Assembly: GCA_018401275.1 (NCBI GenBank)
Contig: JAGYKW010000001.1
Location: 614,001-678,000 of the forward strand
Direction of reading: 5' to 3'
Length of the DNA stretch: 64,000 nt
Origin: Nitriliruptoraceae bacterium
GTDB lineage: Bacteria; Actinomycetota; Nitriliruptoria; Nitriliruptorales; Nitriliruptoraceae
Part shown: positions 1 through 64,000 of the stretch, piece after piece
How the letters are laid out: every line of letters starts with the position of its first letter
Position numbering within the stretch: the stretch's first letter is position 1
The notes under the pieces: model-generated
What the model was told of the DNA's origin: nothing
Databases searched by the model: none
Seen by the model: only the letters and a program-made list of their open reading frames with translations
Translations under genes and position numbers: made by a program

Positions 1-1549
1 CGAGGCGCGCTGCGACCTCGAGGACCTCGCGGTACTCGGGCTGCTCGCGTGCGGCGCGCAGCTCCGCGGACTTCCCGAACGCCTCCTCGAGCGTCGGCTC
101 GATCCCCTGCACGGCGGGCGGCATCATCTTCGCGAGGTCGTCCCCCACCTTGAACGGCTGGTCGAGCACGCGCGCCGCATCCCGGATGCCGGACTTCGCC
201 TTGATGGTCCCGAACGTGACGATCTGCGCGACGTGGTCGGCGCCGTACCGGTCGGCCGCGTAGCGGATCATCTCGCCGCGTCGACGGTCGTCGAAGTCGA
301 TGTCGATGTCCGGCATCTGGATGCGCGCGGGGTTGAGGAAGCGCTCGAAGATCAGCCCGTGTCGGATCGGGTCGACGCGCGTGATGTCGGTGCAGAACGC
401 GACGACGGATCCCCCGGCCGATCCACGTCCTGGTCCGACCCGGATGCCGACGGAGCGCGCGTGACGGCAGAGGTCGGCGACGATGAGGAAGTAGGCGGGG
501 AAGCCCATCTGCTCGATGACGCCGAGCTCGTACTCGACGCGCTCGGCGACGGCGGTCGGCAGCGGACTGCCGTAGCGCTCGCGCGCGCCCTCGAGGACCA
601 TGGCGCGCAGGTGCTCGCCCTCGGTGCGCCCCTCGGGCACGGGGAACCGCGGGAGGAGGTCGAGGTCGAACTCGATGCGGGCGTCGCAGCGCTCGGCCAC
701 CTCGAGCGTCGCGTCGAGCGCGTGTCCGTGGTCAGGGAACGCTGCACGCATCTGCGCAGCGGTCTTGACGAAGAACTGGTCGGAGTCGAAGCGGAAGCGT
801 CCCGGGTCCGACAGCTTCGATCCGGTCTGGATGCACAGCAGCGCGTCGTGGGCGGCGACGTCCTCGGCGCTCGTGTAGTGCGTGTCGTTCGTGATGACGG
901 TGCGCAGGCCGAGCTCGCCGGCGAGCCGTTCGAGCATCGGCCACACGCGCCGCTGCTCAGGGATGCCATGGTCCTGCAGTTCGACGAGGTAGCGGTCCGC
1001 GCCGAGCAGGTCCCGGAAGCCGCCCATGACCCGGCGCGCCGCATCCTCGTCGCCGCGCAGCAGGTGCTGGTTCACCTCGGAGCCGAGGCATCCGGACAGC
1101 ACGATGAGTCCCTGATGGTGCTCGGAGAGCAGCTCCATGTCGATGCGCGGCTTGTACCAGTAGCCCTCGAGGTAGGCCCGGCTCGACAGCGTCATCAGGT
1201 TGCGGTAGCCCGTGCCGTCCTCGGCCAGCACGGTCAGGTGATGGGCGCGCTGCTTGCCGTCCGCACCACCGGTCTGCTGGTCGTGGCGTGAGCCGATGGC
1301 CTGATAGAGCTCGGAGCCGAGGATGGGGTTCAGCCCTCGTTCCCTCGCCGCACGGTGGAACTCGACGAGGCCGAACAGGACGCCGTGGTCGGTGATCGCC
1401 ACACCCGGCTGGCCGTCCTGCTGGACGGCATCGAGCAGGTCGTCGACCCGCGACGCCCCGTCGAGCATCGAGTACTCGGTGTGGACGTGGAGGTGGACGA
1501 ACCCGCGGCCGCCGGCGCTCGCCCCCCCGCCTCCCGCACCGGTGGACAT
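1..1549 (-). CDS. dnaE: DNA polymerase III alpha subunit (replicative), 5' part; runs off the left edge
   Basis: This is the catalytic subunit of the chromosomal replicase. The first 516 residues are visible on the minus strand from an ATG at 1549, and the rest lies beyond base 1. The PHP domain opens with FVHLHVHTEYSMLDG (residues 17-31), which keeps the metal-binding histidines, followed by VAITDHGVLFGLVEF. The polymerase palm shows PDIDIDF at residues 413-419, so the catalytic aspartates are D414 and D416. A Gly-rich stretch of about a dozen residues precedes the PHP domain. The gene lies downstream of the RluA-family synthase in a minus-strand run, an arrangement common in actinobacteria. 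A second, error-prone dnaE paralogue is at 28033-31635. Identity is secure; only the C-terminal parts (fingers, clamp-binding and OB domains) are out of view. Confidence 0.97.
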   Translation of the reverse strand, partial: MSTGAGGGGASAGGRGFVHLHVHTEYSMLDGASRVDDLLDAVQQDGQPGVAITDHGVLFGLVEFHRAARERGLNPILGSELYQAIGSRHDQQTGGADGKQRAHHLTVLAEDGTGYRNLMTLSSRAYLEGYWYKPRIDMELLSEHHQGLIVLSGCLGSEVNQHLLRGDEDAARRVMGGFRDLLGADRYLVELQDHGIPEQRRVWPMLERLAGELGLRTVITNDTHYTSAEDVAAHDALLCIQTGSKLSDPGRFRFDSDQFFVKTAAQMRAAFPDHGHALDATLEVAERCDARIEFDLDLLPRFPVPEGRTEGEHLRAMVLEGARERYGSPLPTAVAERVEYELGVIEQMGFPAYFLIVADLCRHARSVGIRVGPGRGSAGGSVVAFCTDITRVDPIRHGLIFERFLNPARIQMPDIDIDFDDRRRGEMIRYAADRYGADHVAQIVTFGTIKAKSGIRDAARVLDQPFKVGDDLAKMMPPAVQGIEPTLEEAFGKSAELRAAREQPEYREVLEVAARL

Positions 1550-1659
1550 GACGCTTCTGACCTCCGGACGGGTGGGACGACGAACCTAGCAGCGGCGTTC
1601 GACACGCCCCCCGAGGTCGGCCGTCGCGTCGGCCGCGTCGCTGCCTGCGGCGCGAGCGG

Positions 1660-2661
1660 TCAGGGTTCCTCGGTGCCGACGGGTCGGTCGAGTCCAGCCC
1701 GTGACCATGCGCTCGCGAGGTCGTCGGGCAGCGGCTCGGTGAGCGATATCGGCTCGCCCGTCACCGGATGCTCGAAGGCGAGGTGGGCCGCGTGCAGCGC
1801 CGGCCGATCGATGCCCAGCGCCGTCGCGACCGGCCGATCCGTGCCGTACACCGGGTCGCCCGCGACAGGTGCCCCGACGGCATCGAGATGCACGCGGATC
1901 TGGTGCGTGCGACCGGACTCCAGGCCGCACACGACGGAGCTGACCGTGCGCAGCGCGCCGTCCGCCGTGGTCACCTCGCCCTCCCCGAGCACGCGGTAGC
2001 GGGTCCGTGCCGCTCGTCCCCCGTCGACGACCGCGAAGCGCGTGCGGCGCACCGGATGGCGGCCGATGGGCGCGTCGACGACGCCCCGCGGCTCCGGCGG
2101 TGTCCCGACGAGCAGCGCGAGGTAGCGCCGGACGACCCGACGCTCGGCGAGCATCGCGACGAGTCCCTCCATCGCCTCGGGCGTGCAGGCGACGATGAGC
2201 AGCCCCGAGGTGTCGCGGTCGAGCCGGTGGACGATGCCCGGACGCGTCGCGTCCCCACCCTCGGCGAGCGGAACACCCGCCTCGCGCAGCGCGTCGACGA
2301 GCGTGTCACCCGTGTGCCCGGCGCCGGGATGCACGACGAGACCCGGCGGCTTCGCGACGACCAGCAGGTGCTCGTCACGGTGACGGACGGGCGGGAGCGG
2401 AGGTGCGTCGACCACCGGGTCGGCGGCGACCTCCGGGACCTCGATGACCTCGCCCGCGACCACGCTCCGGCTGCGTCGCGCGGGTCGGCCACCGACCGTC
2501 ACGCCACCGCTGTCGATGCGCTGCACGGCGGCGTTGCGTGACACGCCGAGCTCGTCGGCGAGGACGACGTCCAGCCGACGGCCGTCCTGCTGCTCGTCGA
2601 CGACGATCCTGCGCGCCGAGCGGGCGTCCGCGGTCGCGCCCGTCGGGTCATCCACCGTCAT
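1660..2661 (-). CDS. RluA-family 23S rRNA pseudouridine synthase (RluD-like)
   Basis: The 333-residue product isomerises uridine to pseudouridine in large-subunit rRNA. An N-terminal S4 RNA-binding domain (GRRLDVVLADELGVSRNAAV, roughly residues 28-75) precedes the catalytic domain, whose signature HRLDRDTSGLL contains the catalytic aspartate. The later motif SGRTHQIRVHL is also typical. I chose the ATG at 2661 because it overlaps the lspA stop in ATGA, implying translational coupling. The frame stays open further upstream, but only as antisense to lspA. Family membership is certain. The exact target uridine (RluD, RluC or RluA type) cannot be told from sequence alone. The order lspA-rluD-dnaE is common in actinobacteria. 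Confidence 0.95.
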   Translation of the reverse strand: MTVDDPTGATADARSARRIVVDEQQDGRRLDVVLADELGVSRNAAVQRIDSGGVTVGGRPARRSRSVVAGEVIEVPEVAADPVVDAPPLPPVRHRDEHLLVVAKPPGLVVHPGAGHTGDTLVDALREAGVPLAEGGDATRPGIVHRLDRDTSGLLIVACTPEAMEGLVAMLAERRVVRRYLALLVGTPPEPRGVVDAPIGRHPVRRTRFAVVDGGRAARTRYRVLGEGEVTTADGALRTVSSVVCGLESGRTHQIRVHLDAVGAPVAGDPVYGTDRPVATALGIDRPALHAAHLAFEHPVTGEPISLTEPLPDDLASAWSRAGLDRPVGTEEP

Positions 2662-3209
2662 GAGGGCGCGTCCGATCCGCGCTGCGCGCGCTCCTCGAGC
2701 AGCGCCGCGAGGAGGAACAGGGCGACCCCGACCGTGATGGACGCATCCGCCACGTTGAAGCGTGGGAAGCTCCCCCAGGCGACGAAGTCGACCACGGAGC
2801 CCCCGATCCACGAGCCGTCACCCGAACGCACGACCCGGTCGATGACGTTGCCGATCGCACCGCCGACGACCAGTCCCTGTCCGAGGATCAGGAAGCGGGG
2901 CGTGGCCGCATCGAGCGCACGCACGACGACGACAGCCAGCACGAGCGTGACCAGGGGGAAGATGACGGGTGGGAGGCGCAGCCCGAACGCCGCGCCGGGG
3001 TTGAAGACGAGCTGCCAGCCGATGCTGGGTCCGAGCAGTGGGACGAAGCGTCCAGGCTCGAGCACGTCGAGCACGACGGCCTTGACGACCTGGTCGACGA
3101 GGACGACCGCGGCAACGATGGACACGAGCAGGAGGAGACGCCCGCGGAGCTGCGCCGTGCCGGTCGGAGTCAGCGCCCCGTCTCCGCACGACGCCGGCAG
3201 TCCATGCAC
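2658..3209 (-). CDS. lspA: Lipoprotein signal peptidase (signal peptidase II)
   Basis: This inner-membrane aspartyl protease removes signal peptides from diacylglyceryl-modified prolipoproteins. The product is 183 residues with four hydrophobic segments. Family motifs are FNPGAAFG (residues 69-76), GGAIGNVIDR (116-125) and FNVADASI (151-158). The catalytic aspartates are therefore D124 and D155. The ATG at 3209 lies 40 bases inside the preceding zinc finger gene. No better in-frame ATG or GTG follows before the first membrane segment, so I kept it, although the true start may be a few codons further in. The gene overlaps the pseudouridine synthase by 4 bases. At least two lipoproteins in this window (32017-32970 and 33043-34083) are likely substrates. 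Confidence 0.96.
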   Translation of the reverse strand: MHGLPASCGDGALTPTGTAQLRGRLLLLVSIVAAVVLVDQVVKAVVLDVLEPGRFVPLLGPSIGWQLVFNPGAAFGLRLPPVIFPLVTLVLAVVVVRALDAATPRFLILGQGLVVGGAIGNVIDRVVRSGDGSWIGGSVVDFVAWGSFPRFNVADASITVGVALFLLAALLEERAQRGSDAPS

Positions 3210-3550
3210 TGCGTCGTGTAGGGCAGCGCCTCGAGGCGCTCGAGCTCGATGCGCAGCCCACAGGTCACGCAGTCCCCGAAGGAACCGTCGTCGAGCCGCC
3301 GCATCGCGTCGTCGATCTGCGAGAGCAGGTTGCGGGCATGAAGGGACAGCGACTGCGCGGTCTCGCGCTCGAAGCTGGCCGATCCGGCGTCCGCCGGGTC
3401 GTCGTCGAAACCGCTCTCGCGCCAGTTCTTGACGTCCGCCTCGGCGTCGAGGTCGACCACGTGGCCCGCGAGCTGCGCGCGCTCAGCGACGAGGCCCTCG
3501 CGGAATGCGCGGAGCCTGGTGGCGGAGAGTGGTCGTCGCTGACGGGTCAT
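3170..3550 (-). CDS. TraR/DksA-type C4 zinc finger protein
   Basis: A 126-residue protein with a charged, probably helical N-terminal half and a C-terminal DksA/TraR zinc finger. The four cysteines form two pairs, in DCVTCGLRIELERL and CMDCRRR. DksA proteins bind RNA polymerase through the secondary channel and modify its response to ppGpp. Actinobacterial members of this size are little studied, so that role is only an inference here. The gene heads the minus-strand run leading to lspA. A TACGGT -10 box at 3561-3566 would place the transcript start only a few bases before the ATG at 3550, so its mRNA is nearly leaderless. Confidence 0.9.
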   Translation of the reverse strand: MTRQRRPLSATRLRAFREGLVAERAQLAGHVVDLDAEADVKNWRESGFDDDPADAGSASFERETAQSLSLHARNLLSQIDDAMRRLDDGSFGDCVTCGLRIELERLEALPYTTQCMDCRRRAETGR

Positions 3551-3560
3551 GAGTCGCAGG

Positions 3561-3569
3561 ACCGTAGCA
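3561..3569 (-). promoter_or_regulatory. Extended -10 promoter of the zinc finger gene
   Basis: Read on the minus strand the bases are TGCTACGGT: a TACGGT -10 box (TAnnnT type) with an upstream TG. Ten bases separate it from the ATG at 3550, leaving a 5' leader of only about 3-5 nucleotides. The same nine bases occur before the aromatic leader peptide at 35645-35653. No clear -35 is visible. Confidence 0.5.
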
Positions 3570-3598
3570 GCGGGTGAGGACGCCGAGTGGGAGGCGGT

Positions 3599-3649
3599 TA
3601 GGCTCCGTCAGAAGGCCGAGGAACCGTCTCCGGTCGCCCTACGGCCTTC
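3599..3649 (+). promoter_or_regulatory. Promoter and structured 5' leader of ileS
   Basis: A TAGGCT -10 box at 3599-3604 predicts a transcript start near 3611. Exactly there begins an 8-base-pair perfect inverted repeat, GAAGGCCG (3611-3618) with CGGCCTTC (3642-3649). Inside its loop lies a smaller ACCG/CGGT stem (3623-3626 with 3631-3634). The leader to the GTG at 3721 is about 110 nucleotides. Actinobacterial ileS genes often carry a T-box here, but I find no ATC specifier in the hairpin and no T-box consensus before the ribosome binding site. The structure is real; its function is open. Confidence 0.5.
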
Positions 3650-3720
3650 CGGCGCGCGGCCGTCCGGCAGGCACCTCGCACACTGCCCCGACGCCACCCG
3701 AGACGCTGCAGGAGGATGTC

Positions 3721-6700
3721 GTGGCCCACGCGAGCGGCTGGCCCGAGGTCCCGGCGCGTCCGGACCTGCCCGCGCTCGAGCATGCCGTGCTGGAACGTTG
3801 GGGACGCGACGACGTGTTCCACCGCAGCGTCGCGCAGCGCTCCGACGGCCCCGTCTGGACGTTCTACGAGGGCCCACCGACCGCCAACGGTCGTCCCGGC
3901 GTCCATCACGTCGAGTCCCGCGTCTTCAAGGACGTCTTCCCCCGCTACCGCACGATGAAGGGCAGCTCGGTGCGCCGCAAGGGCGGCTGGGACTGCCACG
4001 GCCTGCCCGTCGAGCTCGAGGTCGAACGGGAGCTCGGGCTCGACTCGAAGGCCGACATCGAGGCCTACGGCATCGAGGAGTTCAACGCGCGCTGCCGCGA
4101 GTCGGTCCAGCGCTACGTCGGGGCGTTCGAGGAGCTCACTGAGCGCATCGGCTTCTGGATCGACACCGAGGACGCCTACCGCACGATGGACGCCGAGTAC
4201 GTCGAGAGCCTGTGGTGGGCGCTGGGCGAGCTGTGGGACCGCGACCTGCTGTTCGAGGACTTCCGCGTCGCTCCCTACTGCGGTCGGTGCGGCACCGCGC
4301 TCAGCGACGCCGAGGTCTCGCTCGGCTACGACGAGGTCACCGACCCGTCGGTGTACGTGCGGCTGCCCCTCATCGACGCACCTGACGCACTGGCCGACGC
4401 GTCGCTGGTGGTGTGGACGACGACGCCCTGGACGCTGCCATCGAACGTCGCGTGCGCCGTCGGCGAGTCGCTGACCTATGCCGTCGTCGAGCGGCGCAAC
4501 ACCGACGGGAAGACCGAGCGGCTCGTGCTCGCTGCGGACCTCATCACGACCGTGCTCGGTGAGGACGTCACCGTCGCATCGACGCTCACGGGCGGAGAGC
4601 TCGTCGGGCTGCACTACCGGCCTCCGTTCGACCACTTCATGCCCGACGCCACGGACGAGGGGGACGCGCACCGGGTCGTCGCTGCCGACTTCGTGACGAC
4701 CACCGATGGCACCGGCATCGTCCACCTCGCACCCGCGTTCGGTGGTGACGACATGGTCGTCGGGCGCCGCGAGGGCCTCCCGATCATCAACCCGGTCGGA
4801 CCCGACGCGCGCTTCACGTCCGGACCGTGGGCCGGCCGGTTCGTCAAGGACGCCGACGAGGACATCACCACGGCGCTCGCCGCTGCCGGGCTGCTCGTCG
4901 CGAGCCGGCCCTACACCCACACCTACCCGTTCTGCTGGCGCTGCAAGCAGCCGCTGATCTACTGGGCGAAGCCATCGTGGTACATCCGCACGACCGCGCG
5001 CCGCGACGAGCTGCTCGCCAACAACGCGGGGATCGGCTGGTCGCCCGAGCACATCCGTGATGGCCGGTTCGGCAACTGGCTCGAGAACAACGTCGACTGG
5101 GCACTGTCACGCGACCGCTACTGGGGCACACCGCTGCCGTTCTGGCGCTGCGACGACTGTCACGGCGTCACGGTGGTCCGCTCACTCGCCCAGCTCTCCG
5201 AGCTGTCCGGCGAGGACCACACCGGGACCGACCCGCACCGGCCGTTCGTCGACCGCATCACCATCCCCTGCGCGGACTGCGGCGGGACCGCCCACCGCGT
5301 GCCCGGGGTCGCGGACGCCTGGTTCGACTCCGGCGGCATGCCGTTCGCGCAGTGGGGCTATCCCTACCGCGGACGTGCGGAGTTCGAGCGCCACTACCCC
5401 GCCGACTACATCTGCGAGGCGATCGACCAGACGCGCGGCTGGTTCTACTCGTTGCTGGCGGAGTCGACGCTGCTCTTCGGGGACTCGTCGTTCCGCAACT
5501 GCGTGTGCCTCGGCCACATCGTGGACGAGGACGGCCGCAAGATGTCGAAGTCCGTCGGCAACGTCGTCGACCCGTGGACGATCACGGAGGTCCACGGCGC
5601 GGACGCGCTGCGCTGGCTGATGTTCGCTGACGGCAACCCGTGGGTGTCGCGGCGTGTCGGCACCCAGCAGCTCGACGACGTCGTGCGACGCTTCCTGCTC
5701 ACGATCTGGAACACGCACGTCTTCTTCACCACCTACGCGCGCATCGACGGCTTCGACCCTGCCTCGCCCGCGCCGGCGGTGGCCGACCGGCCCATCACCG
5801 ACCGCTGGATCCTCGCCGAGCTCGCGGCGACCATCGACGTCGTCGATCACGGGCTCGACCGCTACGACGTCTCCACCGCTACGCGCCGCCTCGAACGCTT
5901 CGTCGATGACCTGTCGAACTGGTACGTGCGTCGCAGCCGTCGACGCTTCTGGCGCGGCGTCGACGAGGACCCCAGCGACAAGGCGGCCGCGTACCACACG
6001 CTGCACACGGTCCTCACGACGCTCGCGCAGCTGCTCGCCCCGTTCACGCCGTTCATCGCCGAGCGTCTGTGGCAGGACCTCGTCGTGAGCATCGACCCGT
6101 CCGCCGTGGACTCGGTCCACCTGACCGACTTCCCCGTCGCCGATGCGTCGTGGCGCGACGAGGCGGTCGTCGCTGCGATGGCGACCGGTCGCCGGCTCGT
6201 CGAGCTCGGGCGCCAGGCCCGCACGGAGAGCGGGCACCGCGTCCGCCAGCCGCTGGCCCGCGCGCTCGTGAGCGTGCCGGGACGTGACGCGTCCGGCCTC
6301 GCGCTCGTCGCCGACGAGATCGCCGACGAGCTGAACCTGCATGCCGTGGACCTCGCGGACGCGGCGTCCGGTGTCGTCGACCGCACGTTGAAGCCCAACT
6401 TCCGTGCGCTCGGTCCGGCCTTCGGCTCCGACGCACCCGCGGTGGCGGCCGCCCTGTCCGCACTCGACGTCGCCGGCGCCGAGGAGCTGCTCGCGGCCGC
6501 CGACGGGGGCGACCTCGCCCTGATCGTCGACGGCCGGACGTTGACGCTCACCGCGGAGATGTTCGAGATCGTCGAGCAGCCCCGGACCGGTTGGAGCGTC
6601 GTCAGCGACGGGAACCATGCCGTCGCGCTCGACACGACGCTCACGCCCGAGCTCGAGCTCGAGGGTGCTGCGCGCGAGCTCGTGCGCGGCGTGAACGAGC

Positions 6701-6930
6701 AGCGCAAGGCGGTCGGGCTCGACCTCGCGGACCGGATCGATCTGGACCTCACGTTCGAGGTGGCGGGCCTCGGCGAGCGCCTCGCTGCCGCAGGGCTGCT
6801 CGACCTGCTCGCCCGCGAGGTGCTTGCGACGCGCATCGTGCAGGGCGATATCCCCGACGACGCATCCGACGTCGCGACCGTGACCCTGGGCACGCTCGGC
6901 ACGGCCCGCCTGCGCGTGCTGCGCGCGTGA
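3721..6930 (+). CDS. ileS: Isoleucyl-tRNA synthetase, eukaryote-like type
   Basis: A class I synthetase of 1069 residues that charges tRNA-Ile with isoleucine. The HIGH-type site lies in GPPTANGRPGVHHVESRVFK and the second ATP-site motif is KMSKS (in GRKMSKSVGNVVDP). Two CxxC pairs sit in the insertion region (YCGRCGTALSDAE and CWRCKQPLIYWAKP). The C-terminal zinc finger of the E. coli-type enzyme is absent and the layout matches the eukaryote-like (IleS2) group, known for low mupirocin sensitivity. I chose the GTG at 3721 because AGGAGG at 3710-3715 sits five bases before it. The frame is open 49 codons further upstream, but that part covers the leader. The stop overlaps the start of the next gene (GTGA). 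Confidence 0.97.
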   Translation: MAHASGWPEVPARPDLPALEHAVLERWGRDDVFHRSVAQRSDGPVWTFYEGPPTANGRPGVHHVESRVFKDVFPRYRTMKGSSVRRKGGWDCHGLPVELEVERELGLDSKADIEAYGIEEFNARCRESVQRYVGAFEELTERIGFWIDTEDAYRTMDAEYVESLWWALGELWDRDLLFEDFRVAPYCGRCGTALSDAEVSLGYDEVTDPSVYVRLPLIDAPDALADASLVVWTTTPWTLPSNVACAVGESLTYAVVERRNTDGKTERLVLAADLITTVLGEDVTVASTLTGGELVGLHYRPPFDHFMPDATDEGDAHRVVAADFVTTTDGTGIVHLAPAFGGDDMVVGRREGLPIINPVGPDARFTSGPWAGRFVKDADEDITTALAAAGLLVASRPYTHTYPFCWRCKQPLIYWAKPSWYIRTTARRDELLANNAGIGWSPEHIRDGRFGNWLENNVDWALSRDRYWGTPLPFWRCDDCHGVTVVRSLAQLSELSGEDHTGTDPHRPFVDRITIPCADCGGTAHRVPGVADAWFDSGGMPFAQWGYPYRGRAEFERHYPADYICEAIDQTRGWFYSLLAESTLLFGDSSFRNCVCLGHIVDEDGRKMSKSVGNVVDPWTITEVHGADALRWLMFADGNPWVSRRVGTQQLDDVVRRFLLTIWNTHVFFTTYARIDGFDPASPAPAVADRPITDRWILAELAATIDVVDHGLDRYDVSTATRRLERFVDDLSNWYVRRSRRRFWRGVDEDPSDKAAAYHTLHTVLTTLAQLLAPFTPFIAERLWQDLVVSIDPSAVDSVHLTDFPVADASWRDEAVVAAMATGRRLVELGRQARTESGHRVRQPLARALVSVPGRDASGLALVADEIADELNLHAVDLADAASGVVDRTLKPNFRALGPAFGSDAPAVAAALSALDVAGAEELLAAADGGDLALIVDGRTLTLTAEMFEIVEQPRTGWSVVSDGNHAVALDTTLTPELELEGAARELVRGVNEQRKAVGLDLADRIDLDLTFEVAGLGERLAAAGLLDLLAREVLATRIVQGDIPDDASDVATVTLGTLGTARLRVLRA

Positions 6931-7544
6931 CGCGTTCGCGCACGTCGCGACTCGCCGGGGCGGTGTGGACCGCGACGCTGGTCGCGGGCGCGGTCGGAGT
7001 CGTGCGGCAACGCAACGAGGCGATGAGGGTCCGACGCGGCGAGCTGCAGCCCGACGGTCCCGATGGTGATCGCATCCCTGCGTCCCCGCATGCACCGGCG
7101 TCGGCGCTCATCGCGAACTGGGTGCCAGCGCCGCCGCGCACGCTCGCCGGTCAGTGGGCAGCGATGGCGTGGAGCGCTCCCCTCACGGTCGTCGGACTCG
7201 CCGTCGCGTACGCCTCAGGAGTGCGCCCGCGCTGGGACGCCGACCGGCGCTGCATGGTCGCCACCGGTGTGGGCGGACCCTCCGGCCTGGCCCTGCGTCT
7301 CGTCGGGGCGGGCGCGAACACCGTGGGGCACGTGGTCCTGTGCCGCAGCGAGTCACCGAGCCCTGCCCTGCTCGACCACGAGGCCGTGCACGTGCGGCAG
7401 GGCGAGCGGCTCGGCCCGCTGCTCGTCCCGCTGTACCTGTGGCTCAACGCCCTGCACGGCTACCGCGACAACCCGCTCGAGCACGCGGCACGACGCGGAG
7501 CGCGGTCGGCATGCATGGCGCGCGAGCCGCGGTCCACGGCCTGA
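6927..7544 (+). CDS. Uncharacterised protein with an HExxH motif
   Basis: A 205-residue protein I cannot assign to a characterised family. The GTG at 6927 overlaps the ileS stop as GTGA, so it is probably translated by coupling. A hydrophobic N-terminal segment (about residues 9-22) is followed by a Pro/Asp-rich stretch, a second hydrophobic segment near AMAWSAPLTVVGLAVAYAS, and a C-terminal part containing LLDHEAVHVRQGERLGP. HEAVH fits the HExxH zinc-protease signature, and YRDNPLEHAAR could supply further ligands. Similar HExxHxRQ proteins of unknown function are familiar in actinobacteria, from memory rather than a search. A membrane-bound metallopeptidase is possible but unproven. It ends 13 bases from the convergent yggT. 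Confidence 0.75.
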   Translation: MTRSRTSRLAGAVWTATLVAGAVGVVRQRNEAMRVRRGELQPDGPDGDRIPASPHAPASALIANWVPAPPRTLAGQWAAMAWSAPLTVVGLAVAYASGVRPRWDADRRCMVATGVGGPSGLALRLVGAGANTVGHVVLCRSESPSPALLDHEAVHVRQGERLGPLLVPLYLWLNALHGYRDNPLEHAARRGARSACMAREPRSTA

Positions 7545-7557
7545 CCGGTCCGGCGGG

Positions 7558-7812
7558 TCAGAGCCCCGCGCTGAACGCGATGTTGCGCAGCAGCGACGTG
7601 CCGATCAGCAGGACGAGGATCGACAGGTCGAGCGCGACCATCCCGATGCGCAGCGGTGGGATCATGCGCCGCAGTGGCGTGGCGAGCGGCTCCACGAGGC
7701 GTCCCACCCCGACCACGAACGGGCGCAGCGCGTCGGGCGGCCGCGGCACCCACGAGAAGATGACGTAGAGCACGAGCACGTACCAGTACAGCTGCAGGGC
7801 GGTGGAGATCAT
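7558..7812 (-). CDS. YggT family membrane protein
   Basis: A small integral membrane protein of 84 residues with two hydrophobic segments (ALQLYWYVLVLYVIFSWV and VALDLSILVLLIGTSLL). Between them is the conserved PFVVGVGRLVEPLATPLRRM linker with its LxxPlR-type core. YggT/YlmG proteins lie next to sepF in Gram-positives and cyanobacteria and are implicated in membrane or division organisation; the biochemical role is not known. The ATG at 7812 overlaps the sepF stop (ATGA). This is the last gene of the dcw transcript. In most actinobacteria divIVA would follow, but here the convergent HExxH/ileS pair does. Confidence 0.9.
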   Translation of the reverse strand: MISTALQLYWYVLVLYVIFSWVPRPPDALRPFVVGVGRLVEPLATPLRRMIPPLRIGMVALDLSILVLLIGTSLLRNIAFSAGL

Positions 7813-8366
7813 CGTGCGATGCCCTCCACGTCGTAGCCGAGCTGCGCGAGGCGTCGACGCTCGTCGAGGGGGATGTCGAGCCCCTCGGGGACGAGCAGGA
7901 ACGCGCGTGCCGCTGTGCGACGGAGCGTGCCGTGACTCGCGTAGGTCAGGCCCGAGACGAAGTCGACGGTGCGGCGTGCGACCTCGCGTGTGCAGGCACT
8001 CACGTCGAACAGCACCGGATGTCGCAGGCGGTAGCGCGAGCCGATCGCCTCGACGTCGTCGAAGTCGAGCACCTGTACGACCGCGACGCGATCGGCGGAC
8101 ACCTCGAGTCCGTCCCGGAGCGACCGGACGTTGGACGTGGCCTGACCTGACGGCACGCGGACCGGGACGCTGCGTGCCGGCCCTGCGGCCTCGCGGGCGG
8201 CGGGGCGTTGTGCCGGGCGGACGGCCTCGCGCACGGCGGCACGCGACGGTTCCGGCGCGACCGGGGCGTCCTGCGGCTCGATGTCCTCCAGGACCTGCCA
8301 TTCGGCAGCGTCCTCAGGCTCCTCGCGCAGCCCCAGGTAGACGAGCGTCCGTGCCCACATGCTCAT
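7809..8366 (-). CDS. sepF: Cell division protein SepF
   Basis: SepF binds membrane and the FtsZ C-terminus and anchors the Z-ring. In organisms without FtsA it is the main anchor, which fits the absence of ftsA here. The 185-residue product has an N-terminal MSMWARTLVYLGL segment that can form the membrane-binding amphipathic helix. A variable Ala/Pro/Arg linker (about residues 30-75) and the SepF core follow (SLRDGLEVSADRVAVVQVLD to SGLTYASHGTLRRTAARAFL). GGAGGG lies eight bases before the ATG at 8366. It overlaps yggS upstream and yggT downstream by 4 bases each. Confidence 0.95.
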   Translation of the reverse strand: MSMWARTLVYLGLREEPEDAAEWQVLEDIEPQDAPVAPEPSRAAVREAVRPAQRPAAREAAGPARSVPVRVPSGQATSNVRSLRDGLEVSADRVAVVQVLDFDDVEAIGSRYRLRHPVLFDVSACTREVARRTVDFVSGLTYASHGTLRRTAARAFLLVPEGLDIPLDERRRLAQLGYDVEGIAR

Positions 8367-9079
8367 CGAGTGCCCTCCTGCCGGGACCCGAACAGGGCCG
8401 ATCCGATCCTCACCATCGTCGCGTCCTCCTGCACGGCCGACTCGAGGTCGTCCGTCATGCCCATCGAGAGCTCCACCAGCTCCGGGTGCTGCGCGTGCAA
8501 CTCGTCACGCAGCGCCCGCAGCTGCCGGAACAGCGGTCGGGCCGCGTCGTCGGGCGCGGACCCTGCGCCGGGCAGCGGCGGGACGGTCATGAGACCGACC
8601 ACCCGAAGTCCTGGCGTTCCTGCAGCGTAGGAGACGAGCTCGCCGACCTCGGCGAGGCGGCACCCGCCCTTCGCCGGGTCGTCGCCGACGTTCACCTGGA
8701 CGAGGATGTCCTGCACGACGCCACCTGCGACGGCGTGGCGGCCGATCGCGTCGACGAGCGGACGGCGGTCGACGGAGTGGATCAGCGTGGCCCTGCCGAC
8801 GACGTCGCGGACCTTGTTGCGCTGCAGCTGCCCGACGAGGTGCCAGCGGGCTGCGACCTCGGCGCTCTTGGCGACGAGCTCGTCGACTCGGTTCTCCCCC
8901 AGGTCCTGCAGCCCCGCTGCGAGGGCGGCGTGCGCGAGCTCCACCGGGTGGGTCTTGGTGATGGCGATCAGCCGGACCCCGCTGGGATCACGTCCCACCG
9001 ACTCCGCGGCACGCGCGATGCGCTGCCGCACCTGCGCGATGCGCTCCTCGAGCGTCCGCTCCTGTGCCGAGTTCACCAT
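8363..9079 (-). CDS. PLP homeostasis protein, YggS/PROSC family
   Basis: A pyridoxal-phosphate-binding protein of 238 residues that manages intracellular PLP and has no known catalytic reaction. Motifs include LIAITKTH, whose lysine carries PLP, then LGENRVDE, HLVGQLQRNK and LSMGMTDDLESAV. I chose the ATG at 9079 rather than the in-frame GTG at 9088, because GGAGG lies nine bases before the ATG but would abut the GTG. The order ftsZ-pgeF-yggS-sepF is standard for actinobacteria and Firmicutes. Confidence 0.94.
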   Translation of the reverse strand: MVNSAQERTLEERIAQVRQRIARAAESVGRDPSGVRLIAITKTHPVELAHAALAAGLQDLGENRVDELVAKSAEVAARWHLVGQLQRNKVRDVVGRATLIHSVDRRPLVDAIGRHAVAGGVVQDILVQVNVGDDPAKGGCRLAEVGELVSYAAGTPGLRVVGLMTVPPLPGAGSAPDDAARPLFRQLRALRDELHAQHPELVELSMGMTDDLESAVQEDATMVRIGSALFGSRQEGTR

Positions 9080-9080
9080 C

Positions 9081-9854
9081 TCAGCCACCCTCCGGGCCGG
9101 CAGCCGAGCGCCGCACGATCATCCCCGCCTGCCGTCCGCTCAGCGGGTCGCGCCGGTGGCTGAACCAGCCCGACCCGCACGACGTGCACGCGGGCGCCGG
9201 GCCTCCGCTCGCTCCGGCGTCCTCCACGGCCATGACGCCGAGTGCGGCGAAACGCGTCCGTGCTGCGGTGCGCAGGTCGACCGACGCTGTCCCGGCGAGC
9301 GTCGTGGACCGCGCCGGTGGCGCGACCCGACCGACGGCCTCGCGCACCTCCTCGCCGACCTCGTAGCAGCACGGCCCGATCGCCGGTCCGATCACGACCC
9401 GGAGGTCCGCGACGTCCTCGCCGAGCGAGGTCAGGGCAGCGACGAGTGCGCCGGGCACGTCCGCGACGATCCCCCGCCAGCCGGCATGGGCCGCAGCGAT
9501 GGCATGACGCCCGGCCGCGAGGATCGGGAGGCAGTCCGCGGCGAGGACGACGAGGGGACGGTCGAGCAGGTCCGTCACGATGATGTCGACGTCGCGCACC
9601 TCGGCACCGGGTGCGACGTCGGCCGTGATGGTCGCGGCCTGCGCGCCGTGCACCTGACGCATCAGATGCCACGTCGCAGGGTCGGTGCGTGTGGCCGCGC
9701 CGACGGCATCGCGCGCCGCGGCCAGCCGCTCCGGCGCGTGCGGTCGATGGTGCGCGAGGTTCGCGTCCTGCACGCCGGCCAGGTCGGAGCCGGTGAACCA
9801 GGCCTCGACACCGTCATCGAGCGTCGCGCGATGGACGCCCCGAACCTGCCGCAC
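9081..9854 (-). CDS. pgeF: Peptidoglycan editing factor, YfiH/PgeF (laccase-domain) family
   Basis: Members of this family were once annotated as polyphenol oxidases. The E. coli protein is reported to prevent wrong residues at position 2 of the cell-wall stem peptide. The 257-residue product shows HLMRQVHGAQ, LAADCLPILAAG, AAAHAGWRGIVADVPGAL, IGPAIGPCCYEVG and SHRRDPLSGRQAG, which together hold the conserved His/Cys metal-site residues. The GTG at 9854 starts one base after the ftsZ stop and I prefer it. An ATG at 9902 in the same frame would overlap the conserved ftsZ tail by 47 bases and add 16 low-complexity residues. Confidence 0.92.
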   Translation of the reverse strand: MRQVRGVHRATLDDGVEAWFTGSDLAGVQDANLAHHRPHAPERLAAARDAVGAATRTDPATWHLMRQVHGAQAATITADVAPGAEVRDVDIIVTDLLDRPLVVLAADCLPILAAGRHAIAAAHAGWRGIVADVPGALVAALTSLGEDVADLRVVIGPAIGPCCYEVGEEVREAVGRVAPPARSTTLAGTASVDLRTAARTRFAALGVMAVEDAGASGGPAPACTSCGSGWFSHRRDPLSGRQAGMIVRRSAAGPEGG

Positions 9855-9855
9855 G

Positions 9856-11019
9856 TCAGCGCAGGAAGCTCGGCACGTCGAGGTCATCATCGAGGTCGTC
9901 ATCGCCGTCGATCACGACCTTCGGTGCGGGTCGGAAGATCTCGTCCTCGTCCTCGTCGTGCAGCGCTGGCGCTGCGACCGCGGGGACCGACGGCACCGGG
10001 TCGTCCATCCCCGTCCGTGCTGGCGCCGCGGGCATGCTGCGCACGATCGCCCCACGCTGCTCGAAGCGTCGGTCGGTGTCGAAGCCTGCGGCGATGACGG
10101 TCACCTTGACCTCGTCGCCGAGCGTGTCGTCGATGACCGCACCGAAGATGATGTTCGCCTCCGGATGGGCGCTGGACCCGACGAGGTCGGCCGCCGCGTT
10201 CGCCTCGAGCAGGCCGAGGTCGCTCCCGCCCGCGATGAGCAGCAGCACGCCGCGTGCACCGTCGATGGACGCCTCCAGCAGCGGGGAGGACATCGCGAGG
10301 CGCGCGGCATCGATCGCACGGTCGTCGCCGCGAGCACGGCCGATACCCATCAGCGCGTTGCCCGCATCCTTCATGACCGACCGGACGTCGGCGAAGTCGA
10401 GGTTGATCAGTCCCGGTGTCATGATCAGATCGGTGATGCCCTGCACGCCCTGGAGCAGGACGTCGTCGGCGAGTCGGAACGCCTCGAGCACCGAGGTGCC
10501 CGCTTCAGCGACCTGCAGCAGGCGATCGTTGGGGATGACGATCAGCGTGTCGACCTCCGACTTGAGCGCGTCGACACCCGTCTCGGCCTGGGTCGCGCGG
10601 CGCCGTCCCTCGAAGGCGAACGGTCGGGTGACGACACCGATGGTCAGCGCACCGAGGCCACGGGCGATGCTCGCGACGAGCGGCGATGCGCCCGTCCCGG
10701 TCCCGCCACCTTCACCCGCCGTGACGAAGACCATGTCGGATCCGGCGAGTGCGGCCTCGATCTCGTCGCGGTGGTCCTCGGCCGCCTGGCGACCGACGTC
10801 AGGGTCGGCGCCCGCACCCAGGCCACGCGTGAGGTTGCGACCGATGTCGAGCTTCACGTCCGCATCCGACATCAGCAGGGCCTGAGCGTCGGTGTTGATC
10901 GCGACGAACTCGACACCTCGCAGCCCGGCGTCGATCATGCGGTTGATGGCGTTGACCCCGCCACCCCCGACGCCGACGACCTTGATGACCGCCAGGTAGT
11001 TCGCCGGTTCCTTGACCAT
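9856..11019 (-). CDS. ftsZ: Cell division GTPase FtsZ
   Basis: Tubulin-like GTPase that forms the Z-ring at mid-cell. The 387-residue product has the tubulin signature GGGTGTG at residues 104-110 and the T7-loop region [11 protein letters not shown]. An acidic linker ([15 protein letters not shown] onward) leads to the C-terminal peptide DLDVPSFLR, which binds SepF and other anchors. The ATG at 11019 is preceded by GAGAGGGA at a suitable distance; a GTG six codons upstream lacks that. Expression probably starts from its own promoter (11151-11180), in addition to read-through from ftsQ. Confidence 0.98.
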
Positions 11020-11101
11020 GATCCGTCCCTCTCGCACGTGTCAGCCTGCGTTCGCACGCGATCCTGTGCCACCTCCCCAGCGCAGGGAGCGACGCGGGAT
11101 C

Positions 11102-11180
11102 ACCTCAGGTTGAGGTCGAGGGTCGGGGAAGGCCGCCTCACGCTCGACTGAAGGTAGACGGCTGGCTGCGGAAGGGTCAA
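11102..11180 (-). promoter_or_regulatory. ftsZ promoter with palindrome in the leader
   Basis: On the minus strand TTGACC (11175-11180) and TACCTT (11151-11156) are separated by 18 bases, a good match to the housekeeping consensus. Downstream, ACCTCA-ACC-TGAGGT (11102-11116) is a perfect 6-base inverted repeat in the 5' untranslated region. Actinobacterial ftsZ leaders often contain a similar CCTCAAC-type element whose function is unclear. The 176-base gap between ftsQ and ftsZ contains nothing else I can name. Confidence 0.75.
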
Positions 11181-11195
11181 GCAACCCCGACCGCC

Positions 11196-11945
11196 TCAGT
11201 CGATCCGGACCACCGGGAAGGCGGGGACGCGGACATCGATGACCGTGACCTCGCTCCCGGCGACGTCGTCCAGGATCGCCCCCATGGCCCGCACCTTCTC
11301 CTCCAGGAGCTCCGCGCGACCGAAGCGCACCACGGGTGCATCCCGGAGGACCAGTTCCAGGCCGTCCTCGTCCGGCGCGTCCATCGCCTCGACCCGGCTC
11401 CGCAGTGGGCCCGACAGTCCCATCCACACCCGGTGGGCGTTGGCGAGCGCGGCGTGAGAGGCGACCAGCTCCCCCGGGGACGGCGGAGGGCTCACGAGCC
11501 GGACGGTCGGGAGACGGGAGTCGCTGCCACGGTCGAGGACGACGCCGTCGCGATCGACGAGCACGGACGCCGCTCGGTGGGTCGCGACGTAGACCGGCGC
11601 GCGTTCCTCCACGGTGATGACGACCTGCCGAAGGCGGACCCGTTCGATGCTCGCCGACCGGACGAGCGTCAGCGCGCTGACGTCACGGGCGATGCGCGCC
11701 GGCCGCAGACGCAGCGCGCTCTCGCCGACCGTCACACCGCTGGCCGCGACGACGGTGTCCGCATCGAGCCGCGCGAGGCCGACGACCTCGACCGTGAGCA
11801 CCGTCACGTGCTCACTGCGCTCGAGCCACACCGCTCCGGAGGCGACGAGCACGAGGGCGAGCACCAGCAGTGTCCGGCGCAGGCGCGCCCAGCGACGTTC
11901 CGCGCGCACGGCGGCCCGTCGACTCGCGATGCGCTCATCGACCAT
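11196..11945 (-). CDS. ftsQ: Cell division protein FtsQ/DivIB
   Basis: A bitopic membrane protein of the divisome (249 residues) that links FtsL/FtsB-type proteins to the septal synthase. A basic cytoplasmic tail (MVDERIASRRAAVRAERRW) leads to one membrane helix (LLVLALVLVASGAVWL, about residues 25-40). The POTRA domain follows, starting at HVTVLTVEVVGLARLDADTV, and then the beta domain (VTVEERAPVYVA region). The ATG at 11945 shares one base with the murB stop. The frame upstream is antisense to murB and was not used. Confidence 0.92.
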   Translation of the reverse strand: MVDERIASRRAAVRAERRWARLRRTLLVLALVLVASGAVWLERSEHVTVLTVEVVGLARLDADTVVAASGVTVGESALRLRPARIARDVSALTLVRSASIERVRLRQVVITVEERAPVYVATHRAASVLVDRDGVVLDRGSDSRLPTVRLVSPPPSPGELVASHAALANAHRVWMGLSGPLRSRVEAMDAPDEDGLELVLRDAPVVRFGRAELLEEKVRAMGAILDDVAGSEVTVIDVRVPAFPVVRID

Positions 11946-12877
11946 CAGGCGCGCGGTCCCTCGGGCGTCGGGCCCGGCCGCACGACCTCCGCCGACAGCT
12001 CGATGCCGGTCTCCTCGCGGACACGACGAGCGACCAGCGCGATGAGCTGCTCGACATCGCTCGCACAGGCACCCGGCGAGGTGACGATGAAGTTCGCGTG
12101 CGTCCCAGAGACCTCGGCACCGCCGACGCGCGTCCCCTTCAGCCCGACGCGATCGATGAGCGCACCGGCGGACGTCCCGGGCGGATTCGTGAAGACCGAT
12201 CCGCAGCTCGGACGGTTGAGCGGCTGATGCTCCCGACGCCACGCGCGGATCGCATCGATCTCCGCGAGAACCGTCGCCGGATCCGCGGTGGTGAGCGCCA
12301 ACGTCACGGACGTGACGATCGCCGCCTCAGGCAGCGCGCTGTGGCGGTAGCCGAGCGCGAGCCGCTCGGGTCCCCATTCCTCGATGCGACCGACGGCCGG
12401 GTCGAGCACGCGCGCACTCACGAGCGCGTCCGACATGTCCGCACCGTGCGCACCCGCGTTCATGCGTACCCCGCCGCCCATCGAACCGGGCACGGCGGCA
12501 CCCCACGCGAACCCGGCGAGGCCCGCCTGCGCCGTGCGGACCGCGACCGATGGCATCGGCTCGGCGCCTCCGCAGCGCACCGTCGTCCCCTCGATCGAGA
12601 TGCCGCGCAGACCCGCACCGAGGCGGATGACGACCCCGGGCCAACCGGCATCACCGACGAGCAGGTTCGATCCACGTCCGAGCACGAGCATCGGCACCGC
12701 ATGCGACACGACGGTCCGCACACTGTGCAGCAGCGCATCCTCGTCGTCGACGGTCACGAGCACGTCCGCCGGTCCACCCACACGCAGCGTGGTGTGCAGC
12801 GCGAGGTCCACGTCCTGCGTGAGCGTCACGCCCGGTCCTCGGAGCGCGTCCAGCAGTGCGGGGGATGCGGCGCCCAC
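11945..12877 (-). CDS. murB: UDP-N-acetylenolpyruvoylglucosamine reductase
   Basis: Flavoenzyme that reduces the enolpyruvyl group on UDP-GlcNAc with NADPH to give UDP-MurNAc. The product has 310 residues. The FAD-binding domain carries LVLGRGSNLLVGDAGWPG and GFAWGAAVPGSMGGGVRMNAG. The substrate domain carries YRHSAL and the catalytic-site NRPSCGSVFTNPPG, whose serine acts as proton donor in the family. It starts at GTG 12877, one base after the murC stop, and ends by sharing a base with ftsQ. Its position between murC and ftsQ is common in dcw clusters. Confidence 0.96.
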   Translation of the reverse strand: MGAASPALLDALRGPGVTLTQDVDLALHTTLRVGGPADVLVTVDDEDALLHSVRTVVSHAVPMLVLGRGSNLLVGDAGWPGVVIRLGAGLRGISIEGTTVRCGGAEPMPSVAVRTAQAGLAGFAWGAAVPGSMGGGVRMNAGAHGADMSDALVSARVLDPAVGRIEEWGPERLALGYRHSALPEAAIVTSVTLALTTADPATVLAEIDAIRAWRREHQPLNRPSCGSVFTNPPGTSAGALIDRVGLKGTRVGGAEVSGTHANFIVTSPGACASDVEQLIALVARRVREETGIELSAEVVRPGPTPEGPRA

Positions 12878-12878
12878 G

Positions 12879-14273
12879 TCAGCGCCCGCCGAGCAGCGCC
12901 AGGAGGCTCGGCCCGACCTGACTCACGTCGCCGGCACCGGTGATGAGCACGAGGTCGCCGGAACGGACCTCGTCCGCGAGCAGGCCTGCGACCGATCCAA
13001 GGTGCGGCTCGTAGGTGACCCGTGCACCGGCGGCACGCGCCGCCTCGGCCACGAGCGCACCGTTCACGCCGGGGACCGCACGCTCCCCTGCCCCGTAGAC
13101 CTCCGTGACGATGACGACGTCGGCACCCGCCGCAGCGCGACCGAGCTCGGCGCCCAGCACTGCGGTGCGCGAGTAGCGGTGCGGCTGGACGACGCAGACG
13201 ATGCGCGCCGCACCCGTCGAGCGCGCCGCAGCCAGCGTCGCCCGCAGCTCCGTCGGGTGATGCGCGTAGTCGTCGACGACGCTGACCCCGTCGACCTCAC
13301 CGAGCCGCTGGAACCGGCGTGCCGCACCTCGGAACCGTGCGAGCCCCTCAAGCACACCCGCCATCGGCGCCCCGAGGACTCGGCAGGTCGCGACCGCACC
13401 GACGGCGTTGAGCAGGTTGTGCTGGCCCGGGACGCCGAGCGCGAGCGGATGGGCGACGTCGTCGACGAGCACATGCGGCTGGCCGTCGCGCTCCACGAGT
13501 CGGACCTCAGCATCGGCGGCGGTGCCGTAGGTCACCACCGGACCGTCGATCCGCTGGAGCAACCGACGCACGCCGGGGTCGTCGGCACACACGACGGCGA
13601 CGCCACCGGGTCGACGTCGCGCGAGGAACGCCGTGAACGCGTCGAGCACGTCGTCGAGGTCCCGGTAGACCTCAGGGTGATCGAGCTCGAGGTTGGTCAC
13701 GACGGCCACGTCCGGCTCGTAGGCGAGGAACGAGCGGTCGGACTCGTCGGCCTCGGCGACCGCGACGCGGTCGCTGCCCGCGTGCGCGTTCGTGCCCGCC
13801 TCGTTGAGCTCGCCACCGATGGCGAACGTCGGATCGACCCCCGCCGCGTGGAGCGCCACGACGATCATCGACGTCGTCGTGGTCTTCCCGTGCGTGCCGG
13901 CGACGAGGACGGCGCGGTCGCCGGCGAGCGTGTCCGCGAGCATCTGGGCGCGCGGGACGACCGGGATGCCGCGGGCGACCGCAGCGACCACCTCGGGGTT
14001 GTCGGCGGACACCGCGGAGGAGATGACGACGACGTCGGAGTCCGCGACGTTCGCCGCGTCGTGCCCGACATGGATCCTCACGCCCAGCACCCGCAGGGCG
14101 GTGATCGCACGCCCGTCGTGGAGGTCGGAGCCGCTCACGGCATGGCCCCGCTGGGCGAGGATGCGAGCGATCGCCGACATCCCCGCACCACCGACACCGA
14201 CGAGGTGCACGCGGTGCGGCACTGCCGCATCGCGCCGATCGTCAGCGCCGACTGCGCGGGTGATGTCACGCAT
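12879..14273 (-). CDS. murC: UDP-N-acetylmuramate--L-alanine ligase
   Basis: ATP-dependent ligase adding L-alanine to UDP-MurNAc, the first step of stem-peptide assembly. The 464-residue product has the nucleotide-fold motif HLVGVGGAGMSAIARIL, the P-loop GTHGKTTTTSM, and the ligase signatures VTNLELDHPEVY and VVDDYAHHPTEL. The ATG at 14273 overlaps murG by eight bases; longer versions would read antisense into murG. Three Mur ligases (C, E, F) are present in this cluster but MurD is not. Confidence 0.97.
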   Translation of the reverse strand: MRDITRAVGADDRRDAAVPHRVHLVGVGGAGMSAIARILAQRGHAVSGSDLHDGRAITALRVLGVRIHVGHDAANVADSDVVVISSAVSADNPEVVAAVARGIPVVPRAQMLADTLAGDRAVLVAGTHGKTTTTSMIVVALHAAGVDPTFAIGGELNEAGTNAHAGSDRVAVAEADESDRSFLAYEPDVAVVTNLELDHPEVYRDLDDVLDAFTAFLARRRPGGVAVVCADDPGVRRLLQRIDGPVVTYGTAADAEVRLVERDGQPHVLVDDVAHPLALGVPGQHNLLNAVGAVATCRVLGAPMAGVLEGLARFRGAARRFQRLGEVDGVSVVDDYAHHPTELRATLAAARSTGAARIVCVVQPHRYSRTAVLGAELGRAAAGADVVIVTEVYGAGERAVPGVNGALVAEAARAAGARVTYEPHLGSVAGLLADEVRSGDLVLITGAGDVSQVGPSLLALLGGR

Positions 14274-15441
14274 CCGTCCCACCTCCGCCGGGCACACCGA
14301 GCGCGCCGGGCATAGCGAGCACGCTGAGCACGAGCTGCGCAAGTCCCTCCGCTGCCTCCGGCCGGGCCCACGCACGTGCGGCGAGCGACATCGCCCCGGC
14401 ACGCGCCGGGTCAGTGATGATGGCCGCGACGGCGGAGGCCAGCGCATCGGGTGACAGCGCCGCGTCGTCGATGAGCATCGCCGCACCGGCGCCCACGAGC
14501 GCCTCCGCGTTGCCCTGCTGATGGTCGGCGGTGGCGTGCGGGTACGGGACGAGGATCGAGGGGATGCCCAGCACGGTCAGCTCGGCGATCGTCGTCGCTC
14601 CGGCCCGAGCGACGACCACGTCGGCCGCCGCGTAGGCGTCGGCCATGTCGTCGAGGAACGGGAGCACCCTCACCCCGGCGTCCGCGCGCTCCGGATCGAC
14701 ACCGGCGGCGCGCCAACGATCGAGCGCGGCCTCATGGTCGCGATGTCCGGTGACATGGAGGACCTGCACCCCCAGCGACTGCCATGCGGCCGCTGCATCG
14801 GTGACGCAGTGGTTGATGCTGCGTGCGCCCTGGCTGCCACCGAACGCCAGCAGCGTCGGACGTCGCGGCGCAAGACCGAGTCGCTCTCGGCCGGCACTGC
14901 GCCGCGCGACGACATCGAGGTCGCGCAGACGCTCCTGGACGGGGTTGCCGGTGACGTGCGCGCGCGCACCGCGGCGCACGCTGATGTGGTCGATGCTCGA
15001 CGGGTAGGTCACGGCGACCCGGTCGGCGAAGCGCCCGGCGATGCGGTTCGCGAGCCCAGGACGACTGTTCTGCTCGTGGAGCACGAGCGGGACCCGGCGA
15101 CGCGCTGCGAGCGCTACGGGCAGGGCGACGTAGCCGCCGAAGGACACGACCACGCGTACGGACTCGTCACTGAGCAGTCGCCGGGCGGTCCGGACCGCAC
15201 CCAGCAGGCGAGGTGCGACGCCCAGGAGTGCCGCCGAGGGTCGACGCGGGAGCGGGACCGCCCGGATCGGATGGAAGTCGTGACCCGAGACGGCGACGAG
15301 GCGTTCCTCCAGGCTGTCGGGCAGCCCGGCGAAGCCCAGGGTCAGGTCGGGACGCATCCGCCTGAGCGCCTGTGCGGTCGCCACCGCCGGCAGCACGTGG
15401 CCTGCGGTCCCGCCACCCACCAGCAGGATGTCCGTCGTCAT
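14266..15441 (-). CDS. murG: Lipid II synthase: UDP-GlcNAc:undecaprenyl-PP-MurNAc-pentapeptide GlcNAc transferase
   Basis: Peripheral membrane glycosyltransferase (GT28) that converts lipid I to lipid II. In the 391-residue product the N-terminal motif LVGGGTAGHVLPAVATAQAL binds the acceptor, FGGYVALPVALAA and HEQNSRPGLANR follow, and the donor site shows FGGSQGARSIN and AGATTIAELTVLG. The C-terminus has a short Gly-rich tail (GVPGGGGTDA). The ATG at 15441 starts one base after the ftsW stop. Confidence 0.97.
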   Translation of the reverse strand: MTTDILLVGGGTAGHVLPAVATAQALRRMRPDLTLGFAGLPDSLEERLVAVSGHDFHPIRAVPLPRRPSAALLGVAPRLLGAVRTARRLLSDESVRVVVSFGGYVALPVALAARRRVPLVLHEQNSRPGLANRIAGRFADRVAVTYPSSIDHISVRRGARAHVTGNPVQERLRDLDVVARRSAGRERLGLAPRRPTLLAFGGSQGARSINHCVTDAAAAWQSLGVQVLHVTGHRDHEAALDRWRAAGVDPERADAGVRVLPFLDDMADAYAAADVVVARAGATTIAELTVLGIPSILVPYPHATADHQQGNAEALVGAGAAMLIDDAALSPDALASAVAAIITDPARAGAMSLAARAWARPEAAEGLAQLVLSVLAMPGALGVPGGGGTDA

Positions 15442-15442
15442 G

Positions 15443-16600
15443 TCATCGCTCCGTCCCCTCGGCCGGGAGCCGCGCGACGTTGATGAGCAGTCCGAGCGCG
15501 ACCATCGTCACGAGCAGCGACGACCCCCCGGCGGACACGAGGGGCAGCGTGACGCCGGTGATCGGCAGCAGTCCGATGACCGTGCCCACGTTCACGAACG
15601 CCTGACCGACCACCCATGCGGTGATGGCGAAGGCGAGCGTCCGGTCGTATCCCGGTGCGGCCGTGAACGCGGTGTGCAGCCCCAGCAGCAGCAGCGTCAG
15701 GAACAGGACGATCAGGCCGATCGCACCGACGAGACCGATCTCCTCGCCGATGATCGCGAACACGAAGTCGGTCTCGGGGTTGGGGACGAAGTTCCACTTG
15801 CCACGCGACGATCCGAGACCGAGGCCGAACACTCCGCCGCTGCCCAGGGCGACCCAGGACTGCACCAGCTGGAACCCTTCCGCCTGGGCGTACTCCTCGG
15901 CGTAGAGCCAGCCGCGGATGCGGGCGACGCGGTACGGCGCGGCGAGGACGAGCACCGCGACCGCCGCGACACCTGCGAGCAGGCCACCGAGCATCACCCG
16001 CAGCTTCAGTCCCTCCACGAACAGCAGCGCGGCCACGATCAACGCGAGCAGCACGGTCGTCCCGAGGTCGGGCTGGAGCATGACGAGCACCGCGAGCACG
16101 ACGAGTGCAGGGACCGCTGGGATGAGCAGATGCTCGGTGCGGTGCAACGATCCGTCCGCAGGACGCTTGCGCTCCAGCACGTCAGCGAGCCACAGCAGCA
16201 GCGCGAGCTTCGCGATCTCCGAGGGCTGGAAGACGAAGCCACCGACGCCGAGCCAGCGGGTCGCGCCGAACCGCGTCTCCCCGACCCCTGGGACGATGAC
16301 GAGCACGAGCAGCCCGAGTGCGACGAACATCAGCGGCCAGGACAGCGTCCGAAGGTGCTGGCGCGGGAAGCGCGTCGCGATCGCGAACGCTGGGACCGCG
16401 ATCGCCGTCCACAGTGCCTGGCGACGGAACGTTCCGAAGGCGTCACCATCCTGCGCGGCGTCGACGATCGAGGCGGAGAAGGACATGAGCAGCCCGAGCA
16501 GCAGGAGCAGCACGGTGATCACGGTCAGGGCGATCGCCCCGGGCGGCCACCTCGTGTGCGCGGTCGTGGCTCGTGCGTCGGCGCGGGTCCGGGCGCTCAC
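15443..16600 (-). CDS. ftsW: Septal peptidoglycan glycosyltransferase FtsW (SEDS family)
   Basis: A polytopic SEDS protein of 385 residues that polymerises lipid II at the septum together with the class B PBP encoded at 20589-22466. About ten hydrophobic segments are visible. SEDS motifs include FQPSEIAKLALLLWLAD and, near the end, NVGTVIGLLPITGVTLPLVS with the GGSSLL turn. It starts at a GTG (16600) overlapping the mraY stop as GTGA. That overlap is notable, because murD normally lies between mraY and ftsW. Confidence 0.96.
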   Translation of the reverse strand: MSARTRADARATTAHTRWPPGAIALTVITVLLLLLGLLMSFSASIVDAAQDGDAFGTFRRQALWTAIAVPAFAIATRFPRQHLRTLSWPLMFVALGLLVLVIVPGVGETRFGATRWLGVGGFVFQPSEIAKLALLLWLADVLERKRPADGSLHRTEHLLIPAVPALVVLAVLVMLQPDLGTTVLLALIVAALLFVEGLKLRVMLGGLLAGVAAVAVLVLAAPYRVARIRGWLYAEEYAQAEGFQLVQSWVALGSGGVFGLGLGSSRGKWNFVPNPETDFVFAIIGEEIGLVGAIGLIVLFLTLLLLGLHTAFTAAPGYDRTLAFAITAWVVGQAFVNVGTVIGLLPITGVTLPLVSAGGSSLLVTMVALGLLINVARLPAEGTER

Positions 16601-17631
16601 AGCAGCTCCACCCGGGTGAGGAACTCGGCGTAGAACAGGCCGAGCCCCAGCGCGACCCCGATCCCGGCGAGGATCCAGAAGCGCACGATGATCGTGGCCT
16701 CCTGCCAGCCGAGCAGCTCGAAGTGGTGGTGGAACGGCGCCATGCGGAAGACGCGTCGACCGGTCGCACGGAAGACGGCGACCTGGATGACCACCGAGAG
16801 CGTCTCGAGGACGAACAGTCCTCCGAGCACCGCGAGCAGGAGCTGCGTGTTCGTCGCGACGGCGACCGCCGCGAGCAGACCCCCCAGCGCGAGCGAGCCG
16901 GTGTCCCCCATGAAGATGCGTGCCGGCGGCGCGTTATGCCACAGGAAGCCCGCGGCCGCCGCTGTGACCGCGGCGGTGAGGACGGCGACGTCGAGCGCCG
17001 CGAGCGCCCCGATGGGGTACTCGGAGCTGTTGCGGAACTGCCAGAACGCGATCAGCGTGAAGGCGCCGAACACCAGCGCCGACGAGCCGGCCGCAAGGCC
17101 ATCGAGTCCGTCGGTCAGGTTCACGGCGTTGGACGCACCGACGATGAGCAGGAAGATCCAGAGCGTGAACATGCCCTGGCTGACGGGGAACTCGATGGTC
17201 CCCATCACGGAGATGCTGCGTGACATCCCGGCCCAGTTCGGACCCAGCCACGCGAACGCGACGGCGATGAGCGCCTGTCCGCCGAACTTCGTCGTCTTGT
17301 TCAGTCCGAGGCTGCGTCGCCGGCGCAGCTTGATCAGGTCGTCGGCGAAGCCCACCAGCGACATCGCGACGAAGGTCGCGAGCAGCAGGATCCCGGTCGC
17401 GGTCCAGGTCGGGCGGCCCACCTGCGCGATGACGTAGGCGACGAGCGTCGCGAGCACGATCGCTGCCCCACCCATCGTGGGGGTGCCTGCCTTCGTCAGG
17501 TGATGGCTCGACGGGCCCTCCTCGCGGATGGGTTGGCCGAAGCCGCGCCGACGGAAGTAGGCGATGATCAGCGGCGTCCCCACGAGCGACAGCAGCATCG
17601 CGACGGTGGCTGCCAGCAGGATCGCGATCAT
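16597..17631 (-). CDS. mraY: Phospho-N-acetylmuramoyl-pentapeptide transferase
   Basis: Integral membrane enzyme (344 residues, about ten membrane segments) that moves phospho-MurNAc-pentapeptide onto undecaprenyl phosphate to form lipid I. Recognisable motifs are HLTKAGTPTMGG, SLVGFADDLIK with the paired aspartates, NAVNLTDGLDGLAAG, and FMGDTGSLALGG. The MraY-specific histidine cluster PFHHHFELLGW lies near the C-terminus and separates it from WecA-type relatives. The ATG at 17631 overlaps the murF stop (ATGA). Confidence 0.97.
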   Translation of the reverse strand: MIAILLAATVAMLLSLVGTPLIIAYFRRRGFGQPIREEGPSSHHLTKAGTPTMGGAAIVLATLVAYVIAQVGRPTWTATGILLLATFVAMSLVGFADDLIKLRRRRSLGLNKTTKFGGQALIAVAFAWLGPNWAGMSRSISVMGTIEFPVSQGMFTLWIFLLIVGASNAVNLTDGLDGLAAGSSALVFGAFTLIAFWQFRNSSEYPIGALAALDVAVLTAAVTAAAAGFLWHNAPPARIFMGDTGSLALGGLLAAVAVATNTQLLLAVLGGLFVLETLSVVIQVAVFRATGRRVFRMAPFHHHFELLGWQEATIIVRFWILAGIGVALGLGLFYAEFLTRVELL

Positions 17632-19019
17632 GCGGCGACCCCTCCTTCGAGCGCTGCGATCACCGCTGCAGCGGCCCGGTCGAGGGTCGCGACCCGCGAG
17701 GCCTTGAAGAGCACGACGTCACCCGCGACGAGCTCGCCGAGCACGAGGCTCGCGGCCTCGGCGTGATCGGCGACGGTCCGGACACGTCCGCGACCGCCGA
17801 CGCTCGCTGCGCCCTCGACGATCCCGCGCGCCGCGTCCCCGACGACGACGAGCTCGTCGACGACGTCAGCGGCGGCGCGACCGACCGCTCGGTGCTGCTC
17901 GGACGACCCCGCACCGAGCTCTGCCATGACCCCGAGGACCGCCCAACGGCGTCCCGCGCACGGCAGCGCCTGCAGCGTCGTCAGCGCACCGAGCACGGTC
18001 GGAGGGCTCGCGTTGTAGGCGTCATCGAGCACGGTCACCCCGCCCACCTCCACCAGCACCGACCGCGAGGGGCTCGTCGCCGCCGAGGCGATGCCGTCAG
18101 CGGCGGCCTCCAGCGCGACACCCTCGTGGCCCGCGACAGCGAGCGCGAGCAGACCGTTCACGAGGTGATGCGGGCCGGGCACGGGGAGCGCGAGCGGCAC
18201 CTCGCCCCACGGCGTGTGCACCAGTGCGCGGGCCCTTCCCTGCTCGTCGTGCGAGACGTCGCGCGCCCGAAGGTCGGCGGGCGCACCCGAGGCGCTCACC
18301 GTCAGCACCGATGGGGCGAGCGACGCCATGGCGCTGACCCGCGGGTCGTCCGCGTTGAGCACGGCCATGCCGCCGCCACCGAGCGCGGCGACGAGCCGGG
18401 ACTTCTCCGCCGCGACACCGTCCTCGTCACCGAACGTCTCGAGGTGGACCGGTCCCACCGCCGTCACGACCGACACGTCCGGTGCCAGCAGACGTCCGAT
18501 GGTCGAGAGGTCGCCGGCGCTGCGTGCACCCGCCTCGGCGACCAGGACCTCCGTGCCCGCGGTGACCGACAGCATGGTGAGCGGCACGCCGAGCTCGTTG
18601 TTGAACGATGCATGCGAGGCGGTGACGGCGCGCTGTGCTGCGAGCGCGGCCGCGGAGAGGTCCTTGACCGTCGTCTTCCCGTACGAGCCGGTGATCGCGA
18701 CGACACGGCAGCCGACGGTGTCCACCACGTGTCGTCCGATGCGTCCGAGCGTCGCCCAGGCGTCGTCGACGACGAGCTGGGTCAGCGCCGCGCCGTCGAT
18801 CTGGCGCTCGACGACCGCAGCGATCGCGCCGGCGCGCACCGCGGTGGTGACATGGTCATGGCCGTCCGCCCGGTCCGTGCGCAGCGCGAAGAACAGCGCT
18901 GGCCCAGGCGCGGCGATCCGGCTGTCGGTCATCACGTGCTCGATCCGGTCCCCGTGCGTCCCGGGCACGACGCGGGCGCCGAGCAGCGCAGCGAGCGTGG
19001 CGATGTCGAGGGGGATCAT
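17628..19019 (-). CDS. murF: UDP-MurNAc-tripeptide--D-alanyl-D-alanine ligase
   Basis: ATP-dependent ligase that adds D-Ala-D-Ala to complete the pentapeptide precursor. The 463-residue product carries an N-terminal UDP-binding domain, the P-loop VVAITGSYGKTTVKDL, the region ASFNNELGVPLTMLS, and the MurF signature VTVLDDAYNASPPTVLGAL. The ATG at 19019 overlaps murE by four bases. No ddl (D-Ala-D-Ala ligase) gene is in this window. Confidence 0.97.
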   Translation of the reverse strand: MIPLDIATLAALLGARVVPGTHGDRIEHVMTDSRIAAPGPALFFALRTDRADGHDHVTTAVRAGAIAAVVERQIDGAALTQLVVDDAWATLGRIGRHVVDTVGCRVVAITGSYGKTTVKDLSAAALAAQRAVTASHASFNNELGVPLTMLSVTAGTEVLVAEAGARSAGDLSTIGRLLAPDVSVVTAVGPVHLETFGDEDGVAAEKSRLVAALGGGGMAVLNADDPRVSAMASLAPSVLTVSASGAPADLRARDVSHDEQGRARALVHTPWGEVPLALPVPGPHHLVNGLLALAVAGHEGVALEAAADGIASAATSPSRSVLVEVGGVTVLDDAYNASPPTVLGALTTLQALPCAGRRWAVLGVMAELGAGSSEQHRAVGRAAADVVDELVVVGDAARGIVEGAASVGGRGRVRTVADHAEAASLVLGELVAGDVVLFKASRVATLDRAAAAVIAALEGGVAA

Positions 19020-20476
19020 GCACGTGCCTCTTCAGCAAGCGCGCGCCGCACCAGGTCGCGGTCGTCGAGCGCGAGGTGCTCGCCGGCGACCTCCTGGTGC
19101 GACTCGTGGCCGCGGCCGAGGATGAGCACCACGTCCCCCGCCGATGCAGCGCCGATCGCCTGCGCCACGGCGCTCGCACGGTCCGCGACCTCCGCGACGC
19201 TGGCCGTCCCTGTGCGGGCACCCTCGAGCACGCTCCTGCGGATCGCTGCCGGCTCCTCGCTGCGCGGGTTGTCATCGGTGACGATGACGACATCAGCGGC
19301 GCCCGCGGCCACGCCCATCGGCGCGCGCTTGTCGCGGTCGCGGTCGCCCCCCGCGCCGATCACGACATGGAGCCGACCACCGTCCAGGGTCAGCCCGCGC
19401 CCGACGACGACGGCGCCAGCGACGGCGTCGGGAGTGTGCGCGTAGTCGACGAGGACGAGCGGGCGTCCGTCGCCCCCGAACGGCTCGAGTCGACCCGGCG
19501 GGGCAGCGACATCGGCGACGCCACGGGCGACGATGTCCGGATCGAGTCCGGCTCGCACGGCCGTCACGACGGCGACGAGCACGTTGTCGAGGTTGTGCGT
19601 CCCGCGCATGACCGTGCGCACCGGCAGGTCGGTCCCGTCGATACGCAGCACCGCACGGGAACCGTCCCGCTCCACGCGCCGGTCGAGCACCGCGACGTCC
19701 GCGTCAGGCGCGACGCCGAGCGTCGTCAATGGGATGCGCGCGAGCGCGACGAGGTCCCGCGCACCGGGCGCGTCGAGCAGCACGACACCGTGGCGCGCGA
19801 GCTCTGGCGTGAACAGCCGTGCCTTCGCGGCCAGGTAGCGCTCCATGTCGCCGTGCCAGTCGAGATGATCGCGAGTGAGGTTGGTGAAGGCGACGACGTC
19901 GAACGTGATGCCATCGACCCGGCGCAGGTCGAGACCATGGGACGAGACCTCCATCGCGATCGCGTCGGCGCCACGGCTGTGCATCGAACGCAGCATCCGT
20001 TGCAGATCGGTCGCCTCGGGAGTCGTCCGGACGCCCGGCTCACCCCGTCCATGCAGGCGTGCACCGAGCGTGCCGATCCTTCCGCTGCCCAGGCCCGCAG
20101 CCGCGATCGCGGCCTCGAGGAGGAACGTCACCGTCGTCTTCCCGTTGGTCCCCGTGACCCCGAGCATGCGCAGTGCCCGGGCCGGTTCCCCATGGATGAA
20201 CGCAGCCGCTGGCCCCATCGCTGCGCGGACCGACGCGACGACGAGCTGCGGAACATCGAGCTCGAGCCGCTGCTCGACGAGCAGCGCGGCCGCGCCGTCG
20301 GCCACCGCGCGAGCCGCATGGTCATGCCCGTCGTGCCGCTGACCGCGGACCGCGCAGAACAACGCACCAGGCCGCACCGTCGCACTGTCGTGCACGGCGT
20401 CATCGAGCAGCGCATCACCGCCGTGCAGCACCGAACCGGCGAGCTGCTCGGCGAGATGGGTCAGATGCGCGGACAC
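19016..20476 (-). CDS. murE: UDP-MurNAc-L-Ala-D-Glu--meso-diaminopimelate ligase
   Basis: Adds the third amino acid to the peptidoglycan stem peptide. The 486-residue product shows the P-loop GVTGTNGKTTVTF, the motif FTNLTRDHLDWHGDMERY, and VIVTDDNPRSEEP. DNPR at that place is the known determinant for meso-diaminopimelate, so the wall is probably of DAP type rather than lysine type. I chose the GTG at 20476, which has GGAG just upstream. The frame is open 81 codons further, but that region holds a promoter and low-complexity arginine/serine codons. murE begins the second block of the dcw cluster, 112 bases after ftsI. Confidence 0.96.
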   Translation of the reverse strand: MSAHLTHLAEQLAGSVLHGGDALLDDAVHDSATVRPGALFCAVRGQRHDGHDHAARAVADGAAALLVEQRLELDVPQLVVASVRAAMGPAAAFIHGEPARALRMLGVTGTNGKTTVTFLLEAAIAAAGLGSGRIGTLGARLHGRGEPGVRTTPEATDLQRMLRSMHSRGADAIAMEVSSHGLDLRRVDGITFDVVAFTNLTRDHLDWHGDMERYLAAKARLFTPELARHGVVLLDAPGARDLVALARIPLTTLGVAPDADVAVLDRRVERDGSRAVLRIDGTDLPVRTVMRGTHNLDNVLVAVVTAVRAGLDPDIVARGVADVAAPPGRLEPFGGDGRPLVLVDYAHTPDAVAGAVVVGRGLTLDGGRLHVVIGAGGDRDRDKRAPMGVAAGAADVVIVTDDNPRSEEPAAIRRSVLEGARTGTASVAEVADRASAVAQAIGAASAGDVVLILGRGHESHQEVAGEHLALDDRDLVRRALAEEARA

Positions 20477-20529
20477 GGGGCTCCTCGCACGATCGGGGGA
20501 CCGTGGGTCCACGGTGCTGCCGCGCCTCG

Positions 20530-20535
20530 AGCCTA
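20530..20535 (-). promoter_or_regulatory. -10 box upstream of murE
   Basis: On the minus strand the bases are TAGGCT, inside CCGTTAGGCTCGAGG, in the 112-base gap between ftsI and murE. It would give a transcript start near 20523 and a leader of about 47 bases. The same GTTAGGCTC core occurs before ileS (3598), the zinc-ribbon gene (35597) and the exonuclease/GIY-YIG gene (51889). No good -35 is visible. Confidence 0.5.
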
Positions 20536-20588
20536 ACGGTGGGGCCGTCCCGGCTCCCGGACGTCCGACCACGTCCGCGGTGCGCACC

Positions 20589-22466
20589 TCAGTCCGCCGG
20601 ACCGGCAGGCTCGGTGGACTCCTCGAGCGCGCGCGTGGACTCCGCGAGCGCGCGCTCGGCACGCTCGGCGGACTCACGCCGGGTCTGCTCGACGAGCTCG
20701 CCGAGCTCACGCCCAGCACTGTCGGGGACGATGCGGCGCGCCAGCAGGCTCGCGTGCATCACCTCAGCGAACGCCGGCGCGGCCACCAGGCCGCCGTAGT
20801 AGTCGCCGCGCGGCCCGTCGATCATGACCGCGACGACGATGCGTGGATCGTCAAGCGGGGCGACGCCCACGAACGAGCTCACGTAGCGGTCCGAGTAGCC
20901 ACCGCCACCCTCGAGCGCCTTGATCGCCGTCCCGGACTTCCCACCGACGCGGTAGCCAGCGATGCGTGCCCGCGTCCCGCTCGCGCCCTCGCCGTCGACG
21001 GCGGCTTCGAGCATCGTCATCACCTGCGCGGCCGTCGTCGTCGAGATCACGCGACGTGCGGTGGGCGCGGTGGCGGGCTCGAGCAGTCCGTCGTTGCCGA
21101 CGGTGCCTCGCACCAGGACCGGGTCCACCATGACCCCACGGTTCGCGATCCCGGCGTACGCGGACGCGATCTGCAGCAGCGTGGAGGAGGTGCCGTAGCC
21201 GATGGCGACCGTGGGCAGGGTCGTCGCCCACCACTGTTGGGGCGAGGGCACGTGCCCCCCGACCTCGCCGGGGAAACGGAGGCCCGTCGGTGATCCGTAG
21301 CCGAACGTGATGAGCTGCTCGCGCAGCGCGTCGGCTCCGGTGCGCTGCGCGATCAGGATCGTCCCCACGTTGCTCGACCGTGCGAGGATGTCGCCCGCGG
21401 TCCACTGCTCGATGCCGTGCTTGCTGACGTCGCTGAACGTGTTCCCAGCGATCGTGGCGCGGTCGGGCACCTCGAAGACGGTCTCAGGGGTGATCGCGCC
21501 GGACTCGAGCGCCGCCGCGATGGACAGCGTCTTCTGGATGGAACCGGGCTCGAACAGGTCCGTCACCGCACGGTTGCGCCAGAACGACTGCTCCTCGGCG
21601 CGTAGCACGGAGGGGTCGAAGGTCGGGGCCGAGGCCATCCCGAGGATCTCGCCGGACCCGACCTCGAGCACGACGATGGTCGCACCGTCCGCATCGTGCC
21701 GTTCGATCATCTCCGCAGCGACGCGCTCGGCGGCGAACTGGATGTCGCGGTCGATGGTGAGCACGAGGTCACGGCCGGGGATCGCGGGCGCGACCTCCCG
21801 CAGCCCCGAGGCGATGGAGAGTCCGCCGAGGGCGCGCTCGAAGTGCAGCGTGCCCGGGGTGCCGCGCAGCAGGTCGTCATGCCGGGCCTCGAGGCCCTGC
21901 AGCGCGTCGCCGTCGATACCGGTGAAGCCGATGACCTGTGCGGCGAGTCCACCGCTCGGGTAGACCCTGCTCGGCTCGGTCAGCATGCCGATGCCGGGCA
22001 GGCGCAGGGCCATGATCTCCTCGCCCAGCCGCAGGTCGATCTGCCGCGCGAGGTAGACGAAGTGGGCGTCACGGCGCAGACGATCCTCGACCCACGTGAC
22101 GTCGAGGTCGAGCATCGGGGCGATGGTGCGCGCCACGCGGTGGGCGTCGGCCGCGGCCGGGACGTCCTGTCCGTCGGGCCGCACGCCGGGCACGAAGCTG
22201 CGCGGATCCGCATAGAGGGTGGCGCTCAGGACGGACGTCGCGAGCACGTCGCCCTCGCGGTCGTAGATGCGACCCCGGCTCGCCGGGAGCTCGATCGTGC
22301 GTGCGCGCTGCCGGACGCCACGCTCGGCGTACTCCTCGGCGCTGAGCACCTGGATGTTGACGAGCTGCGCCACCGCCAGGCCGAAGACCAGCAGGAAGAC
22401 GGCGAACGTGGCGCGGATGCGTCGTCGGGACAGGCGCGCGGAGTCGTCGAGACGCCAGCGACCCAC
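20589..22466 (-). CDS. ftsI: Class B penicillin-binding protein, septal transpeptidase
   Basis: A 625-residue peptidoglycan transpeptidase anchored by one N-terminal helix (TFAVFLLVFGLAVAQLVNI, about residues 20-38). The dimerisation domain begins at SRGRIYDREGDVLATS. The penicillin-binding domain has the SxxK nucleophile in EPGSIQKTLS, the SxN motif in RSSNVGT, and KSGTA as the KTG-type box. After the catalytic domain comes an unusual charged tail (ELGELVEQTRRESAERAE onward, about 45 residues) with coiled-coil character. It starts at GTG 22466, two bases after the ftsL stop. The partner glycosyltransferase is FtsW at 15443-16600. Confidence 0.95.
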   Translation of the reverse strand: MGRWRLDDSARLSRRRIRATFAVFLLVFGLAVAQLVNIQVLSAEEYAERGVRQRARTIELPASRGRIYDREGDVLATSVLSATLYADPRSFVPGVRPDGQDVPAAADAHRVARTIAPMLDLDVTWVEDRLRRDAHFVYLARQIDLRLGEEIMALRLPGIGMLTEPSRVYPSGGLAAQVIGFTGIDGDALQGLEARHDDLLRGTPGTLHFERALGGLSIASGLREVAPAIPGRDLVLTIDRDIQFAAERVAAEMIERHDADGATIVVLEVGSGEILGMASAPTFDPSVLRAEEQSFWRNRAVTDLFEPGSIQKTLSIAAALESGAITPETVFEVPDRATIAGNTFSDVSKHGIEQWTAGDILARSSNVGTILIAQRTGADALREQLITFGYGSPTGLRFPGEVGGHVPSPQQWWATTLPTVAIGYGTSSTLLQIASAYAGIANRGVMVDPVLVRGTVGNDGLLEPATAPTARRVISTTTAAQVMTMLEAAVDGEGASGTRARIAGYRVGGKSGTAIKALEGGGGYSDRYVSSFVGVAPLDDPRIVVAVMIDGPRGDYYGGLVAAPAFAEVMHASLLARRIVPDSAGRELGELVEQTRRESAERAERALAESTRALEESTEPAGPAD

Positions 22467-22468
22467 CG

Positions 22469-22915
22469 TCAGCGCCCCTGCGTCAGGACGGGCTTGAGCG
22501 GGTCGTTGAGCACGACCTCATCAGGGTCGGAGCGCATGCCGCCATCCGCATCGATGCCCCGGCTGAGCAGGAGATGGCGAGCGGCGGACGACGGCACGAG
22601 GCCGAGCTCGAGCGCGAGGGCCCGGATGCGACCCGGGTCCTCCTTCGCGGCGACCGCAGCGACGAGTTCCGCGTACGTGCGCTCCGCCTGCGCGACCTGG
22701 AGCTCGAGCGCGCGCGCCTCGACCGACGCGTTGGCCGCCATGGCGGTCAGCCCCACGATGCCGAAGACCGCGGCGACGATGGTCACCGCGGTGGCGAGGA
22801 CGAGAGCGAGCGTCCGCCGGCCGCTGGCGACCTCGGCCACCTCGGGGGCCACGATGGCGCTCGGAGCTTCCACGACACGCAGGCGCCGGGGCTGCTGCAG
22901 GGCGACGGCGCTCAT
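22469..22915 (-). CDS. ftsL: FtsL-like divisome membrane protein
   Basis: A small bitopic protein (148 residues) between rsmH and ftsI, the standard place of ftsL. A cytoplasmic N-terminus of about 33 residues leads to one membrane helix (LALVLATAVTIVAAVFGIVG). A heptad-like, Ala/Glu-rich segment follows (ASVEARALELQVAQAERTYA onward) and can form a coiled coil with an FtsB-type partner. The sequence is poorly conserved, as usual for FtsL, so the call rests on size, topology and position. The ATG at 22915 overlaps rsmH (ATGA). Confidence 0.85.
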   Translation of the reverse strand: MSAVALQQPRRLRVVEAPSAIVAPEVAEVASGRRTLALVLATAVTIVAAVFGIVGLTAMAANASVEARALELQVAQAERTYAELVAAVAAKEDPGRIRALALELGLVPSSAARHLLLSRGIDADGGMRSDPDEVVLNDPLKPVLTQGR

Positions 22916-23874
22916 GCGACACCTGCCAGGCGCCGCACGGCCCGCAGGCGGACCGATCCCGACCGCGGGTTCCGCGCGCGTTCCGCGTCATCCGGCCCCA
23001 TCGGCCGCCGGACGACGTGCGCGACGCGTGGGGTGCGTCCGCACGCACAGACGGCGAGGCGGGGCGGACACACGCAGCCGGTCGCGGCCTCCGCGAACGC
23101 GCGCTTGACGATGCGGTCCTCGAGGCTGTGGTAACTCATCACGACGAGGACGCCGTCGTGGGAGAGCCGGTCGATGGCCACGGGCAGCGTCGACTCGAGG
23201 GACCGCAGCTCCTCGTTCACCGCGATGCGCAGCGCCTGGAACGTGCGGGTCGCCGGATGGCCACCGGTGCGGCGCGTCGCGGCCGGGATCGCGTCACGCA
23301 CGATCTCCGCCAGACGGACGGTGCCCGTGATGGGCCGTGCGGCGACGATGGCGTCCGCGATGCGGTGCGCGAACCGTTCCTCACCGTAACGACGGATCAC
23401 GTCGGCGAGGGCCTTCGGCTCGAGCTCGTTGACCAGGTCGCCGGCAGTGCTCCCCTGCGACGCGTCCATGCGCATGTCGAGCGGTCCGTCCTGGCGATAG
23501 CTGAAGCCGCGCTCGGGACGGTCGAGGTGCATTGACGACACCCCGAGGTCCATCAGCACGCCCGCGACGCTGTCGATGCCCTCATCGTCGAGCACGCGTG
23601 CCAGGTCGTCGGCGCGCGCGTGGACGAGGCGGATGCGCACGCGAGGGTCGTCGATCTCATGCTGGAGCCGTCGGCGGGCGAGGGCGAGGGCGGACTCGTC
23701 GCGGTCGATGCCCAGCAGGTCCGCACTGCCCCACAGCTGCAGCCGTCGGGCCACCACAGCGGCCGCATGCCCCCCAGCACCGAGCGTGACGTCGACGACG
23801 ACGCCGTCGGGGCGCTCGAGCAGTTCGGTCACGGCCTCGACGAGCACGGGCACGTGCGGCGCGGTCGCGCTCAC
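22912..23874 (-). CDS. rsmH: 16S rRNA (cytosine-1402-N4)-methyltransferase
   Basis: SAM-dependent methyltransferase (320 residues) that modifies C1402 in the ribosomal decoding centre. The SAM-binding start is VVDVTLGAGGHAAAVV. LMDLGVSSMHLDRPERGFSY and TFQALRIAVNEELRSLE are characteristic, as is VMSYHSLEDRIVKRAF. A Cys-rich segment (CVCPPRLAVCACGRTP) lies near the end, as in most homologues. It starts at GTG 23874, overlapping the mraZ stop (GTGA). Confidence 0.97.
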   Translation of the reverse strand: MSATAPHVPVLVEAVTELLERPDGVVVDVTLGAGGHAAAVVARRLQLWGSADLLGIDRDESALALARRRLQHEIDDPRVRIRLVHARADDLARVLDDEGIDSVAGVLMDLGVSSMHLDRPERGFSYRQDGPLDMRMDASQGSTAGDLVNELEPKALADVIRRYGEERFAHRIADAIVAARPITGTVRLAEIVRDAIPAATRRTGGHPATRTFQALRIAVNEELRSLESTLPVAIDRLSHDGVLVVMSYHSLEDRIVKRAFAEAATGCVCPPRLAVCACGRTPRVAHVVRRPMGPDDAERARNPRSGSVRLRAVRRLAGVA

Positions 23875-24290
23875 GAGAGCCCCCCGTCGAGCGTCGCGAA
23901 GGTCTCCTCGGCGCGCTCGCGGTACTGCTCCCAGGTGGCCCGGTCCCAGATCTCGAGCTTCTCGTCGGCACCGTTCACGGTCAGGTCACGGTCCAGTCCG
24001 GCGTACTCGCGCAGACGCGGCGGGATCGTGACACGTCCCTGCGCGTCCGGCTTCTCCTCGTGCGCCCCGGCGAGGAACACCCGCAGGTAGGTGCGTGCAC
24101 GCTGGTCGGTCCGCGGCAGCGCCCGGAGTTCCTCGACGCGGCGCTCGAAACCGGTCAGCGGGAAGACGTCGATGCACCGGTCCTGCGACGGGGTCAGCAC
24201 CAGGCCGCTCGCGAGCCGCTCGCGGAAGCGCGCCGGGAGGATCACGCGGCCCTTGCCGTCGAGGGTGTGCAGGTGCTCACCGAGGAACAT
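23871..24290 (-). CDS. mraZ: Transcriptional regulator MraZ
   Basis: A 139-residue protein with two AbrB-like SpoVT halves. The first contains HTLDGKGRVILPARFRERL and the second EKPDAQGRVTIPPRLREYAG. MraZ forms a multimeric ring, binds short direct repeats at its own promoter and controls the dcw cluster. The ATG at 24290 has a strong purine-rich site (GGGAGGGGGG) nearby; the open frame upstream belongs to the leader. Matching repeats are present at 24380-24416. Confidence 0.96.
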   Translation of the reverse strand: MFLGEHLHTLDGKGRVILPARFRERLASGLVLTPSQDRCIDVFPLTGFERRVEELRALPRTDQRARTYLRVFLAGAHEEKPDAQGRVTIPPRLREYAGLDRDLTVNGADEKLEIWDRATWEQYRERAEETFATLDGGLS

Positions 24291-24641
24291 CGCGCACCCC
24301 CCTCCCGGCATCCCATGCGGACCGGCGTCGCACCCGCACCCGGTGGTGCCGGACCGTCCGGCGACCGAGTGGGAGCGTACTCCACTTCGCTCCACTCTAT
24401 GGGCAAGCGGCTCCACAGGTCAAGCCCATCCCAGCATCGACAGCAGAAGGATGGCCTGAAATGGCCAGAATCGGGCTCTGAGAGCGTGGAGCGATGTGGT
24501 GCGAACTTCGGGCCGCGCAGCGTCAACGGCCCATCAGGGTGCGCAACGACGGACGCTGGACCGTCCGGATCGGCCTCGACGGCGCTGTGCTCGACCCTGC
24601 GTGGCGCCGGGCGGCACGCTGGGGAGCGAGGTGGAGGACGC
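24291..24641. other. Non-coding stretch between mraZ and the DUF3040 gene
   Basis: About 350 bases. The part nearest mraZ holds the promoter and repeats described at 24380-24423 plus the mraZ leader. In 24424-24641 short frames are open on both strands, but none has convincing composition, a start site or a recognisable product. I see no terminator with a T-run. The stretch has no feature I can name. Confidence 0.5.
24380..24423 (-). promoter_or_regulatory. mraZ (dcw) promoter with MraZ-type operator repeats
   Basis: On the minus strand TTGACC (24418-24423) and TAGAGT (24394-24399) are separated by 18 bases. Three copies of GTGGAG lie at 24411-24416 (in the spacer), 24390-24395 (overlapping the -10) and 24380-24385 (around the start site). 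The last two are exactly 10 bases apart and the first is 21 bases from the second, so all face the same side of the helix. MraZ is known to bind such short direct repeats with one-turn spacing, so autoregulation is likely. The transcript leader would be about 95-100 bases. Confidence 0.75.
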
Positions 24642-24944
24642 CTAGCGGACGTCCGGCGGCGTGCCGTGCTGGAGCACCCGGTTGCGGTCGTTGATCGCCC
24701 CGACCCCCACGATGATCGCGGTGAGCAGCAGCGCCATCCCGAGGATGCCGTAGATCAGGTCGAAGGTCAGCGCCAGCACACCGAGCAGCCCGAACACGCC
24801 GAGCGCGACCGCCGAGCGCAACCGCACGTCCGGGGACCAGGCCGTGAGACGCCGCTTCCACCGTGCCCCGAAGCGCGGATCGTCCTCGACGAGCTGGCGC
24901 TCGATCTCGGCGAACATGCGCTGCTCGTGCTCGGAGAGCGGCAT
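24642..24944 (-). CDS. DUF3040 family membrane protein
   Basis: A 100-residue protein of unknown function typical of actinobacteria. It opens with the family hallmark MPLSEHEQRMFAEIERQLVE, then a short basic segment and two hydrophobic helices (SAVALGVFGLLGVLALTFDL and GILGMALLLTAIIVGVGAIN). AAGGA lies ahead of the ATG at 24944. DUF3040 genes are commonly found just upstream of mraZ in actinobacteria, as here. No activity is known, so none is proposed. Confidence 0.9.
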   Translation of the reverse strand: MPLSEHEQRMFAEIERQLVEDDPRFGARWKRRLTAWSPDVRLRSAVALGVFGLLGVLALTFDLIYGILGMALLLTAIIVGVGAINDRNRVLQHGTPPDVR

Positions 24945-25033
24945 CCTGACGGTCCTTTCCTGCGGTCCTCCACTGTACCGACGGTTCGGATCCGTGCCGG
25001 CCGTGGACCGTCCGCGACGCGTGCCGCGGCGGC

Positions 25034-25840
25034 TCAGCGGCCGCCGAAACGCGGTGTCCGGTCCTGCGCAGCGGCCGTCACGGCCTCGCTCACGTCCCCG
25101 CCGGCGAGCATCCGCAGCTGCAGCCGGCCCTCGGCGGCGAGCGCTCCATCCCGGGACGCACCGGAGGCCTCACGCACCAGCCGCGGCAGATGCTGCAGGA
25201 CCTGCGGACCGTCGGCCCAGCGCACGGCGAGCTCATGGCCCGCCGCGAGCGCATCATCCCCGGCGAGCCGGACCTCGGCGAGCCCGATCGCGATGGCCTC
25301 ATCCGCATCGACCCGACGAGCCGAGAGCATGAGCTCGGTCGCCCGTCCCTGGCCGACGAGTCGCGGCAGGCGCCAGCTCGCCCCGAGGTCGGGCACGAGC
25401 CCCCAGCGCGGCTCCATCACGGCGAGGCTCGCACGCTCCGTCACGCCGCGGACGTGGCAGGCGATCGCCAGCTGCAGACCCGCCCCGAGGCAGACCCCGT
25501 CGATCGCGGCGAGGACCGGCACGTCGAGCTCCTCGAACGCCGTGAACACGGCCTGCACCCGTGCGACGTCGTCGAGCGTGAGCGGCGTCATGGTCAGCGC
25601 GGCGAGGTCCGCGAGGTCGAGGCCGGCGGACAGATGCTGCCCCCTGCCTGCGACGACGACAGCACCGATGGCGCCCGAGCCGACGAGCTCCGCGGCCGAG
25701 CGCGCATGCTCGACCAGACCGTCGAGCACCGCTCGGTCCATCGCGTTGCGCTTCGCGGGTCGCTCGATCACGACGTGTGCGACCCGCTCGACGATGGTCA
25801 TGCTCGTGACCGCGACGTCGACCCCGTTGCTCATCGTCAT
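25034..25840 (-). CDS. Enoyl-CoA hydratase/isomerase (crotonase) family protein
   Basis: A 268-residue crotonase-fold protein acting on an acyl-CoA thioester. The N-terminal part includes HVVIERPAKRNAMDRAVLDG, the oxyanion-hole segments are HLSAGLDLADL and IDGVCLGAGLQLAIACHVRG, and EPRWGLVPDLGASWRLPRL follows. The placement of acidic residues in EPRWGLVPDLG is more like isomerase-type members than the classical two-glutamate hydratases, so the exact reaction is uncertain. Two ATGs (25840 and 25834) both lie after a G-rich Shine-Dalgarno-like run; I used the first. It stands alone, without other beta-oxidation genes. Confidence 0.88.
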   Translation of the reverse strand: MTMSNGVDVAVTSMTIVERVAHVVIERPAKRNAMDRAVLDGLVEHARSAAELVGSGAIGAVVVAGRGQHLSAGLDLADLAALTMTPLTLDDVARVQAVFTAFEELDVPVLAAIDGVCLGAGLQLAIACHVRGVTERASLAVMEPRWGLVPDLGASWRLPRLVGQGRATELMLSARRVDADEAIAIGLAEVRLAGDDALAAGHELAVRWADGPQVLQHLPRLVREASGASRDGALAAEGRLQLRMLAGGDVSEAVTAAAQDRTPRFGGR

Positions 25841-26035
25841 CCCCCCGCTCCTCGGCGCGCTCCCACCAGGCGCACCCACCCGGCACGGCCGCTGGGCGCG
25901 CCCACCGGGCGCACCGACCCGCGCTGCTGCTGCAGCCTACGAGTGGCGCGCACCGTTACGCTGCGCCCACCACGGCACCACTCACCACTCGCCACTCACC
26001 ACCGCTGCTCCCCGCCGGCACGATGGAGTCCTTCA

Positions 26036-26755
26036 GTGATCGATCGCGAATGGGTCACGCTCGTCGACCCCCAGGACGACCATCGTCGTTACACGTTCGA
26101 TGTGTCGTTCCTCCTCTCGGACTACACGTGCATCTTCGGACGTGGCTGCAAGGGCATCACCGGGCAGCCGGTCCTCGGTTGCTGCGCCCACGGCGCGTAC
26201 CTGAACGAGGACGATGATGGGGCGGAGCTCGAGCGCATCGTCCGCGAGGATCTCGACGCCGAGACGATGCAGTTCCACCGCAGCGCGCTTCGTAAGGGCG
26301 TGCTGGAGCGCGACGACGAGGACGAGGTCCACACCCGTGTCGTCGAGGGCGGCTGCATCTTCGCCAACCGTGAAGGCTTCGCCGCCGGCGAGGGCTGCGC
26401 CCTGCACCACCTGGCGGTACGCCGTGGTGAGGACCCGATGACGTACAAGCCGACGGTGTGCTGGCAGGTCCCGCTGCACCGCACCATCGACGAGAAGGTC
26501 GGCAACGACGGCCGCACCGTCGAGGTGCACTCGATCGCCGCCTTCGAGCGTGGCGACTGGGGCGAGGGCGGCGCGGACTTCCGCTGGTGGTGCTTCGACG
26601 ACGAGACCGCGTTCATCTCCGACCGTCCGCTCTACCGCACGATGGAGCGCGAGCTGCGCACCATGGTGGGCGACGAGGTCTACGGCGAGCTCGCCGGCTA
26701 CCTCGACCAGCGTGTCGACGCTGCGCCGCGCATCGGCTTCCTACCCATCGTCTGA
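26036..26755 (+). CDS. Cysteine-rich protein resembling the YkgJ/DUF3109 metal-cluster group
   Basis: A 239-residue protein I do not recognise with certainty. Cysteines occur in short clusters: CIFGRGCKGI, GCCAHGAYL, EGGCIFANREG, GEGCALHHLA and TVCWQVPLH, the last preceded by the YKP context. The spacing resembles YkgJ-like and DUF3109 proteins, thought to bind zinc or an iron-sulfur cluster through about eight cysteines. No substrate is known. The GTG at 26036 has GGAG eight bases upstream. A TACGCT -10 box lies at 25957-25962. The end overlaps the convergent dinB by 15 bases. Confidence 0.8.
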   Translation: MIDREWVTLVDPQDDHRRYTFDVSFLLSDYTCIFGRGCKGITGQPVLGCCAHGAYLNEDDDGAELERIVREDLDAETMQFHRSALRKGVLERDDEDEVHTRVVEGGCIFANREGFAAGEGCALHHLAVRRGEDPMTYKPTVCWQVPLHRTIDEKVGNDGRTVEVHSIAAFERGDWGEGGADFRWWCFDDETAFISDRPLYRTMERELRTMVGDEVYGELAGYLDQRVDAAPRIGFLPIV

Positions 26756-28036
26756 ACCGCTGACGCCGGAGGCGCTGCTGTCAGCGTCGCTGTGCGACGC
26801 GGCCTCCGGATGCTCCTCATCGTCGAGGAGCGAGGCGAACGACACCGACGGGGCCCCGTAGCGCGCGACGATCGCGTCCGCCGCCCGGTCGAGCGCCTCC
26901 CAGCGTTCCCCGGGGACGTGGCCGTCGGCCTCCGTCGCCTCGCCCTCGTCGTCGAGCAGCGCGAGCTGGGTGACGGCATCGGGCGTGCCGAGCCCGCTCA
27001 GCCGGAAGCCGACCAGCCGTACCCGTGACCGTTCGAGGCGGAGCGAGCGCAGCAGCGCCTGCCCCGTCGCGACCAGCTCGTGCGTCCGGTCGGTCGGCCG
27101 CGGGAGCGTCTGCGACCGGGTCATGTCCCGATGGTCGGCGAGCCTGACCTTCACCGTCACCGTGCGTGCCGCGAGGCCCTGCGCACGGAGCCGTCGCGTC
27201 ACATCCGTCGCGAGCCGCTGCAGGCGGCGCTCGAGCACGACCGGATCGTCGACGTCCTCATCGAACGTCGTCTCCGCCGACACCGAACGGGCCTCCTGCG
27301 CCGGCTCGACACCGCGCGGATCGATGCCATGGGCGAGCGCATGGAGCTGCCCCCCGAGCGACTCCCCCACCACCCGACGCAGCAGCCGGACATCGGTGTC
27401 CGCGACGTCACCGATGGTCGTGAGGCCGTGCTCGACGAGGCGCTCGGTGGTGCGCGGACCCGCGCCCCACAGCAGCTGCACGGGCAGCGGCCGCAGGCGC
27501 GTGGTGACCTCGGCCGCCGGCCAGTGCAGCAGCCCGTCGGGCTTCGCGAGGCCCGACAGCAGCTTCGCGATCGACTTCGTCGGCCCGACCCCGACCGAGC
27601 ACGGCAGCCCGAGCTCGGAGCGGACGCGGATGCGGATCGCCGCGCCGATCGCCGGCGGATCCCCGAAGAGCTGCACCGCGCCACCGACGTCGAGGAACGC
27701 CTCGTCGAGCGACAGCGGCTCCACGAGTGGCGTCACGTCACGCAGCACGGCCATCAGCTGGCCGGAGACCTCGCGGTAGCGCGCGAAGCGGGGCGGCACC
27801 ACGATCAGGCCAGGACAGAGACGACGTGCGCGGACCATCGGCATCGCGCTGCGCACCCCGAACGCTCGCGCCTCGTAGGACGCCGCAGCGACGACGCCAC
27901 GTCCCGACGGCGAGCCGACCGCGACGGGCGCACCGGTGAGCGCAGGATCGTCGAGCTGCTCGACGGAGGCGTAGAAGGCGTCCATGTCGACGTGCAGGAT
28001 CGGCTCGGGATGCGACGTTCGGGTCGGTCCGCTCAC
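26741..28036 (-). CDS. dinB: Y-family DNA polymerase IV (DinB), catalytic residues intact
   Basis: A 431-residue translesion polymerase. The catalytic acids are present: D17 in VDMDAFYASVEQ and D111/E112 in PLSLDEAFLDVGG. Helix-hairpin-helix and little-finger regions follow (LLWGAGPRTTERLVEHGLTT; SVSAETTFDEDVDDPVVLE). TQLALLDDE near residue 357 resembles a beta-clamp-binding motif, and a Ser/Asp-rich tail ends the protein. It overlaps dnaE2 (GTGA) and is the last gene of the SOS cassette. The intact active site argues for a true Pol IV rather than the inactive ImuB that usually accompanies DnaE2. Confidence 0.93.
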   Translation of the reverse strand: MSGPTRTSHPEPILHVDMDAFYASVEQLDDPALTGAPVAVGSPSGRGVVAAASYEARAFGVRSAMPMVRARRLCPGLIVVPPRFARYREVSGQLMAVLRDVTPLVEPLSLDEAFLDVGGAVQLFGDPPAIGAAIRIRVRSELGLPCSVGVGPTKSIAKLLSGLAKPDGLLHWPAAEVTTRLRPLPVQLLWGAGPRTTERLVEHGLTTIGDVADTDVRLLRRVVGESLGGQLHALAHGIDPRGVEPAQEARSVSAETTFDEDVDDPVVLERRLQRLATDVTRRLRAQGLAARTVTVKVRLADHRDMTRSQTLPRPTDRTHELVATGQALLRSLRLERSRVRLVGFRLSGLGTPDAVTQLALLDDEGEATEADGHVPGERWEALDRAADAIVARYGAPSVSFASLLDDEEHPEAASHSDADSSASGVSGSDDG

Positions 28037-31000
28037 CGGGCACTCCTCCCCGATCGGTCACGCGCGCCCGACCCGTCCCGTGCCGCGACCGCCTCATGCG
28101 GCGCCGGCGTGCCGCGCTCCTGCAGCGCCTGCGACAGCACACCATCCTGCCATGCCCGCCACAGCCGGGTCAGGTCCCACGCCCGCCGCCCGATCAGCGT
28201 CGCACCCCGCTGGCCGCGACGCGACACCACCCCCTCGGCGACCACCAGCTCCGAGGCGCGCACGACCCACGCACAGTCCGGCAGCGCCCGTGTGAAGAAC
28301 GTGACCTGCACCTGCCCGGCCCGGTCGTCCAGGGTGAGGAACAGCACCCGGTCGCCGGAACGTTGCGGGGGTGACTGCAGCGCGACCCGCACACCTGCCA
28401 CGCGCACCCGCTGGCCCGCGGGCAGGCCACGGAAGGTCGTGGCGTCGACCACCCCGAGCTCGTGCAGCAGCGGCGTGTAGAAGCTCATCACGTGCGCGGT
28501 GAGGTCCACCCCGGTCGCGCGCAGCTCCCCGCGGACCCGCGCGGCCCGCGACTCCAGCGGGAGCCCGCTCGGCGCGACGGCGAGCTCGAGCGCCAGCGTG
28601 CCCTGCGTCGGCGCGGCGGCGCCACCCTCCGACGACGCGCGGCGCTGCCCACGGGGCGACCGGCGGCCACGCAGCGACCAGGCCTCCTCCACGCGCAGGC
28701 GCAGCTCGCGCCGATCGTTCGGACCACCCGGCTGACCGACTCCGGCGAGCCGGTCGAGCGCTCCCGCCGCAGCCAGCGCGAGCACCGCGTCGCGCCCGAC
28801 GCCCGCGCGGTCACGCAGCTCGATCACGCGCATGAACGGGCGCAGCGCGAGGATCCGGTCGACCTCCGCATGACCGAGCTCGGCGACACCCGAGAGCCCA
28901 AGCCGCACCGCCCAGCGTCGCCCGTCACCACGCCGTCCCGCATCACGACCGGTCGGCGGCAGCGGATCCGGCTCCCCGACCGGCCACGACCAACCGGCGG
29001 GCAGCAGCGGCACCGGGTCACGGTCCTGCTCCGCGGCCGAGCGTGCCGCGGTCAGTCCGAGCAGTGGATCGGACGTCGCAGCGTCGACGACCGTGACGTC
29101 CGCGTCACGACCCGAGCGCAGCACGTCGGGTCCGAGGACCGGCACGCCGAACAGGCGGCACTCCTCGACGAGCATGCGGCGCGGATACATGCCGGGGTCG
29201 TGGGTGATGAGTCCCGCCATGAACTCGGGGAACAGGTGCGCCTTGAGGAACGCCGAGCGTTCGGTGGGCACCGCGAACGCGGCCGCATGCGCCTTGCAGA
29301 ACCCGAACGCGGCGAACGAGGCGACGTCCTCGAACACGGCGTCGACGGCGTCGCGATCCAGGCCACGCTCGCGCGCACGTTCCTGCACCAGCCGCCGCAC
29401 GATGCGCTGCCCGTCCGCGTCACCGAGCCGGCGCCGCAGCAGGTCCGCCTCCGACGCGTCACACCCGGTCAGCGCCGAGAGCACCCCCATGACCTGCTCG
29501 TGGTAGACGATCACGCCGAACGTCTCGGCGAGCACCGGCTCGAGCTCGGGCAGCGCGTAGCGGACCTCCTCCTCGCCGTGCCGGCGCGCCACGTACGGGG
29601 TGATCATGTCGGCGCGCATCGGTCCGGGACGGAACAGCGAGATCTCCGCGACCAGGTCACCGAAGCGTGACGGCTGCAGCCGCCCGAGCAGCTCGCGCTG
29701 ACCGGGTGACTCGATCTGGAACATGCCGACGGAGTGGGTCGAGCGGATCAGCGCATAGGTCGCCGGGTCGTCGTGGGCGACCATGCCGAGCGCGAAGCTC
29801 CCGCCGGTCCAGCCCGGGACGTCCGCCTCGTCCGCGCCCCGGGTCGGCTCGCGCGGGACCGCATCCTCGCGCGCGATCCCGTTGACGAGGTCGAGGCAGT
29901 GGCGCATCGCGGAGAGCATGCGCACCCCGAGCACGTCGAGCTTGAGCAGACCGAGCGCGGCGACGTCGTCCTTGTCGAACTGGCTGACCGGGTAGCCGTG
30001 CGCACTGCGCTGCACGGGCGTGAGGTCGAGCAGCGCCGCATCACCCAGCAGGATCCCGCACGGATGCATCGCGAGATGACGCGGCATCCCGTCGACGCGC
30101 GCGACGAGCTCGAGCAGCGTCCCGAGCCGGCCGGCATCGAGACGGCTCCCGGCGAGCTCCGGCAGCCGCTCGAGCGCGCGCCCGACGTCGCGCGCACGCA
30201 GGTGCGGCAACTGCCGCGCGACGTGGTCGATCTCCTCGGGCGGCAGGCCGAGCGCCGCACCGACACCGCGCACGGCCGAGCGCGCCTGGAGGGTCTCGAA
30301 CATCCCGACGGTCGCCACGCGGTGCTCGCCGTAGCGGGCGATGACGAGGTCGTAGACCTCCTCGCGCCGGTGCGACTCGACGTCGAGGTCGATGTCGGGC
30401 AGCTCGTCGCGGTAGGGGTTCATGAAGCGCTCGAAGGCGAGCCCGTTCGCGACCGGATCGACGTCGCTGATCCCGAGCGCGAAGCACACGAGCGAGCCGG
30501 CGGCCGAGCCGCGGCAGGCGACGAGGATCCCGGCGGCGTGCACGTCGGTGACGACGTCGGCGACCGCGAGGAACAGGTCGTGCACGCCCGCATCATCGAT
30601 GGCGGCCAGCTCCCGGTCGAGACGCGCCTGCACCTCCTCCGCCGGGTCGCCGAGCCGGCGCACGAGTCCGGCCCGGCTGCGAGCGGCGAGTGCGGCCGCC
30701 GCCTGCGCGACGCTGCGCCCGGTCAGCCGCGGAGCACGCACCTCGCCGAGGACGAACGGTGCACTGCAGCGCTCAGCGAGGTCCGCAGCCGCAGCGAGCA
30801 GATCGGGGCGCTCATGGAACCGGCGCGCCTGCTCGGCAGGGTCGGTGAACCAGGCTGCGGACGTGGTCCTGCCGAGGTTGCGCGTCCCCAGCGGCACGCC
30901 CAGCCGCATGCAGCGCAGCACGTCAGCGACGACGACGTCCTCGGGCCGCTCGTGGCGGACGTCGTTGACGGCGACGGCGCTGATCCCGCTGCGGCGCGCG

Positions 31001-31635
31001 AGCTCGAGCGTGCGAGCGATGCGGACGTCGTCGCCCGGCTCGTCGGGATCGGGACGACCGTGGACGCGACGGCCACCGGGCGCGACGCGATGGTCGCGCA
31101 CCCCGAGCACCGTGCCCTCGGTGCCGAAGCGCTCGCGCCAGCGTTCGAGCTCGGCCGCCGCCGCATCGCGCGCGCCGCGTGCGAGCAGCCGGCCGACGGG
31201 CGAGTCGACGCCGAGCAGCGCGATGACGTGCCCGGTCGCGACACCGTCCAGTCCGTCCGCGTCGAGCAGCGGCGCGCCGCGCCCGTCCGGGCCATGCGCA
31301 TGGGCGCGTGAGACCGCGCGGCACAGCGCCGCATACCCGTCCGGTCCTCGGGCGATCAGGGTGACGCGCGGCGCCTCGGACACGCGATCGGACCGCGGGT
31401 CGACGGCGAGTGCGAGGTCCACCCCCACGATCGGGACGACTCCGGCATCCGCAGCGGCACGCACGAAGCGGACCGCTCCCGAGAGCCCGTCACGGTCGGT
31501 GAGCGCGACGTGCGACATGCCCGCCTCAGCGGCCGCCGTCGCGAGCCGCTCCGGCGCGATCGTCGCGTCACGCAGGGAGAAGGTCGAGCCGGCGCGCAGG
31601 TGGGCGAACCGCGTGGACCCTGCAGCGGCGCCCAT
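28033..31635 (-). CDS. dnaE2: Error-prone DNA polymerase III alpha subunit DnaE2 (ImuC)
   Basis: A 1200-residue C-family polymerase for damage-induced mutagenesis. The palm motif PDIDLDVESHRREEV holds the catalytic aspartates, and CRGSAAGSLVCFALGISDVD, MHPCGILLGD and MFQIESPGQRELLGRLQPSRF are typical of the family. The N-terminal PHP domain has lost metal ligands: FAHLRAGSTFS and TDRDG replace the HxH and DH motifs seen in dnaE1 at 1549. The ATG at 31635 shares one base with the DUF6504 stop. Induction through the LexA box at 31975-31990 is likely. Confidence 0.95.
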   Translation of the reverse strand: MGAAAGSTRFAHLRAGSTFSLRDATIAPERLATAAAEAGMSHVALTDRDGLSGAVRFVRAAADAGVVPIVGVDLALAVDPRSDRVSEAPRVTLIARGPDGYAALCRAVSRAHAHGPDGRGAPLLDADGLDGVATGHVIALLGVDSPVGRLLARGARDAAAAELERWRERFGTEGTVLGVRDHRVAPGGRRVHGRPDPDEPGDDVRIARTLELARRSGISAVAVNDVRHERPEDVVVADVLRCMRLGVPLGTRNLGRTTSAAWFTDPAEQARRFHERPDLLAAAADLAERCSAPFVLGEVRAPRLTGRSVAQAAAALAARSRAGLVRRLGDPAEEVQARLDRELAAIDDAGVHDLFLAVADVVTDVHAAGILVACRGSAAGSLVCFALGISDVDPVANGLAFERFMNPYRDELPDIDLDVESHRREEVYDLVIARYGEHRVATVGMFETLQARSAVRGVGAALGLPPEEIDHVARQLPHLRARDVGRALERLPELAGSRLDAGRLGTLLELVARVDGMPRHLAMHPCGILLGDAALLDLTPVQRSAHGYPVSQFDKDDVAALGLLKLDVLGVRMLSAMRHCLDLVNGIAREDAVPREPTRGADEADVPGWTGGSFALGMVAHDDPATYALIRSTHSVGMFQIESPGQRELLGRLQPSRFGDLVAEISLFRPGPMRADMITPYVARRHGEEEVRYALPELEPVLAETFGVIVYHEQVMGVLSALTGCDASEADLLRRRLGDADGQRIVRRLVQERARERGLDRDAVDAVFEDVASFAAFGFCKAHAAAFAVPTERSAFLKAHLFPEFMAGLITHDPGMYPRRMLVEECRLFGVPVLGPDVLRSGRDADVTVVDAATSDPLLGLTAARSAAEQDRDPVPLLPAGWSWPVGEPDPLPPTGRDAGRRGDGRRWAVRLGLSGVAELGHAEVDRILALRPFMRVIELRDRAGVGRDAVLALAAAGALDRLAGVGQPGGPNDRRELRLRVEEAWSLRGRRSPRGQRRASSEGGAAAPTQGTLALELAVAPSGLPLESRAARVRGELRATGVDLTAHVMSFYTPLLHELGVVDATTFRGLPAGQRVRVAGVRVALQSPPQRSGDRVLFLTLDDRAGQVQVTFFTRALPDCAWVVRASELVVAEGVVSRRGQRGATLIGRRAWDLTRLWRAWQDGVLSQALQERGTPAPHEAVAARDGSGARDRSGRSAR

Positions 31636-31904
31636 CAGTCCCAGACGCGGTCGAGGCGCCAGCCGGTCCCGCGCCGCACGAGCTCGTGGATGCCCCGACC
31701 CCCGTCGGTGGCGACCTCGACACGCCAGAGGTCGGTGCGCTCGACCTCGAGGACCGCACCTCCCGAACGGTGCCACCAGCCGGCGTCCTCATGCCAGTGA
31801 CCGAGCACCTGCAGGACCTGATGCCGGCGACCGCGCCAGCAGAACGCGACGGGTGCGTCCCCGTCGACCTCGACCTCGTCGAGCACCTCCCGGTACCGCT
31901 TCAT
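31635..31904 (-). CDS. DUF6504 family protein
   Basis: An 89-residue basic protein with several conserved aromatic positions (FCWRGRRHQVLQVLGHW, GWWHRSGG, GWRLDRVWD at the end). Proteins of this type are found in actinobacteria beside dinB or dnaE2 and their function is unknown. Here it is the first gene after the LexA box and overlaps dnaE2 by one base, so it is probably co-induced by DNA damage. Its place resembles that of imuA in other imu cassettes, but I see no RecA-like motifs. Confidence 0.8.
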   Translation of the reverse strand: MKRYREVLDEVEVDGDAPVAFCWRGRRHQVLQVLGHWHEDAGWWHRSGGAVLEVERTDLWRVEVATDGGRGIHELVRRGTGWRLDRVWD

Positions 31905-31974
31905 CCTGCCTCCGGACCGGGCATCGCATCGCGCGTCTCACCGCGCAGCGCACCGGACGTGAACGAGCACCCAA

Positions 31975-31990
31975 TCGAACAGATGTTCGG
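31975..31990 (-). promoter_or_regulatory. LexA (SOS) box controlling DUF6504-dnaE2-dinB
   Basis: The plus strand reads TCGAAC-AGAT-GTTCGG, which matches the actinobacterial and Bacillus-type SOS consensus TCGAAC-N4-GTTCGA at every half-site base but the last. It lies 71 bases upstream of the first gene of the cassette. No other site with GAAC-N4-GTTC was noticed in the window. Confidence 0.85.
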
Positions 31991-32016
31991 ATGCTACGCG
32001 TCCACTGGGACAGGCG

Positions 32017-32970
32017 TCAACGCGGGCCCGTACGGAGGCGTGCGGCGAGGTCCGCGGCCACCACGTCGAGGCTCGCTCCCCCCCTGACCGCCCCGTTCGC
32101 CCGGCCGAGCATGCCGGTCGAGAGCCCCCCGACCAGCGGCCGCAGCGCCGCCTCGAGTCCCGGCGTCTCGGAGAGCACCGTGCTGCGGACCACCGGAGCG
32201 GGGACGAACGCGGGGAAGAACCGCAGGTCGTCCGCCAGGGGCTTGAGCCCCGAGCGCCAGGCGAGCCCGTCGGTCGCGTGGCTGAGCCCCGCGATGCAGT
32301 CGCCAGCGAGCACGCCGAGCACCGCCTCCGCCGGATCGGCGGCGAGGAACGGACGGTCACGGCGCACGCTGTAGGCGCTGAGCAGGGCGGCCAGCCCATC
32401 GGGGCGACGGCCGAACTCGGTGTCGACGCACAGCGACAGCTCCGGTCGCTCGGAGAGCCGCAGCGACAGGTCGGACAGCGTGCGCAGGTCAGCGTCGATC
32501 CCCGGCGGTCCGGCCACGAAGAACGCGAACGTCGCGTTCACCGGTGGCTCCTCCACGCCCGCTCCGAACGCCGGCACGAGCCAGGTCAGCCCGCGCGCGC
32601 GGTCCGCCTCGGCGAGCACCTCGAGACCGGCGGCAGGGTCGGCCGGCGGATCGGCGCGACCCAGTCGCGTGAGCCACTCCTCCCCGCTGTAGGCGACCGC
32701 GAGCTCGACGTCACCGAGCTCGATGGCCTGCCGCACGCTGCGTCCGTCGGCGAGCACGACCGCCTCAGCAACGATGCCCGCGTCCTCGAGCAGCAGGACG
32801 ATGGTGCGGGCCAGCAGCTGCGCCTCGCCCTCCGGACCGGTGGCGACGCGCAGCGCAGGCACAGGGACGTCCGCGTCGTCGGCGCAGGCGGCGAGCACCG
32901 GCGCGAGCAGCGCGACGCACGCCAGCGCCGCGATGGCATGGCGTCCACGGGCGTTCGGCGATCGGGTCAC
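32017..32970 (-). CDS. Substrate-binding lipoprotein, glycine betaine/choline (OpuAC/OsmF-like) type
   Basis: A 317-residue secreted lipoprotein. With the GTG at 32970 as start, the signal peptide ends in the lipobox VLAAC at residue 29. The mature part looks like an OpuAC-family binding protein: LRVATGPEGEAQLLARTIVL, a segment ending AIELGDVELAVAYSGEEWL, and SLCVDTEFGRRPDGLAALLS in the second lobe. The ligand is probably a quaternary amine or related osmolyte, but the aromatic cage residues are not obvious. No permease or ATPase gene is adjacent, so it is an orphan. An in-frame GTG lies two codons upstream as an alternative start. The divergent lipoprotein gene begins 72 bases away. Confidence 0.8.
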   Translation of the reverse strand: MTRSPNARGRHAIAALACVALLAPVLAACADDADVPVPALRVATGPEGEAQLLARTIVLLLEDAGIVAEAVVLADGRSVRQAIELGDVELAVAYSGEEWLTRLGRADPPADPAAGLEVLAEADRARGLTWLVPAFGAGVEEPPVNATFAFFVAGPPGIDADLRTLSDLSLRLSERPELSLCVDTEFGRRPDGLAALLSAYSVRRDRPFLAADPAEAVLGVLAGDCIAGLSHATDGLAWRSGLKPLADDLRFFPAFVPAPVVRSTVLSETPGLEAALRPLVGGLSTGMLGRANGAVRGGASLDVVAADLAARLRTGPR

Positions 32971-33042
32971 CCCCACAGGCTGCCATACCCTCGCCCGGAC
33001 CGGACGCATGCACGGACCCGGAAGCACCGACCCGGAGGGACC

Positions 33043-34083
33043 ATGCTCGACCCGAGTCCTCATCGATCGCATCGATCACGCCGTCCCACGCTGCGCACCC
33101 TGCGGACCATGGCGATCCCGGCCGTGCTCGCCGCCATGCTGCTCAGCTCCTGCGGGGCCGACGACGGTGCGGGTGACGCCGCGACGGACGGATCGACCGG
33201 ACCGGAGATCACCCTCGCGATCGCCTCGGCGAGCTTCGACCTGACCGTCGGCGAGGACCGTCGCCTCATCCTCGCCGTGTTCACCGACCAGCGTGAGCGG
33301 GTCGCCGGCGGGACCATCACCGTCCGACTCGCCCATCTCGGCGACGAGCCCGGCGGCCAGGCCGCCCTCGGTGCGCCGCTGACCGCGACGTTCCTCCCGA
33401 TCTCCGGACTCGACATCGCCGTGCCGGAGCGCGGACCTGCGGTCGTGGGCACCGACGTGCTCACCGGCGTCTACCGCCTCGACGTCGACCTCGACGCGGC
33501 CGGCTTCTGGGGCGCCTCGGTCACCGCCGAGCTCGTCGACGTCGGGACCGTGGAGGGCCGCACCGTGTTCCGGGTCCTCGAGGCCCCGGAGGCGGTCGCC
33601 GTCGGCGACCCGGCACCGCCCACGCCCAACCTCGTGCGCGAGGACATCGAGGCGGGTCTCGCACCGGCCTCCGCGCTCGACTCACGGCTCACGACAACCG
33701 ACGACGACGACCGCGCCGAGGTGCTGCATCGCACGCGCGTCGACGACGCGATCGCTGCCGGACGCCCGGTCGTGATCGCCATCTCCACGCCCGTCTACTG
33801 CGTGAGCCTGGTCTGTGGCCCGCTCACGGAATATCTGCTCGACGTCGCGGCGCGGTTCGAGGACCGCGCCGACTTCGTCCACATCGAGGTCTGGGAGGAC
33901 TTCGAGGCGCAGCGGCTCAACCCTGCGGCGGCCGTATGGATCCAGACGGACACGGGCGGCAACGAGCCGTGGGTCTTCCTCGTCGACGCCAGCGGGACCG
34001 TCGTCGCGCGCTGGGACAACGTGGTCGACCCGGTGGAGCTCGAGGCGGCGCTCAGCGCGCTCCCGGTGCTCGGCGACGCCTGA
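33043..34083 (+). CDS. Lipoprotein with a C-terminal thioredoxin-like domain
   Basis: A 346-residue predicted lipoprotein: a long Arg/His-rich n-region, a short hydrophobic core and the lipobox LLSSC with C37 as lipidated cysteine. The ATG at 33043 follows GGAGGGA. The middle (about 45-190) looks like a beta-rich exported domain. The C-terminal part VVIAISTPVYCVSLVCGPLT through WVFLVDASGTVVARWDN has the outline of a thioredoxin fold, but its two cysteines are spaced CxxxxC instead of CxxC. A redox role outside the membrane is possible, not shown. It is divergent from the binding-protein gene and overlaps the convergent membrane protein gene by 32 bases. Confidence 0.78.
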   Translation: MLDPSPHRSHRSRRPTLRTLRTMAIPAVLAAMLLSSCGADDGAGDAATDGSTGPEITLAIASASFDLTVGEDRRLILAVFTDQRERVAGGTITVRLAHLGDEPGGQAALGAPLTATFLPISGLDIAVPERGPAVVGTDVLTGVYRLDVDLDAAGFWGASVTAELVDVGTVEGRTVFRVLEAPEAVAVGDPAPPTPNLVREDIEAGLAPASALDSRLTTTDDDDRAEVLHRTRVDDAIAAGRPVVIAISTPVYCVSLVCGPLTEYLLDVAARFEDRADFVHIEVWEDFEAQRLNPAAAVWIQTDTGGNEPWVFLVDASGTVVARWDNVVDPVELEAALSALPVLGDA

Positions 34084-34360
34084 GCTGGGGCGGGACGAGC
34101 GTGACGTCCGCAGCGGCGAGCCGTTCCCCGCGCGAACCCGCGCGCAGCGCCGCACCGACCGCGGCACCGCCGACGACGAGCACCTCGACGAGCAGCGCGA
34201 GCAGGACCGCCACGCCGGCGAGTCCGGCCAGCCCGCGCAGCGTCGGACCGTCGCCCAGCAGGCCACCGACGAGCCACGCCGCGAGTGTGGCCACGCTCAG
34301 GAACGCGAGCCAACGTCGGAGCCGACGACCGATGCGCGCGTGATCCACGAGGCCGCTCAC
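34052..34360 (-). CDS. Small two-helix membrane protein, unknown function
   Basis: A 102-residue protein with a basic start (VDHARIGRRLRRW), two hydrophobic helices (LAFLSVATLAAWLVGGLLG and LAGLAGVAVLLALLVEVLVV) and an Arg-rich C-terminus. I chose the GTG at 34360, seven bases after the stop of the gene before it, because an earlier start would run through that gene. The family is not recognised. Its last 32 bases overlap the convergent lipoprotein gene. It is third in a minus-strand run starting at 35563. Confidence 0.6.
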   Translation of the reverse strand: MSGLVDHARIGRRLRRWLAFLSVATLAAWLVGGLLGDGPTLRGLAGLAGVAVLLALLVEVLVVGGAAVGAALRAGSRGERLAAADVTLVPPQLRRRRAPGAR

Positions 34361-34367
34361 GAGAGCC

Positions 34368-34712
34368 TCACAGTCCGGGGTCACCGAGGTCGAGACGGAG
34401 GCTGAGCAGCGCGCGCGTGATCTCCGCGGAGACCGCATCGATGTCGAGCGGCAGCTTCACGTCGTAGGACGGGAACAGCTCCATCTCGCCGGGCTCACCG
34501 GAGCTCGCGCGCCACTCGCGCTCCGCGAACACCTGACCGAGCGCGCAGGTCCAGGTCAGCACCACGTGGTCCTCATAGTCGTGGAGCATGAACGTGAGGA
34601 CACGGTTGAACGGGAGGTCCCACCGCCGCCCACCCCGGCGCGACATCGAGCGCGCCCGGAACCCCAGCGCCTCGAGCTGGTCGTCGAAGGTGGGAGCGGT
34701 CGGATCGCTCAC
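34368..34712 (-). CDS. Uncharacterised conserved-looking protein
   Basis: A 114-residue soluble protein, start GTG at 34712 overlapping the zinc-ribbon gene stop (GTGA). No known family is recognised. The sequence has a plausible mixed fold with segments such as DDQLEALGFRARSMSRRGG, VLTFMLHDYEDHVVLTWTCA and MELFPSYDVKLPLDIDAVSA. No signal peptide or membrane segment is seen. Coupling to the zinc-ribbon/discoidin gene suggests a shared process, but nothing in the sequence says which. Confidence 0.65.
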   Translation of the reverse strand: MSDPTAPTFDDQLEALGFRARSMSRRGGRRWDLPFNRVLTFMLHDYEDHVVLTWTCALGQVFAEREWRASSGEPGEMELFPSYDVKLPLDIDAVSAEITRALLSLRLDLGDPGL

Positions 34713-35563
34713 GACCACTGCGCCCGCTGGCGTGCGAGCGCAGCGTCGGACGCGTCCGCCGGCCACCCGACCAGAGAGATCTCGGAGAGGGCCACGCCGC
34801 GCATGCCGGTCCCTGCGAACACCCGGTCGACGCGGATCGTCACGCGCGTGGTCAGCTCGGGCGTGAGCAGCTCGATGACCTGAGCCTGTCGGCCGATGTC
34901 GAGCAGGTCGATGCGGTGGTCGCGGCCACCGTCGAAGCTGAGCAGGCCGCGCTGCAGGCGACCGCTGCGCTCGTAGTCGTCGGGCGAGAGGTGGTCCCCG
35001 TTGCGGATCTGGATGCGCGCGACCCAGGCCGGACGATCGAGCACGATCTGGATGACCTCGCCCGCATCATCTCCTTCGGTGGGGAGGCCGACCCACGCGG
35101 TGACGCCGTCCCCATCGATCAGGTTGAGTCCGGAGAGGTCCCGGTCGGGTGCGACGGCCGTGGTCGTGGTCGCGACGGTCCGCACGGCGAGGACGGCCGG
35201 GTCGGCCGGGTAGGCGGCACGCAGCAGCAGCGCCGGCTCCAGCCGCTCGGCCGGAGCGAACGGACCGAGTCCGAGCAGGACGAGGGGCGCGACCGCCGCG
35301 GTGACGACCAGGAGCGCACCGAGCACGAGGAGCAGGGCGCGCTCCCGCCGCTCCGAGCGAGTACGCCTCAGCCGCCGCGACGGGCGGGCACCGGAGGTCT
35401 CCACGGACAGTCCGGTGTCGAGGTCCGCGCCGCAGACGGCGCACAGCTCGCGTCGTGCGTCGTTGCCGCGACCGCAGGCACCGCAGCGTCGTTCGTCGGC
35501 ACCGATGGGGGCGATGGGGGCGATGGGGGCGATGATCGAGCTCGCCCCTTCCACCGGTCCCAT
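34709..35563 (-). CDS. Membrane protein with N-terminal zinc ribbon and C-terminal discoidin-like domain
   Basis: A 284-residue protein in three parts. The first 60 residues carry a zinc ribbon (CGACGRGNDARRELCAVCG) preceded by the repeat IAPIAPIAPIG. A basic segment and one membrane helix follow (ALLLVLGALLVVTAAVAPLVL). The outer part has the look of a discoidin/NADase-type carbohydrate-binding module: LIDGDGVTAWVGLPTEG, EVIQIVLDRPAWVARIQIRN and VTIRVDRVFAGTGMRGVALS. So a cytoplasmic metal-binding head is joined to an extracytoplasmic ligand-binding domain. The ATG at 35563 is preceded by a TAGGCT -10 box at 35592-35597. The ligand is unknown. Confidence 0.78.
   Translation of the reverse strand: MGPVEGASSIIAPIAPIAPIGADERRCGACGRGNDARRELCAVCGADLDTGLSVETSGARPSRRLRRTRSERRERALLLVLGALLVVTAAVAPLVLLGLGPFAPAERLEPALLLRAAYPADPAVLAVRTVATTTTAVAPDRDLSGLNLIDGDGVTAWVGLPTEGDDAGEVIQIVLDRPAWVARIQIRNGDHLSPDDYERSGRLQRGLLSFDGGRDHRIDLLDIGRQAQVIELLTPELTTRVTIRVDRVFAGTGMRGVALSEISLVGWPADASDAALARQRAQWS
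35504..35530 (+). repeat. Three tandem copies of a 9-base repeat inside the zinc-ribbon gene
   Basis: GATGGGGGC is repeated three times without interruption and a partial fourth copy follows. On the minus strand this encodes the IAPIAPIAP stretch just after the start of the zinc-ribbon protein. Copy number could vary by slippage without breaking the frame, since each unit is nine bases. Confidence 0.85.
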
Positions 35564-35591
35564 CAGTGCCCTCCGAGGTTCGTCGTCGAGG

Positions 35592-35597
35592 AGCCTA
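35592..35597 (-). promoter_or_regulatory. -10 box of the zinc-ribbon gene run
   Basis: The minus strand reads TAGGCT within GTTAGGCTCC, about 28 bases before the ATG at 35563. It belongs to the same recurrent motif seen before murE, ileS and the exonuclease/GIY-YIG gene. No convincing -35 is seen. Confidence 0.5.
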
Positions 35598-35644
35598 ACG
35601 GCCGGCCGGACCAGCAGGCCGTCGCCCAGGCCCCTCCAGCATCG

Positions 35645-35653
35645 TGCTACGGT
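35645..35653 (+). promoter_or_regulatory. Extended -10 promoter of the aromatic leader peptide and DAHP synthase gene
   Basis: The bases TGC-TACGGT form a TAnnnT -10 box with an upstream TG. Six bases separate the box from the ATG at 35660, so the transcript most likely begins at that A and the leader peptide mRNA has no 5' untranslated region. No Shine-Dalgarno sequence precedes the ATG, which fits leaderless translation, common in actinobacteria. Confidence 0.65.
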
Positions 35654-35659
35654 CCCGCC

Positions 35660-35737
35660 ATGGACACCACGTATCGCTTCTTCTGGTCCGGGGACGGCTT
35701 CGGCCGCCCTCGGGGTCATGCCGGTGGAGCGCACTGA
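35660..35737 (+). CDS. Leader peptide of the DAHP synthase attenuator (Tyr, Phe-Phe, Trp)
   Basis: A 25-codon reading frame, ATG at 35660 and TGA at 35735-35737. It begins MDTTYRFFWSGDGF, so residues 5, 7, 8, 9 and 14 are Tyr, Phe, Phe, Trp and Phe. Such clustering of all three aromatic residues in a tiny frame directly before an aromatic-pathway gene is the hallmark of a transcription attenuator leader. A ribosome short of Tyr, Phe or Trp charged tRNA would stall at codons 5-9 (35672-35686). It is probably translated from a leaderless mRNA. The peptide itself likely has no other role. Confidence 0.75.
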   Translation: MDTTYRFFWSGDGFGRPRGHAGGAH

Positions 35738-35767
35738 CAGTGCACCGCAGCAGCAGAGGCCCCGGGG
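35690..35767 (+). promoter_or_regulatory. Alternative RNA hairpins of the attenuator (pause hairpin and antiterminator)
   Basis: First, GGGG-A-CGGC (35690-35698) pairs with GCCGCCCT (35703-35710) across a UUCG tetraloop, with one bulged A and one G-U pair. Second, CCTCGGGGTC (35708-35717) can instead pair with GGCCCCGGGG (35758-35767), ten pairs of which two are G-U, taking the whole GC part of the terminator's left arm. The structures are mutually exclusive in part. A ribosome stalled on the aromatic codons would cover 35690-35698, break the first hairpin and favour the second. A minor stem GCACT/AGTGC lies at 35731-35743 over the stop codon. Pairings were found by hand. Confidence 0.6.
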
Positions 35768-35783
35768 ACGAACCCCGGGGCCT
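35757..35783 (+). terminator. Attenuator terminator before the DAHP synthase gene
   Basis: AGGCCCCGGGG (35757-35767) and CCCCGGGGCCT (35773-35783) form an uninterrupted 11-base-pair stem with a five-base loop ACGAA. Only two T residues end and follow the stem, as is usual for terminators in GC-rich actinobacteria. It lies 20 bases after the leader-peptide stop and 42 bases before the DAHP synthase ATG. Confidence 0.8.
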
Positions 35784-35824
35784 TCGACGTCGGGAGCAGT
35801 GACGTGACGAGAGAGGATGCGTCA

Positions 35825-36892
35825 ATGGTTGTGGTCATGCGATCCACCGCGACGGACGGCGACATCGAGCGTGTCGTCGACGCGGTCACTGCTGTGGGGG
35901 GCGAGTGCTTCGTCTCCAAGGGCCGCAACCAGACCATCATCGGTCTGGTCGGCGACCTGACCCAGTTCGCTGAGCTCCCGCTGCACGCGTTCCCTCACGT
36001 CGAGGACGTGATCCGCGTCAGCCGCGCGTTCAAGCTCGTCAGCAACGATGCGCAGCCCCGTCCGTCGACCGTCGAGGTCGGACGCAGCCGCATCGGACGC
36101 GACTCGGTCACGATCATCGCCGGCCCGTGCGCGGTGGAGACGCCCGAGCAGACGCGGCTCGCCTGCGAGATGGCACGCGACGGTGGTGCGACGATCCTGC
36201 GGGGTGGCGCCTACAAGCCTCGCACCTCGCCCTACGCGTTCCAGGGACTCGGCGAGTCCGGACTCGACATCCTGCACGACGTCGCGCGCGACATCGGCCT
36301 GCCCTTCGTCACCGAGGTCGTCACGCCGGCCGACGTCGAGACCGTCGCCCGCAAGGCCGACATGCTCCAGGTCGGGACGCGGAACATGCAGAACTTCCAG
36401 CTCCTCAAGGAGGTCGGGCTCACCGGGAAGCCGGTGCTGCTCAAGCGCGGGATGACCGCGACCATCGAGGAGTGGGTCATGGCGGCCGAGTACATCGCGC
36501 ACACCGGCAACCTGCAGATCGTGCTCTGCGAGCGCGGCGTCCGGACCTTCGAGCCGATGACCCGCAACACGCTCGACGTCTCCGCCGTCCCCGTCGTCCA
36601 GGCGCTGACCCACCTGCCCGTCATCATCGACCCCTCGCACTCGGGTGGGCGTCGCGACCTCGTGCTGCCGCTGATCCGCTCCGCGATCGCGGTCGGCGCC
36701 GATGGGGTCATCGTCGACGTGCACCCCGATCCGGAGCGCGCCCTGTGCGACGGCCCGCAGGCGCTGGTGCACGAGGACATCCCGAAACTGCGCGAGACGG
36801 TCGCCCGCTTCGCGGCGGCCGCGGACCGTGTCGTCGACTTCGAGCTCGGCGCAGGCTCGAGTCGCTCCCAGGGCTGGGGCCAGGGAGCCTGA
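35825..36892 (+). CDS. aroF: 3-deoxy-7-phosphoheptulonate (DAHP) synthase, type I-beta with N-terminal regulatory domain
   Basis: Condenses phosphoenolpyruvate and erythrose 4-phosphate, the first step of aromatic amino acid synthesis. The 355-residue product has an N-terminal ferredoxin-like/ACT-like domain (about residues 1-70, starting MVVVMRSTATDGDIERVVDA), as in the Tyr/Phe-inhibited Thermotoga enzyme. The TIM barrel follows with IIAGPCAVETPEQ (metal ligand C102), YKPRTSPYAFQGLG, LLKRGMTATIEEW and IIDPSHSGGRRD. I chose the ATG at 35825, seven bases after GAGAGGA. The gene is probably controlled twice: by attenuation of its mRNA (35660-35783) and by feedback through the N-terminal domain. 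Confidence 0.96.
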   Translation: MVVVMRSTATDGDIERVVDAVTAVGGECFVSKGRNQTIIGLVGDLTQFAELPLHAFPHVEDVIRVSRAFKLVSNDAQPRPSTVEVGRSRIGRDSVTIIAGPCAVETPEQTRLACEMARDGGATILRGGAYKPRTSPYAFQGLGESGLDILHDVARDIGLPFVTEVVTPADVETVARKADMLQVGTRNMQNFQLLKEVGLTGKPVLLKRGMTATIEEWVMAAEYIAHTGNLQIVLCERGVRTFEPMTRNTLDVSAVPVVQALTHLPVIIDPSHSGGRRDLVLPLIRSAIAVGADGVIVDVHPDPERALCDGPQALVHEDIPKLRETVARFAAAADRVVDFELGAGSSRSQGWGQGA

Positions 36893-36902
36893 CTCCGTCG
36901 GA

Positions 36903-36924
36903 CCACCGCCCGACGACGCGGTGG
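36903..36924. terminator. Putative bidirectional terminator between DAHP synthase and pfkA
   Basis: CCACCGC (36903-36909) and GCGGTGG (36918-36924) form a 7-base-pair stem with an 8-base loop between two convergent genes. There is no T-run on either side, so the call is moderate and rests mainly on position and symmetry. Confidence 0.45.
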
Positions 36925-36950
36925 CGCAATGCGCAATGGACGCGGCGGTC

Positions 36951-37985
36951 TCAGCCGAAGAACACCTCGCCCACGCGGTAGAGGGACTCCGGCACACGCT
37001 TGAGCTCGCGCGTCGCGTCCTCGAGCGATACGCGCACGGCCTGGAAGCGCTGCACCGCAGCCATCGTGCCCCACGCGCCGTCGAGCGCCGCCTCGACGGC
37101 GGCCACCCCCATCTGGCTCGCGATGATGCGGTCGACCGGCGACGGTCCCCCACCACGCTGGACGTGTCCGAGGATCGTGACGCGCGCGTCGAACCCGGTC
37201 CGCTCCTCGAGCGCATGCGCGATCGTGTGGCCGATCCCACCCAGACGTGGGCGTCCGAACTCGTCGATGGGTGACTCGGGCAGCTCGAGCGTGCCGGGCA
37301 CCGGCTCGGCACCCTCGGCGACGACGACGACGGAGAAGTCCCGACCGGTCCCGGCGCGGTGCCGCAGGTGACGCGCGACCCCGTCGATGTCGAAGGGCAC
37401 CTCAGGGATGAGGATCGCGTCCGCCCCGCCGGCGATCCCGGCGTACGTGGCGATCCAGCCCGCATGCCGGCCCATGACCTCGAGCACCATCACGCGGTCG
37501 TGCGACTCGGCCGTCGAGTGGAGACGGTCCGCAGCCTCGCTCGCGACCTGCACGGCGGTGAGGAACCCGATGCTCAGGTCGGTCTCTGAGACGTCGTTGT
37601 CGATCGTCTTGGGGATCCCCACGATGGGGATGCCCTCGTCGCGGTGCAGGCGCAGCGAGGCCGACAGCGTGCCCTCGCCGCCGATGACGATCAGGCCGTC
37701 GAGGCGGTGGACCTCCATCGCGTCGATGACGCCCTGGACGCCGTCGGGCTCGAAGTACGGACTCACGCGCGAGGTCCCCAGTGACGTCCCGCCGCGGTGG
37801 AGCAGTCCGCGGGTCGCCATCAGGTCGAGGACCTCGGTCTCCTGCTCCAGCACGCCCTTCCAGCCGTTGCGGAAGCCGTAGACGCTGACGTTGTCCTTCT
37901 CGGCCCGCCTGACCACCGCGCGGATCGCGGCGTTCAGCCCCGAGCAGTCACCACCACCGGTCAGCAGCCCGATCCGTCTCACCAC
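36951..37985 (-). CDS. pfkA: 6-phosphofructokinase (ATP-type with atypical lysine site)
   Basis: Phosphorylates fructose 6-phosphate in glycolysis. The 344-residue product has the nucleotide motif GLLTGGGDCSGLNA, the phosphoryl-donor site IGGEGTLSAS and the catalytic PKTIDNDV, then MGRHAGWIA and LGHVQRGG. G105 in GGEGTL is the ATP-type residue, while K126 in PKTIDND is the lysine usual in PPi-type enzymes. This mixed pattern marks the actinobacterial ATP-dependent group. Start GTG at 37985 with GAGGTG upstream; a second GTG follows immediately. The gene is divergent from glpK. Confidence 0.93.
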   Translation of the reverse strand: MVRRIGLLTGGGDCSGLNAAIRAVVRRAEKDNVSVYGFRNGWKGVLEQETEVLDLMATRGLLHRGGTSLGTSRVSPYFEPDGVQGVIDAMEVHRLDGLIVIGGEGTLSASLRLHRDEGIPIVGIPKTIDNDVSETDLSIGFLTAVQVASEAADRLHSTAESHDRVMVLEVMGRHAGWIATYAGIAGGADAILIPEVPFDIDGVARHLRHRAGTGRDFSVVVVAEGAEPVPGTLELPESPIDEFGRPRLGGIGHTIAHALEERTGFDARVTILGHVQRGGGPSPVDRIIASQMGVAAVEAALDGAWGTMAAVQRFQAVRVSLEDATRELKRVPESLYRVGEVFFG

Positions 37986-38101
37986 GTGGCACCTCGTCCG
38001 TCGCGACAGCGTCGCCCGTTCTGCATGCTAACGACCACGGGCTGTTCTACCGTGGCGCGTGTCGACGCGGTCGCGAACGCGGCCATCACCCAAGGACCGT
38101 C

Positions 38102-39610
38102 ATGCATGCCCGCATCCTCGCGATCGACGCCGGGACCACCGGCGTCCGAGGCTTCATCGTCGACGGCGGCGGGCGCATCATCGGGAGCGGCTACCGCGAG
38201 TTCACGCAGCACTTCCCGCGCCCCGGCTGGGTCGAGCACGATGCCGAGGAGATCTGGGAGGCGACGCTCGCCGCATGCGCGGAGGCGCTCAAGGTCTCCG
38301 ACACCGCACCTGATGCGGTGACCTGCATCGGGATCACGAACCAGCGCGAGACGACGCTGCTGTACGAGCGTGACACGCTCCGTCCCATCCACCGCGCGAT
38401 CGTCTGGCAGGACCGACGCACCGCGGACCGGTGCGAGCAGCTGCGTGCGGCCGGCCATGAACCGCTCGTTCGTCAGCGCACCGGGCTGGTGCTCGATGCG
38501 TACTTCTCGGGGACGAAGGTCGCATGGCTGCTCGACACGGTCCCGGGTGCACGTGAGCGGGCCGAGCGCGGCGAGCTCGCGTTCGCGACGATCGACACCT
38601 GGCTCGTCGCCCGCCTGACCGCCGGTGCGACACACGTCACCGAGCCATCGAACGCCTCGCGCACGATGCTCTACGACCTCGGCACCGGCGCCTTCTGTCC
38701 CGAGCTGTGCGCACTGCTCGACGTGCCGCTCGAGGTCCTGCCCGAGATCCGCGACTCGAGCGGACACTTCGGCGACAGCGTGCCCGAGGCGTTCCTCGGG
38801 GTGGCCGCGCCGATCACCGGGATCGCGGGCGACCAGCAGGCCGCACTGTTCGGGCAGGGCGCCTGGACGGCGGGCACGTCGAAGAACACCTACGGGACCG
38901 GATCGTTCCTGCTGTTCAACACCGGCCACGAGCTGGTGCGATCGGGCGCAGGACTGCTCACGTCCGTCGGCTGGAGACTCGACGGGCGTGACACGTACGT
39001 GCTCGAGGGCGCGATCTTCGTGACCGGCGCGAGCGTGCAGTGGATGCGCGACCAGCTCGGCATCATCGATCACGCGTCCGAGACCGAGGCCCTCGCCGCG
39101 GAGCTCCCACCCGGCAACGAGGGCGTCTACCTCGTCCCGGCGTTCACGGGACTGGGGGCGCCGCACTGGGACCCGCACGCCCGCGGCCTGCTCATCGGGC
39201 TGACGCGCGGGACCGACCGTCGCCACCTCGCTCGGGCCGCGCTGGAGGCGATGGCTTACCAGACCGCCGACGTGGTCGCTGCGATGACTGCGGATGCGCG
39301 CATCGAGCTCGCCGAGCTGCGGGTCGACGGCGGTGCGGCCGCGAACGATCTGCTGTGCCGCTTCCAGGCGGACATGCTGGGCGTCCCGGTCGTCCGGCCA
39401 CGCATCACGGAGACCACGGTGCTGGGCGCCGCGTTCCTGGCGGGACTCGGCGCCGGCGTGTGGTCCTCGCTCGACGAGCTCGCCGGTGTCTGGCAGCTCG
39501 ACCGTCGTTTCGAGCCGCGCATGCACGACACGGAGCGCGAGCACCTGCTGGTCGGCTGGCGCGCAGCCGTCGAGCGCAGCGGGGGCTGGGCACGCATCAC
39601 CGAGCACTGA
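38102..39610 (+). CDS. glpK: Glycerol kinase
   Basis: A 502-residue FGGY-family kinase making glycerol 3-phosphate. Typical motifs are [45 protein letters not shown], the substrate-site stretch [27 protein letters not shown], and [20 protein letters not shown]. The ATP-binding end is [27 protein letters not shown] -10 box is in the 116-base divergent gap, and AAGGA lies eight bases before the ATG at 38102. No glpF or glpD is adjacent. Confidence 0.96.
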
Positions 39611-39656
39611 CCACGATCACGATCGCAATCGCGACGATCGCACCGCGGAGGACGAC

Positions 39657-40085
39657 ATGACTGGACGCATCGAGCTCGACGACGAGGCGTGGCGGGCGCG
39701 CCTGACGCCGGCCGCCTACCACGTGCTGCGCGAGGCGGGCACGGAGCGTCCCTTCACCGGCGCCTACTGGGACGAGACGGCCGGCGGGACCTACCGCTGC
39801 GCAGGCTGCGAGACGCCGCTGTTCCGCTCCGAGACGAAGTTCGACGCCCACTGCGGCTGGCCGAGCTTCTTCGCGCCCCTCGCGGAGGGAGCGATCGTCG
39901 AGCATGCCGACCGCTCGCTCGGCATGGTGCGCACCGAGGTGCGCTGCGCCGCGTGCGACGGGCACCTCGGCCACGTGTTCGAGGACGCACCGGACCAGCC
40001 GACCGGCCTGCGCTACTGCATCAACTCGCTGTCGATCGACCTCGAGCGCGACGGCTCGGACGGGTCGGACGGCTCAGACGGCTGA
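39657..40085 (+). CDS. msrB: Peptide-methionine (R)-S-oxide reductase
   Basis: Repairs methionine-R-sulfoxide in proteins. In the 142-residue product, zinc ligands are supplied by [11 protein letters not shown] and [21 protein letters not shown] is conserved and the catalytic cysteine is in [11 protein letters not shown]. No resolving partner cysteine is evident. The C-terminus ends in a Gly-Ser-Asp repeat ([11 protein letters not shown]). The ATG at 39657 follows GAGGA. The last 12 bases overlap the convergent acyltransferase gene. Confidence 0.96.
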
Positions 40086-40856
40086 CGCGCCCGGTCGGCC
40101 CTCGTCCTCATCGTCCGCGCCATCCTCGAGCGTGCTGTCGCTGAGCGGAGGCAGCGGTAGGTCCTCGCCGAGGTCGACGGCCCCGGACTTCACGTGCGAC
40201 GCGTACTCGTCGACGTACTCCTGGCCGGACAGCAGCATGATCTCGTACATGATCTCGTCGGTCGCGGAGCGCAGCACGAGCGGATCCGTGCGACGGTCGA
40301 AGTAGCGCGACAGGTCGATGGGACGCCCGATGCGCAGCGTGATCGGTGCACGTCGGATGACCTTGCGGTCCTGGGGCATGGCGACGTCCGAGCCGATGAT
40401 CCCGAACGGCACGACGGGCGCGCCGGCCTCGATGGCCATGCGGACCGGCCCGGTCTTGCCGCGGTAGAGCCGGCCATCGGGGCTGCGTGTGCCCTCCGGG
40501 TAGATGCCGAGGAGGTCGCCTCGCTGCAGCAGCTTCACGCCCGCTCGCAGGCTGTCCTCCCCGCGGTCACCGCCACCCCGGTGGACGGGCACCACGCCGG
40601 CCCCGGCCACGAGCCAACGCGTCCGCGCCGACTCCCAGTAGTCCGACTTCCCGAGGTAGTACAGCGGACGCGGGAGCGACAGCGCGAGCACGAACGAGTC
40701 GATGAAGGAGAGGTGGTTGCCGGCGATGACGGCCGGCCCGGTCGTGGGGACGTGCTCGAGGCCCTCGATGGTGACCCTGAAGTACGGCATGACGATGCTC
40801 GGCAGGCTCGCACGCAGCACGCGGTAGAGCGCTGGCGCTCCGGACATGCGTCCCAC
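40074..40856 (-). CDS. 1-acyl-sn-glycerol-3-phosphate acyltransferase family protein (PlsC-like)
   Basis: A 260-residue membrane-associated acyltransferase of the PlsC family. The catalytic HxxxxD box is NHLSFIDSF (around residue 48), followed by the second block [10 protein letters not shown] and VPFGIIGSD. It probably makes phosphatidic acid from lysophosphatidate, though other lipid acceptors are possible. The acidic tail [16 protein letters not shown] is not part of the core. GGGAGGG precedes the GTG at 40856; an ATG three codons later is an alternative. Confidence 0.9.
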
Positions 40857-40865
40857 GGAACCCTC

Positions 40866-40925
40866 CCGCTCGCCGTCTGGCCGCTCGCCGTCTGACCGCT
40901 CGCCGTACGGCCGCTCGACGGACCG
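40866..40925 (+). repeat. 15-base tandem repeat, about four copies
   Basis: Units beginning CCGCTCGCCGTCTGG are repeated head to tail at a 15-base period. The first two differ by one base, the third by two or three, and the fourth is degraded. The array lies upstream of the acyltransferase start, in the gap before the next plus-strand gene. It is not part of any gene I can support. Confidence 0.8.
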
Positions 40926-40989
40926 ACCGCCCTCGGTAGCCTACGCCAGGTGTCGAGAGCCGACGCGGTGACGATCTGGGGCGGGTGAC

Positions 40990-41475
40990 GTGGCCAAGGA
41001 TCTCGGGACGTGGCCTCCGGAGCAGGCGACCGTGCTCGTCCAGGTCCTCCAGCGCGCGAACCTGACGCCGGACGCCAAGCGGACCCGCGAGGGGATCCTC
41101 GTCACCGTCCCCGATGCCCAGGCCGACGTCGCCGTGCGGGCGCTCGCGGACAACATGGACACGATCGCTGACGCTGCGCGCTCCCGCGCGGAGGCGCGTC
41201 GACGCCGTGCGCGCGCGAACCGGACGGGTGACGCCCGCCGCGGTGCCGCGGTCCCCGACGGCCAGCTGACCAGCGAGCGTCTGCGCGGTATCGCCCGACC
41301 GATCGCGATCCTGCTGGTCGGTCTGCTCGTGCTCAGCGCCGTCGCACGGATCAGCCCGGTCCTCGCACTCGTCGGCGTCGGCGTCGGTATCTACCTCCTC
41401 GGACGTCGCGCGCAGGACGGCGACAGCACCGGCGGCATGGGGGGCATGGGAGGCCGGGGCGGGCCGATGCGCTGA
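40990..41475 (+). CDS. Uncharacterised membrane protein with Gly/Met-rich tail
   Basis: A 161-residue protein without a recognised family. The first 55 residues look soluble, with alternating helix and strand (WPPEQATVLVQVLQRANLTP, GILVTVPDAQADVAVRALAD). A basic helix follows (AARSRAEARRRRARANRTG), then a hydrophobic region that may span the membrane twice (PIAILLVGLLVLSAVARISP and VLALVGVGVGIYLLG). The end is GGMGGMGGRGGPMR. The GTG at 40990 has GGGGCGGG nearby, and a TAGCCT -10 box lies at 40937-40942. Confidence 0.68.
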   Translation: MAKDLGTWPPEQATVLVQVLQRANLTPDAKRTREGILVTVPDAQADVAVRALADNMDTIADAARSRAEARRRRARANRTGDARRGAAVPDGQLTSERLRGIARPIAILLVGLLVLSAVARISPVLALVGVGVGIYLLGRRAQDGDSTGGMGGMGGRGGPMR

Positions 41476-41497
41476 CGCGCTGCTCGGTCGCGACCGC

Positions 41498-43696
41498 TCA
41501 GCGGTCCGACAGGCATCGCGTGAGGAACGTCGCCTGGACCTCGAGCAGCCGCGCGGCGACCTGTGGGTCCGACGCCATGTGGGTCGCGTCGGTCAGCGGC
41601 AGGAACGTGAACGGGTGCCCGGCAGCATGCAGCGCCTCGGTCAACCGCAGACTGTTCGCCGCCAGCACGTTGTCATCGACGAGTCCGTGCACCACCAGCA
41701 GCTCGGCCGCATCGGCGTCCACGGCCACGTCGTCGGGCGCGACGAGCGACCCGTCGGGCAGCACGACCGCGGAGCGCCGGTAGGCGTCGGGGTCGGACCC
41801 GGGCTGACCGAGGTAGCGCTCGGTGTAGTGCGTGTCGTAGAGGTGCCAGTCGGTGACCGGTGCACCCACGATCGCGCAGCGGAACCGGTCCGGCCGTCGC
41901 AGGGCCGCCAGCGCTGCGAGCGTCCCGCCGTAGGACCAGCCACGGATCCCCACGCGCGTCAGGTCGAGGCTCGGTTCGAGCGCGGCCGCCGCGTCGAGCG
42001 CCACGAGCTGGTCCTCGAGCGCCGGCGTCGCCAGGTCGCCCCGTACCGCATGCTCGAAGGCGGGGCCTCGACCCGGCGTCCCGCGGCCGTCGACCACGAG
42101 CACCGCGAACCCGCGGTCGGCCAGCCACTGCGAGCCGTGGTACGCGGAGCGCGCGGACAGGACGCGCTGCGCGTGCGGCCCGCCGTAGGGATCGAGCACG
42201 ACGGCGTACGGACCGTCCCCATCGCGGTGCCCCGACGGGAGCAGCAGCGCGGCGCGCGACCGCGCCGGTCCGAGCTCGAGCATCCGGACATCGACGTCGA
42301 GCCCCGGCGCCTCGGCGACGGAGGGCAGCGGATGGACGCTGTCCCCCAGCGCCATCGTGATGCGCGGACCATCGTGTGCGAGGTCGGAGGTGCGCCGGAC
42401 GATGATGTCCGGCTCGCCGTCGCCACCGATGGCGAGCACCGCGTGATGCACGCCAGGCACCGGCTCGGAGATGACGGTTATCCGCGCGACGCCATCGCTC
42501 GCGTCGCCGACGGGTCCGACGCGCACCGTCATGACCTCGATGCTGGTCGGATCGTCGTGGGAGACGGACAGCACGACGGTCCCTGACGTGCCCGCCGCGT
42601 CACGGTGGACCGCGAGCAGCGCACGGACCTCGACGCCCGGCGGCGTGAGCGGTGCACCATCACGACACAGCGCCCGACGCAGCGTCGCATCAGGGGCCGC
42701 CACGTCCTCGACGGTGAGCAGGCCGTCGAGCCAGGCGGGTGCGCCCGGGACGAGCTCGACCCACGGGTCGCCCACGATGCGTCGCACGCTGCGCAGCGCG
42801 TCACCCTCGAGGGCGAGCACGTGCAGGGCACGCTGGTCCCGCGGCTGCACGCCGACGAGCAGCGGCTCGGTGTCCCACGCGACCCTCGCCAGGTACTCGG
42901 TGTCCGCGTCCCCTGCGGCGGCCGCGAGGTCGAGCATGCGCCGCTCCCCCGTGACGACGTCGATGAGCGCCAGCGAGACGAGCGCGTTGGGCGTGCCTGC
43001 GAACGGGTAGGCGAGCACGGTGGGCTCACGCTCGGGGCTCGCCAGGTCAGCGAGATGGACCCGACGCACCTCGGACTCGTCGACACGCGTGACCGCGAGC
43101 CGCGTGGAGCAGGGCGACCACCACATCCCGCGCAGACGGCCCATCTCCTCGGCGGCGATGAACTCGGCGCGTCCCCACACGACGCCGGGCTCCTCGACGA
43201 GTCGCCGGAGCGTCGGCTCGTCCGCATCGAGGTCGAGCACGGACACCCCATCATCATGATGCAGCGCGACGCGCCGGCCGTCCGGCGCGATGCGCGGGTC
43301 GAACACGGGCACGTCGAGCGGGACGACCCGCGACGCGCCCGACTCGACGTCGGTGAGGACGAGCTGTCCGGCGAGCGCGCACGCGACCGTCGTGCCCGCG
43401 CGGTCGATCGTGTAGGCGGTCACACCACCGGCCTGCTCACGGACACGCTCCCGTCGTGCCCGCTCCGCGGCCGGCAGCTCGGCCTCGTCCGCGCCGAGCG
43501 CGCGTGCGTCGAGCAGCCGCACACCCTCGCCCGTGCGGGGATCGAAGCTCCACAGGTGGGTGACCGGGTCATCGCCGGCATCGCTGCGCAGCGCGAGCAC
43601 GCGCCGTCGACCCTCCGGCCCGACGACCGTGACGTCCCGCGGGACCCCGAGGCTGAAGCGCCGCGTGATCGCGGCCCGCACCGGGTAGTCGCTCAT
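41498..43696 (-). CDS. S9 family prolyl oligopeptidase, dipeptidyl peptidase IV type
   Basis: A 732-residue serine peptidase. The N-terminal two-thirds form the beta-propeller lid, and EFIAAEEMGRLRG supplies the glutamate pair that binds a free substrate amino end in DPP IV enzymes. The C-terminal alpha/beta hydrolase domain has the nucleophile S588 in RGWSYGGTL, the acid in VHGLVDDNV (D674/D675) and H706 in ATHMASD. No signal peptide is seen, so it is probably cytoplasmic. It would release N-terminal dipeptides, often X-Pro. The ATG at 43696 overlaps the ROK gene (ATGA). Confidence 0.92.
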   Translation of the reverse strand: MSDYPVRAAITRRFSLGVPRDVTVVGPEGRRRVLALRSDAGDDPVTHLWSFDPRTGEGVRLLDARALGADEAELPAAERARRERVREQAGGVTAYTIDRAGTTVACALAGQLVLTDVESGASRVVPLDVPVFDPRIAPDGRRVALHHDDGVSVLDLDADEPTLRRLVEEPGVVWGRAEFIAAEEMGRLRGMWWSPCSTRLAVTRVDESEVRRVHLADLASPEREPTVLAYPFAGTPNALVSLALIDVVTGERRMLDLAAAAGDADTEYLARVAWDTEPLLVGVQPRDQRALHVLALEGDALRSVRRIVGDPWVELVPGAPAWLDGLLTVEDVAAPDATLRRALCRDGAPLTPPGVEVRALLAVHRDAAGTSGTVVLSVSHDDPTSIEVMTVRVGPVGDASDGVARITVISEPVPGVHHAVLAIGGDGEPDIIVRRTSDLAHDGPRITMALGDSVHPLPSVAEAPGLDVDVRMLELGPARSRAALLLPSGHRDGDGPYAVVLDPYGGPHAQRVLSARSAYHGSQWLADRGFAVLVVDGRGTPGRGPAFEHAVRGDLATPALEDQLVALDAAAALEPSLDLTRVGIRGWSYGGTLAALAALRRPDRFRCAIVGAPVTDWHLYDTHYTERYLGQPGSDPDAYRRSAVVLPDGSLVAPDDVAVDADAAELLVVHGLVDDNVLAANSLRLTEALHAAGHPFTFLPLTDATHMASDPQVAARLLEVQATFLTRCLSDR

Positions 43697-44649
43697 CGGT
43701 CGGCCCCGTCGGGTCCAGCCGCAGCCAGGTCGGCGGCGAGCAGACCCGCACCGATCACGCCCGCATCATCACCGAGCTCGGCGGGGACGACCGCGGCGAT
43801 CGGACGATGCGCGGCCCCCATGAGGTTCGCGACGAAGGCGGTGCGGGCGGCGGGCAGGAGGAAGGTGGCGGCCGCGTCGCCGGCGCCGCCACCGATCACG
43901 ACGATCGACGGGTCGAGCACCGCCACGACCGATGCGATCGCGACACCCAGTCGGGCGCCGACCCGTTCGAGCACGGCCAGCGCCCAGGGCTCACCGGCCG
44001 CGGCTGCCGCGACGAGCGTCGGCGCGTCGACAGCGCGAGCACCGGCAAGCCCCGCCGCGACCGCCTCCGCCGCCTCGCGCGCGATCGCCGTGCCCGACGC
44101 GTACGCCTCCACGGTCCCGCGCACGCCGCTCGGAGCGTCCCGACCGTCCTCGACGATCACGAGGTGGCCGAGCTCCCCGGCGAACCCGTGCGCACCCTCG
44201 AGCAACCGTCCGTCACTGATGACGCCGCCGCCCACACCGGTCCCCAGCGTGAACATGACGACGTCCCGGTGTCCGCGCGCGGCACCGACGCGGTGCTCCC
44301 CCACGACCGCGGCGGACGCGTCGTTCACGACCCGCACCGGTCGCTGCGCACCCAGTGCGGCGGCGAGCAGCGCGGCGAGTGGCGTCTCCCGCACCCCGAC
44401 GTTGGGCCCGTAGCGCAGTCGACCCTCGCGGTCGACGAGCCCCGCCATGCCGAGCCCGACCGGCATCCGCGACGCAGCGCCCTCGCCGAGCTCGTCGAGC
44501 ACGCGCACGATCGCAGCGACGAGCGCGTCGGCGTCATCGACCTCCGAGGCGCGCCGCAGCGCCGCCCCGATGAGACCGTCGGGACCGACCCGTCCTGCAC
44601 GCAGATGCGTGCCGCCGACATCGATCCCGATCGCGACCGCCGCACTCAT
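43693..44649 (-). CDS. ROK family sugar kinase (glucokinase-like) lacking the zinc cysteines
   Basis: A 318-residue kinase of the ROK family. IGIDVGGTHLRAG is the phosphate motif, VRVVNDASAAVVGEHR the sugar site with catalytic aspartate, LGTGVGGGVIS the second phosphate motif and AGELGHLVI holds H162. The CxCGxxGCxE zinc motif normally next to it is replaced by APSGVRGTVE (172-181): all three cysteines are gone while the two glycines and glutamate remain. Glucose is a likely substrate by resemblance, not proof. I chose the ATG at 44649; an ATG six codons upstream is an alternative. Confidence 0.88.
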   Translation of the reverse strand: MSAAVAIGIDVGGTHLRAGRVGPDGLIGAALRRASEVDDADALVAAIVRVLDELGEGAASRMPVGLGMAGLVDREGRLRYGPNVGVRETPLAALLAAALGAQRPVRVVNDASAAVVGEHRVGAARGHRDVVMFTLGTGVGGGVISDGRLLEGAHGFAGELGHLVIVEDGRDAPSGVRGTVEAYASGTAIAREAAEAVAAGLAGARAVDAPTLVAAAAAGEPWALAVLERVGARLGVAIASVVAVLDPSIVVIGGGAGDAAATFLLPAARTAFVANLMGAAHRPIAAVVPAELGDDAGVIGAGLLAADLAAAGPDGADR

Positions 44650-44674
44650 CGGCTGCACCATGCGCACGACCGCA

Positions 44675-45130
44675 TCATGGGATCCTGCCCGACGCGAGCG
44701 CGACCGCGAGCTCGAGGTGGTCCTTCATCGCCTGCATCGCGTGCATCATCGCCTGACGGTGCCGCACCACGCGGGCCTCCCGACCGACGACCTCATGCAC
44801 GACATGGTGCACCACCGTGCCCTCGGTGCAGGACTCGAGCCACCACTCCGCGGTGAGCTCGACGTCGCCGCGCACGTCCCAACGGACCCCGGCGTCATGG
44901 CGCCAGCCGTGCACCGCGACCTCGAGCCGCCACGGACGTCGACGCATCCCTCTGCGTGGAGCGGGCAGCGTGAGGGCGACGTGGTCCGCGGCTCCAGGTG
45001 CGTCCGTCCCGGCCGGGCGGGCGATGCGCCGGCTGCGGCAGCCCGAGTGCCAGCGCGGCCACGCGTCGAGGTCGGTGAGCGTCCGGTACGTGACACCGAC
45101 AGGTGCGCGGACGAGGATGGACTCCGTCAC
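44675..45130 (-). CDS. SRPBCC (START-like) family protein
   Basis: A 151-residue protein with the outline of a polyketide cyclase/dehydrase-like SRPBCC fold. It opens with ESILVRAPVGVTYRTLTDLD and the tryptophan-rich AWPRWHSGC, has a middle strand region (WRLEVAVHGWRHDAGVRWDV), and ends in a long helix (RHRQAMMHAMQAMKDHLELA) that would close the hydrophobic pocket. The ligand is unknown. The GTG at 45130 overlaps the stop of the alpha/beta hydrolase (GTGA), so the two are co-translated. Confidence 0.8.
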   Translation of the reverse strand: MTESILVRAPVGVTYRTLTDLDAWPRWHSGCRSRRIARPAGTDAPGAADHVALTLPAPRRGMRRRPWRLEVAVHGWRHDAGVRWDVRGDVELTAEWWLESCTEGTVVHHVVHEVVGREARVVRHRQAMMHAMQAMKDHLELAVALASGRIP

Positions 45131-45918
45131 GTCCCCGTCACGTCGGCGATGAAGGCCTCGATGCGCGCCTCGAGCACCTCGGCGTCGTAGTCGAGCAGTG
45201 GGACGTGGAAGCTTCGGGCTGTGGCGAAGCGCTCGACCCGCGCGGCCCGGGCGAGCCCCTCGGCGATCGCGTCACCGTTGGCCGGATCGACGGTGTGGTC
45301 CTCGGGCGAGGTGACCACGAGCGCGGGGCAGGTGACGCTCGCGAGACCGTCACGGATGCGCGGCAGCTCGGCGATGTAGGACTGAGCGGCCTTCGCCGAG
45401 ACCCAGGCGTACGCGCTCTCGTCGACACCCGGCTTCGCGAGGTCATCGGTCGGCATGCCGGCCGCGTCACGCGGGACGAACGGGACGACGTGCTGCAGCA
45501 CGGGCGCGAGGCGGGCGAGGAGCTCGACACGGTCGAGGACGAGCGAGTTGATCGTGACCACGCCGGCGAACCGGTGCTCGCCACTGCCGGCGAGGTCGAG
45601 CGCGATCGACCCGCCCATCGAGTGCCCGACGATCACGACCTGCTCGCAGCCGCGCGCGAGCGTCGCGACCGCGTTGGCGACGGTCATGCGCCAGTCGCTG
45701 TAGCGGGTGCGTGCGAGGTCGCGTGCGGACGTCCCGTGACCGGGCAGCAGCGGCACCTCGACGCTGTACCCCGCTGCCGCGAGCCGCATGCCGAGCGGCC
45801 GGGTGCCGGTCGGGTTCGCGGTGAACCCGTGCACGACCACGACGCCGACCTGGCCACGCGCACCCGATCCCCGCGCGGAGAACGGCTCTGCTCCCGGGAC
45901 CGCCACGATCACGTCCAT
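45127..45918 (-). CDS. Alpha/beta hydrolase (carboxylesterase/monoacylglycerol lipase type)
   Basis: A 263-residue serine hydrolase. The oxyanion region is VVHGFTANPTGTRPLG, the nucleophile elbow is GHSMGGSIALDL, the acid lies in VVTSPEDHTVDPANG and the histidine in RSFHVPLLDYD. This layout matches bacterial carboxylesterases and monoacylglycerol lipases (Est30-like). The substrate is probably a small ester or monoglyceride. GGAGGTG precedes the ATG at 45918. The gene starts a minus-strand run with the SRPBCC gene, the ROK kinase and the S9 peptidase. Confidence 0.88.
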   Translation of the reverse strand: MDVIVAVPGAEPFSARGSGARGQVGVVVVHGFTANPTGTRPLGMRLAAAGYSVEVPLLPGHGTSARDLARTRYSDWRMTVANAVATLARGCEQVVIVGHSMGGSIALDLAGSGEHRFAGVVTINSLVLDRVELLARLAPVLQHVVPFVPRDAAGMPTDDLAKPGVDESAYAWVSAKAAQSYIAELPRIRDGLASVTCPALVVTSPEDHTVDPANGDAIAEGLARAARVERFATARSFHVPLLDYDAEVLEARIEAFIADVTGT

Positions 45919-46045
45919 GCCCACACCACCTCCGTGCAGCCTCCCCCGCTGCTGCGTCAACCGTAGCGCCACCTCTAGGCTCCTCCGAGGCTTCGGCCCC
46001 GTCGCCTCCGGCGCTCGGGTGCGCAAGGGCGAGGGAGGTCGCGAC

Positions 46046-47977
46046 GTGGTGGACGCCGGGACGTCGACCCCCTCCGAGCGCACCGAACGTGACGAGCGTG
46101 ACGGTGCCGTGCTCCTCGGTGGTGTCGCGATCGGCTTCGTGCTCCTCGAGGTGATCCGTGTCTGGATGCCCTCGCTCGTCGTCATCCTGGGCGAGGGCGG
46201 AGGGGCCGGGCCGGTGGGCCTCGCGCTCGCAGCCCTCGGGACGCTCGCCATCGCACCGCTCATGGCCACGCTGCTCGGACCCGTCCCGCCCCGCCTCGTC
46301 TGGCTGCTGGGTGGCGCGGTCCTGCTCGGCTCACGGCTCGCGCTGCAACTGGTCGACGGCGGGACCGCACAGCTGCTCGCCTCGACGGTCGGCGTCGCCG
46401 GCGGTGTCACCGCGGTCGCGGCGCTGGCCGCAGGGAGTGCACGCGGAGACGTCGCGCGCCTCGGGGTGATCGGTGGCGCGGCCCTGTCCTACGCCGTGCT
46501 CGCGGTGCTCGCGTCGGTCGACCTCGCGTGGCGTGCCGGCACGTTCGGCGCGCTCGGGACGCTCACCGTCCTCGCCGTCGCCGCACCGCCGCTGCTGCGC
46601 GCGACACGCGCGCTCGCTGGCGGCCGTGCGGCCGCCGCCTGGCCGTGGGGCACGCTCGGACCGGCGCTCGTCCTGCTGGGCGTGCTCGTCGGCCCGACCG
46701 GTCGCGTCGCGGTCGCGACGGACTGGGGGCCGGGGCGCGTGACGGCGACCAGCGTCGCGATCCTCGCGCTGGTCGCTCTCGGTGGGCTCGTCGCGGCGCG
46801 GTCGGGACCGTTGCTCGCAGGCACGGCAGGAGCCGTGCTCGTCCTCACGGGCACCGCGGCCGCACTCGACGCCGACGCGGTGAGTGCTGTGGTGGGGCAG
46901 GCCGCGCTCGCTGCCGGACTCGGCCTGGTCGTCGTCTCGGGCGTGCGCGGTGGTGGGACGTCGCCGCGACGTCGTGGCGTCGTCACCGGCGCGTCCTTCG
47001 TGCTGTTCGGAGCGCTCACGTTCGCGGCGTACGCGGGCTCGCTGGTGGTGCTCCCGTTCGGGGTGAACGCCGTGATGCTCACGGCCGCAGCGCTGCTCGC
47101 CGTCGCGACCCTGCTGTCGACGCTTCGGGCCGCACGGCTCGGACGCGAGCCCGCGTCGTCGCTGCTCGCCGCGGCGACCGCGACGACCGTCATCATGGCC
47201 GTGGTGCTCGCCGGCGTCGGGTCGCTGCGCTCCCCCGTCGATGCGGCTCCCCCGTCGGACGACGGCTCGCTCCGGCTGGTGCTCGCGAACGTCCACTACG
47301 GCTACGACGTCGAGGGTCGCCAGCGTGCGCTCGACGTCGGTGAGCTGCTCACCGACCTCGGAGCCGATCTGATCGCGCTCAACGAGGTCGACCGTGGCTG
47401 GCTGATCAGCGGCTCACCCGACCTGCTGAGCACCTACGCGCTCGCGACCGGCCTCGAGCCGACGTTCGCAGGTGCATCCGACGAGGTCTGGGGCAACGCG
47501 CTGCTCACCCGGCTCCCGGTGCTCGAGGTCCAGCGGACGCGCCTGCCGCGCGGACGCGATGCGCTCACACGGTCGGCGCTGACCGTGGTCGTCGAGCTGC
47601 CCGACGGTTCACCGCTCGCAGTGATCGTCACCCACCTGTCGAACGTCGACCGCCAGGGCGACACGCGCCTGCCGCAGGCGCAGGCGGTCGCGGCGATCGT
47701 CGCACGGCTGCGTGAGCGCGGCGTCCCCGCCATCGTCGCGGGCGACCTCAACGCGCGACCGGGCGACCCCGAGCTGGCGGTGCTCGAGGACCTGCAGCTC
47801 ACGCGCGCCCTGCCCGAGGGTCGCGCGACCTTCCCCGACCGGGGCGCGAGCGTCCAGATCGACCACGTGCTGATCCCTGGCGAGCTCGTCGCCGAGCGGG
47901 GCGAGACGCTCGCGACCGGGCTGAGCGACCATCGCTTCGTCGTCGTCACGCTGCGCAGCGCGCGCGACGAGGACTGA
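46046..47977 (+). CDS. Polytopic membrane protein fused to an endonuclease/exonuclease/phosphatase domain
   Basis: A 643-residue fusion. About the first 400 residues contain ten or more hydrophobic segments. The remainder is an EEP-fold domain: LRLVLANVHYG, LIALNEVDRGW, VIVTHLSNVD, VAGDLNARPGDPE, QIDHVLIPGEL and GLSDHRFVVV, which together hold the metal-binding and catalytic Asn, Glu, Asp and His residues. Such fusions recall Cwh43-type lipid remodelling proteins, so a phosphodiesterase acting on a lipid or glycolipid at the membrane is a reasonable guess. GGGAGG lies seven bases before the GTG at 46046, and a TAGGCT box is at 45976-45981. Confidence 0.82.
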   Translation: MVDAGTSTPSERTERDERDGAVLLGGVAIGFVLLEVIRVWMPSLVVILGEGGGAGPVGLALAALGTLAIAPLMATLLGPVPPRLVWLLGGAVLLGSRLALQLVDGGTAQLLASTVGVAGGVTAVAALAAGSARGDVARLGVIGGAALSYAVLAVLASVDLAWRAGTFGALGTLTVLAVAAPPLLRATRALAGGRAAAAWPWGTLGPALVLLGVLVGPTGRVAVATDWGPGRVTATSVAILALVALGGLVAARSGPLLAGTAGAVLVLTGTAAALDADAVSAVVGQAALAAGLGLVVVSGVRGGGTSPRRRGVVTGASFVLFGALTFAAYAGSLVVLPFGVNAVMLTAAALLAVATLLSTLRAARLGREPASSLLAAATATTVIMAVVLAGVGSLRSPVDAAPPSDDGSLRLVLANVHYGYDVEGRQRALDVGELLTDLGADLIALNEVDRGWLISGSPDLLSTYALATGLEPTFAGASDEVWGNALLTRLPVLEVQRTRLPRGRDALTRSALTVVVELPDGSPLAVIVTHLSNVDRQGDTRLPQAQAVAAIVARLRERGVPAIVAGDLNARPGDPELAVLEDLQLTRALPEGRATFPDRGASVQIDHVLIPGELVAERGETLATGLSDHRFVVVTLRSARDED

Positions 47978-48013
47978 CCGGACCGCCGTTCGGTCGTCGT
48001 TCGGTCGTCGGGC

Positions 48014-49165
48014 TCAGGTGCGCGCGAGCGCGGCGACGAGCCCGGAGAAGCGCGCGGCGACGGCGTCCCACGACCAGTCCTGCGCGAGCCGCGGCCCGAG
48101 CTCGCGCACCGTCGCGCGCGCGTCGTCGTCGGACAGCCAGTGGTCGAGCGTCGCGATGAGCGCGGCCCGGTCGCGGCCATCGATGACCGTGCCGACCCGG
48201 GTGTCGGCCACCGTCTCCGGCGCACCGCCCGAGCGGCCGGCGATGACCGGCAGCCCGGCGGCCTGCGCCTCGAGCAGGCTGATCCCGAGCCCCTCGACGT
48301 CGAGGCCGGCCAGGCGGGTCCTCACCGGCATGGCGAACACGTCGAGTGCGGCGTAGGCGGACGGCAGCTCCTCCCACGCGACGGGACCGACGACGTGCGC
48401 GCCCTCGAGCCGGCCGGCCGCCCGTTCCAGGCGACGCCGCAGCGGGCCCTCGCCGATGAGGACGAGCCGGGCGTAGGGATGGCGTCGACGCACCTCCGGC
48501 CACACCGCGAGCAGCGCGTCCTGACCCTTGCGCGGCACGAGCCGCGCGACGCAGCCGACGACGGTCGCGTCCTGCGGGACACCCCACCGGCTGCGCAGCT
48601 CCACCGCCCCGTGCGCCCCACGTCCGCGTGCGAAGCGCGCTGGATCCACGCCCGGCGCGAGCCGCTCGAGGCGGACGCCGGGCAGGGCACCACCGATCGC
48701 GGCCGCGGTGTGATCGCTGATGACGGTGACGAGGTCGACCCCGCGCACGATCGAGCGCAGCACCACCCGCCCGGGACCACGGGCCAGACCGGCCTCCGCG
48801 CCGTGGGAGAGGGCGAGCACGGGGACGTCGACCGTCTCGCGCAGCATCGGCACGATCCGGCCCAGCGGCCACAGCGACGCGATGACGATCACGTCCGGCC
48901 GGTGCTCGCCGAGGCGCTCCGCGAGCCATCGGGCGCTGCGTGCGGACGGCAGCAGGCGACCCGGGGCGCGCTGTGTGCGCCACGACCCCGAGGCGTCGAA
49001 GCGCTGCGCGGCGGCGGTGCGGTCGCTCGGCGCTGCCGGACCGAGCACGAGCGTCGTCGCGTCTGCAGTGCGCTCGAGCAGGCTGCCGACGAACTGCTGG
49101 ATCCCACCGCTGTGCGGCGGGAGGTCGTTGGTCACCCAGGCGATGCGCGGTCGGGCGTCGCTCAC
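48014..49165 (-). CDS. GT4 glycosyltransferase, PimB-like mannosyltransferase
   Basis: A 383-residue GT-B transferase. The N-terminal half starts RIAWVTNDLPPHSGGIQQFV. The donor half has GCVARLVPRKGQDALL, LVLIGEGPLRRRL and the conserved RLAGLDVEGLGISLLEAQ AGLPVIAG region with its EX7E-type glutamates. The last pattern is characteristic of the actinobacterial PimB/MgtA group, which mannosylates phosphatidylinositol mannosides or related glycolipids from GDP-mannose. The precise acceptor is not certain. The GTG at 49165 overlaps the NYN gene (GTGA). Confidence 0.85.
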   Translation of the reverse strand: MSDARPRIAWVTNDLPPHSGGIQQFVGSLLERTADATTLVLGPAAPSDRTAAAQRFDASGSWRTQRAPGRLLPSARSARWLAERLGEHRPDVIVIASLWPLGRIVPMLRETVDVPVLALSHGAEAGLARGPGRVVLRSIVRGVDLVTVISDHTAAAIGGALPGVRLERLAPGVDPARFARGRGAHGAVELRSRWGVPQDATVVGCVARLVPRKGQDALLAVWPEVRRRHPYARLVLIGEGPLRRRLERAAGRLEGAHVVGPVAWEELPSAYAALDVFAMPVRTRLAGLDVEGLGISLLEAQAAGLPVIAGRSGGAPETVADTRVGTVIDGRDRAALIATLDHWLSDDDARATVRELGPRLAQDWSWDAVAARFSGLVAALART

Positions 49166-50355
49166 CCGTCGATCGCTCCGAGCAGGTGCACGGTCCCGAG
49201 CACGTTCCCGCCCTCGGCGCGCACACGAGCGCGCAGCTCCGCGTCGTCGGTGATGACGAGCACCGGGTCGGCGGTCGCAGCGACCGCGAACACGATCTCG
49301 TCGTCAGCGGTCGTCCCGGCCGCGGTGAAGCGGACCTCGACGCCCGCCGTGTCTCGGCGGCTCCCGGCCGGCCCGTCGCCGTCGAAGATCACGACGGGTG
49401 CCGCGCTCCCGCGGGCGACCAACGGTCGCATCCGTTCGATCAGCCAGCGTCGCTGCTCCTCGAGCGGATGTCCTGCGCGCAGCGCCAGCGACACGTTGTA
49501 GCCGTCGACGAGCAGCAGGCTCGCCCGCTCAGCGAGCCAGCTCGCTGCCTCGGTCGTGCCCGCATCGAGCTCCGGGGGCAGGACGAGCGGACGCCCTGCG
49601 GGGCTGACCGCGACCGGTCGAGGAGCACGGTCGAGCTCCGCCTGGAGCCGCGCGATCTCACCGTGCGCGTTCGCGAGCTCCGCCTGAGCGCGCTCGTGGT
49701 CGCGCCGCAGCGCCGCCTGCGCGCTCCGCTCGACTGCGAGGTCGCGCTCGAGACCGGCGATGCGCGCCTCGGCGCGCCGCTCGGCCCGTTCGGCGGCCTG
49801 GCGCACGGTGTCGGCAGCGTCGGCGAGCTGACCCTCCAGCGTGCTCACCCGGACCGCGAGGGCGCTGCGCTCCGCGTCGGCCTCGGTCGCCCGGACATCC
49901 GCAGCGGCCGCGCGCGCCTCCGCCCCCTCGCGCCGTCGGCGTTCATCCTCGAGCGTCCGACGAAGTCCACGGTCGCGCCGTGCGGACCGATCCGGATCAG
50001 AGCCAGGGTCTGGCGACGTCGCCGTATCGGCGAGGTGCGGCGCATCCGTCGTGTCTCTCGCATCCGTCGCGTCTTGAGCGTCTCGCGCGTGCGACGCGAT
50101 CGCCGCATGCACGGCCGCAGGCAGCGACGCATCCTCGCGCAGCACGGCGAGCACCGCATCGGTGCCCGCGAGCGCGTCGCACAGCGGTCCACGCGCTGCG
50201 CCGCTCGTCAGATCGCTCGTCGGGTGACGGAGCGCGTCGACCAGTGCATCGGGGAGGTCGGACATCGCTCGGAGCGCGCGCAGCAGCTGCGCCCACGAGC
50301 GCGCATCGAGCGCGAACAGTGCCTCCGCGACGCCCTTCCTCGGCGAGGTCGTCAC
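49162..50355 (-). CDS. NYN domain (YacP-like) protein with long coiled coil
   Basis: A 397-residue protein. The C-terminal 170 residues form a NYN/PIN-like RNase domain of YacP type: LLLVDGYNVSLALR, PVVIFDGDGPAG, GTTADDEIVFAVA and PVLVITDDAELRARVRAEGG carry the acidic residues expected to bind metal. The middle (about 130-245) is a charged coiled coil rich in Ala, Arg and Glu. The N-terminus is a small helical domain (EALFALDARSWAQLLRALRA). Actinobacterial homologues are annotated as putative RNA-binding proteins; the target RNA is unknown. Start GTG 50355 overlaps the DUF309 gene. Confidence 0.85.
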   Translation of the reverse strand: MTTSPRKGVAEALFALDARSWAQLLRALRAMSDLPDALVDALRHPTSDLTSGAARGPLCDALAGTDAVLAVLREDASLPAAVHAAIASHARDAQDATDARDTTDAPHLADTATSPDPGSDPDRSARRDRGLRRTLEDERRRREGAEARAAAADVRATEADAERSALAVRVSTLEGQLADAADTVRQAAERAERRAEARIAGLERDLAVERSAQAALRRDHERAQAELANAHGEIARLQAELDRAPRPVAVSPAGRPLVLPPELDAGTTEAASWLAERASLLLVDGYNVSLALRAGHPLEEQRRWLIERMRPLVARGSAAPVVIFDGDGPAGSRRDTAGVEVRFTAAGTTADDEIVFAVAATADPVLVITDDAELRARVRAEGGNVLGTVHLLGAIDG

Positions 50356-50927
50356 GACCGCACCGGTGTCGGCTGGGCCGAAGGTCCGGTCGCGTCGGCG
50401 CTCGCCGCGAACCACACGCCCGGCGCATGAGCATCGGCACGCGAGGGGAACGGACCCCAGTCCGCGTCCGGCACGCCGCCCGCGTCGAGCACTGACCTCG
50501 CGGCGCTCGCCGTGCGCCGCAGCGCGGCGACGTCGATGCCACGCGAGGTGTCGGGCAGACCGGCGAGCCGCTCGAGCGCGCGGTCGAGCAGCCGTCGCGC
50601 ACCGATGCGGTTCCCGCGCTGCAGGTGGACACCGGCGACCGCGACCTGGATGACGCCCTTCCAGAGGTCACGGTCGGCGTCCGGTCCGAGCTTCCAGGCG
50701 TGCTCGAGCAGCTCGTGGGCCTCGAAGTAGCGCTGCGTGTCCCAGCGTTCGACACCCAGCGCCAGCGCCTCCTCGACGGTGGCGGGCTCCACGGCCTCGA
50801 TCAGGGCGACGTCGACGGTGCCGCTCCGCAGCGGTCGACCCGTACGGTCACGTGGCCGCGACTGCTCGGGCCGCCCGTCAGCGCGACGCTGGCGCGCAGG
50901 ACGCAGGTCTCGTGCATCGTCGGGCAC
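50352..50927 (-). CDS. DUF309 domain protein
   Basis: A 191-residue protein containing the all-helical DUF309 domain, with the signature YFEAHELLEHAWKLGPDADR followed by DLWKGVIQVAVAGVHLQRGN. The N-terminal 40 residues are basic and disordered-looking. Function is unknown. The family is common in actinobacteria, cyanobacteria and archaea. GAGGAGG lies five bases before the GTG at 50927. It is divergent from fpg, with 65 bases between the two starts. Confidence 0.85.
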   Translation of the reverse strand: MPDDARDLRPARQRRADGRPEQSRPRDRTGRPLRSGTVDVALIEAVEPATVEEALALGVERWDTQRYFEAHELLEHAWKLGPDADRDLWKGVIQVAVAGVHLQRGNRIGARRLLDRALERLAGLPDTSRGIDVAALRRTASAARSVLDAGGVPDADWGPFPSRADAHAPGVWFAASADATGPSAQPTPVRS

Positions 50928-50980
50928 GTCGACCTCCTCACGCTCACGCGGCAGCCCGAGGATAACGACGCGACCACGAG

Positions 50981-50986
50981 TAGCCT
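50981..50986 (+). promoter_or_regulatory. -10 box of a leaderless fpg transcript
   Basis: TAGCCT (TAnnnT type) ends six bases before the GTG at 50993. The transcript would therefore begin at or next to the start codon, and there is no Shine-Dalgarno sequence ahead of it. Confidence 0.55.
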
Positions 50987-50992
50987 CCAGGC

Positions 50993-51838
50993 GTGCCAGA
51001 GCTGCCCGAGGTCGAATCCGTCCGACGTCAGCTCGCGCCGCTCGTGGTCGGGCGCACGGTCGTCGCGACCGCACGGGACCCCTACCCCGCCCGGCGGATC
51101 GGTGACGTGGACCGCGCGGTCGGTGGTCGCATCGTGAGCGTCGGACGGCGCGGGAAGTTCCTGCTCCTCCCGCTCGAGGGGCCTCGCCCCGCACATCCCT
51201 CGGAGCTCGTCATCCACCTCGGGATGTCAGGGATCCTGCGGGTGCTCGACGGCGACGACCCGCTGGGGCGGATCGGGATGCCGGGGACGCACGTGCGCGT
51301 CCGTCTCGTCCTCGACGACGGGCGCGTGCTCGTGCTGCGTGACGCGCGGCGCTTCGGGCGCCTGACCGTCATCGACCCCGGCGACCATGCGCGCGCCGCA
51401 CCGGCGCTGGCGACGCTCGGCCCCGAGCCGCTGACCGACGACTTCTCCCTCGAGGGCTTCGCCCGCGGGCTGGCCGGATCGCGGGCGAGCGTGAAGGCAC
51501 GCCTGCTCGACCAGCGACTCGTCGCTGGCGTCGGCAACATCTACGCCGACGAGTCGCTGTGGCGCGCACGCATCCACCCGGACGCTCGCCGGGTCGGCCG
51601 CGAGCGGGCGGCCCGCCTGCATGCGGCGGTCCGTGAGGTGCTCGCCGCCGCGGTCGAGCGCGAGGGGACGAGCTTCCGCGACTACCAGCTCGTGAACGGA
51701 CAGAGCGGTCGCTACCTCACCGAGCTCGACGTGTATGGCCGCGCCGGACTGCCGTGCCGACGCTGCGGCGCGACACTGCGCGCGAGCGTCGTCGCGCAGC
51801 GCGGGACCACCCACTGCGCCGCCTGCCAACGCCGATGA
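50993..51838 (+). CDS. fpg: Formamidopyrimidine-DNA glycosylase (MutM)
   Basis: A bifunctional glycosylase/AP lyase of 281 residues that removes 8-oxoguanine and ring-opened purines. PELPEVESVRR at the N-terminus gives the catalytic P1 (after Met removal) and E2, and GRRGKFLLL holds the conserved lysine. The helix-two-turn-helix is in LLDQRLVAGVGNIYADESLW. The C-terminal zinc finger is LPCRRCGATLRASVVAQRG to HCAACQRR, with four cysteines. Two DNA-repair genes (this and 51960-53780) lie in tandem. Confidence 0.96.
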   Translation: MPELPEVESVRRQLAPLVVGRTVVATARDPYPARRIGDVDRAVGGRIVSVGRRGKFLLLPLEGPRPAHPSELVIHLGMSGILRVLDGDDPLGRIGMPGTHVRVRLVLDDGRVLVLRDARRFGRLTVIDPGDHARAAPALATLGPEPLTDDFSLEGFARGLAGSRASVKARLLDQRLVAGVGNIYADESLWRARIHPDARRVGRERAARLHAAVREVLAAAVEREGTSFRDYQLVNGQSGRYLTELDVYGRAGLPCRRCGATLRASVVAQRGTTHCAACQRR

Positions 51839-51889
51839 CCTGGGTGCAGGCCGGCCGGCTGTCGCAGGGTCCGGAGAAGATGCGACCGT

Positions 51890-51939
51890 TAGGCTCCGCG
51901 CCGGTTCCGGAACATGACGCCGGAGCCATGACGCCGGAG
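51890..51939 (+). promoter_or_regulatory. -10 box and 14-base direct repeats before the exonuclease/GIY-YIG gene
   Basis: A TAGGCT box lies at 51890-51895. Downstream, CATGACGCCGGAG occurs at 51913-51925 and again at 51927-51939, a 14-base period, with a third partial copy (CATGACGG) at 51945-51952. The repeats would lie in the 5' leader, between the transcript start and the GTG at 51960. A regulatory role is possible. Each copy also contains an ATG, but none opens a longer convincing frame. Confidence 0.5.
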
Positions 51940-51959
51940 TCATGCATGACGGAGGTCCC

Positions 51960-53780
51960 GTGAGGTCATCGCGACGGAACGGCGGTGCGACGGCCGCGTC
52001 GACCTCCGTCCGGCAGGCCTCGTTCGATGACGCGACGCCACTCGTGGACACGACGTTCGTCGTCCTCGACCTCGAGACGACCGGCCTGTCATCGGACCGG
52101 GACCGCATCACCGAGGTCGGCGCGGTCCGTGCGCGTGGCGGCGAGGTGCTCGCCGAGCTCCGGACCTTCGTCCGCCCCGGTGTCCCCATCCCTGCTGCGG
52201 TGACTGCGATCACCGGTATCACCGATGCCGACGTGGCCGGCGCGCCCGACATCACGACGGTGATGCCGACCGTCATCGACTTCATCGGTGACGCCGTGTT
52301 CGTCGCGCACAACGCCCGCTTCGACCTCGGCTTCCTCCGGGCCGCCGCCGTACGGCTCGGCCTACCGCCGCTGCGCCCACGGGTGATCGACACGGCCGTG
52401 CTCGCCCGCCGACTGATCCGTGACGAGGTGCGTGACGTGCGGCTGGGCACGCTCGCGCGGCACCTCCGCGTACCCGATGCACCGGACCACCGTGCGCTCA
52501 ACGATGCGCGCGCGACCCTCCACGTCCTGCACGCGCTCATCGAACGCGCGGCCGCCTACGGAGCGGTGAGCATCGAGGACCTCGAGCAGCTGTGCGGCCC
52601 GACGGGCGACCGCAGCCACCGGCGCATCGCGCTGATCGCGGACGCACCGTCCGCCCCGGGCGTCTACCGGTTCCTCGCCGAGGACGGCACCGTCCTCTAC
52701 GTCGGCAGGGCGATCGACCTCCGTCGCCGGCTGCGCAGCTACTTCGGGGGCGACACGCGGCGTCGCACCGCGGACCTCGTCGCGGCGACAGCGCGCGTGA
52801 CGTGGACGGTGGTCGCCACCGAGCTCGAGGCCTCCGTGCTCGAGGTCCGCGAGCTGCAGGCGACACGTCCGCGCTACAACCACCGCTCGACCCGTCCTGA
52901 TCCGGGCACGGTGGTGACGCTGACCCGTGAACCGTTCCCCCGGCTCGCGATCGTGCGTGGCGCTCCCGAGGCCGACGTGGCGGGCCTGGGTCCGGTCCCA
53001 CGGTCCGTGGCGGAGCGCGTCGTCGAGGCGGTCGAGTCCGTCGTCCCCCTGCGACCGTGCCGTCCTCGTCTGCGGCGCGCACAGGACAACCCGTCGTGCA
53101 TGCTCAAGGACCTCCACCGCTGCGACGCGGTGTGCGACGGGACGCAGACGCCCGAGGGGTACGCGGCGGTCGTCGCGCTCGCGCAGTCAGCGATGCGCGA
53201 CCCGGGCCCTCTGCTCGATGCGCTCCATGCGAGGATGCATGCGCTCGCCGAGGAGGGCGCGTTCGAACGGGCGGCGGAGTGTCGCGAGCAGCTCGCCGCA
53301 CTCGTGCGCGCCTTCGACGCCCGACGTCACCACGATCTGCTGCGCGACACGTCCGTCGTGCTAGAGCGTCACGTCGTCGAGCACGACGGACCGGTCGCGA
53401 GCGCCCGCGTGGAGGTCGTCGCCCTCACCGACGGTGTGCTCGTCGCCTCCCACGTGGAGGCGCGCGACGCTCCGGGTCGACCATCGGGCACGGCACCCGC
53501 AGCACCGGCGGCACCGGCGGTACCGGAGGTCGATACTGGCGATGTGCTCCCGGCATCGGGCCGCGAGGAGGCCGACCTGGTCCGACGCTGGATGTCGTCG
53601 GACGCGGTCCGCGTCCGCCACGTCGACGGCGAGCTGACCTCCCCGGTCGCGGGTGGTGCGCAGCTCGCCGCGGTCCGTGAGGAGCTGCGCGCCGCAGGCC
53701 GTGCGACGCGCGGCGACGAGGTCGTGCTCACCCGTGCCAAGGTGCGCCGCCGCGATCCCGCGGTCGCGCCCACGACGTGA
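51960..53780 (+). CDS. DEDD-type 3'-5' exonuclease fused to a UvrC-like GIY-YIG domain
   Basis: A 606-residue two-part nuclease. Residues about 25-200 form a DnaQ-like exonuclease: FVVLDLETTGLSSDRDRITE, FVAHNARFDLGFLRAA and DHRALNDARATLHVLHAL supply the DEDDh residues. Then a UvrC-like GIY-YIG domain begins at APGVYRFLAEDGTVLYVGRA. A Cys-containing segment (CMLKDLHRCDAVCDG) and a UvrB-interaction-like helix (EEGAFERAAECREQLAALV) follow. It is not UvrC itself, since the second nuclease half and HhH region are absent. The protein probably acts in excision repair. I chose the GTG at 51960 with GGAGG just upstream. Confidence 0.9.
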   Translation: MRSSRRNGGATAASTSVRQASFDDATPLVDTTFVVLDLETTGLSSDRDRITEVGAVRARGGEVLAELRTFVRPGVPIPAAVTAITGITDADVAGAPDITTVMPTVIDFIGDAVFVAHNARFDLGFLRAAAVRLGLPPLRPRVIDTAVLARRLIRDEVRDVRLGTLARHLRVPDAPDHRALNDARATLHVLHALIERAAAYGAVSIEDLEQLCGPTGDRSHRRIALIADAPSAPGVYRFLAEDGTVLYVGRAIDLRRRLRSYFGGDTRRRTADLVAATARVTWTVVATELEASVLEVRELQATRPRYNHRSTRPDPGTVVTLTREPFPRLAIVRGAPEADVAGLGPVPRSVAERVVEAVESVVPLRPCRPRLRRAQDNPSCMLKDLHRCDAVCDGTQTPEGYAAVVALAQSAMRDPGPLLDALHARMHALAEEGAFERAAECREQLAALVRAFDARRHHDLLRDTSVVLERHVVEHDGPVASARVEVVALTDGVLVASHVEARDAPGRPSGTAPAAPAAPAVPEVDTGDVLPASGREEADLVRRWMSSDAVRVRHVDGELTSPVAGGAQLAAVREELRAAGRATRGDEVVLTRAKVRRRDPAVAPTT

Positions 53781-53830
53781 GCGGACAGCACCGCACCGCA
53801 CGGCTCGAGACCCACGGACGCCTGCCGTGC

Positions 53831-54400
53831 TCACTCGGGGGCGAACCCCTCCGACCACTTGATGCCGCACCCGAGTGACGGGGCGAGGTCAGCAGGAGCC
53901 GGACCACCGGCGAGCACGGCATCCAACGCCGCCCGGAGATCCGCGCCGGTCAGCGGTGCACCGTTGCGCGGACTCGACGCGTCGAACGCGCCGCGGTGGA
54001 CCAACCGTCGCTCCCCGTCGTAGACGAACAGGTCGGGCGTGCACACCGCACCGACAGCGAGCGCCAACGCATGCTCCTGGTCGCGCAGGTACGGGAAGTC
54101 CCACGCCGAGCGCGCCGACTGCTCGCGCATACCGTCCGGACCGTCCTGCGGATAGCCGACAGGGTCGTTGGAGACGACCGCGATGGTCGTGACGCCGCGC
54201 TCGCGGTACTCGGCCGCGACCTCGCCGAGCGCGACCTCGATGTGCTGCACGTACGGGCAGTGATTGGACACGAACGCGAGGAGCGTCGGACCGTCGCCGA
54301 GGAGACCACGGAGCGAATGGACGGCGCCGGCCGCGTCGACCAGCTCCGCGTCGGGCAGCGGGCTGCCGAGCGGTGTGGGTGGTGAGGTCGTGGTCGCCAT
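53831..54400 (-). CDS. Redoxin/AhpC-TSA-like thioredoxin-fold protein
   Basis: A 189-residue protein of the peroxiredoxin-like thioredoxin superfamily. The core opens with GSPLPDAELVDAAGAVHSL, and FVSNHCPYVQHIEVALGEVA carries a single cysteine at the usual active-site place. The middle VSNDPVGYPQDGPDGM and CTPDLFVYDGERRLVHRG are typical, as is the end SLGCGIKWSEGF. The function is probably reductive or peroxide-related, with an unknown partner. The ATG at 54400 was chosen because the upstream frame overlaps the next gene. Confidence 0.85.
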   Translation of the reverse strand: MATTTSPPTPLGSPLPDAELVDAAGAVHSLRGLLGDGPTLLAFVSNHCPYVQHIEVALGEVAAEYRERGVTTIAVVSNDPVGYPQDGPDGMREQSARSAWDFPYLRDQEHALALAVGAVCTPDLFVYDGERRLVHRGAFDASSPRNGAPLTGADLRAALDAVLAGGPAPADLAPSLGCGIKWSEGFAPE

Positions 54401-54440
54401 GCCCGTGACGCTACCCACCCCGCGTGACCGGCGAGCGGCC

Positions 54441-54839
54441 TTAGGCGACGACGGAGCCCGGCGCGAGATGCTCGTCGGGCGCGAGCAGCGATACCGCACC
54501 GTCGGGATGCAGGCCACCCAGGACGAGGAAGCGGCTCTCGAGGCCTGCGATGCGACGCACCCCGAGGTTCACTGCGCCGACGACCAACCGGCCGACGAGC
54601 GTCGCTGGGTCGTAGCGGGTGATCTGCGCACTCGTCTCGAGCTCACCGATGACGGGGCCGAAGTCGACCCGGAGCCGCAGCGACGGCTTGCGCGCCGCGG
54701 GGAACACCTCGGCGGCGAGGACACGTCCCACGCGCAGGTCGAGCGCGTGGAAGTCGGCCGCGTCGACCTCGTCCTTGGCGGCGAGCACCGCAGGGTCGTA
54801 GCGATCATCGCCTTCCGCGACCGTGTGCTCCCCCGCCAT
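54441..54839 (-). CDS. CsaA-like tRNA-binding domain protein
   Basis: A 132-residue single OB-fold protein of the EMAP/CsaA type. FHALDLRVGRVLAAEVFPAA, SLRLRVDFGPVIG, the conserved SAQITRYDPATLVGRLVVGA and VNLGVRRIAGLESRFLVLGG match the family. CsaA proteins have been linked to protein export as chaperones, while related domains bind tRNA, so the role is open. The ATG at 54839 starts two bases after the trpD stop. Confidence 0.87.
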   Translation of the reverse strand: MAGEHTVAEGDDRYDPAVLAAKDEVDAADFHALDLRVGRVLAAEVFPAARKPSLRLRVDFGPVIGELETSAQITRYDPATLVGRLVVGAVNLGVRRIAGLESRFLVLGGLHPDGAVSLLAPDEHLAPGSVVA

Positions 54840-54841
54840 GT

Positions 54842-55903
54842 TCAGGCCTCCTCGGCCTCGTCGGCGCGCGCCTGCTGCGAGACCCGGACCCAACGGTCGA
54901 GCACGTCGCGCGCCGCGCCAGCGGCGAGCACCGTGCGTGCGAGCTCGAGTCCTGCGGCGAGATCGTCCGCGACGTCCGCGACGACGAGGGCGGCAGCGGC
55001 GTTGAGGGCGACGAGGTCGGCCCGTGGTCCTGGCTCTCCGCTGATGATCGCGTCCGCGAGCGCGCGGTTGCGTGCCACGTCCCCGCCGCGCAGCTCCTCC
55101 GACTCGGCGAGCGCGATGCCGAGCGTCGAGGGATCGAGCGTCCACTCCCTGACGTCGCCGTCACGAACCTCCCAGATGCTGCTCGTCGTCGTCGTGGTGA
55201 GCTCGTCGAGACCGTCGTCACCGTGCACGACGAGTGCACGCGTGTGACCGAGCCGCGCCAGCGCACCGGAGACCAGCTCGCCGGTCCTCGCGTCGGGCAC
55301 ACCCACGACCTGGCGTCGCACGCCGGCCGGGTTCGACAGCGGACCGAGCAGGTTGAACACGGTGCGCATCCCCAGCGCCGAGCGCACCGGCGCGACGTGA
55401 CGCATCGCGGGGTGGTAGCGGCGGGCGAACAGGAACGTGGCACCGACCTCGGCGAGCACTGCTGCGGCAGCGTCGGGCCCGAGGTCGATCGCGACCCCCC
55501 AGGCCTCGAGCAGGTCCGCGCTCCCCGACAGGCTCGATGCCGCCCGGTTCCCGTGCTTGATGACGGGCACGCCCGCGGCAGCGACCACCAGGGCTGCGAT
55601 CGTCGAGACGTTGATCGTCCCCGCACCGTCGCCGCCGGTCCCGCACGTGTCGACGGCGCGGTCCACGAGCGCAGCATCCAGCGGGAGTCGCGTCGCGGCG
55701 TCGAGCATGCCTCGCACCAGTCCAGCCACCTCGGCGGCCGACTCACCCTTGGTGCGCAGCGCTGCGAGGAGCGCACCGATGAGCGCGGGCTCGAGCGTGC
55801 CCGACATCAGCTCGCCCATGAGCGCGTGCGCCGACTCCTCGCTCAGATCGTGCCCGGCGACGATCGTCGCGAGCAGCTCGCTCGGAGCCTGCTGCACGCT
55901 CAC
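54842..55903 (-). CDS. trpD: Anthranilate phosphoribosyltransferase
   Basis: Transfers the phosphoribosyl group of PRPP to anthranilate in tryptophan synthesis. The 353-residue product has CGTGGDGAGTINVST (PRPP-binding, residues 87-101), VPVIKHGNRAASSLSGSADL and RRYHPAMRHVAPVRSALGMR. The acidic metal-binding pair is in VHGDDGLDEL. No other trp gene is in the window; the gene lies in a mixed run with a receiver-like protein. The GTG at 55903 overlaps that gene (GTGA). No attenuator is visible next to it, in contrast to the DAHP synthase gene. Confidence 0.96.
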   Translation of the reverse strand: MSVQQAPSELLATIVAGHDLSEESAHALMGELMSGTLEPALIGALLAALRTKGESAAEVAGLVRGMLDAATRLPLDAALVDRAVDTCGTGGDGAGTINVSTIAALVVAAAGVPVIKHGNRAASSLSGSADLLEAWGVAIDLGPDAAAAVLAEVGATFLFARRYHPAMRHVAPVRSALGMRTVFNLLGPLSNPAGVRRQVVGVPDARTGELVSGALARLGHTRALVVHGDDGLDELTTTTTSSIWEVRDGDVREWTLDPSTLGIALAESEELRGGDVARNRALADAIISGEPGPRADLVALNAAAALVVADVADDLAAGLELARTVLAAGAARDVLDRWVRVSQQARADEAEEA

Positions 55904-56343
55904 CGACCGCTGCGCCGCAGCGCGGTCCCGACCTGGGCGCTCGCGGCACCGGCATCACCGTACGGCGGCAGCTCGACCCCAGGCAGGGCGCGCACTGCTG
56001 CGGCGACCTCGAAGGGATCGACGGGCTTGAGGAACATCGCGCTCGCTCCCGCCCAGCCGGTCAGCCAGCGGTCGGACTCGCGCGAGGCGAGCACGACGGC
56101 TGGCGCTGCGGTGCGGCCGGTGAGCTCCGCGTGCGCACGCAGCTCGTAGAGGAGCGCGTAGCCGCCACGCGGATCGAGGTCGCCATCGACGACGAGCACG
56201 TCGAACGCCGCGCCATCGGCGAGCACCAGACGACGGGCCTCGTCGACTCCGTCGCACTCGACGATGTGCTCGACGTCGACGTTCAGGCCGGACGTGGCAC
56301 GGAGGCGCTCGATGGGGTCGGCGGAGACGACGAGGACGCGCAT
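55900..56343 (-). CDS. Response-regulator receiver-like protein without output domain
   Basis: A 147-residue protein resembling a CheY-like receiver domain. It starts MRVLVVSADPIERLRA, where one of the usual two acidic residues is replaced. VLVVDGDLDPRGGYALL provides D53 as the likely phospho-acceptor, and AMFLKPVDPFEVA the conserved lysine K106. About 25 further residues end the protein and no DNA-binding domain follows. No histidine kinase gene is nearby. It may therefore act as a stand-alone receiver or a degenerate one. The ATG at 56343 is used; an ATG six codons upstream is in frame. Confidence 0.78.
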   Translation of the reverse strand: MRVLVVSADPIERLRATSGLNVDVEHIVECDGVDEARRLVLADGAAFDVLVVDGDLDPRGGYALLYELRAHAELTGRTAAPAVVLASRESDRWLTGWAGASAMFLKPVDPFEVAAAVRALPGVELPPYGDAGAASAQVGTALRRSGR

Positions 56344-56394
56344 GAGGCTTCTCCACAGCATGGGGCCGCACGGTCCGGGCCCGTCGAGTGCACG

Positions 56395-57342
56395 CTACCT
56401 CGCGGGCTCCACCTCGGGTCGTCGGGCGGCGAGCACGAGCGCGAGCGCGACGGTCGCCGCGCCGACGGTCGCGACCGGACCGAGCCGTTCACCGAACACG
56501 AGCACGCCGAGCAGTCCGGCGGTCAGCGGCTCGGCGAGCACCAGCGTGGTCCCCGCGACTGCCGCGACACCGCCCAGGCCAGTGATGAACAGCAGGTACC
56601 CGGCAGCGGTCGCACCGACGGCCAGCCAGACGACGACGGCGAGCCCCGGCCACGTGACCAGTCGGACCGCCTCGTCGGAGGTGACCACCCCATGGATGAG
56701 CACGGGCAGCAGGAGCACCCCACCGACGATGAACGGAACGACGATCGTGTCGAGCCGGCCCAGCCCACGTGCGAGCAGGTCCTTGGTGAGCACGGTGAAG
56801 AGACCGAACGCCGCGCCGGCTCCGACCGCGGCCGCCGCACCCCCGAGCGAGACCCTGACGTCCGCGTCCGGTCGGACGAGCAGCACGAGTCCGACGACGG
56901 CCAGCAGCGTCGTCGCGATCCATCGTCGCGACGGACGATGGCGGCCGGTCAGGATCGAGACGGCTCCGGCGACGAAGGGTGCGGCGCCGATCGCGAGGAT
57001 CGTGCCGACCGCGATCCCCAGCGAGCGCACCCCGACGAAGAACGCGACCTGATAGCTCGCGATGCAGACGCCCGCGAGCACGAGCGGCGACCGGGCGAGG
57101 CGCCACCGGGAAGCCGCCCCTCGCAGGCCGGGCAGTGCGACGACCATGAGCGCGAGTCCACCGAGGACGGTACGGAGTGCGCCGACCGTGACCGGGCTGA
57201 CGGCACCGTCAAGGAGTTCCTGCGCCGCACCAGCGGTGCCCCACAGCACCGCCCCCGCGAGGACGAGGGCCGCCCCGCGCTGACGTGCCGGGGCGACCGG
57301 AGCAGGTGCGCTCAGAAGGTCGCGCTCTCCCCGCAGGCGCAC
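56395..57342 (-). CDS. EamA (DMT superfamily) transporter
   Basis: A polytopic protein of 315 residues with ten predicted membrane helices in two EamA repeats. The first starts GAALVLAGAVLWGTAGAAQE and the second GAAAAVGAGAAFGLFTVLTK. Members export amino acids, metabolites or drugs, but the substrate cannot be read from sequence. The GTG at 57342 overlaps the erpA-type gene by 31 bases. No ATG or GTG lies between the overlap and the first helix, so a slightly shorter form from a rarer start codon is possible. Confidence 0.87.
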   Translation of the reverse strand: MRLRGERDLLSAPAPVAPARQRGAALVLAGAVLWGTAGAAQELLDGAVSPVTVGALRTVLGGLALMVVALPGLRGAASRWRLARSPLVLAGVCIASYQVAFFVGVRSLGIAVGTILAIGAAPFVAGAVSILTGRHRPSRRWIATTLLAVVGLVLLVRPDADVRVSLGGAAAAVGAGAAFGLFTVLTKDLLARGLGRLDTIVVPFIVGGVLLLPVLIHGVVTSDEAVRLVTWPGLAVVVWLAVGATAAGYLLFITGLGGVAAVAGTTLVLAEPLTAGLLGVLVFGERLGPVATVGAATVALALVLAARRPEVEPAR

Positions 57343-57668
57343 GAGCCCGACGAGTTGGGGTTCTCGATCGAGAATCCGGAGGCCTCGAGGGACTCCTTCC
57401 AGTCGATCACTGCACCGGAGAGGTACGCGGAGGACATCTTGTCGACCCGCAGGGTCACGCCGTGCTGGGACTCGATGACGTCACCCTCGAGGTCACGGTC
57501 GTCGAAGAACAGGGCGTAGCGGAACCCGGCGCAGCCACCGGCCTGGACCGCGACACGCAGCGCGATGTCAGCGACGTCCTGCTGGTCGGCGAGGAACCCG
57601 CGGACCTTGTCCGCAGCGGTCTCCGTGAGGGTGATGCCCTCGACGACGGTCGTGGTGTCCGCGCTCAT
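57312..57668 (-). CDS. erpA: Iron-sulfur cluster insertion protein (HesB/ErpA A-type carrier)
   Basis: A 118-residue A-type carrier that delivers Fe-S clusters to target enzymes. The three conserved cysteines are in VQAGGCAGFRYALFF and GSCACGESATF; the CAC spacing is as in other actinobacterial members. The ATG at 57668 follows GGAGGAC. Lipoyl synthase (lipA, 62931-63965), an Fe-S enzyme, is a plausible client in the same neighbourhood. Confidence 0.94.
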   Translation of the reverse strand: MSADTTTVVEGITLTETAADKVRGFLADQQDVADIALRVAVQAGGCAGFRYALFFDDRDLEGDVIESQHGVTLRVDKMSSAYLSGAVIDWKESLEASGFSIENPNSSGSCACGESATF

Positions 57669-57722
57669 CCATGTCCTCCGTGTCTTCGGTGTCTCAACGA
57701 CTGCTCAGGCGCTTCGGGCGGT

Positions 57723-58841
57723 TCAGGACGGCGAGTGTACCGACGTGATGCGCTGTGCGAGGGTCCGGCCCGCCTCACGGACCGCAGCCACCGCCGCCGG
57801 CCCCGGCCCGTCCGCCGGCGCGGTGACGATGCGATCGGCCGCGAGCCCGAGCGCTTCGGGCGTTCCGGGCACGACCGTGCCGACGACGGCCGCGCTCGCG
57901 CGCCCCTGACGCCTGGAGGACGCGAGGACGCGTCCCACGATCTTGCCGGTGGTCGTCGTGGCGTCGAGTCGTCCCTCACCGGTGACGACGAGGTCCGCGG
58001 CGCCGACGGCAGCGTCGAGTCCGGCCTGCTCGGCGACCCATGCGGCCCCGGGCACGAACTCGCCGCCCAGCGCGACGGCCAGTGCGAACCCGAGCCCACC
58101 GGCCGCACCCGTGTGGGGCGTCACGGCGTCGACCGGTCCGGGGAAGGCCTCGGTGAGCACCTGTGCCCAGCTGGCCAACGCGTCGCTGAGCGGTCCGACC
58201 TGCGCCGGGGTGACCCCCTTCTGCGGGCCGTAGCGGACCACGGCATCACCGAGCACGATGTCCGTGTCGGCGAGGAGCTGCAGGGTGACGCCCTGCTGCG
58301 GCCACGCGCTCCAACCGACCTCGACCGCCGTGCAGCGCGCGAGGTCGCCCGAGCCCACGCGCAGCCCCGAGCCGTCCTCGGTGCGCAGTCGCATCCCGAG
58401 CCCGTTGAGCGCACCCGACCCTGCGTCGACGACGCCGGTGCCACCGAGCCCGAGCACGACGTGCTGCGCGCCCTCGGCGACCACATGCGCCAGCGCTTGA
58501 CCGACACCGTAGGAGCTCGCCTCGAGCGGCCTGCGTGGCGCACCGACCGGAGGCAGGCTGCAGATGGTCGCGCTCTCGATCACGACGGTGCGTGCATCGA
58601 GCCACAGCAGGGGCACCTGGACCGGACGCGTATCGGTCCCCGCGACCTCGATGTGCGTCGTCCGGGCGGCCGGATGCAGTCCGGCGAGGACGTCGATCAG
58701 CCCCTCGCCCCCGTCGGAGAGCGGCAGCTGGCGGACGGCGTCGCCCGGACGCACGGTGCACCAGCCTTCGGCGAACGCAGCACTGACCTCGCGTGCCGTC
58801 AGGGTCCCGCCGAAGGAGTCCGGAGCGACCAGGACCTGCAC
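57723..58841 (-). CDS. Glycerate kinase (GlxK/GarK family)
   Basis: A 372-residue kinase phosphorylating glycerate, usually to 2-phosphoglycerate in this family. It starts VQVLVAPDSFGGTLTAREVS, then LPLSDGGEGLIDVL, VVLGLGGTGVVDAGSGALNG with the Gly-rich site, and GPQKGV. Near the end are DLVVTGEGRLDATTTTGKIV and VVGTVVPG, all typical. The GTG at 58841 follows GGAGGTCGC. The gene is divergent from the E3 gene at 59012, with a shared 170-base upstream region. Confidence 0.92.
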   Translation of the reverse strand: MQVLVAPDSFGGTLTAREVSAAFAEGWCTVRPGDAVRQLPLSDGGEGLIDVLAGLHPAARTTHIEVAGTDTRPVQVPLLWLDARTVVIESATICSLPPVGAPRRPLEASSYGVGQALAHVVAEGAQHVVLGLGGTGVVDAGSGALNGLGMRLRTEDGSGLRVGSGDLARCTAVEVGWSAWPQQGVTLQLLADTDIVLGDAVVRYGPQKGVTPAQVGPLSDALASWAQVLTEAFPGPVDAVTPHTGAAGGLGFALAVALGGEFVPGAAWVAEQAGLDAAVGAADLVVTGEGRLDATTTTGKIVGRVLASSRRQGRASAAVVGTVVPGTPEALGLAADRIVTAPADGPGPAAVAAVREAGRTLAQRITSVHSPS

Positions 58842-58901
58842 GCGCGACCTCCGACCGACCCGGCGACTGCTGTGGACGTTCCCGAGCAGCCCATCGGCCA
58901 C

Positions 58902-59011
58902 TGCGCTGGACGCTACCGTTCACCTCATCGCACCCGTACCCGGTGTGACAGAGCGCCCGATGTGACACGACTGCGTCGCATGACTGTTCCCGCCGCCTGA
59001 AGGAGTGTTCC
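58902..59011 (+). promoter_or_regulatory. Upstream region of the E3/E2/lipB/lipA module
   Basis: A TACCGT -10 box lies at 58914-58919 inside CGCTACCGTT, with no clear -35. GAAGGAG is found nine bases before the GTG at 59012. The same region separates the divergent glycerate kinase. Nothing else recognisable is present. Confidence 0.4.
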
Positions 59012-59287
59012 GTGGCCGATGTCCAGCTGCCCCAGCTCGGTGAGTCCGTCACCGAGGGGATCATCACCGCCTGGCTCGTCAGCCCCGGCGACACCGTCAC
59101 CGTCGACCAGCCCATCGTCGAGATCTCCACCGACAAGGTCGACACCGAGATCCCCTCCCCCGTCGCCGGCACCGTCGCCGAACTGCGCGCAGCGGTCGAC
59201 GAGACCGTCCAGGTCGGCCAGGTCATCGCCGTCATCACCGCCGACGCCAACGCCACACCCGCGCCAGCCGCCAGCAGCACCTGCGCC
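59012..59287 (+). repeat. Lipoyl-domain direct repeat, copy 1
   Basis: These 276 bases match 60901-61176 except at two positions (A at 59191 versus C, G at 59222 versus A). The copy covers the start codon, the whole lipoyl domain and the beginning of the linker. The sequence diverges on both sides. Such identity at silent sites implies a very recent duplication or gene conversion. Confidence 0.92.
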
Positions 59288-60848
59288 TGCCGCCCGCCGC
59301 CGCAGCAGCACCCGCACCGGCCGCCCCCGCACCAGCACCCGCACCCGCACCGGCACCGGCGCCTGTCGCGACCAAGGCCAAGGACAAGGCCGCAGCACCC
59401 CGCGCCGACGGTCACCGTCGTGAGCGCACGAGCGACCACGACGTCGACGTCATCGTCATCGGTGGCGGCACGGGCGGCTACTCGACCGCCCTGCGTGCCG
59501 CCCAGCTCGGCCTGGAGGTCGCACTCGTCGAGCGCGCGAAGGTCGGCGGGACCTGCCTGCACTGGGGCTGCATCCCGTCGAAGGCGCTGCTCCAGACCGC
59601 TGAGGTCGCCGAGTCCGCGCACGAGGCGGGCGACTTCGGCGTCGCGCTCGACGCCGCGAGCATCCGCATCGACGTGGCCAAGATGAACGCGCACAAGGAC
59701 GGCGTCGTCGACAGGATGTGGAAGGGGCTCCAGGGAGCGCTCGCGAAGCGCAAGGTCGACGTCATCCACGGCGACGCCCACCTGACCTCGGACGACACGG
59801 TGGAGATCGCGCTGGCCGATGGTGGATCGCGCACCCTGCGCGCCCCGTCGATCGTCATCGCGACCGGCTCGAAGGTCCGTGAGCTGCCGTTCGCACCGTT
59901 CGACCACAAGCGCATCATCTCCTCCGACGACGCGCTCTACCTCGACAAGCTGCCGAAGAAGGCCATCATCGTCGGTTCCGGCGCGGTCGGGATGGAGTTC
60001 GCGACCGCCTGGAGCGCGTTCGACGTCGAGGTCACGATCGTCGAGCTCGCCGACCGACTGCTGCCGCTCGAGGATGCCGACAGCTCGAAGGAGATCGAAC
60101 GCGCGTTCCGCAAGCGTGGCGTCACCGCACACACGGGCGTGAAGCTGACCGGTGTCGAGGCGACCGCACGCTCGGTGTCGGCGACCATCGAGACGTCGAA
60201 GGGTGAGGAGACGCTGAAGGCCGATCTCATCCTCGTCGCGATCGGACGTGCACCGGTGACCGAGGGCGTCGCGCTCGACACGGCCGGTGTCGAGGTCGAC
60301 CCGCGCGGCTTCGTCGTCATCGACGACCACTGCCGCACGAACGTGCGCGGCATCTGGGCCGTCGGTGACGTCATCGACACGCTCGGCCTCGCACACGCGT
60401 CCTTCGCGGAGGGGATGCTCGTCGCCGATCAGCTCGGCGGACTGGACGTCACCCCCATCGACTACCTCGGTGTGCCACGCGTCGTGTACTCGCATCCGGA
60501 GGTCGCGTCGGTGGGCTACCGCGAGCAGCAGGCCAAGGACGCCGGCATGGAGGTCGTCATCGAGAAGTACCCGTTCCAGGCGCTCGGGCGCGCGGCGATG
60601 GCGAACCAGACCGGCATGGTCAAGATCGTGGCCGAGAAGGATGACTCGCAGCCCGGGTCCGCCGGACGCGTGCTCGGCATCCACATCGTGGGCCGCGCGC
60701 GACCGACCTGATCGCCGAGGCGCAGCTGATCACCAACTGGGAGGCGCTGCCGATGGAGGTCGCGCAGCTCATCCACGCCCACCCGTCGTTCAGCGAGGCC
60801 ATCGGCGAGGCGCATCTCGCGCTCGCCGGTCGTGCCCTGCACGGCTGA
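59012..60848 (+). CDS. lpdA: Dihydrolipoyl dehydrogenase (E3) with N-terminal lipoyl domain; frame broken twice as sequenced
   Basis: Flavin disulfide reductase that reoxidises lipoyl groups of 2-oxoacid dehydrogenases. Residues 1-80 form a lipoyl domain (K42 in [14 protein letters not shown]). An Ala-Pro linker and the E3 core follow, with [19 protein letters not shown] and the redox cysteines in [16 protein letters not shown]. The lipoyl part is in one frame, the core (from about 59281) in a second, and the tail with [16 protein letters not shown], including the catalytic histidine, in a third, ending at 60848. One base appears lost near 59283-59300 and one near 60695 in GTGGGCCGCG. Restoring both gives 612 residues. 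Sequence error or recent mutation are both possible. Confidence 0.85.
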
Positions 60849-60900
60849 CCCAGACCACCCGGATCGGGCTCCTCGAGCCCGCAGGGAAGGAGCAGGAACC

Positions 60901-61176
60901 GTGGCCGATGTCCAGCTGCCCCAGCTCGGTGAGTCCGTCACCGAGGGGATCATCACCGCCTGGCTCGTCAGCCCCGGCGACACCGTCACCGTCGACCAGC
61001 CCATCGTCGAGATCTCCACCGACAAGGTCGACACCGAGATCCCCTCCCCCGTCGCCGGCACCGTCGCCGAACTGCGCGCCGCGGTCGACGAGACCGTCCA
61101 GGTCGGCCAGATCATCGCCGTCATCACCGCCGACGCCAACGCCACACCCGCGCCAGCCGCCAGCAGCACCTGCGCC
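60901..61176 (+). repeat. Lipoyl-domain direct repeat, copy 2
   Basis: The second copy, at the start of the E2 gene, has two differences from 59012-59287, one of them changing Val to Ile. The copies are in direct orientation about 1.9 kb apart, so recombination between them could delete the E3 gene. Confidence 0.92.
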
Positions 61177-62188
61177 GCCGCCGCCGCAGCACCCGCACCC
61201 GCACCGGCCGCCCCGCAGCAGCCGCGCCAGCCGCGGCACCAGCACCGCACCGCGCCCGACCGTGGCCGCAGCCACGCGGACGCCAGCACCGGCCACCACT
61301 GCAGCACTGACGTCGCCGCTGGTGCGCCGGAAGCTCGCGGCTGCGGGCGTCCCCGCCGGTCAGGTCAGCGCCACCGGTCCCGGCGGACGCATCAGCCGTG
61401 CGGACGCCGATCGTGCGGTCGCTGGACGCGGACTCCCCGGCGCCAGCTCCATCGACTTCGCCGGGGCGCGCGAGAAGGTCGAGCCGCTCACCCGGATCCG
61501 CCGCGCGATCGCCGACTCGATGATGCGCTCGCTCCAGACGACCGCGCAGCTCACCGCAGCCGTCGAGGCCGACGTCACCTCCATCATGCACCTGCGCGAG
61601 CAGCACAAGGATGCGTTCCGTGCTGCGAACGGCGTCGGCCTCTCCCCGCTCGCCATGATCTCTCGGGTCGTGGTCGACGTGCTCCGCCGCCACCCTGCGC
61701 TCAACGCCTCCATCGACACCACGGCGGGGACCGTCACCTACCACGACTACGTGAACCTCGGCATCGCCGTCGACACCGAGCGCGGCCTGCTCGTCCCCAA
61801 CATCAAGGATGCACAGTCGCTCGACGTCGCCGGTGTCGCGCGCGCGATCGGTGACCTCGCGAGCCGCACGCGCGAGCGCAAGGTCACCCCCGACGACATC
61901 TCTGGAGGGACGTTCACGATCACGAACACGGGCTCGCGCGGGACGCTGTTCGACACGCCGATCCTCAACCCGCCCGAGGTCGCGATCCTGGCGACGTGCG
62001 CGATCGAGAAGCGCCCGGTGGTCGTCGAGGACGATCTGGGCGAGTCCGTGGCGATCCGCTGGATGACCTACCTGTGCCTGACCTACGACCACCGGATGGT
62101 GGACGGTGCCGACGCCGCCCGCTTCCTGTCCGAGGTCAAGGATCAGCTGGCGACCGTCGACCTCAGCAGCGAGGTCGCGGGCGCGTGA
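60901..62188 (+). CDS. 2-oxoacid dehydrogenase E2 (dihydrolipoyl acyltransferase); frame broken in the linker as sequenced
   Basis: Acyltransferase core of a pyruvate, 2-oxoglutarate or branched-chain oxoacid dehydrogenase. The start at GTG 60901 encodes a lipoyl domain almost identical to that of the E3 gene. After an Ala-Pro linker comes the subunit-binding domain ([35 protein letters not shown]) and the catalytic domain with [16 protein letters not shown] and the active-site [15 protein letters not shown]. The lipoyl frame and the catalytic frame differ. Ala/Pro coding passes through all three frames, so two single bases seem lost (about 61205-61220 and 61235-61262). Restoring both gives 429 residues. 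No E1 gene is in view. Confidence 0.85.
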
Positions 62189-62934
62189 CGGACCACGGCA
62201 GCACTCCCGGGGAACGGCTCCGCGCCGAGCCGGGGAGCCCGCTGCGCGTCATGGAGCTCGGCACCGTCGAGTACCGGGCCGCCTGGGCGCTGCAGCAGCA
62301 GATCGCAGCGGAGCGGCAGCGCGACGCGATCGACGACACCGTGCTGCTGCTCGAGCACCCGCCGGTCTACACGCTGGGTCGCCGCGCGACGATGGAGCAC
62401 GTGCTGCTCGATGCCGAGCAGCGTGCGACTGCCGGCATCGACGTCGTCGAGGTCGACCGTGGTGGCGACGTCACGTATCACGGACCGGGACAGCTCGTCG
62501 TCTACCCGGTCGTGCGGCTCGCCGGCCAACGGCACGTCGTCGACTTCGTCCGCGCGCTCGAGGAGGTCGCGATCGTCGCGCTCGCCAGCCTCGAGGTCGT
62601 CGGCGAGCGCCGCGACGGCCTGACCGGCGTCTGGGTCGGCCGCGAGAAGATCGTCGCCATCGGGGTGCGCGTCGGTGCCGGCGGCGTGACCAGCCATGGC
62701 CTCGCGCTCAACGTCGCGCCCGACCTCCTGCACTTCGGTGGGATCGTGCCGTGCGGGCTCGCCACCGAGGGTGTGACGTCGCTCGCGGCCCTCGGCCGGC
62801 CGGCCGACATGGCCATCGCGCGCGCGGCGATGCGCACCGGCCTCGCACAGGTGCTCGACGCATCGCTCACCGACGTACCTTCGGAGGACCTCCCCGCTCC
62901 CCTCACCACCCTCACCGAGGTAGCCAGCCGATGA
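62185..62934 (+). CDS. lipB: Octanoyl-[acyl-carrier-protein]:protein octanoyltransferase
   Basis: Transfers octanoate from acyl carrier protein to lipoyl domains. The 249-residue product has RGGDVTYHGPGQLVVYPVV, the lysine in VGREKIVAIGVRV, TSHGLALNV, and the catalytic cysteine in FGGIVPCGLATEGVTSL. The GTG at 62185 overlaps the E2 stop (GTGA), so LipB production is coupled to that of its substrate protein. Its frame and the E2 catalytic frame are both intact here. Confidence 0.96.
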   Translation: MTDHGSTPGERLRAEPGSPLRVMELGTVEYRAAWALQQQIAAERQRDAIDDTVLLLEHPPVYTLGRRATMEHVLLDAEQRATAGIDVVEVDRGGDVTYHGPGQLVVYPVVRLAGQRHVVDFVRALEEVAIVALASLEVVGERRDGLTGVWVGREKIVAIGVRVGAGGVTSHGLALNVAPDLLHFGGIVPCGLATEGVTSLAALGRPADMAIARAAMRTGLAQVLDASLTDVPSEDLPAPLTTLTEVASR

Positions 62935-63965
62935 GCGTGACCCAGCCGATCGTCCCCCCGGGTGCACGGACCCTCGCGGTCCTTCCTCGCGAGCAGGTCA
63001 AGCGCGCCGGTGTCGTGCGTCCGTCGATCGACACGTCCCTCCACGACGGGCGCAAGCCGCCGTGGCTGAAGGTCAAGCTGTCGACCGGGGAGAACTTCCG
63101 CGACGTGACGCGCCTGATGGAGGACCTGTCGCTCAACACGGTGTGCGCCCAGGCCGCCTGCCCCAACATCCACGAGTGCTGGGAGATGCGCGAGGCGACG
63201 TTCCTCATCGGCGGCGAGGACTGCACGCGCAGGTGCGGGTTCTGCCAGATCCAGACGGGCAAGCCCGCCGGCTACGACCGTGACGAGCCGCGGCGTGTCG
63301 CCGAGGCCGTCGAGCACCTGGGCCTGCGCTTCGCGGTGGTGACGATGGTCGCGCGCGACGACCTCGAGGATGGCGGCGCATGGCTCGTCGCCGAGACGAT
63401 CCGGCAGATCCGCGCGCGCACCCCGGAGGTCGGCGTCGAGGTGCTCCCGAGCGACTTCGGCTACGGGCGCGACCCGGAGGCCGGAGCACGTGCGCTCGAG
63501 CAGGTCCTCGAGGCGCTGCCTGACGTGTTCGCGTTCAACCTGGAGACGACGCGCCGGCTGTTCCCGGTCGTGCGCCCGTCGTTCGACTACGACCGTGGCC
63601 TCGCGTTCCTCGCGCTCGCCCGTGAGCGCTTCCCTCGCACGACCGCGGTCAAGTCGAATCTGATCGCTGGGATGGGCGAGACGGACGACGAGCTGCGCGA
63701 GTGCATGCGCGACCTGCGTGCCGCAGGCGTCGACACGCTCACGATCGGTCAGTACCTCCAGCCGTCGGCGCAGCATCTCGCGCTCGACCGCTACGTCACC
63801 CCCGAGGTCTTCGCCGCGCTGCGCACCTACGGCGAGCAGGAGCTCGGCTTCGCTCACGTGGAGGCCGGACCGCTCGTGCGCTCGAGCTACCACGCGGGCC
63901 AGCAAGCCATCGACGCACAGGCCTGGGCGCCGTCCGCAGGTCAGCCCGGCGGCCCGACCGCCTGA
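62931..63965 (+). CDS. lipA: Lipoyl synthase
   Basis: A radical SAM enzyme of 344 residues that inserts two sulfurs into protein-bound octanoyl groups. The radical SAM cluster motif is DCTRRCGFCQI (CxxxCxxC). The auxiliary sacrificial cluster is bound by CAQAACPNIHEC, and the closing RSSYHAGQ motif supplies the conserved serine. The ATG at 62931 overlaps lipB (ATGA). Together lipB and lipA complete the lipoate pathway for the E2 and E3 encoded just upstream. The last 35 bases of the window hold no gene. Confidence 0.97.
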   Translation: MSVTQPIVPPGARTLAVLPREQVKRAGVVRPSIDTSLHDGRKPPWLKVKLSTGENFRDVTRLMEDLSLNTVCAQAACPNIHECWEMREATFLIGGEDCTRRCGFCQIQTGKPAGYDRDEPRRVAEAVEHLGLRFAVVTMVARDDLEDGGAWLVAETIRQIRARTPEVGVEVLPSDFGYGRDPEAGARALEQVLEALPDVFAFNLETTRRLFPVVRPSFDYDRGLAFLALARERFPRTTAVKSNLIAGMGETDDELRECMRDLRAAGVDTLTIGQYLQPSAQHLALDRYVTPEVFAALRTYGEQELGFAHVEAGPLVRSSYHAGQQAIDAQAWAPSAGQPGGPTA

Positions 63966-64000
63966 CGGCCTGACGGCCTGGAGGCGACGGACGCCCGAGG

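Follow-up and report, generated by a model that had tools for sequence, protein, structure and literature searches.

The cassette at positions 26741-31990 of the window (the whole 64-kb stretch of DNA that we analysed) probably encodes an SOS mutasome without ImuA, of the DnaE2B-PolY-[ImuB-C]-RecA type. From the sequence evidence laid out below, we put the probability of this reading at roughly 75%. Judged by profile and residue comparisons, the two halves of ImuB are separate genes here: an active-looking Y-family polymerase (PolY) and DUF6504, which corresponds to the ImuB-C domain. This module type was already described in 2026 (PMC12926913), and the cassette is a further case of it. Within the accessible portions of the mutasome literature, we did not find the identity of DUF6504, the pattern in which LexA boxes follow individual genes, or the exclusion between the module and ImuA in the class of the host (henceforth the host class).

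Gene layout of the cassette

The host genome spans 1.73 Mb on 39 contigs and is 96.3% complete; the window covers positions 614001-678000 of contig C1. A search with the cassette DnaE2 placed its closest relatives in the Nitriliruptoraceae/Nitriliruptorales, Actinomycetota. Reading along the minus strand, a sigma-70-like promoter leads into a LexA box, followed by DUF6504, dnaE2 and PolY. The features are as follows:

31991-32020, minus strand: sigma-70-like promoter TTGACG-18-TAGCAT, directly next to the LexA box
31975-31990, no strand: LexA-type (SOS) box TCGAACAGATGTTCGG, pattern CGAACN4GTTCG, with boxes at the corresponding position ahead of DUF6504 in relatives
31635-31904, minus strand: DUF6504 gene, 89 amino acids (PF20114, 41.0 bits; cut-off 24.2)
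28033-31635, minus strand: dnaE2, starting with ATG at 31635 (PF07733, PF17657, PF02811)
26741-28036, minus strand: PolY, a DinB-like Y-family polymerase, starting with GTG at 28036 (PF00817, 174.7 bits)
26951-26968, minus strand: clamp-binding-like motif QLALLD, PolY residues 357-362
26819-26908, minus strand: RecA-NT-like motif ERWEALDRAADAIVARYGAPSVSFASLLDD, PolY residues 377-406, from hhalign against RecA N-termini

The preliminary description of this DNA had reported a LexA-type box ahead of DUF6504, dnaE2 and a Y-family polymerase, with all three genes overlapping. The coordinates and the Pfam and NCBIfam matches agree with this account (PolY scores 397.5 bits against NCBIfam PRK03858, cut-off 367), and both overlaps are present. 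The DUF6504 stop and the dnaE2 ATG have one base in common (TGATG), and the dnaE2 stop and the PolY GTG overlap by four bases (GTGA). The 5' neighbour of the cassette is a gene for a glycine-betaine-type substrate-binding protein.

DUF6504 as a standalone ImuB-C domain

We compared DUF6504 with ImuB proteins. The DUF6504 model (PF20114) matched residues 443-519 of the 524 residues of Azospirillum ImuB at 25.5 bits (cut-off 24.2). Matches in the ImuB of Rhizobium, Agrobacterium and Sinorhizobium fell in the same C-terminal place at 17.7-19.7 bits, below the cut-off, and two betaproteobacterial and four actinobacterial ImuB proteins tested gave no match. When 52 standalone DUF6504 sequences were aligned with four alphaproteobacterial ImuB proteins using hhalign, P was 6.7e-6 and the alignment reached the last column. 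With all 13 ImuB proteins taken together, P was 2.2e-5, and 0 of 100 column shuffles were equally good. The match was weak against the betaproteobacterial (P 0.021) and the actinobacterial (P 0.06) ImuB proteins taken separately.

A cassette of D. ficus has been published as lexA-imuY-imuB-C-dnaE2 (PMC8072749). Its annotation reads LexA, hypothetical protein, 'DUF6504 family protein' and DnaE, and the small protein published as ImuB-C scores 31.4 bits to the DUF6504 model. On these profile matches, we conclude that DUF6504 is a standalone ImuB-C domain. The earlier placement of DUF6504 as an accessory gene stands, but the Pfam and hhalign matches to ImuB C-termini now give that gene its identity. 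The earlier view that an intact DinB replaces ImuB needs amending: PolY does look intact, but the halves of ImuB exist as separate genes, PolY and DUF6504. We also considered DUF6504 as a new accessory fold and rejected this on the Pfam and hhalign results together with the D. ficus ImuB-C match.

The structural model of DUF6504 is all-beta, with nine strands and no helix (pLDDT 92.6). Its invariant residues are W23, R24, W37, W44, R61, W82 and R86. A Foldseek search of the model against the PDB gave no match at E<=0.001; ImuB-C is described as a barrel that has no near counterpart in the PDB (PMC12926913). Sequence searches of the PDB returned chance-level matches only for DUF6504, and Pol IV and REV1 chains only for one Azospirillum ImuB. 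A tblastn search of plasmids with the cassette DUF6504 gave no match, and a text search of the accessible literature did not find the name 'DUF6504'.

Distribution and gene order in Actinomycetota

Of 396 genomes sampled across Actinomycetota, 122 contain DUF6504. Its identification as ImuB-C ties an unexplained Pfam family to a named mutasome part and makes predicted SOS mutagenesis genes of many anonymous DUF6504 annotations. We examined the neighbouring genes in 111 of the 122 genomes (31 in the host class and 80 elsewhere); the other 11, which have weak matches, were left out of the search for neighbouring DnaE and PolY genes. DUF6504 and a second DnaE were located on one contig in 73 genomes (20 in the host class, 53 elsewhere). 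In every one of the 73, DnaE was encoded downstream of DUF6504 and on its strand; the two genes were within 3 kb of each other in 58.

Where all three genes were on one contig, the order DUF6504, DnaE2, PolY on one strand held in 16 of 16 host-class genomes and in 37 of 42 other genomes. Among the five exceptions, three genomes of family f46 (G131, G164 and G185) have PolY on the opposite strand after DnaE2, G306 is divergent and G101 has PolY upstream. In twelve genomes that lack a second DnaE, PolY comes directly after DUF6504, forming a PolY/ImuB-C pair. Some genomes, for example Nonomuraea, carry DUF6504-DnaE2 with no PolY nearby, and in many host-class genomes PolY is 2-13 kb off. In the host class, PolY is usually the sole Y-family polymerase. 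The layout of the module is widespread in Actinomycetota and is neither unique nor unpublished. Recent mobility of the cassette was considered and rejected because in many Actinomycetota genomes the locus remains close to dnaE1.

LexA boxes at the locus and in relatives

The pattern CGAACN4GTTCG has one copy in the window, where shuffles predict 0.03. The promoter that abuts it is the one promoter-like site found in positions 26500-32300 (0.0 expected in shuffles). The cassette box TCGAACAGATGTTCGG is one spacer base away from the recA box of the same genome (TCGAACAGGTGTTCGG). The lexA gene of the host genome has four boxes around its start, and both LexA domains were detected in its product. 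The SOS-type control claimed earlier is thus supported, at the level of sequence, by a box that sits at the promoter and is near-identical to that of recA, and the gene unit is probably switched on by DNA damage.

The 12-base LexA core also occurs behind a YebC-like gene in the host genome, where the gene that follows is presumably ruvC. The core is found at 18 places in the host genome, several of them in unlikely positions, and therefore the core alone is no proof of LexA control. A relaxed pattern allowing 2 mismatches gave 346 matches and was uninformative; the cassette box was not among the matches listed.

At 55 loci, whose shared ancestry means that box counts are not independent events, 58 of 68 LexA boxes lay inside the upstream intervals (-70 to +250 bases) of DUF6504, dnaE2 or PolY; these intervals make up 5.7% of the bases and were, like the 250-base limit between near and far genes, chosen after a first look at the boxes in relatives. 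Neither this count nor the split-gene counts include loci in which a gene start was cut off. When dnaE2 was >250 bases behind DUF6504, a separate box served it at every locus (9 of 9), compared with 0 of 16 for adjacent dnaE2. PolY genes that were apart from dnaE2 had their own box in 11 of 21 cases, compared with 0 of 20 for adjacent PolY. The ten separate PolYs without a box are at L098, L100, L108, L109, L114, L119, L121, L164, L165 and L167. Two loci, L096 and L097, were scored as without a DUF6504 box through a misjudged start; in both, boxes sit some 50-75 bases ahead of the DUF6504 match. L097 is the locus with the DUF6504-dnaE2 pair of Salsipaludibacter albus AS10, a cultured relative.

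Because boxes follow the genes when these are split, the compact one-box operon is one end of a range, and elsewhere the same parts are separate LexA-linked units. The split-gene comparison gives regulatory support for DUF6504, DnaE2 and often PolY as one LexA-linked module. It also bears on whether the cassette box is a chance match, with the cassette outside LexA control, as the 18 copies of the core and their sometimes unlikely places might suggest. We regard this as very improbable, given the near-identity to the recA box, the contact with the sole promoter-like site of the region, the concentration of boxes in 5.7% of the bases at the 55 loci and the way in which boxes track split genes one by one.

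Absence of ImuA and ImuB

The preliminary description had noted that imuA was missing. Using an alignment of nine actinobacterial ImuA rows, we obtained 0 ImuA matches in the host genome (96% complete), which extends that observation beyond the cassette. ImuB gave no match in the same 96% complete genome either, and the only Y-family match in the whole host genome is the intact PolY. A separate imuA/imuB pair was thus sought genome-wide and not found; with the genome 96% complete, missing imuAB genes could still exist in the unassembled part. RecA is present in the host genome.

With the same search, 5 of the 39 genomes of the host class were positive for ImuA (four of family f4, plus G205), and all five also have diverged ImuB-like Y-family genes. 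DUF6504 is present in 31 of the 39 genomes, none of them with ImuA, and all five ImuA genomes are without a standalone DUF6504. Three genomes have neither. Within the host class, the module and ImuA are mutually exclusive; since the ImuA genomes are related to each other, this represents about two independent cases, not five.

Catalytic residues and motifs of PolY and DnaE2

We inspected the active sites of both polymerases. PolY retains D17, D19, the steric-gate residue Y22, D111 and E112, and an alignment of 24 cassette PolYs shows all five unchanged in every sequence. Earlier claims for D17, D111 and E112 and for a clamp-binding-like QLALLD were both borne out, and the Q357 and L358 of this motif are invariant in the same 24 sequences.

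PolY residues 377-406 (ERWEALDRAADAIVARYGAPSVSFASLLDD) resemble the N-terminus of the host genome's RecA (KALDVALANIEKQFGKGSLMRLGDD). Profile-profile comparison with hhalign gave P 3.8e-5 and a score of 21.6, where the best of 200 column shuffles reached 14.2. Compared with a single RecA sequence the match was weak, and 21 of 2000 shuffles were equally good. The PolY model has a helix predicted at residues 377-393, inside an otherwise low-confidence tail. On the profile comparison, PolY carries a RecA-NT-like motif, and from this motif we infer that RecA probably substitutes for ImuA.

The host genome has two DnaE matches. DnaE2 contains PDIDLD and KLDVLG, which we take to be the motifs that hold the C-family catalytic aspartates. 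The first of its PHP metal motifs is degenerate, reading HLRAG where DnaE1 of the same genome has HLHVH. Because the catalytic residues and motifs are intact in PolY and DnaE2, both look like competent polymerases.

Proposed working of the cassette and alternatives

In the mechanism that we propose, LexA bound to the box abutting the -10 element would block the promoter. Upon damage, RecA filaments would promote LexA cleavage and so induce the cassette; recA and lexA have the same kind of box. The three genes would be expressed from a single mRNA, and the observed overlaps suggest that their translation starts are coupled. PolY would serve as the hub, contacting the clamp through QLALLD and RecA through the RecA-NT-like helix, and RecA would thus occupy ImuA's place through PolY. 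DUF6504, as a detached ImuB-C barrel, may link PolY/RecA with the DnaE2 PHP domain, by analogy with the contact in an M. tuberculosis ImuB-C/DnaE2 model (PMC12926913). DnaE2, and possibly PolY too (unlike in ImuB systems), would then copy past the lesion with errors.

The genes might instead be co-induced only: PolY would then work as a normal Pol IV, and DUF6504-DnaE2 would be another error-prone polymerase acting on its own. PolY keeps all its catalytic residues and exceeds the Pol IV NCBIfam cut-off, DUF6504-DnaE2 exists without a near PolY in Nonomuraea, and many host-class genomes have PolY 2-13 kb distant. We nevertheless consider such independence unlikely: order and strand are conserved over the phylum, the starts overlap, the RecA-NT-like and clamp motifs are conserved in cassette PolYs, and models of the DnaE2B-PolY-[ImuB-C]-RecA complex have been published (PMC12926913). 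Also unlikely, in our view, is that DUF6504 recognises DNA damage and is not a protein bridge. That role was proposed for ImuB-C by Aravind 2013 (PMC3765255), and the invariant tryptophans and arginines (W23, R24, W37, W44, R61, W82, R86) would suit it, but they fit either role, and the M. tuberculosis model has ImuB-C on the DnaE2 PHP domain, where it would aid ImuA binding (PMC12926913).

PolY could also be a hub only, like ImuB, with an active site that is ancestral or used elsewhere and with synthesis unneeded in the mutasome. ImuB and Deinococcus ImuY do the hub job without catalytic residues (PMC8072749). Since PolY is usually the sole Y-family polymerase in the host class, it may retain a catalytic job outside the mutasome. 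We find the hub-only role somewhat doubtful, as the invariance of D17/D19/Y22/D111/E112 in 24 of 24 cassette PolYs argues for selection on PolY catalysis. Tentatively, as a possibility that we hold at less than even odds, we propose a two-polymerase mutasome: PolY and DnaE2 would act on one clamp, held by the ImuB-C protein and RecA, and both would synthesise in one bypass (for example, PolY inserting and DnaE2 extending). Such a machine would be an ancient actinobacterial equivalent of ImuA-ImuB-DnaE2, passed on by vertical descent, and its genes would tend to remain individually under LexA after rearrangement has moved them apart. A mutasome with two intact active sites makes it possible to ask directly whether catalysis by the Y-family subunit matters, which is impossible in ImuB systems.

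Comparison with known mutasomes

Eleven mutasome types have been proposed (PMC12926913, NAR 2026). The type consisting of DnaE2B, an active PolY, a standalone ImuB-C and RecA is reported there only in Actinobacteria, with Tessaracoccus lapidicaptus as the example. The cassette resembles this type in having a DnaE2 outside the ImuAB clade, an active-looking PolY with RecA-NT, a standalone ImuB-C and no ImuA/ImuB; the T. lapidicaptus example was compared by description only. It differs in what is reported: the accessible sections of that paper contain neither the name DUF6504 nor a LexA-box analysis of this type.

We built a 56-sequence DnaE2 tree, excluding sequences of <900 residues and one duplicate. 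It separated 11 ImuAB-associated DnaE2 from 40 cassette-type and 2 Streptomyces-type sequences (SH-aLRT 100 on each side), where 'cassette' denotes all actinobacterial DnaE2 relatives that belong to neither the ImuAB nor the Streptomyces plasmid set, including some on contigs too short to show neighbour genes. A smaller tree gave the same split with bootstrap 100/100, and D. ficus DnaE2 fell outside the actinobacterial group. The cassette DnaE2 groups with the Streptomyces type, apart from the ImuAB-associated DnaE2. This division appears to match the published DnaE2A/DnaE2B split (PMC12926913), the labels being compared by group, not row by row.

Several elements of the module have precedents. 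One study (PMC6511836) described the RecA-NT motif together with variants that lack ImuA, among them two active polymerases in Bacteroidetes. ImuB-C was named, and seen standalone beside DinB or DnaE2, in PMC3765255, and the ImuB clamp motif is required in mycobacteria (PMC10421592). The lexA-imuY-imuB-C-dnaE2 locus of Deinococcus deserti/ficus is likewise an SOS cassette with a split ImuB, DnaE2 and no imuA, and mutagenesis in D. deserti needs ImuY, DnaE2 and RecA (PMC8072749). However, D. ficus ImuY has 0 of the 5 catalytic positions tested, lexA is inside the operon, the gene order is different and the DnaE2 of D. ficus does not fall within the actinobacterial clade. The cassette was not found in a stretch of a D. 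deserti plasmid taken at guessed coordinates.

The ImuA-ImuB-DnaE2 mutasome of mycobacteria, Caulobacter and Pseudomonas has in common with the cassette a LexA-linked DnaE2, a Y-family hub with a clamp motif and an ImuB-C domain, whereas in that system the ImuB-C domain is part of an inactive ImuB, ImuA is present and DnaE2 belongs to another clade. The DnaE2 of the Streptomyces DnaE2-scDinB2 pair and that of the cassette share a clade, but the Y-family partner in the Streptomyces pair is inactive and ImuB-C is missing there (PMC6511836). DinB (DNA polymerase IV) has catalytic residues and NCBIfam models in common with PolY; the cassette PolY differs from it by a C-terminal RecA-NT-like extension and by its conserved pairing with dnaE2 and DUF6504.

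Position of the two DnaE genes

The replicative dnaE1 lies on the same strand as the DnaE2 gene of the cassette, 29 kb downstream.

Window 1-1585 (contig C1 of the window's genome, G000:C1:613834-614616), minus strand: dnaE1 (replicative)

The same arrangement, with a spacing of 29-83 kb, was found in 23 of the 24 genomes in which both DnaE genes are on one contig and at most 120 kb apart, a count that the extent of the contigs biases towards short distances. G118 would add another case, at about 66 kb, provided that its one contig is circular and the interval runs through the origin. In five genomes with both genes on one contig, the arrangement is absent or far off.

Gene pairs with DUF6504

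PolY directly follows DUF6504 where the second DnaE is missing in 12 genomes of family f19.

Genomes of f19 with DUF6504-PolY and without a second DnaE
G015, G044, G079, G122, G176, G187
G198, G209, G262, G293, G303, G339

DnaE2 and DUF6504 overlap in Nonomuraea gerenzanensis (locus L226, 7467-11917) downstream of a LexA-type box, and no PolY match was detected in the 16 kb covered; this pair resembles the published DnaE2-ImuB-C type.

Other features of the window and of class relatives

Two further features were recorded in the window.

60097-60108: second GAACN4GTTC core, GAACGCGCGTTC
25190-26755, plus strand: frame convergent with PolY, its last 15 bases inside the end of the PolY gene

Inspection by eye of the context of the second core (L143) revealed no SOS gene. 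The convergent frame has a weak DUF3109 match, below the cut-off, in its C-terminal part.

RecA matches in many Nitriliruptoria relatives (RecA loci L209-L222) are broken into pieces, at about 1-70, 63-198 and 194-262, and sit inside stop-free frames of 600-1500 codons. Such a pattern would be expected from inteins, with as many as two insertion sites. RecA in the window's genome is unbroken, with 348 residues.
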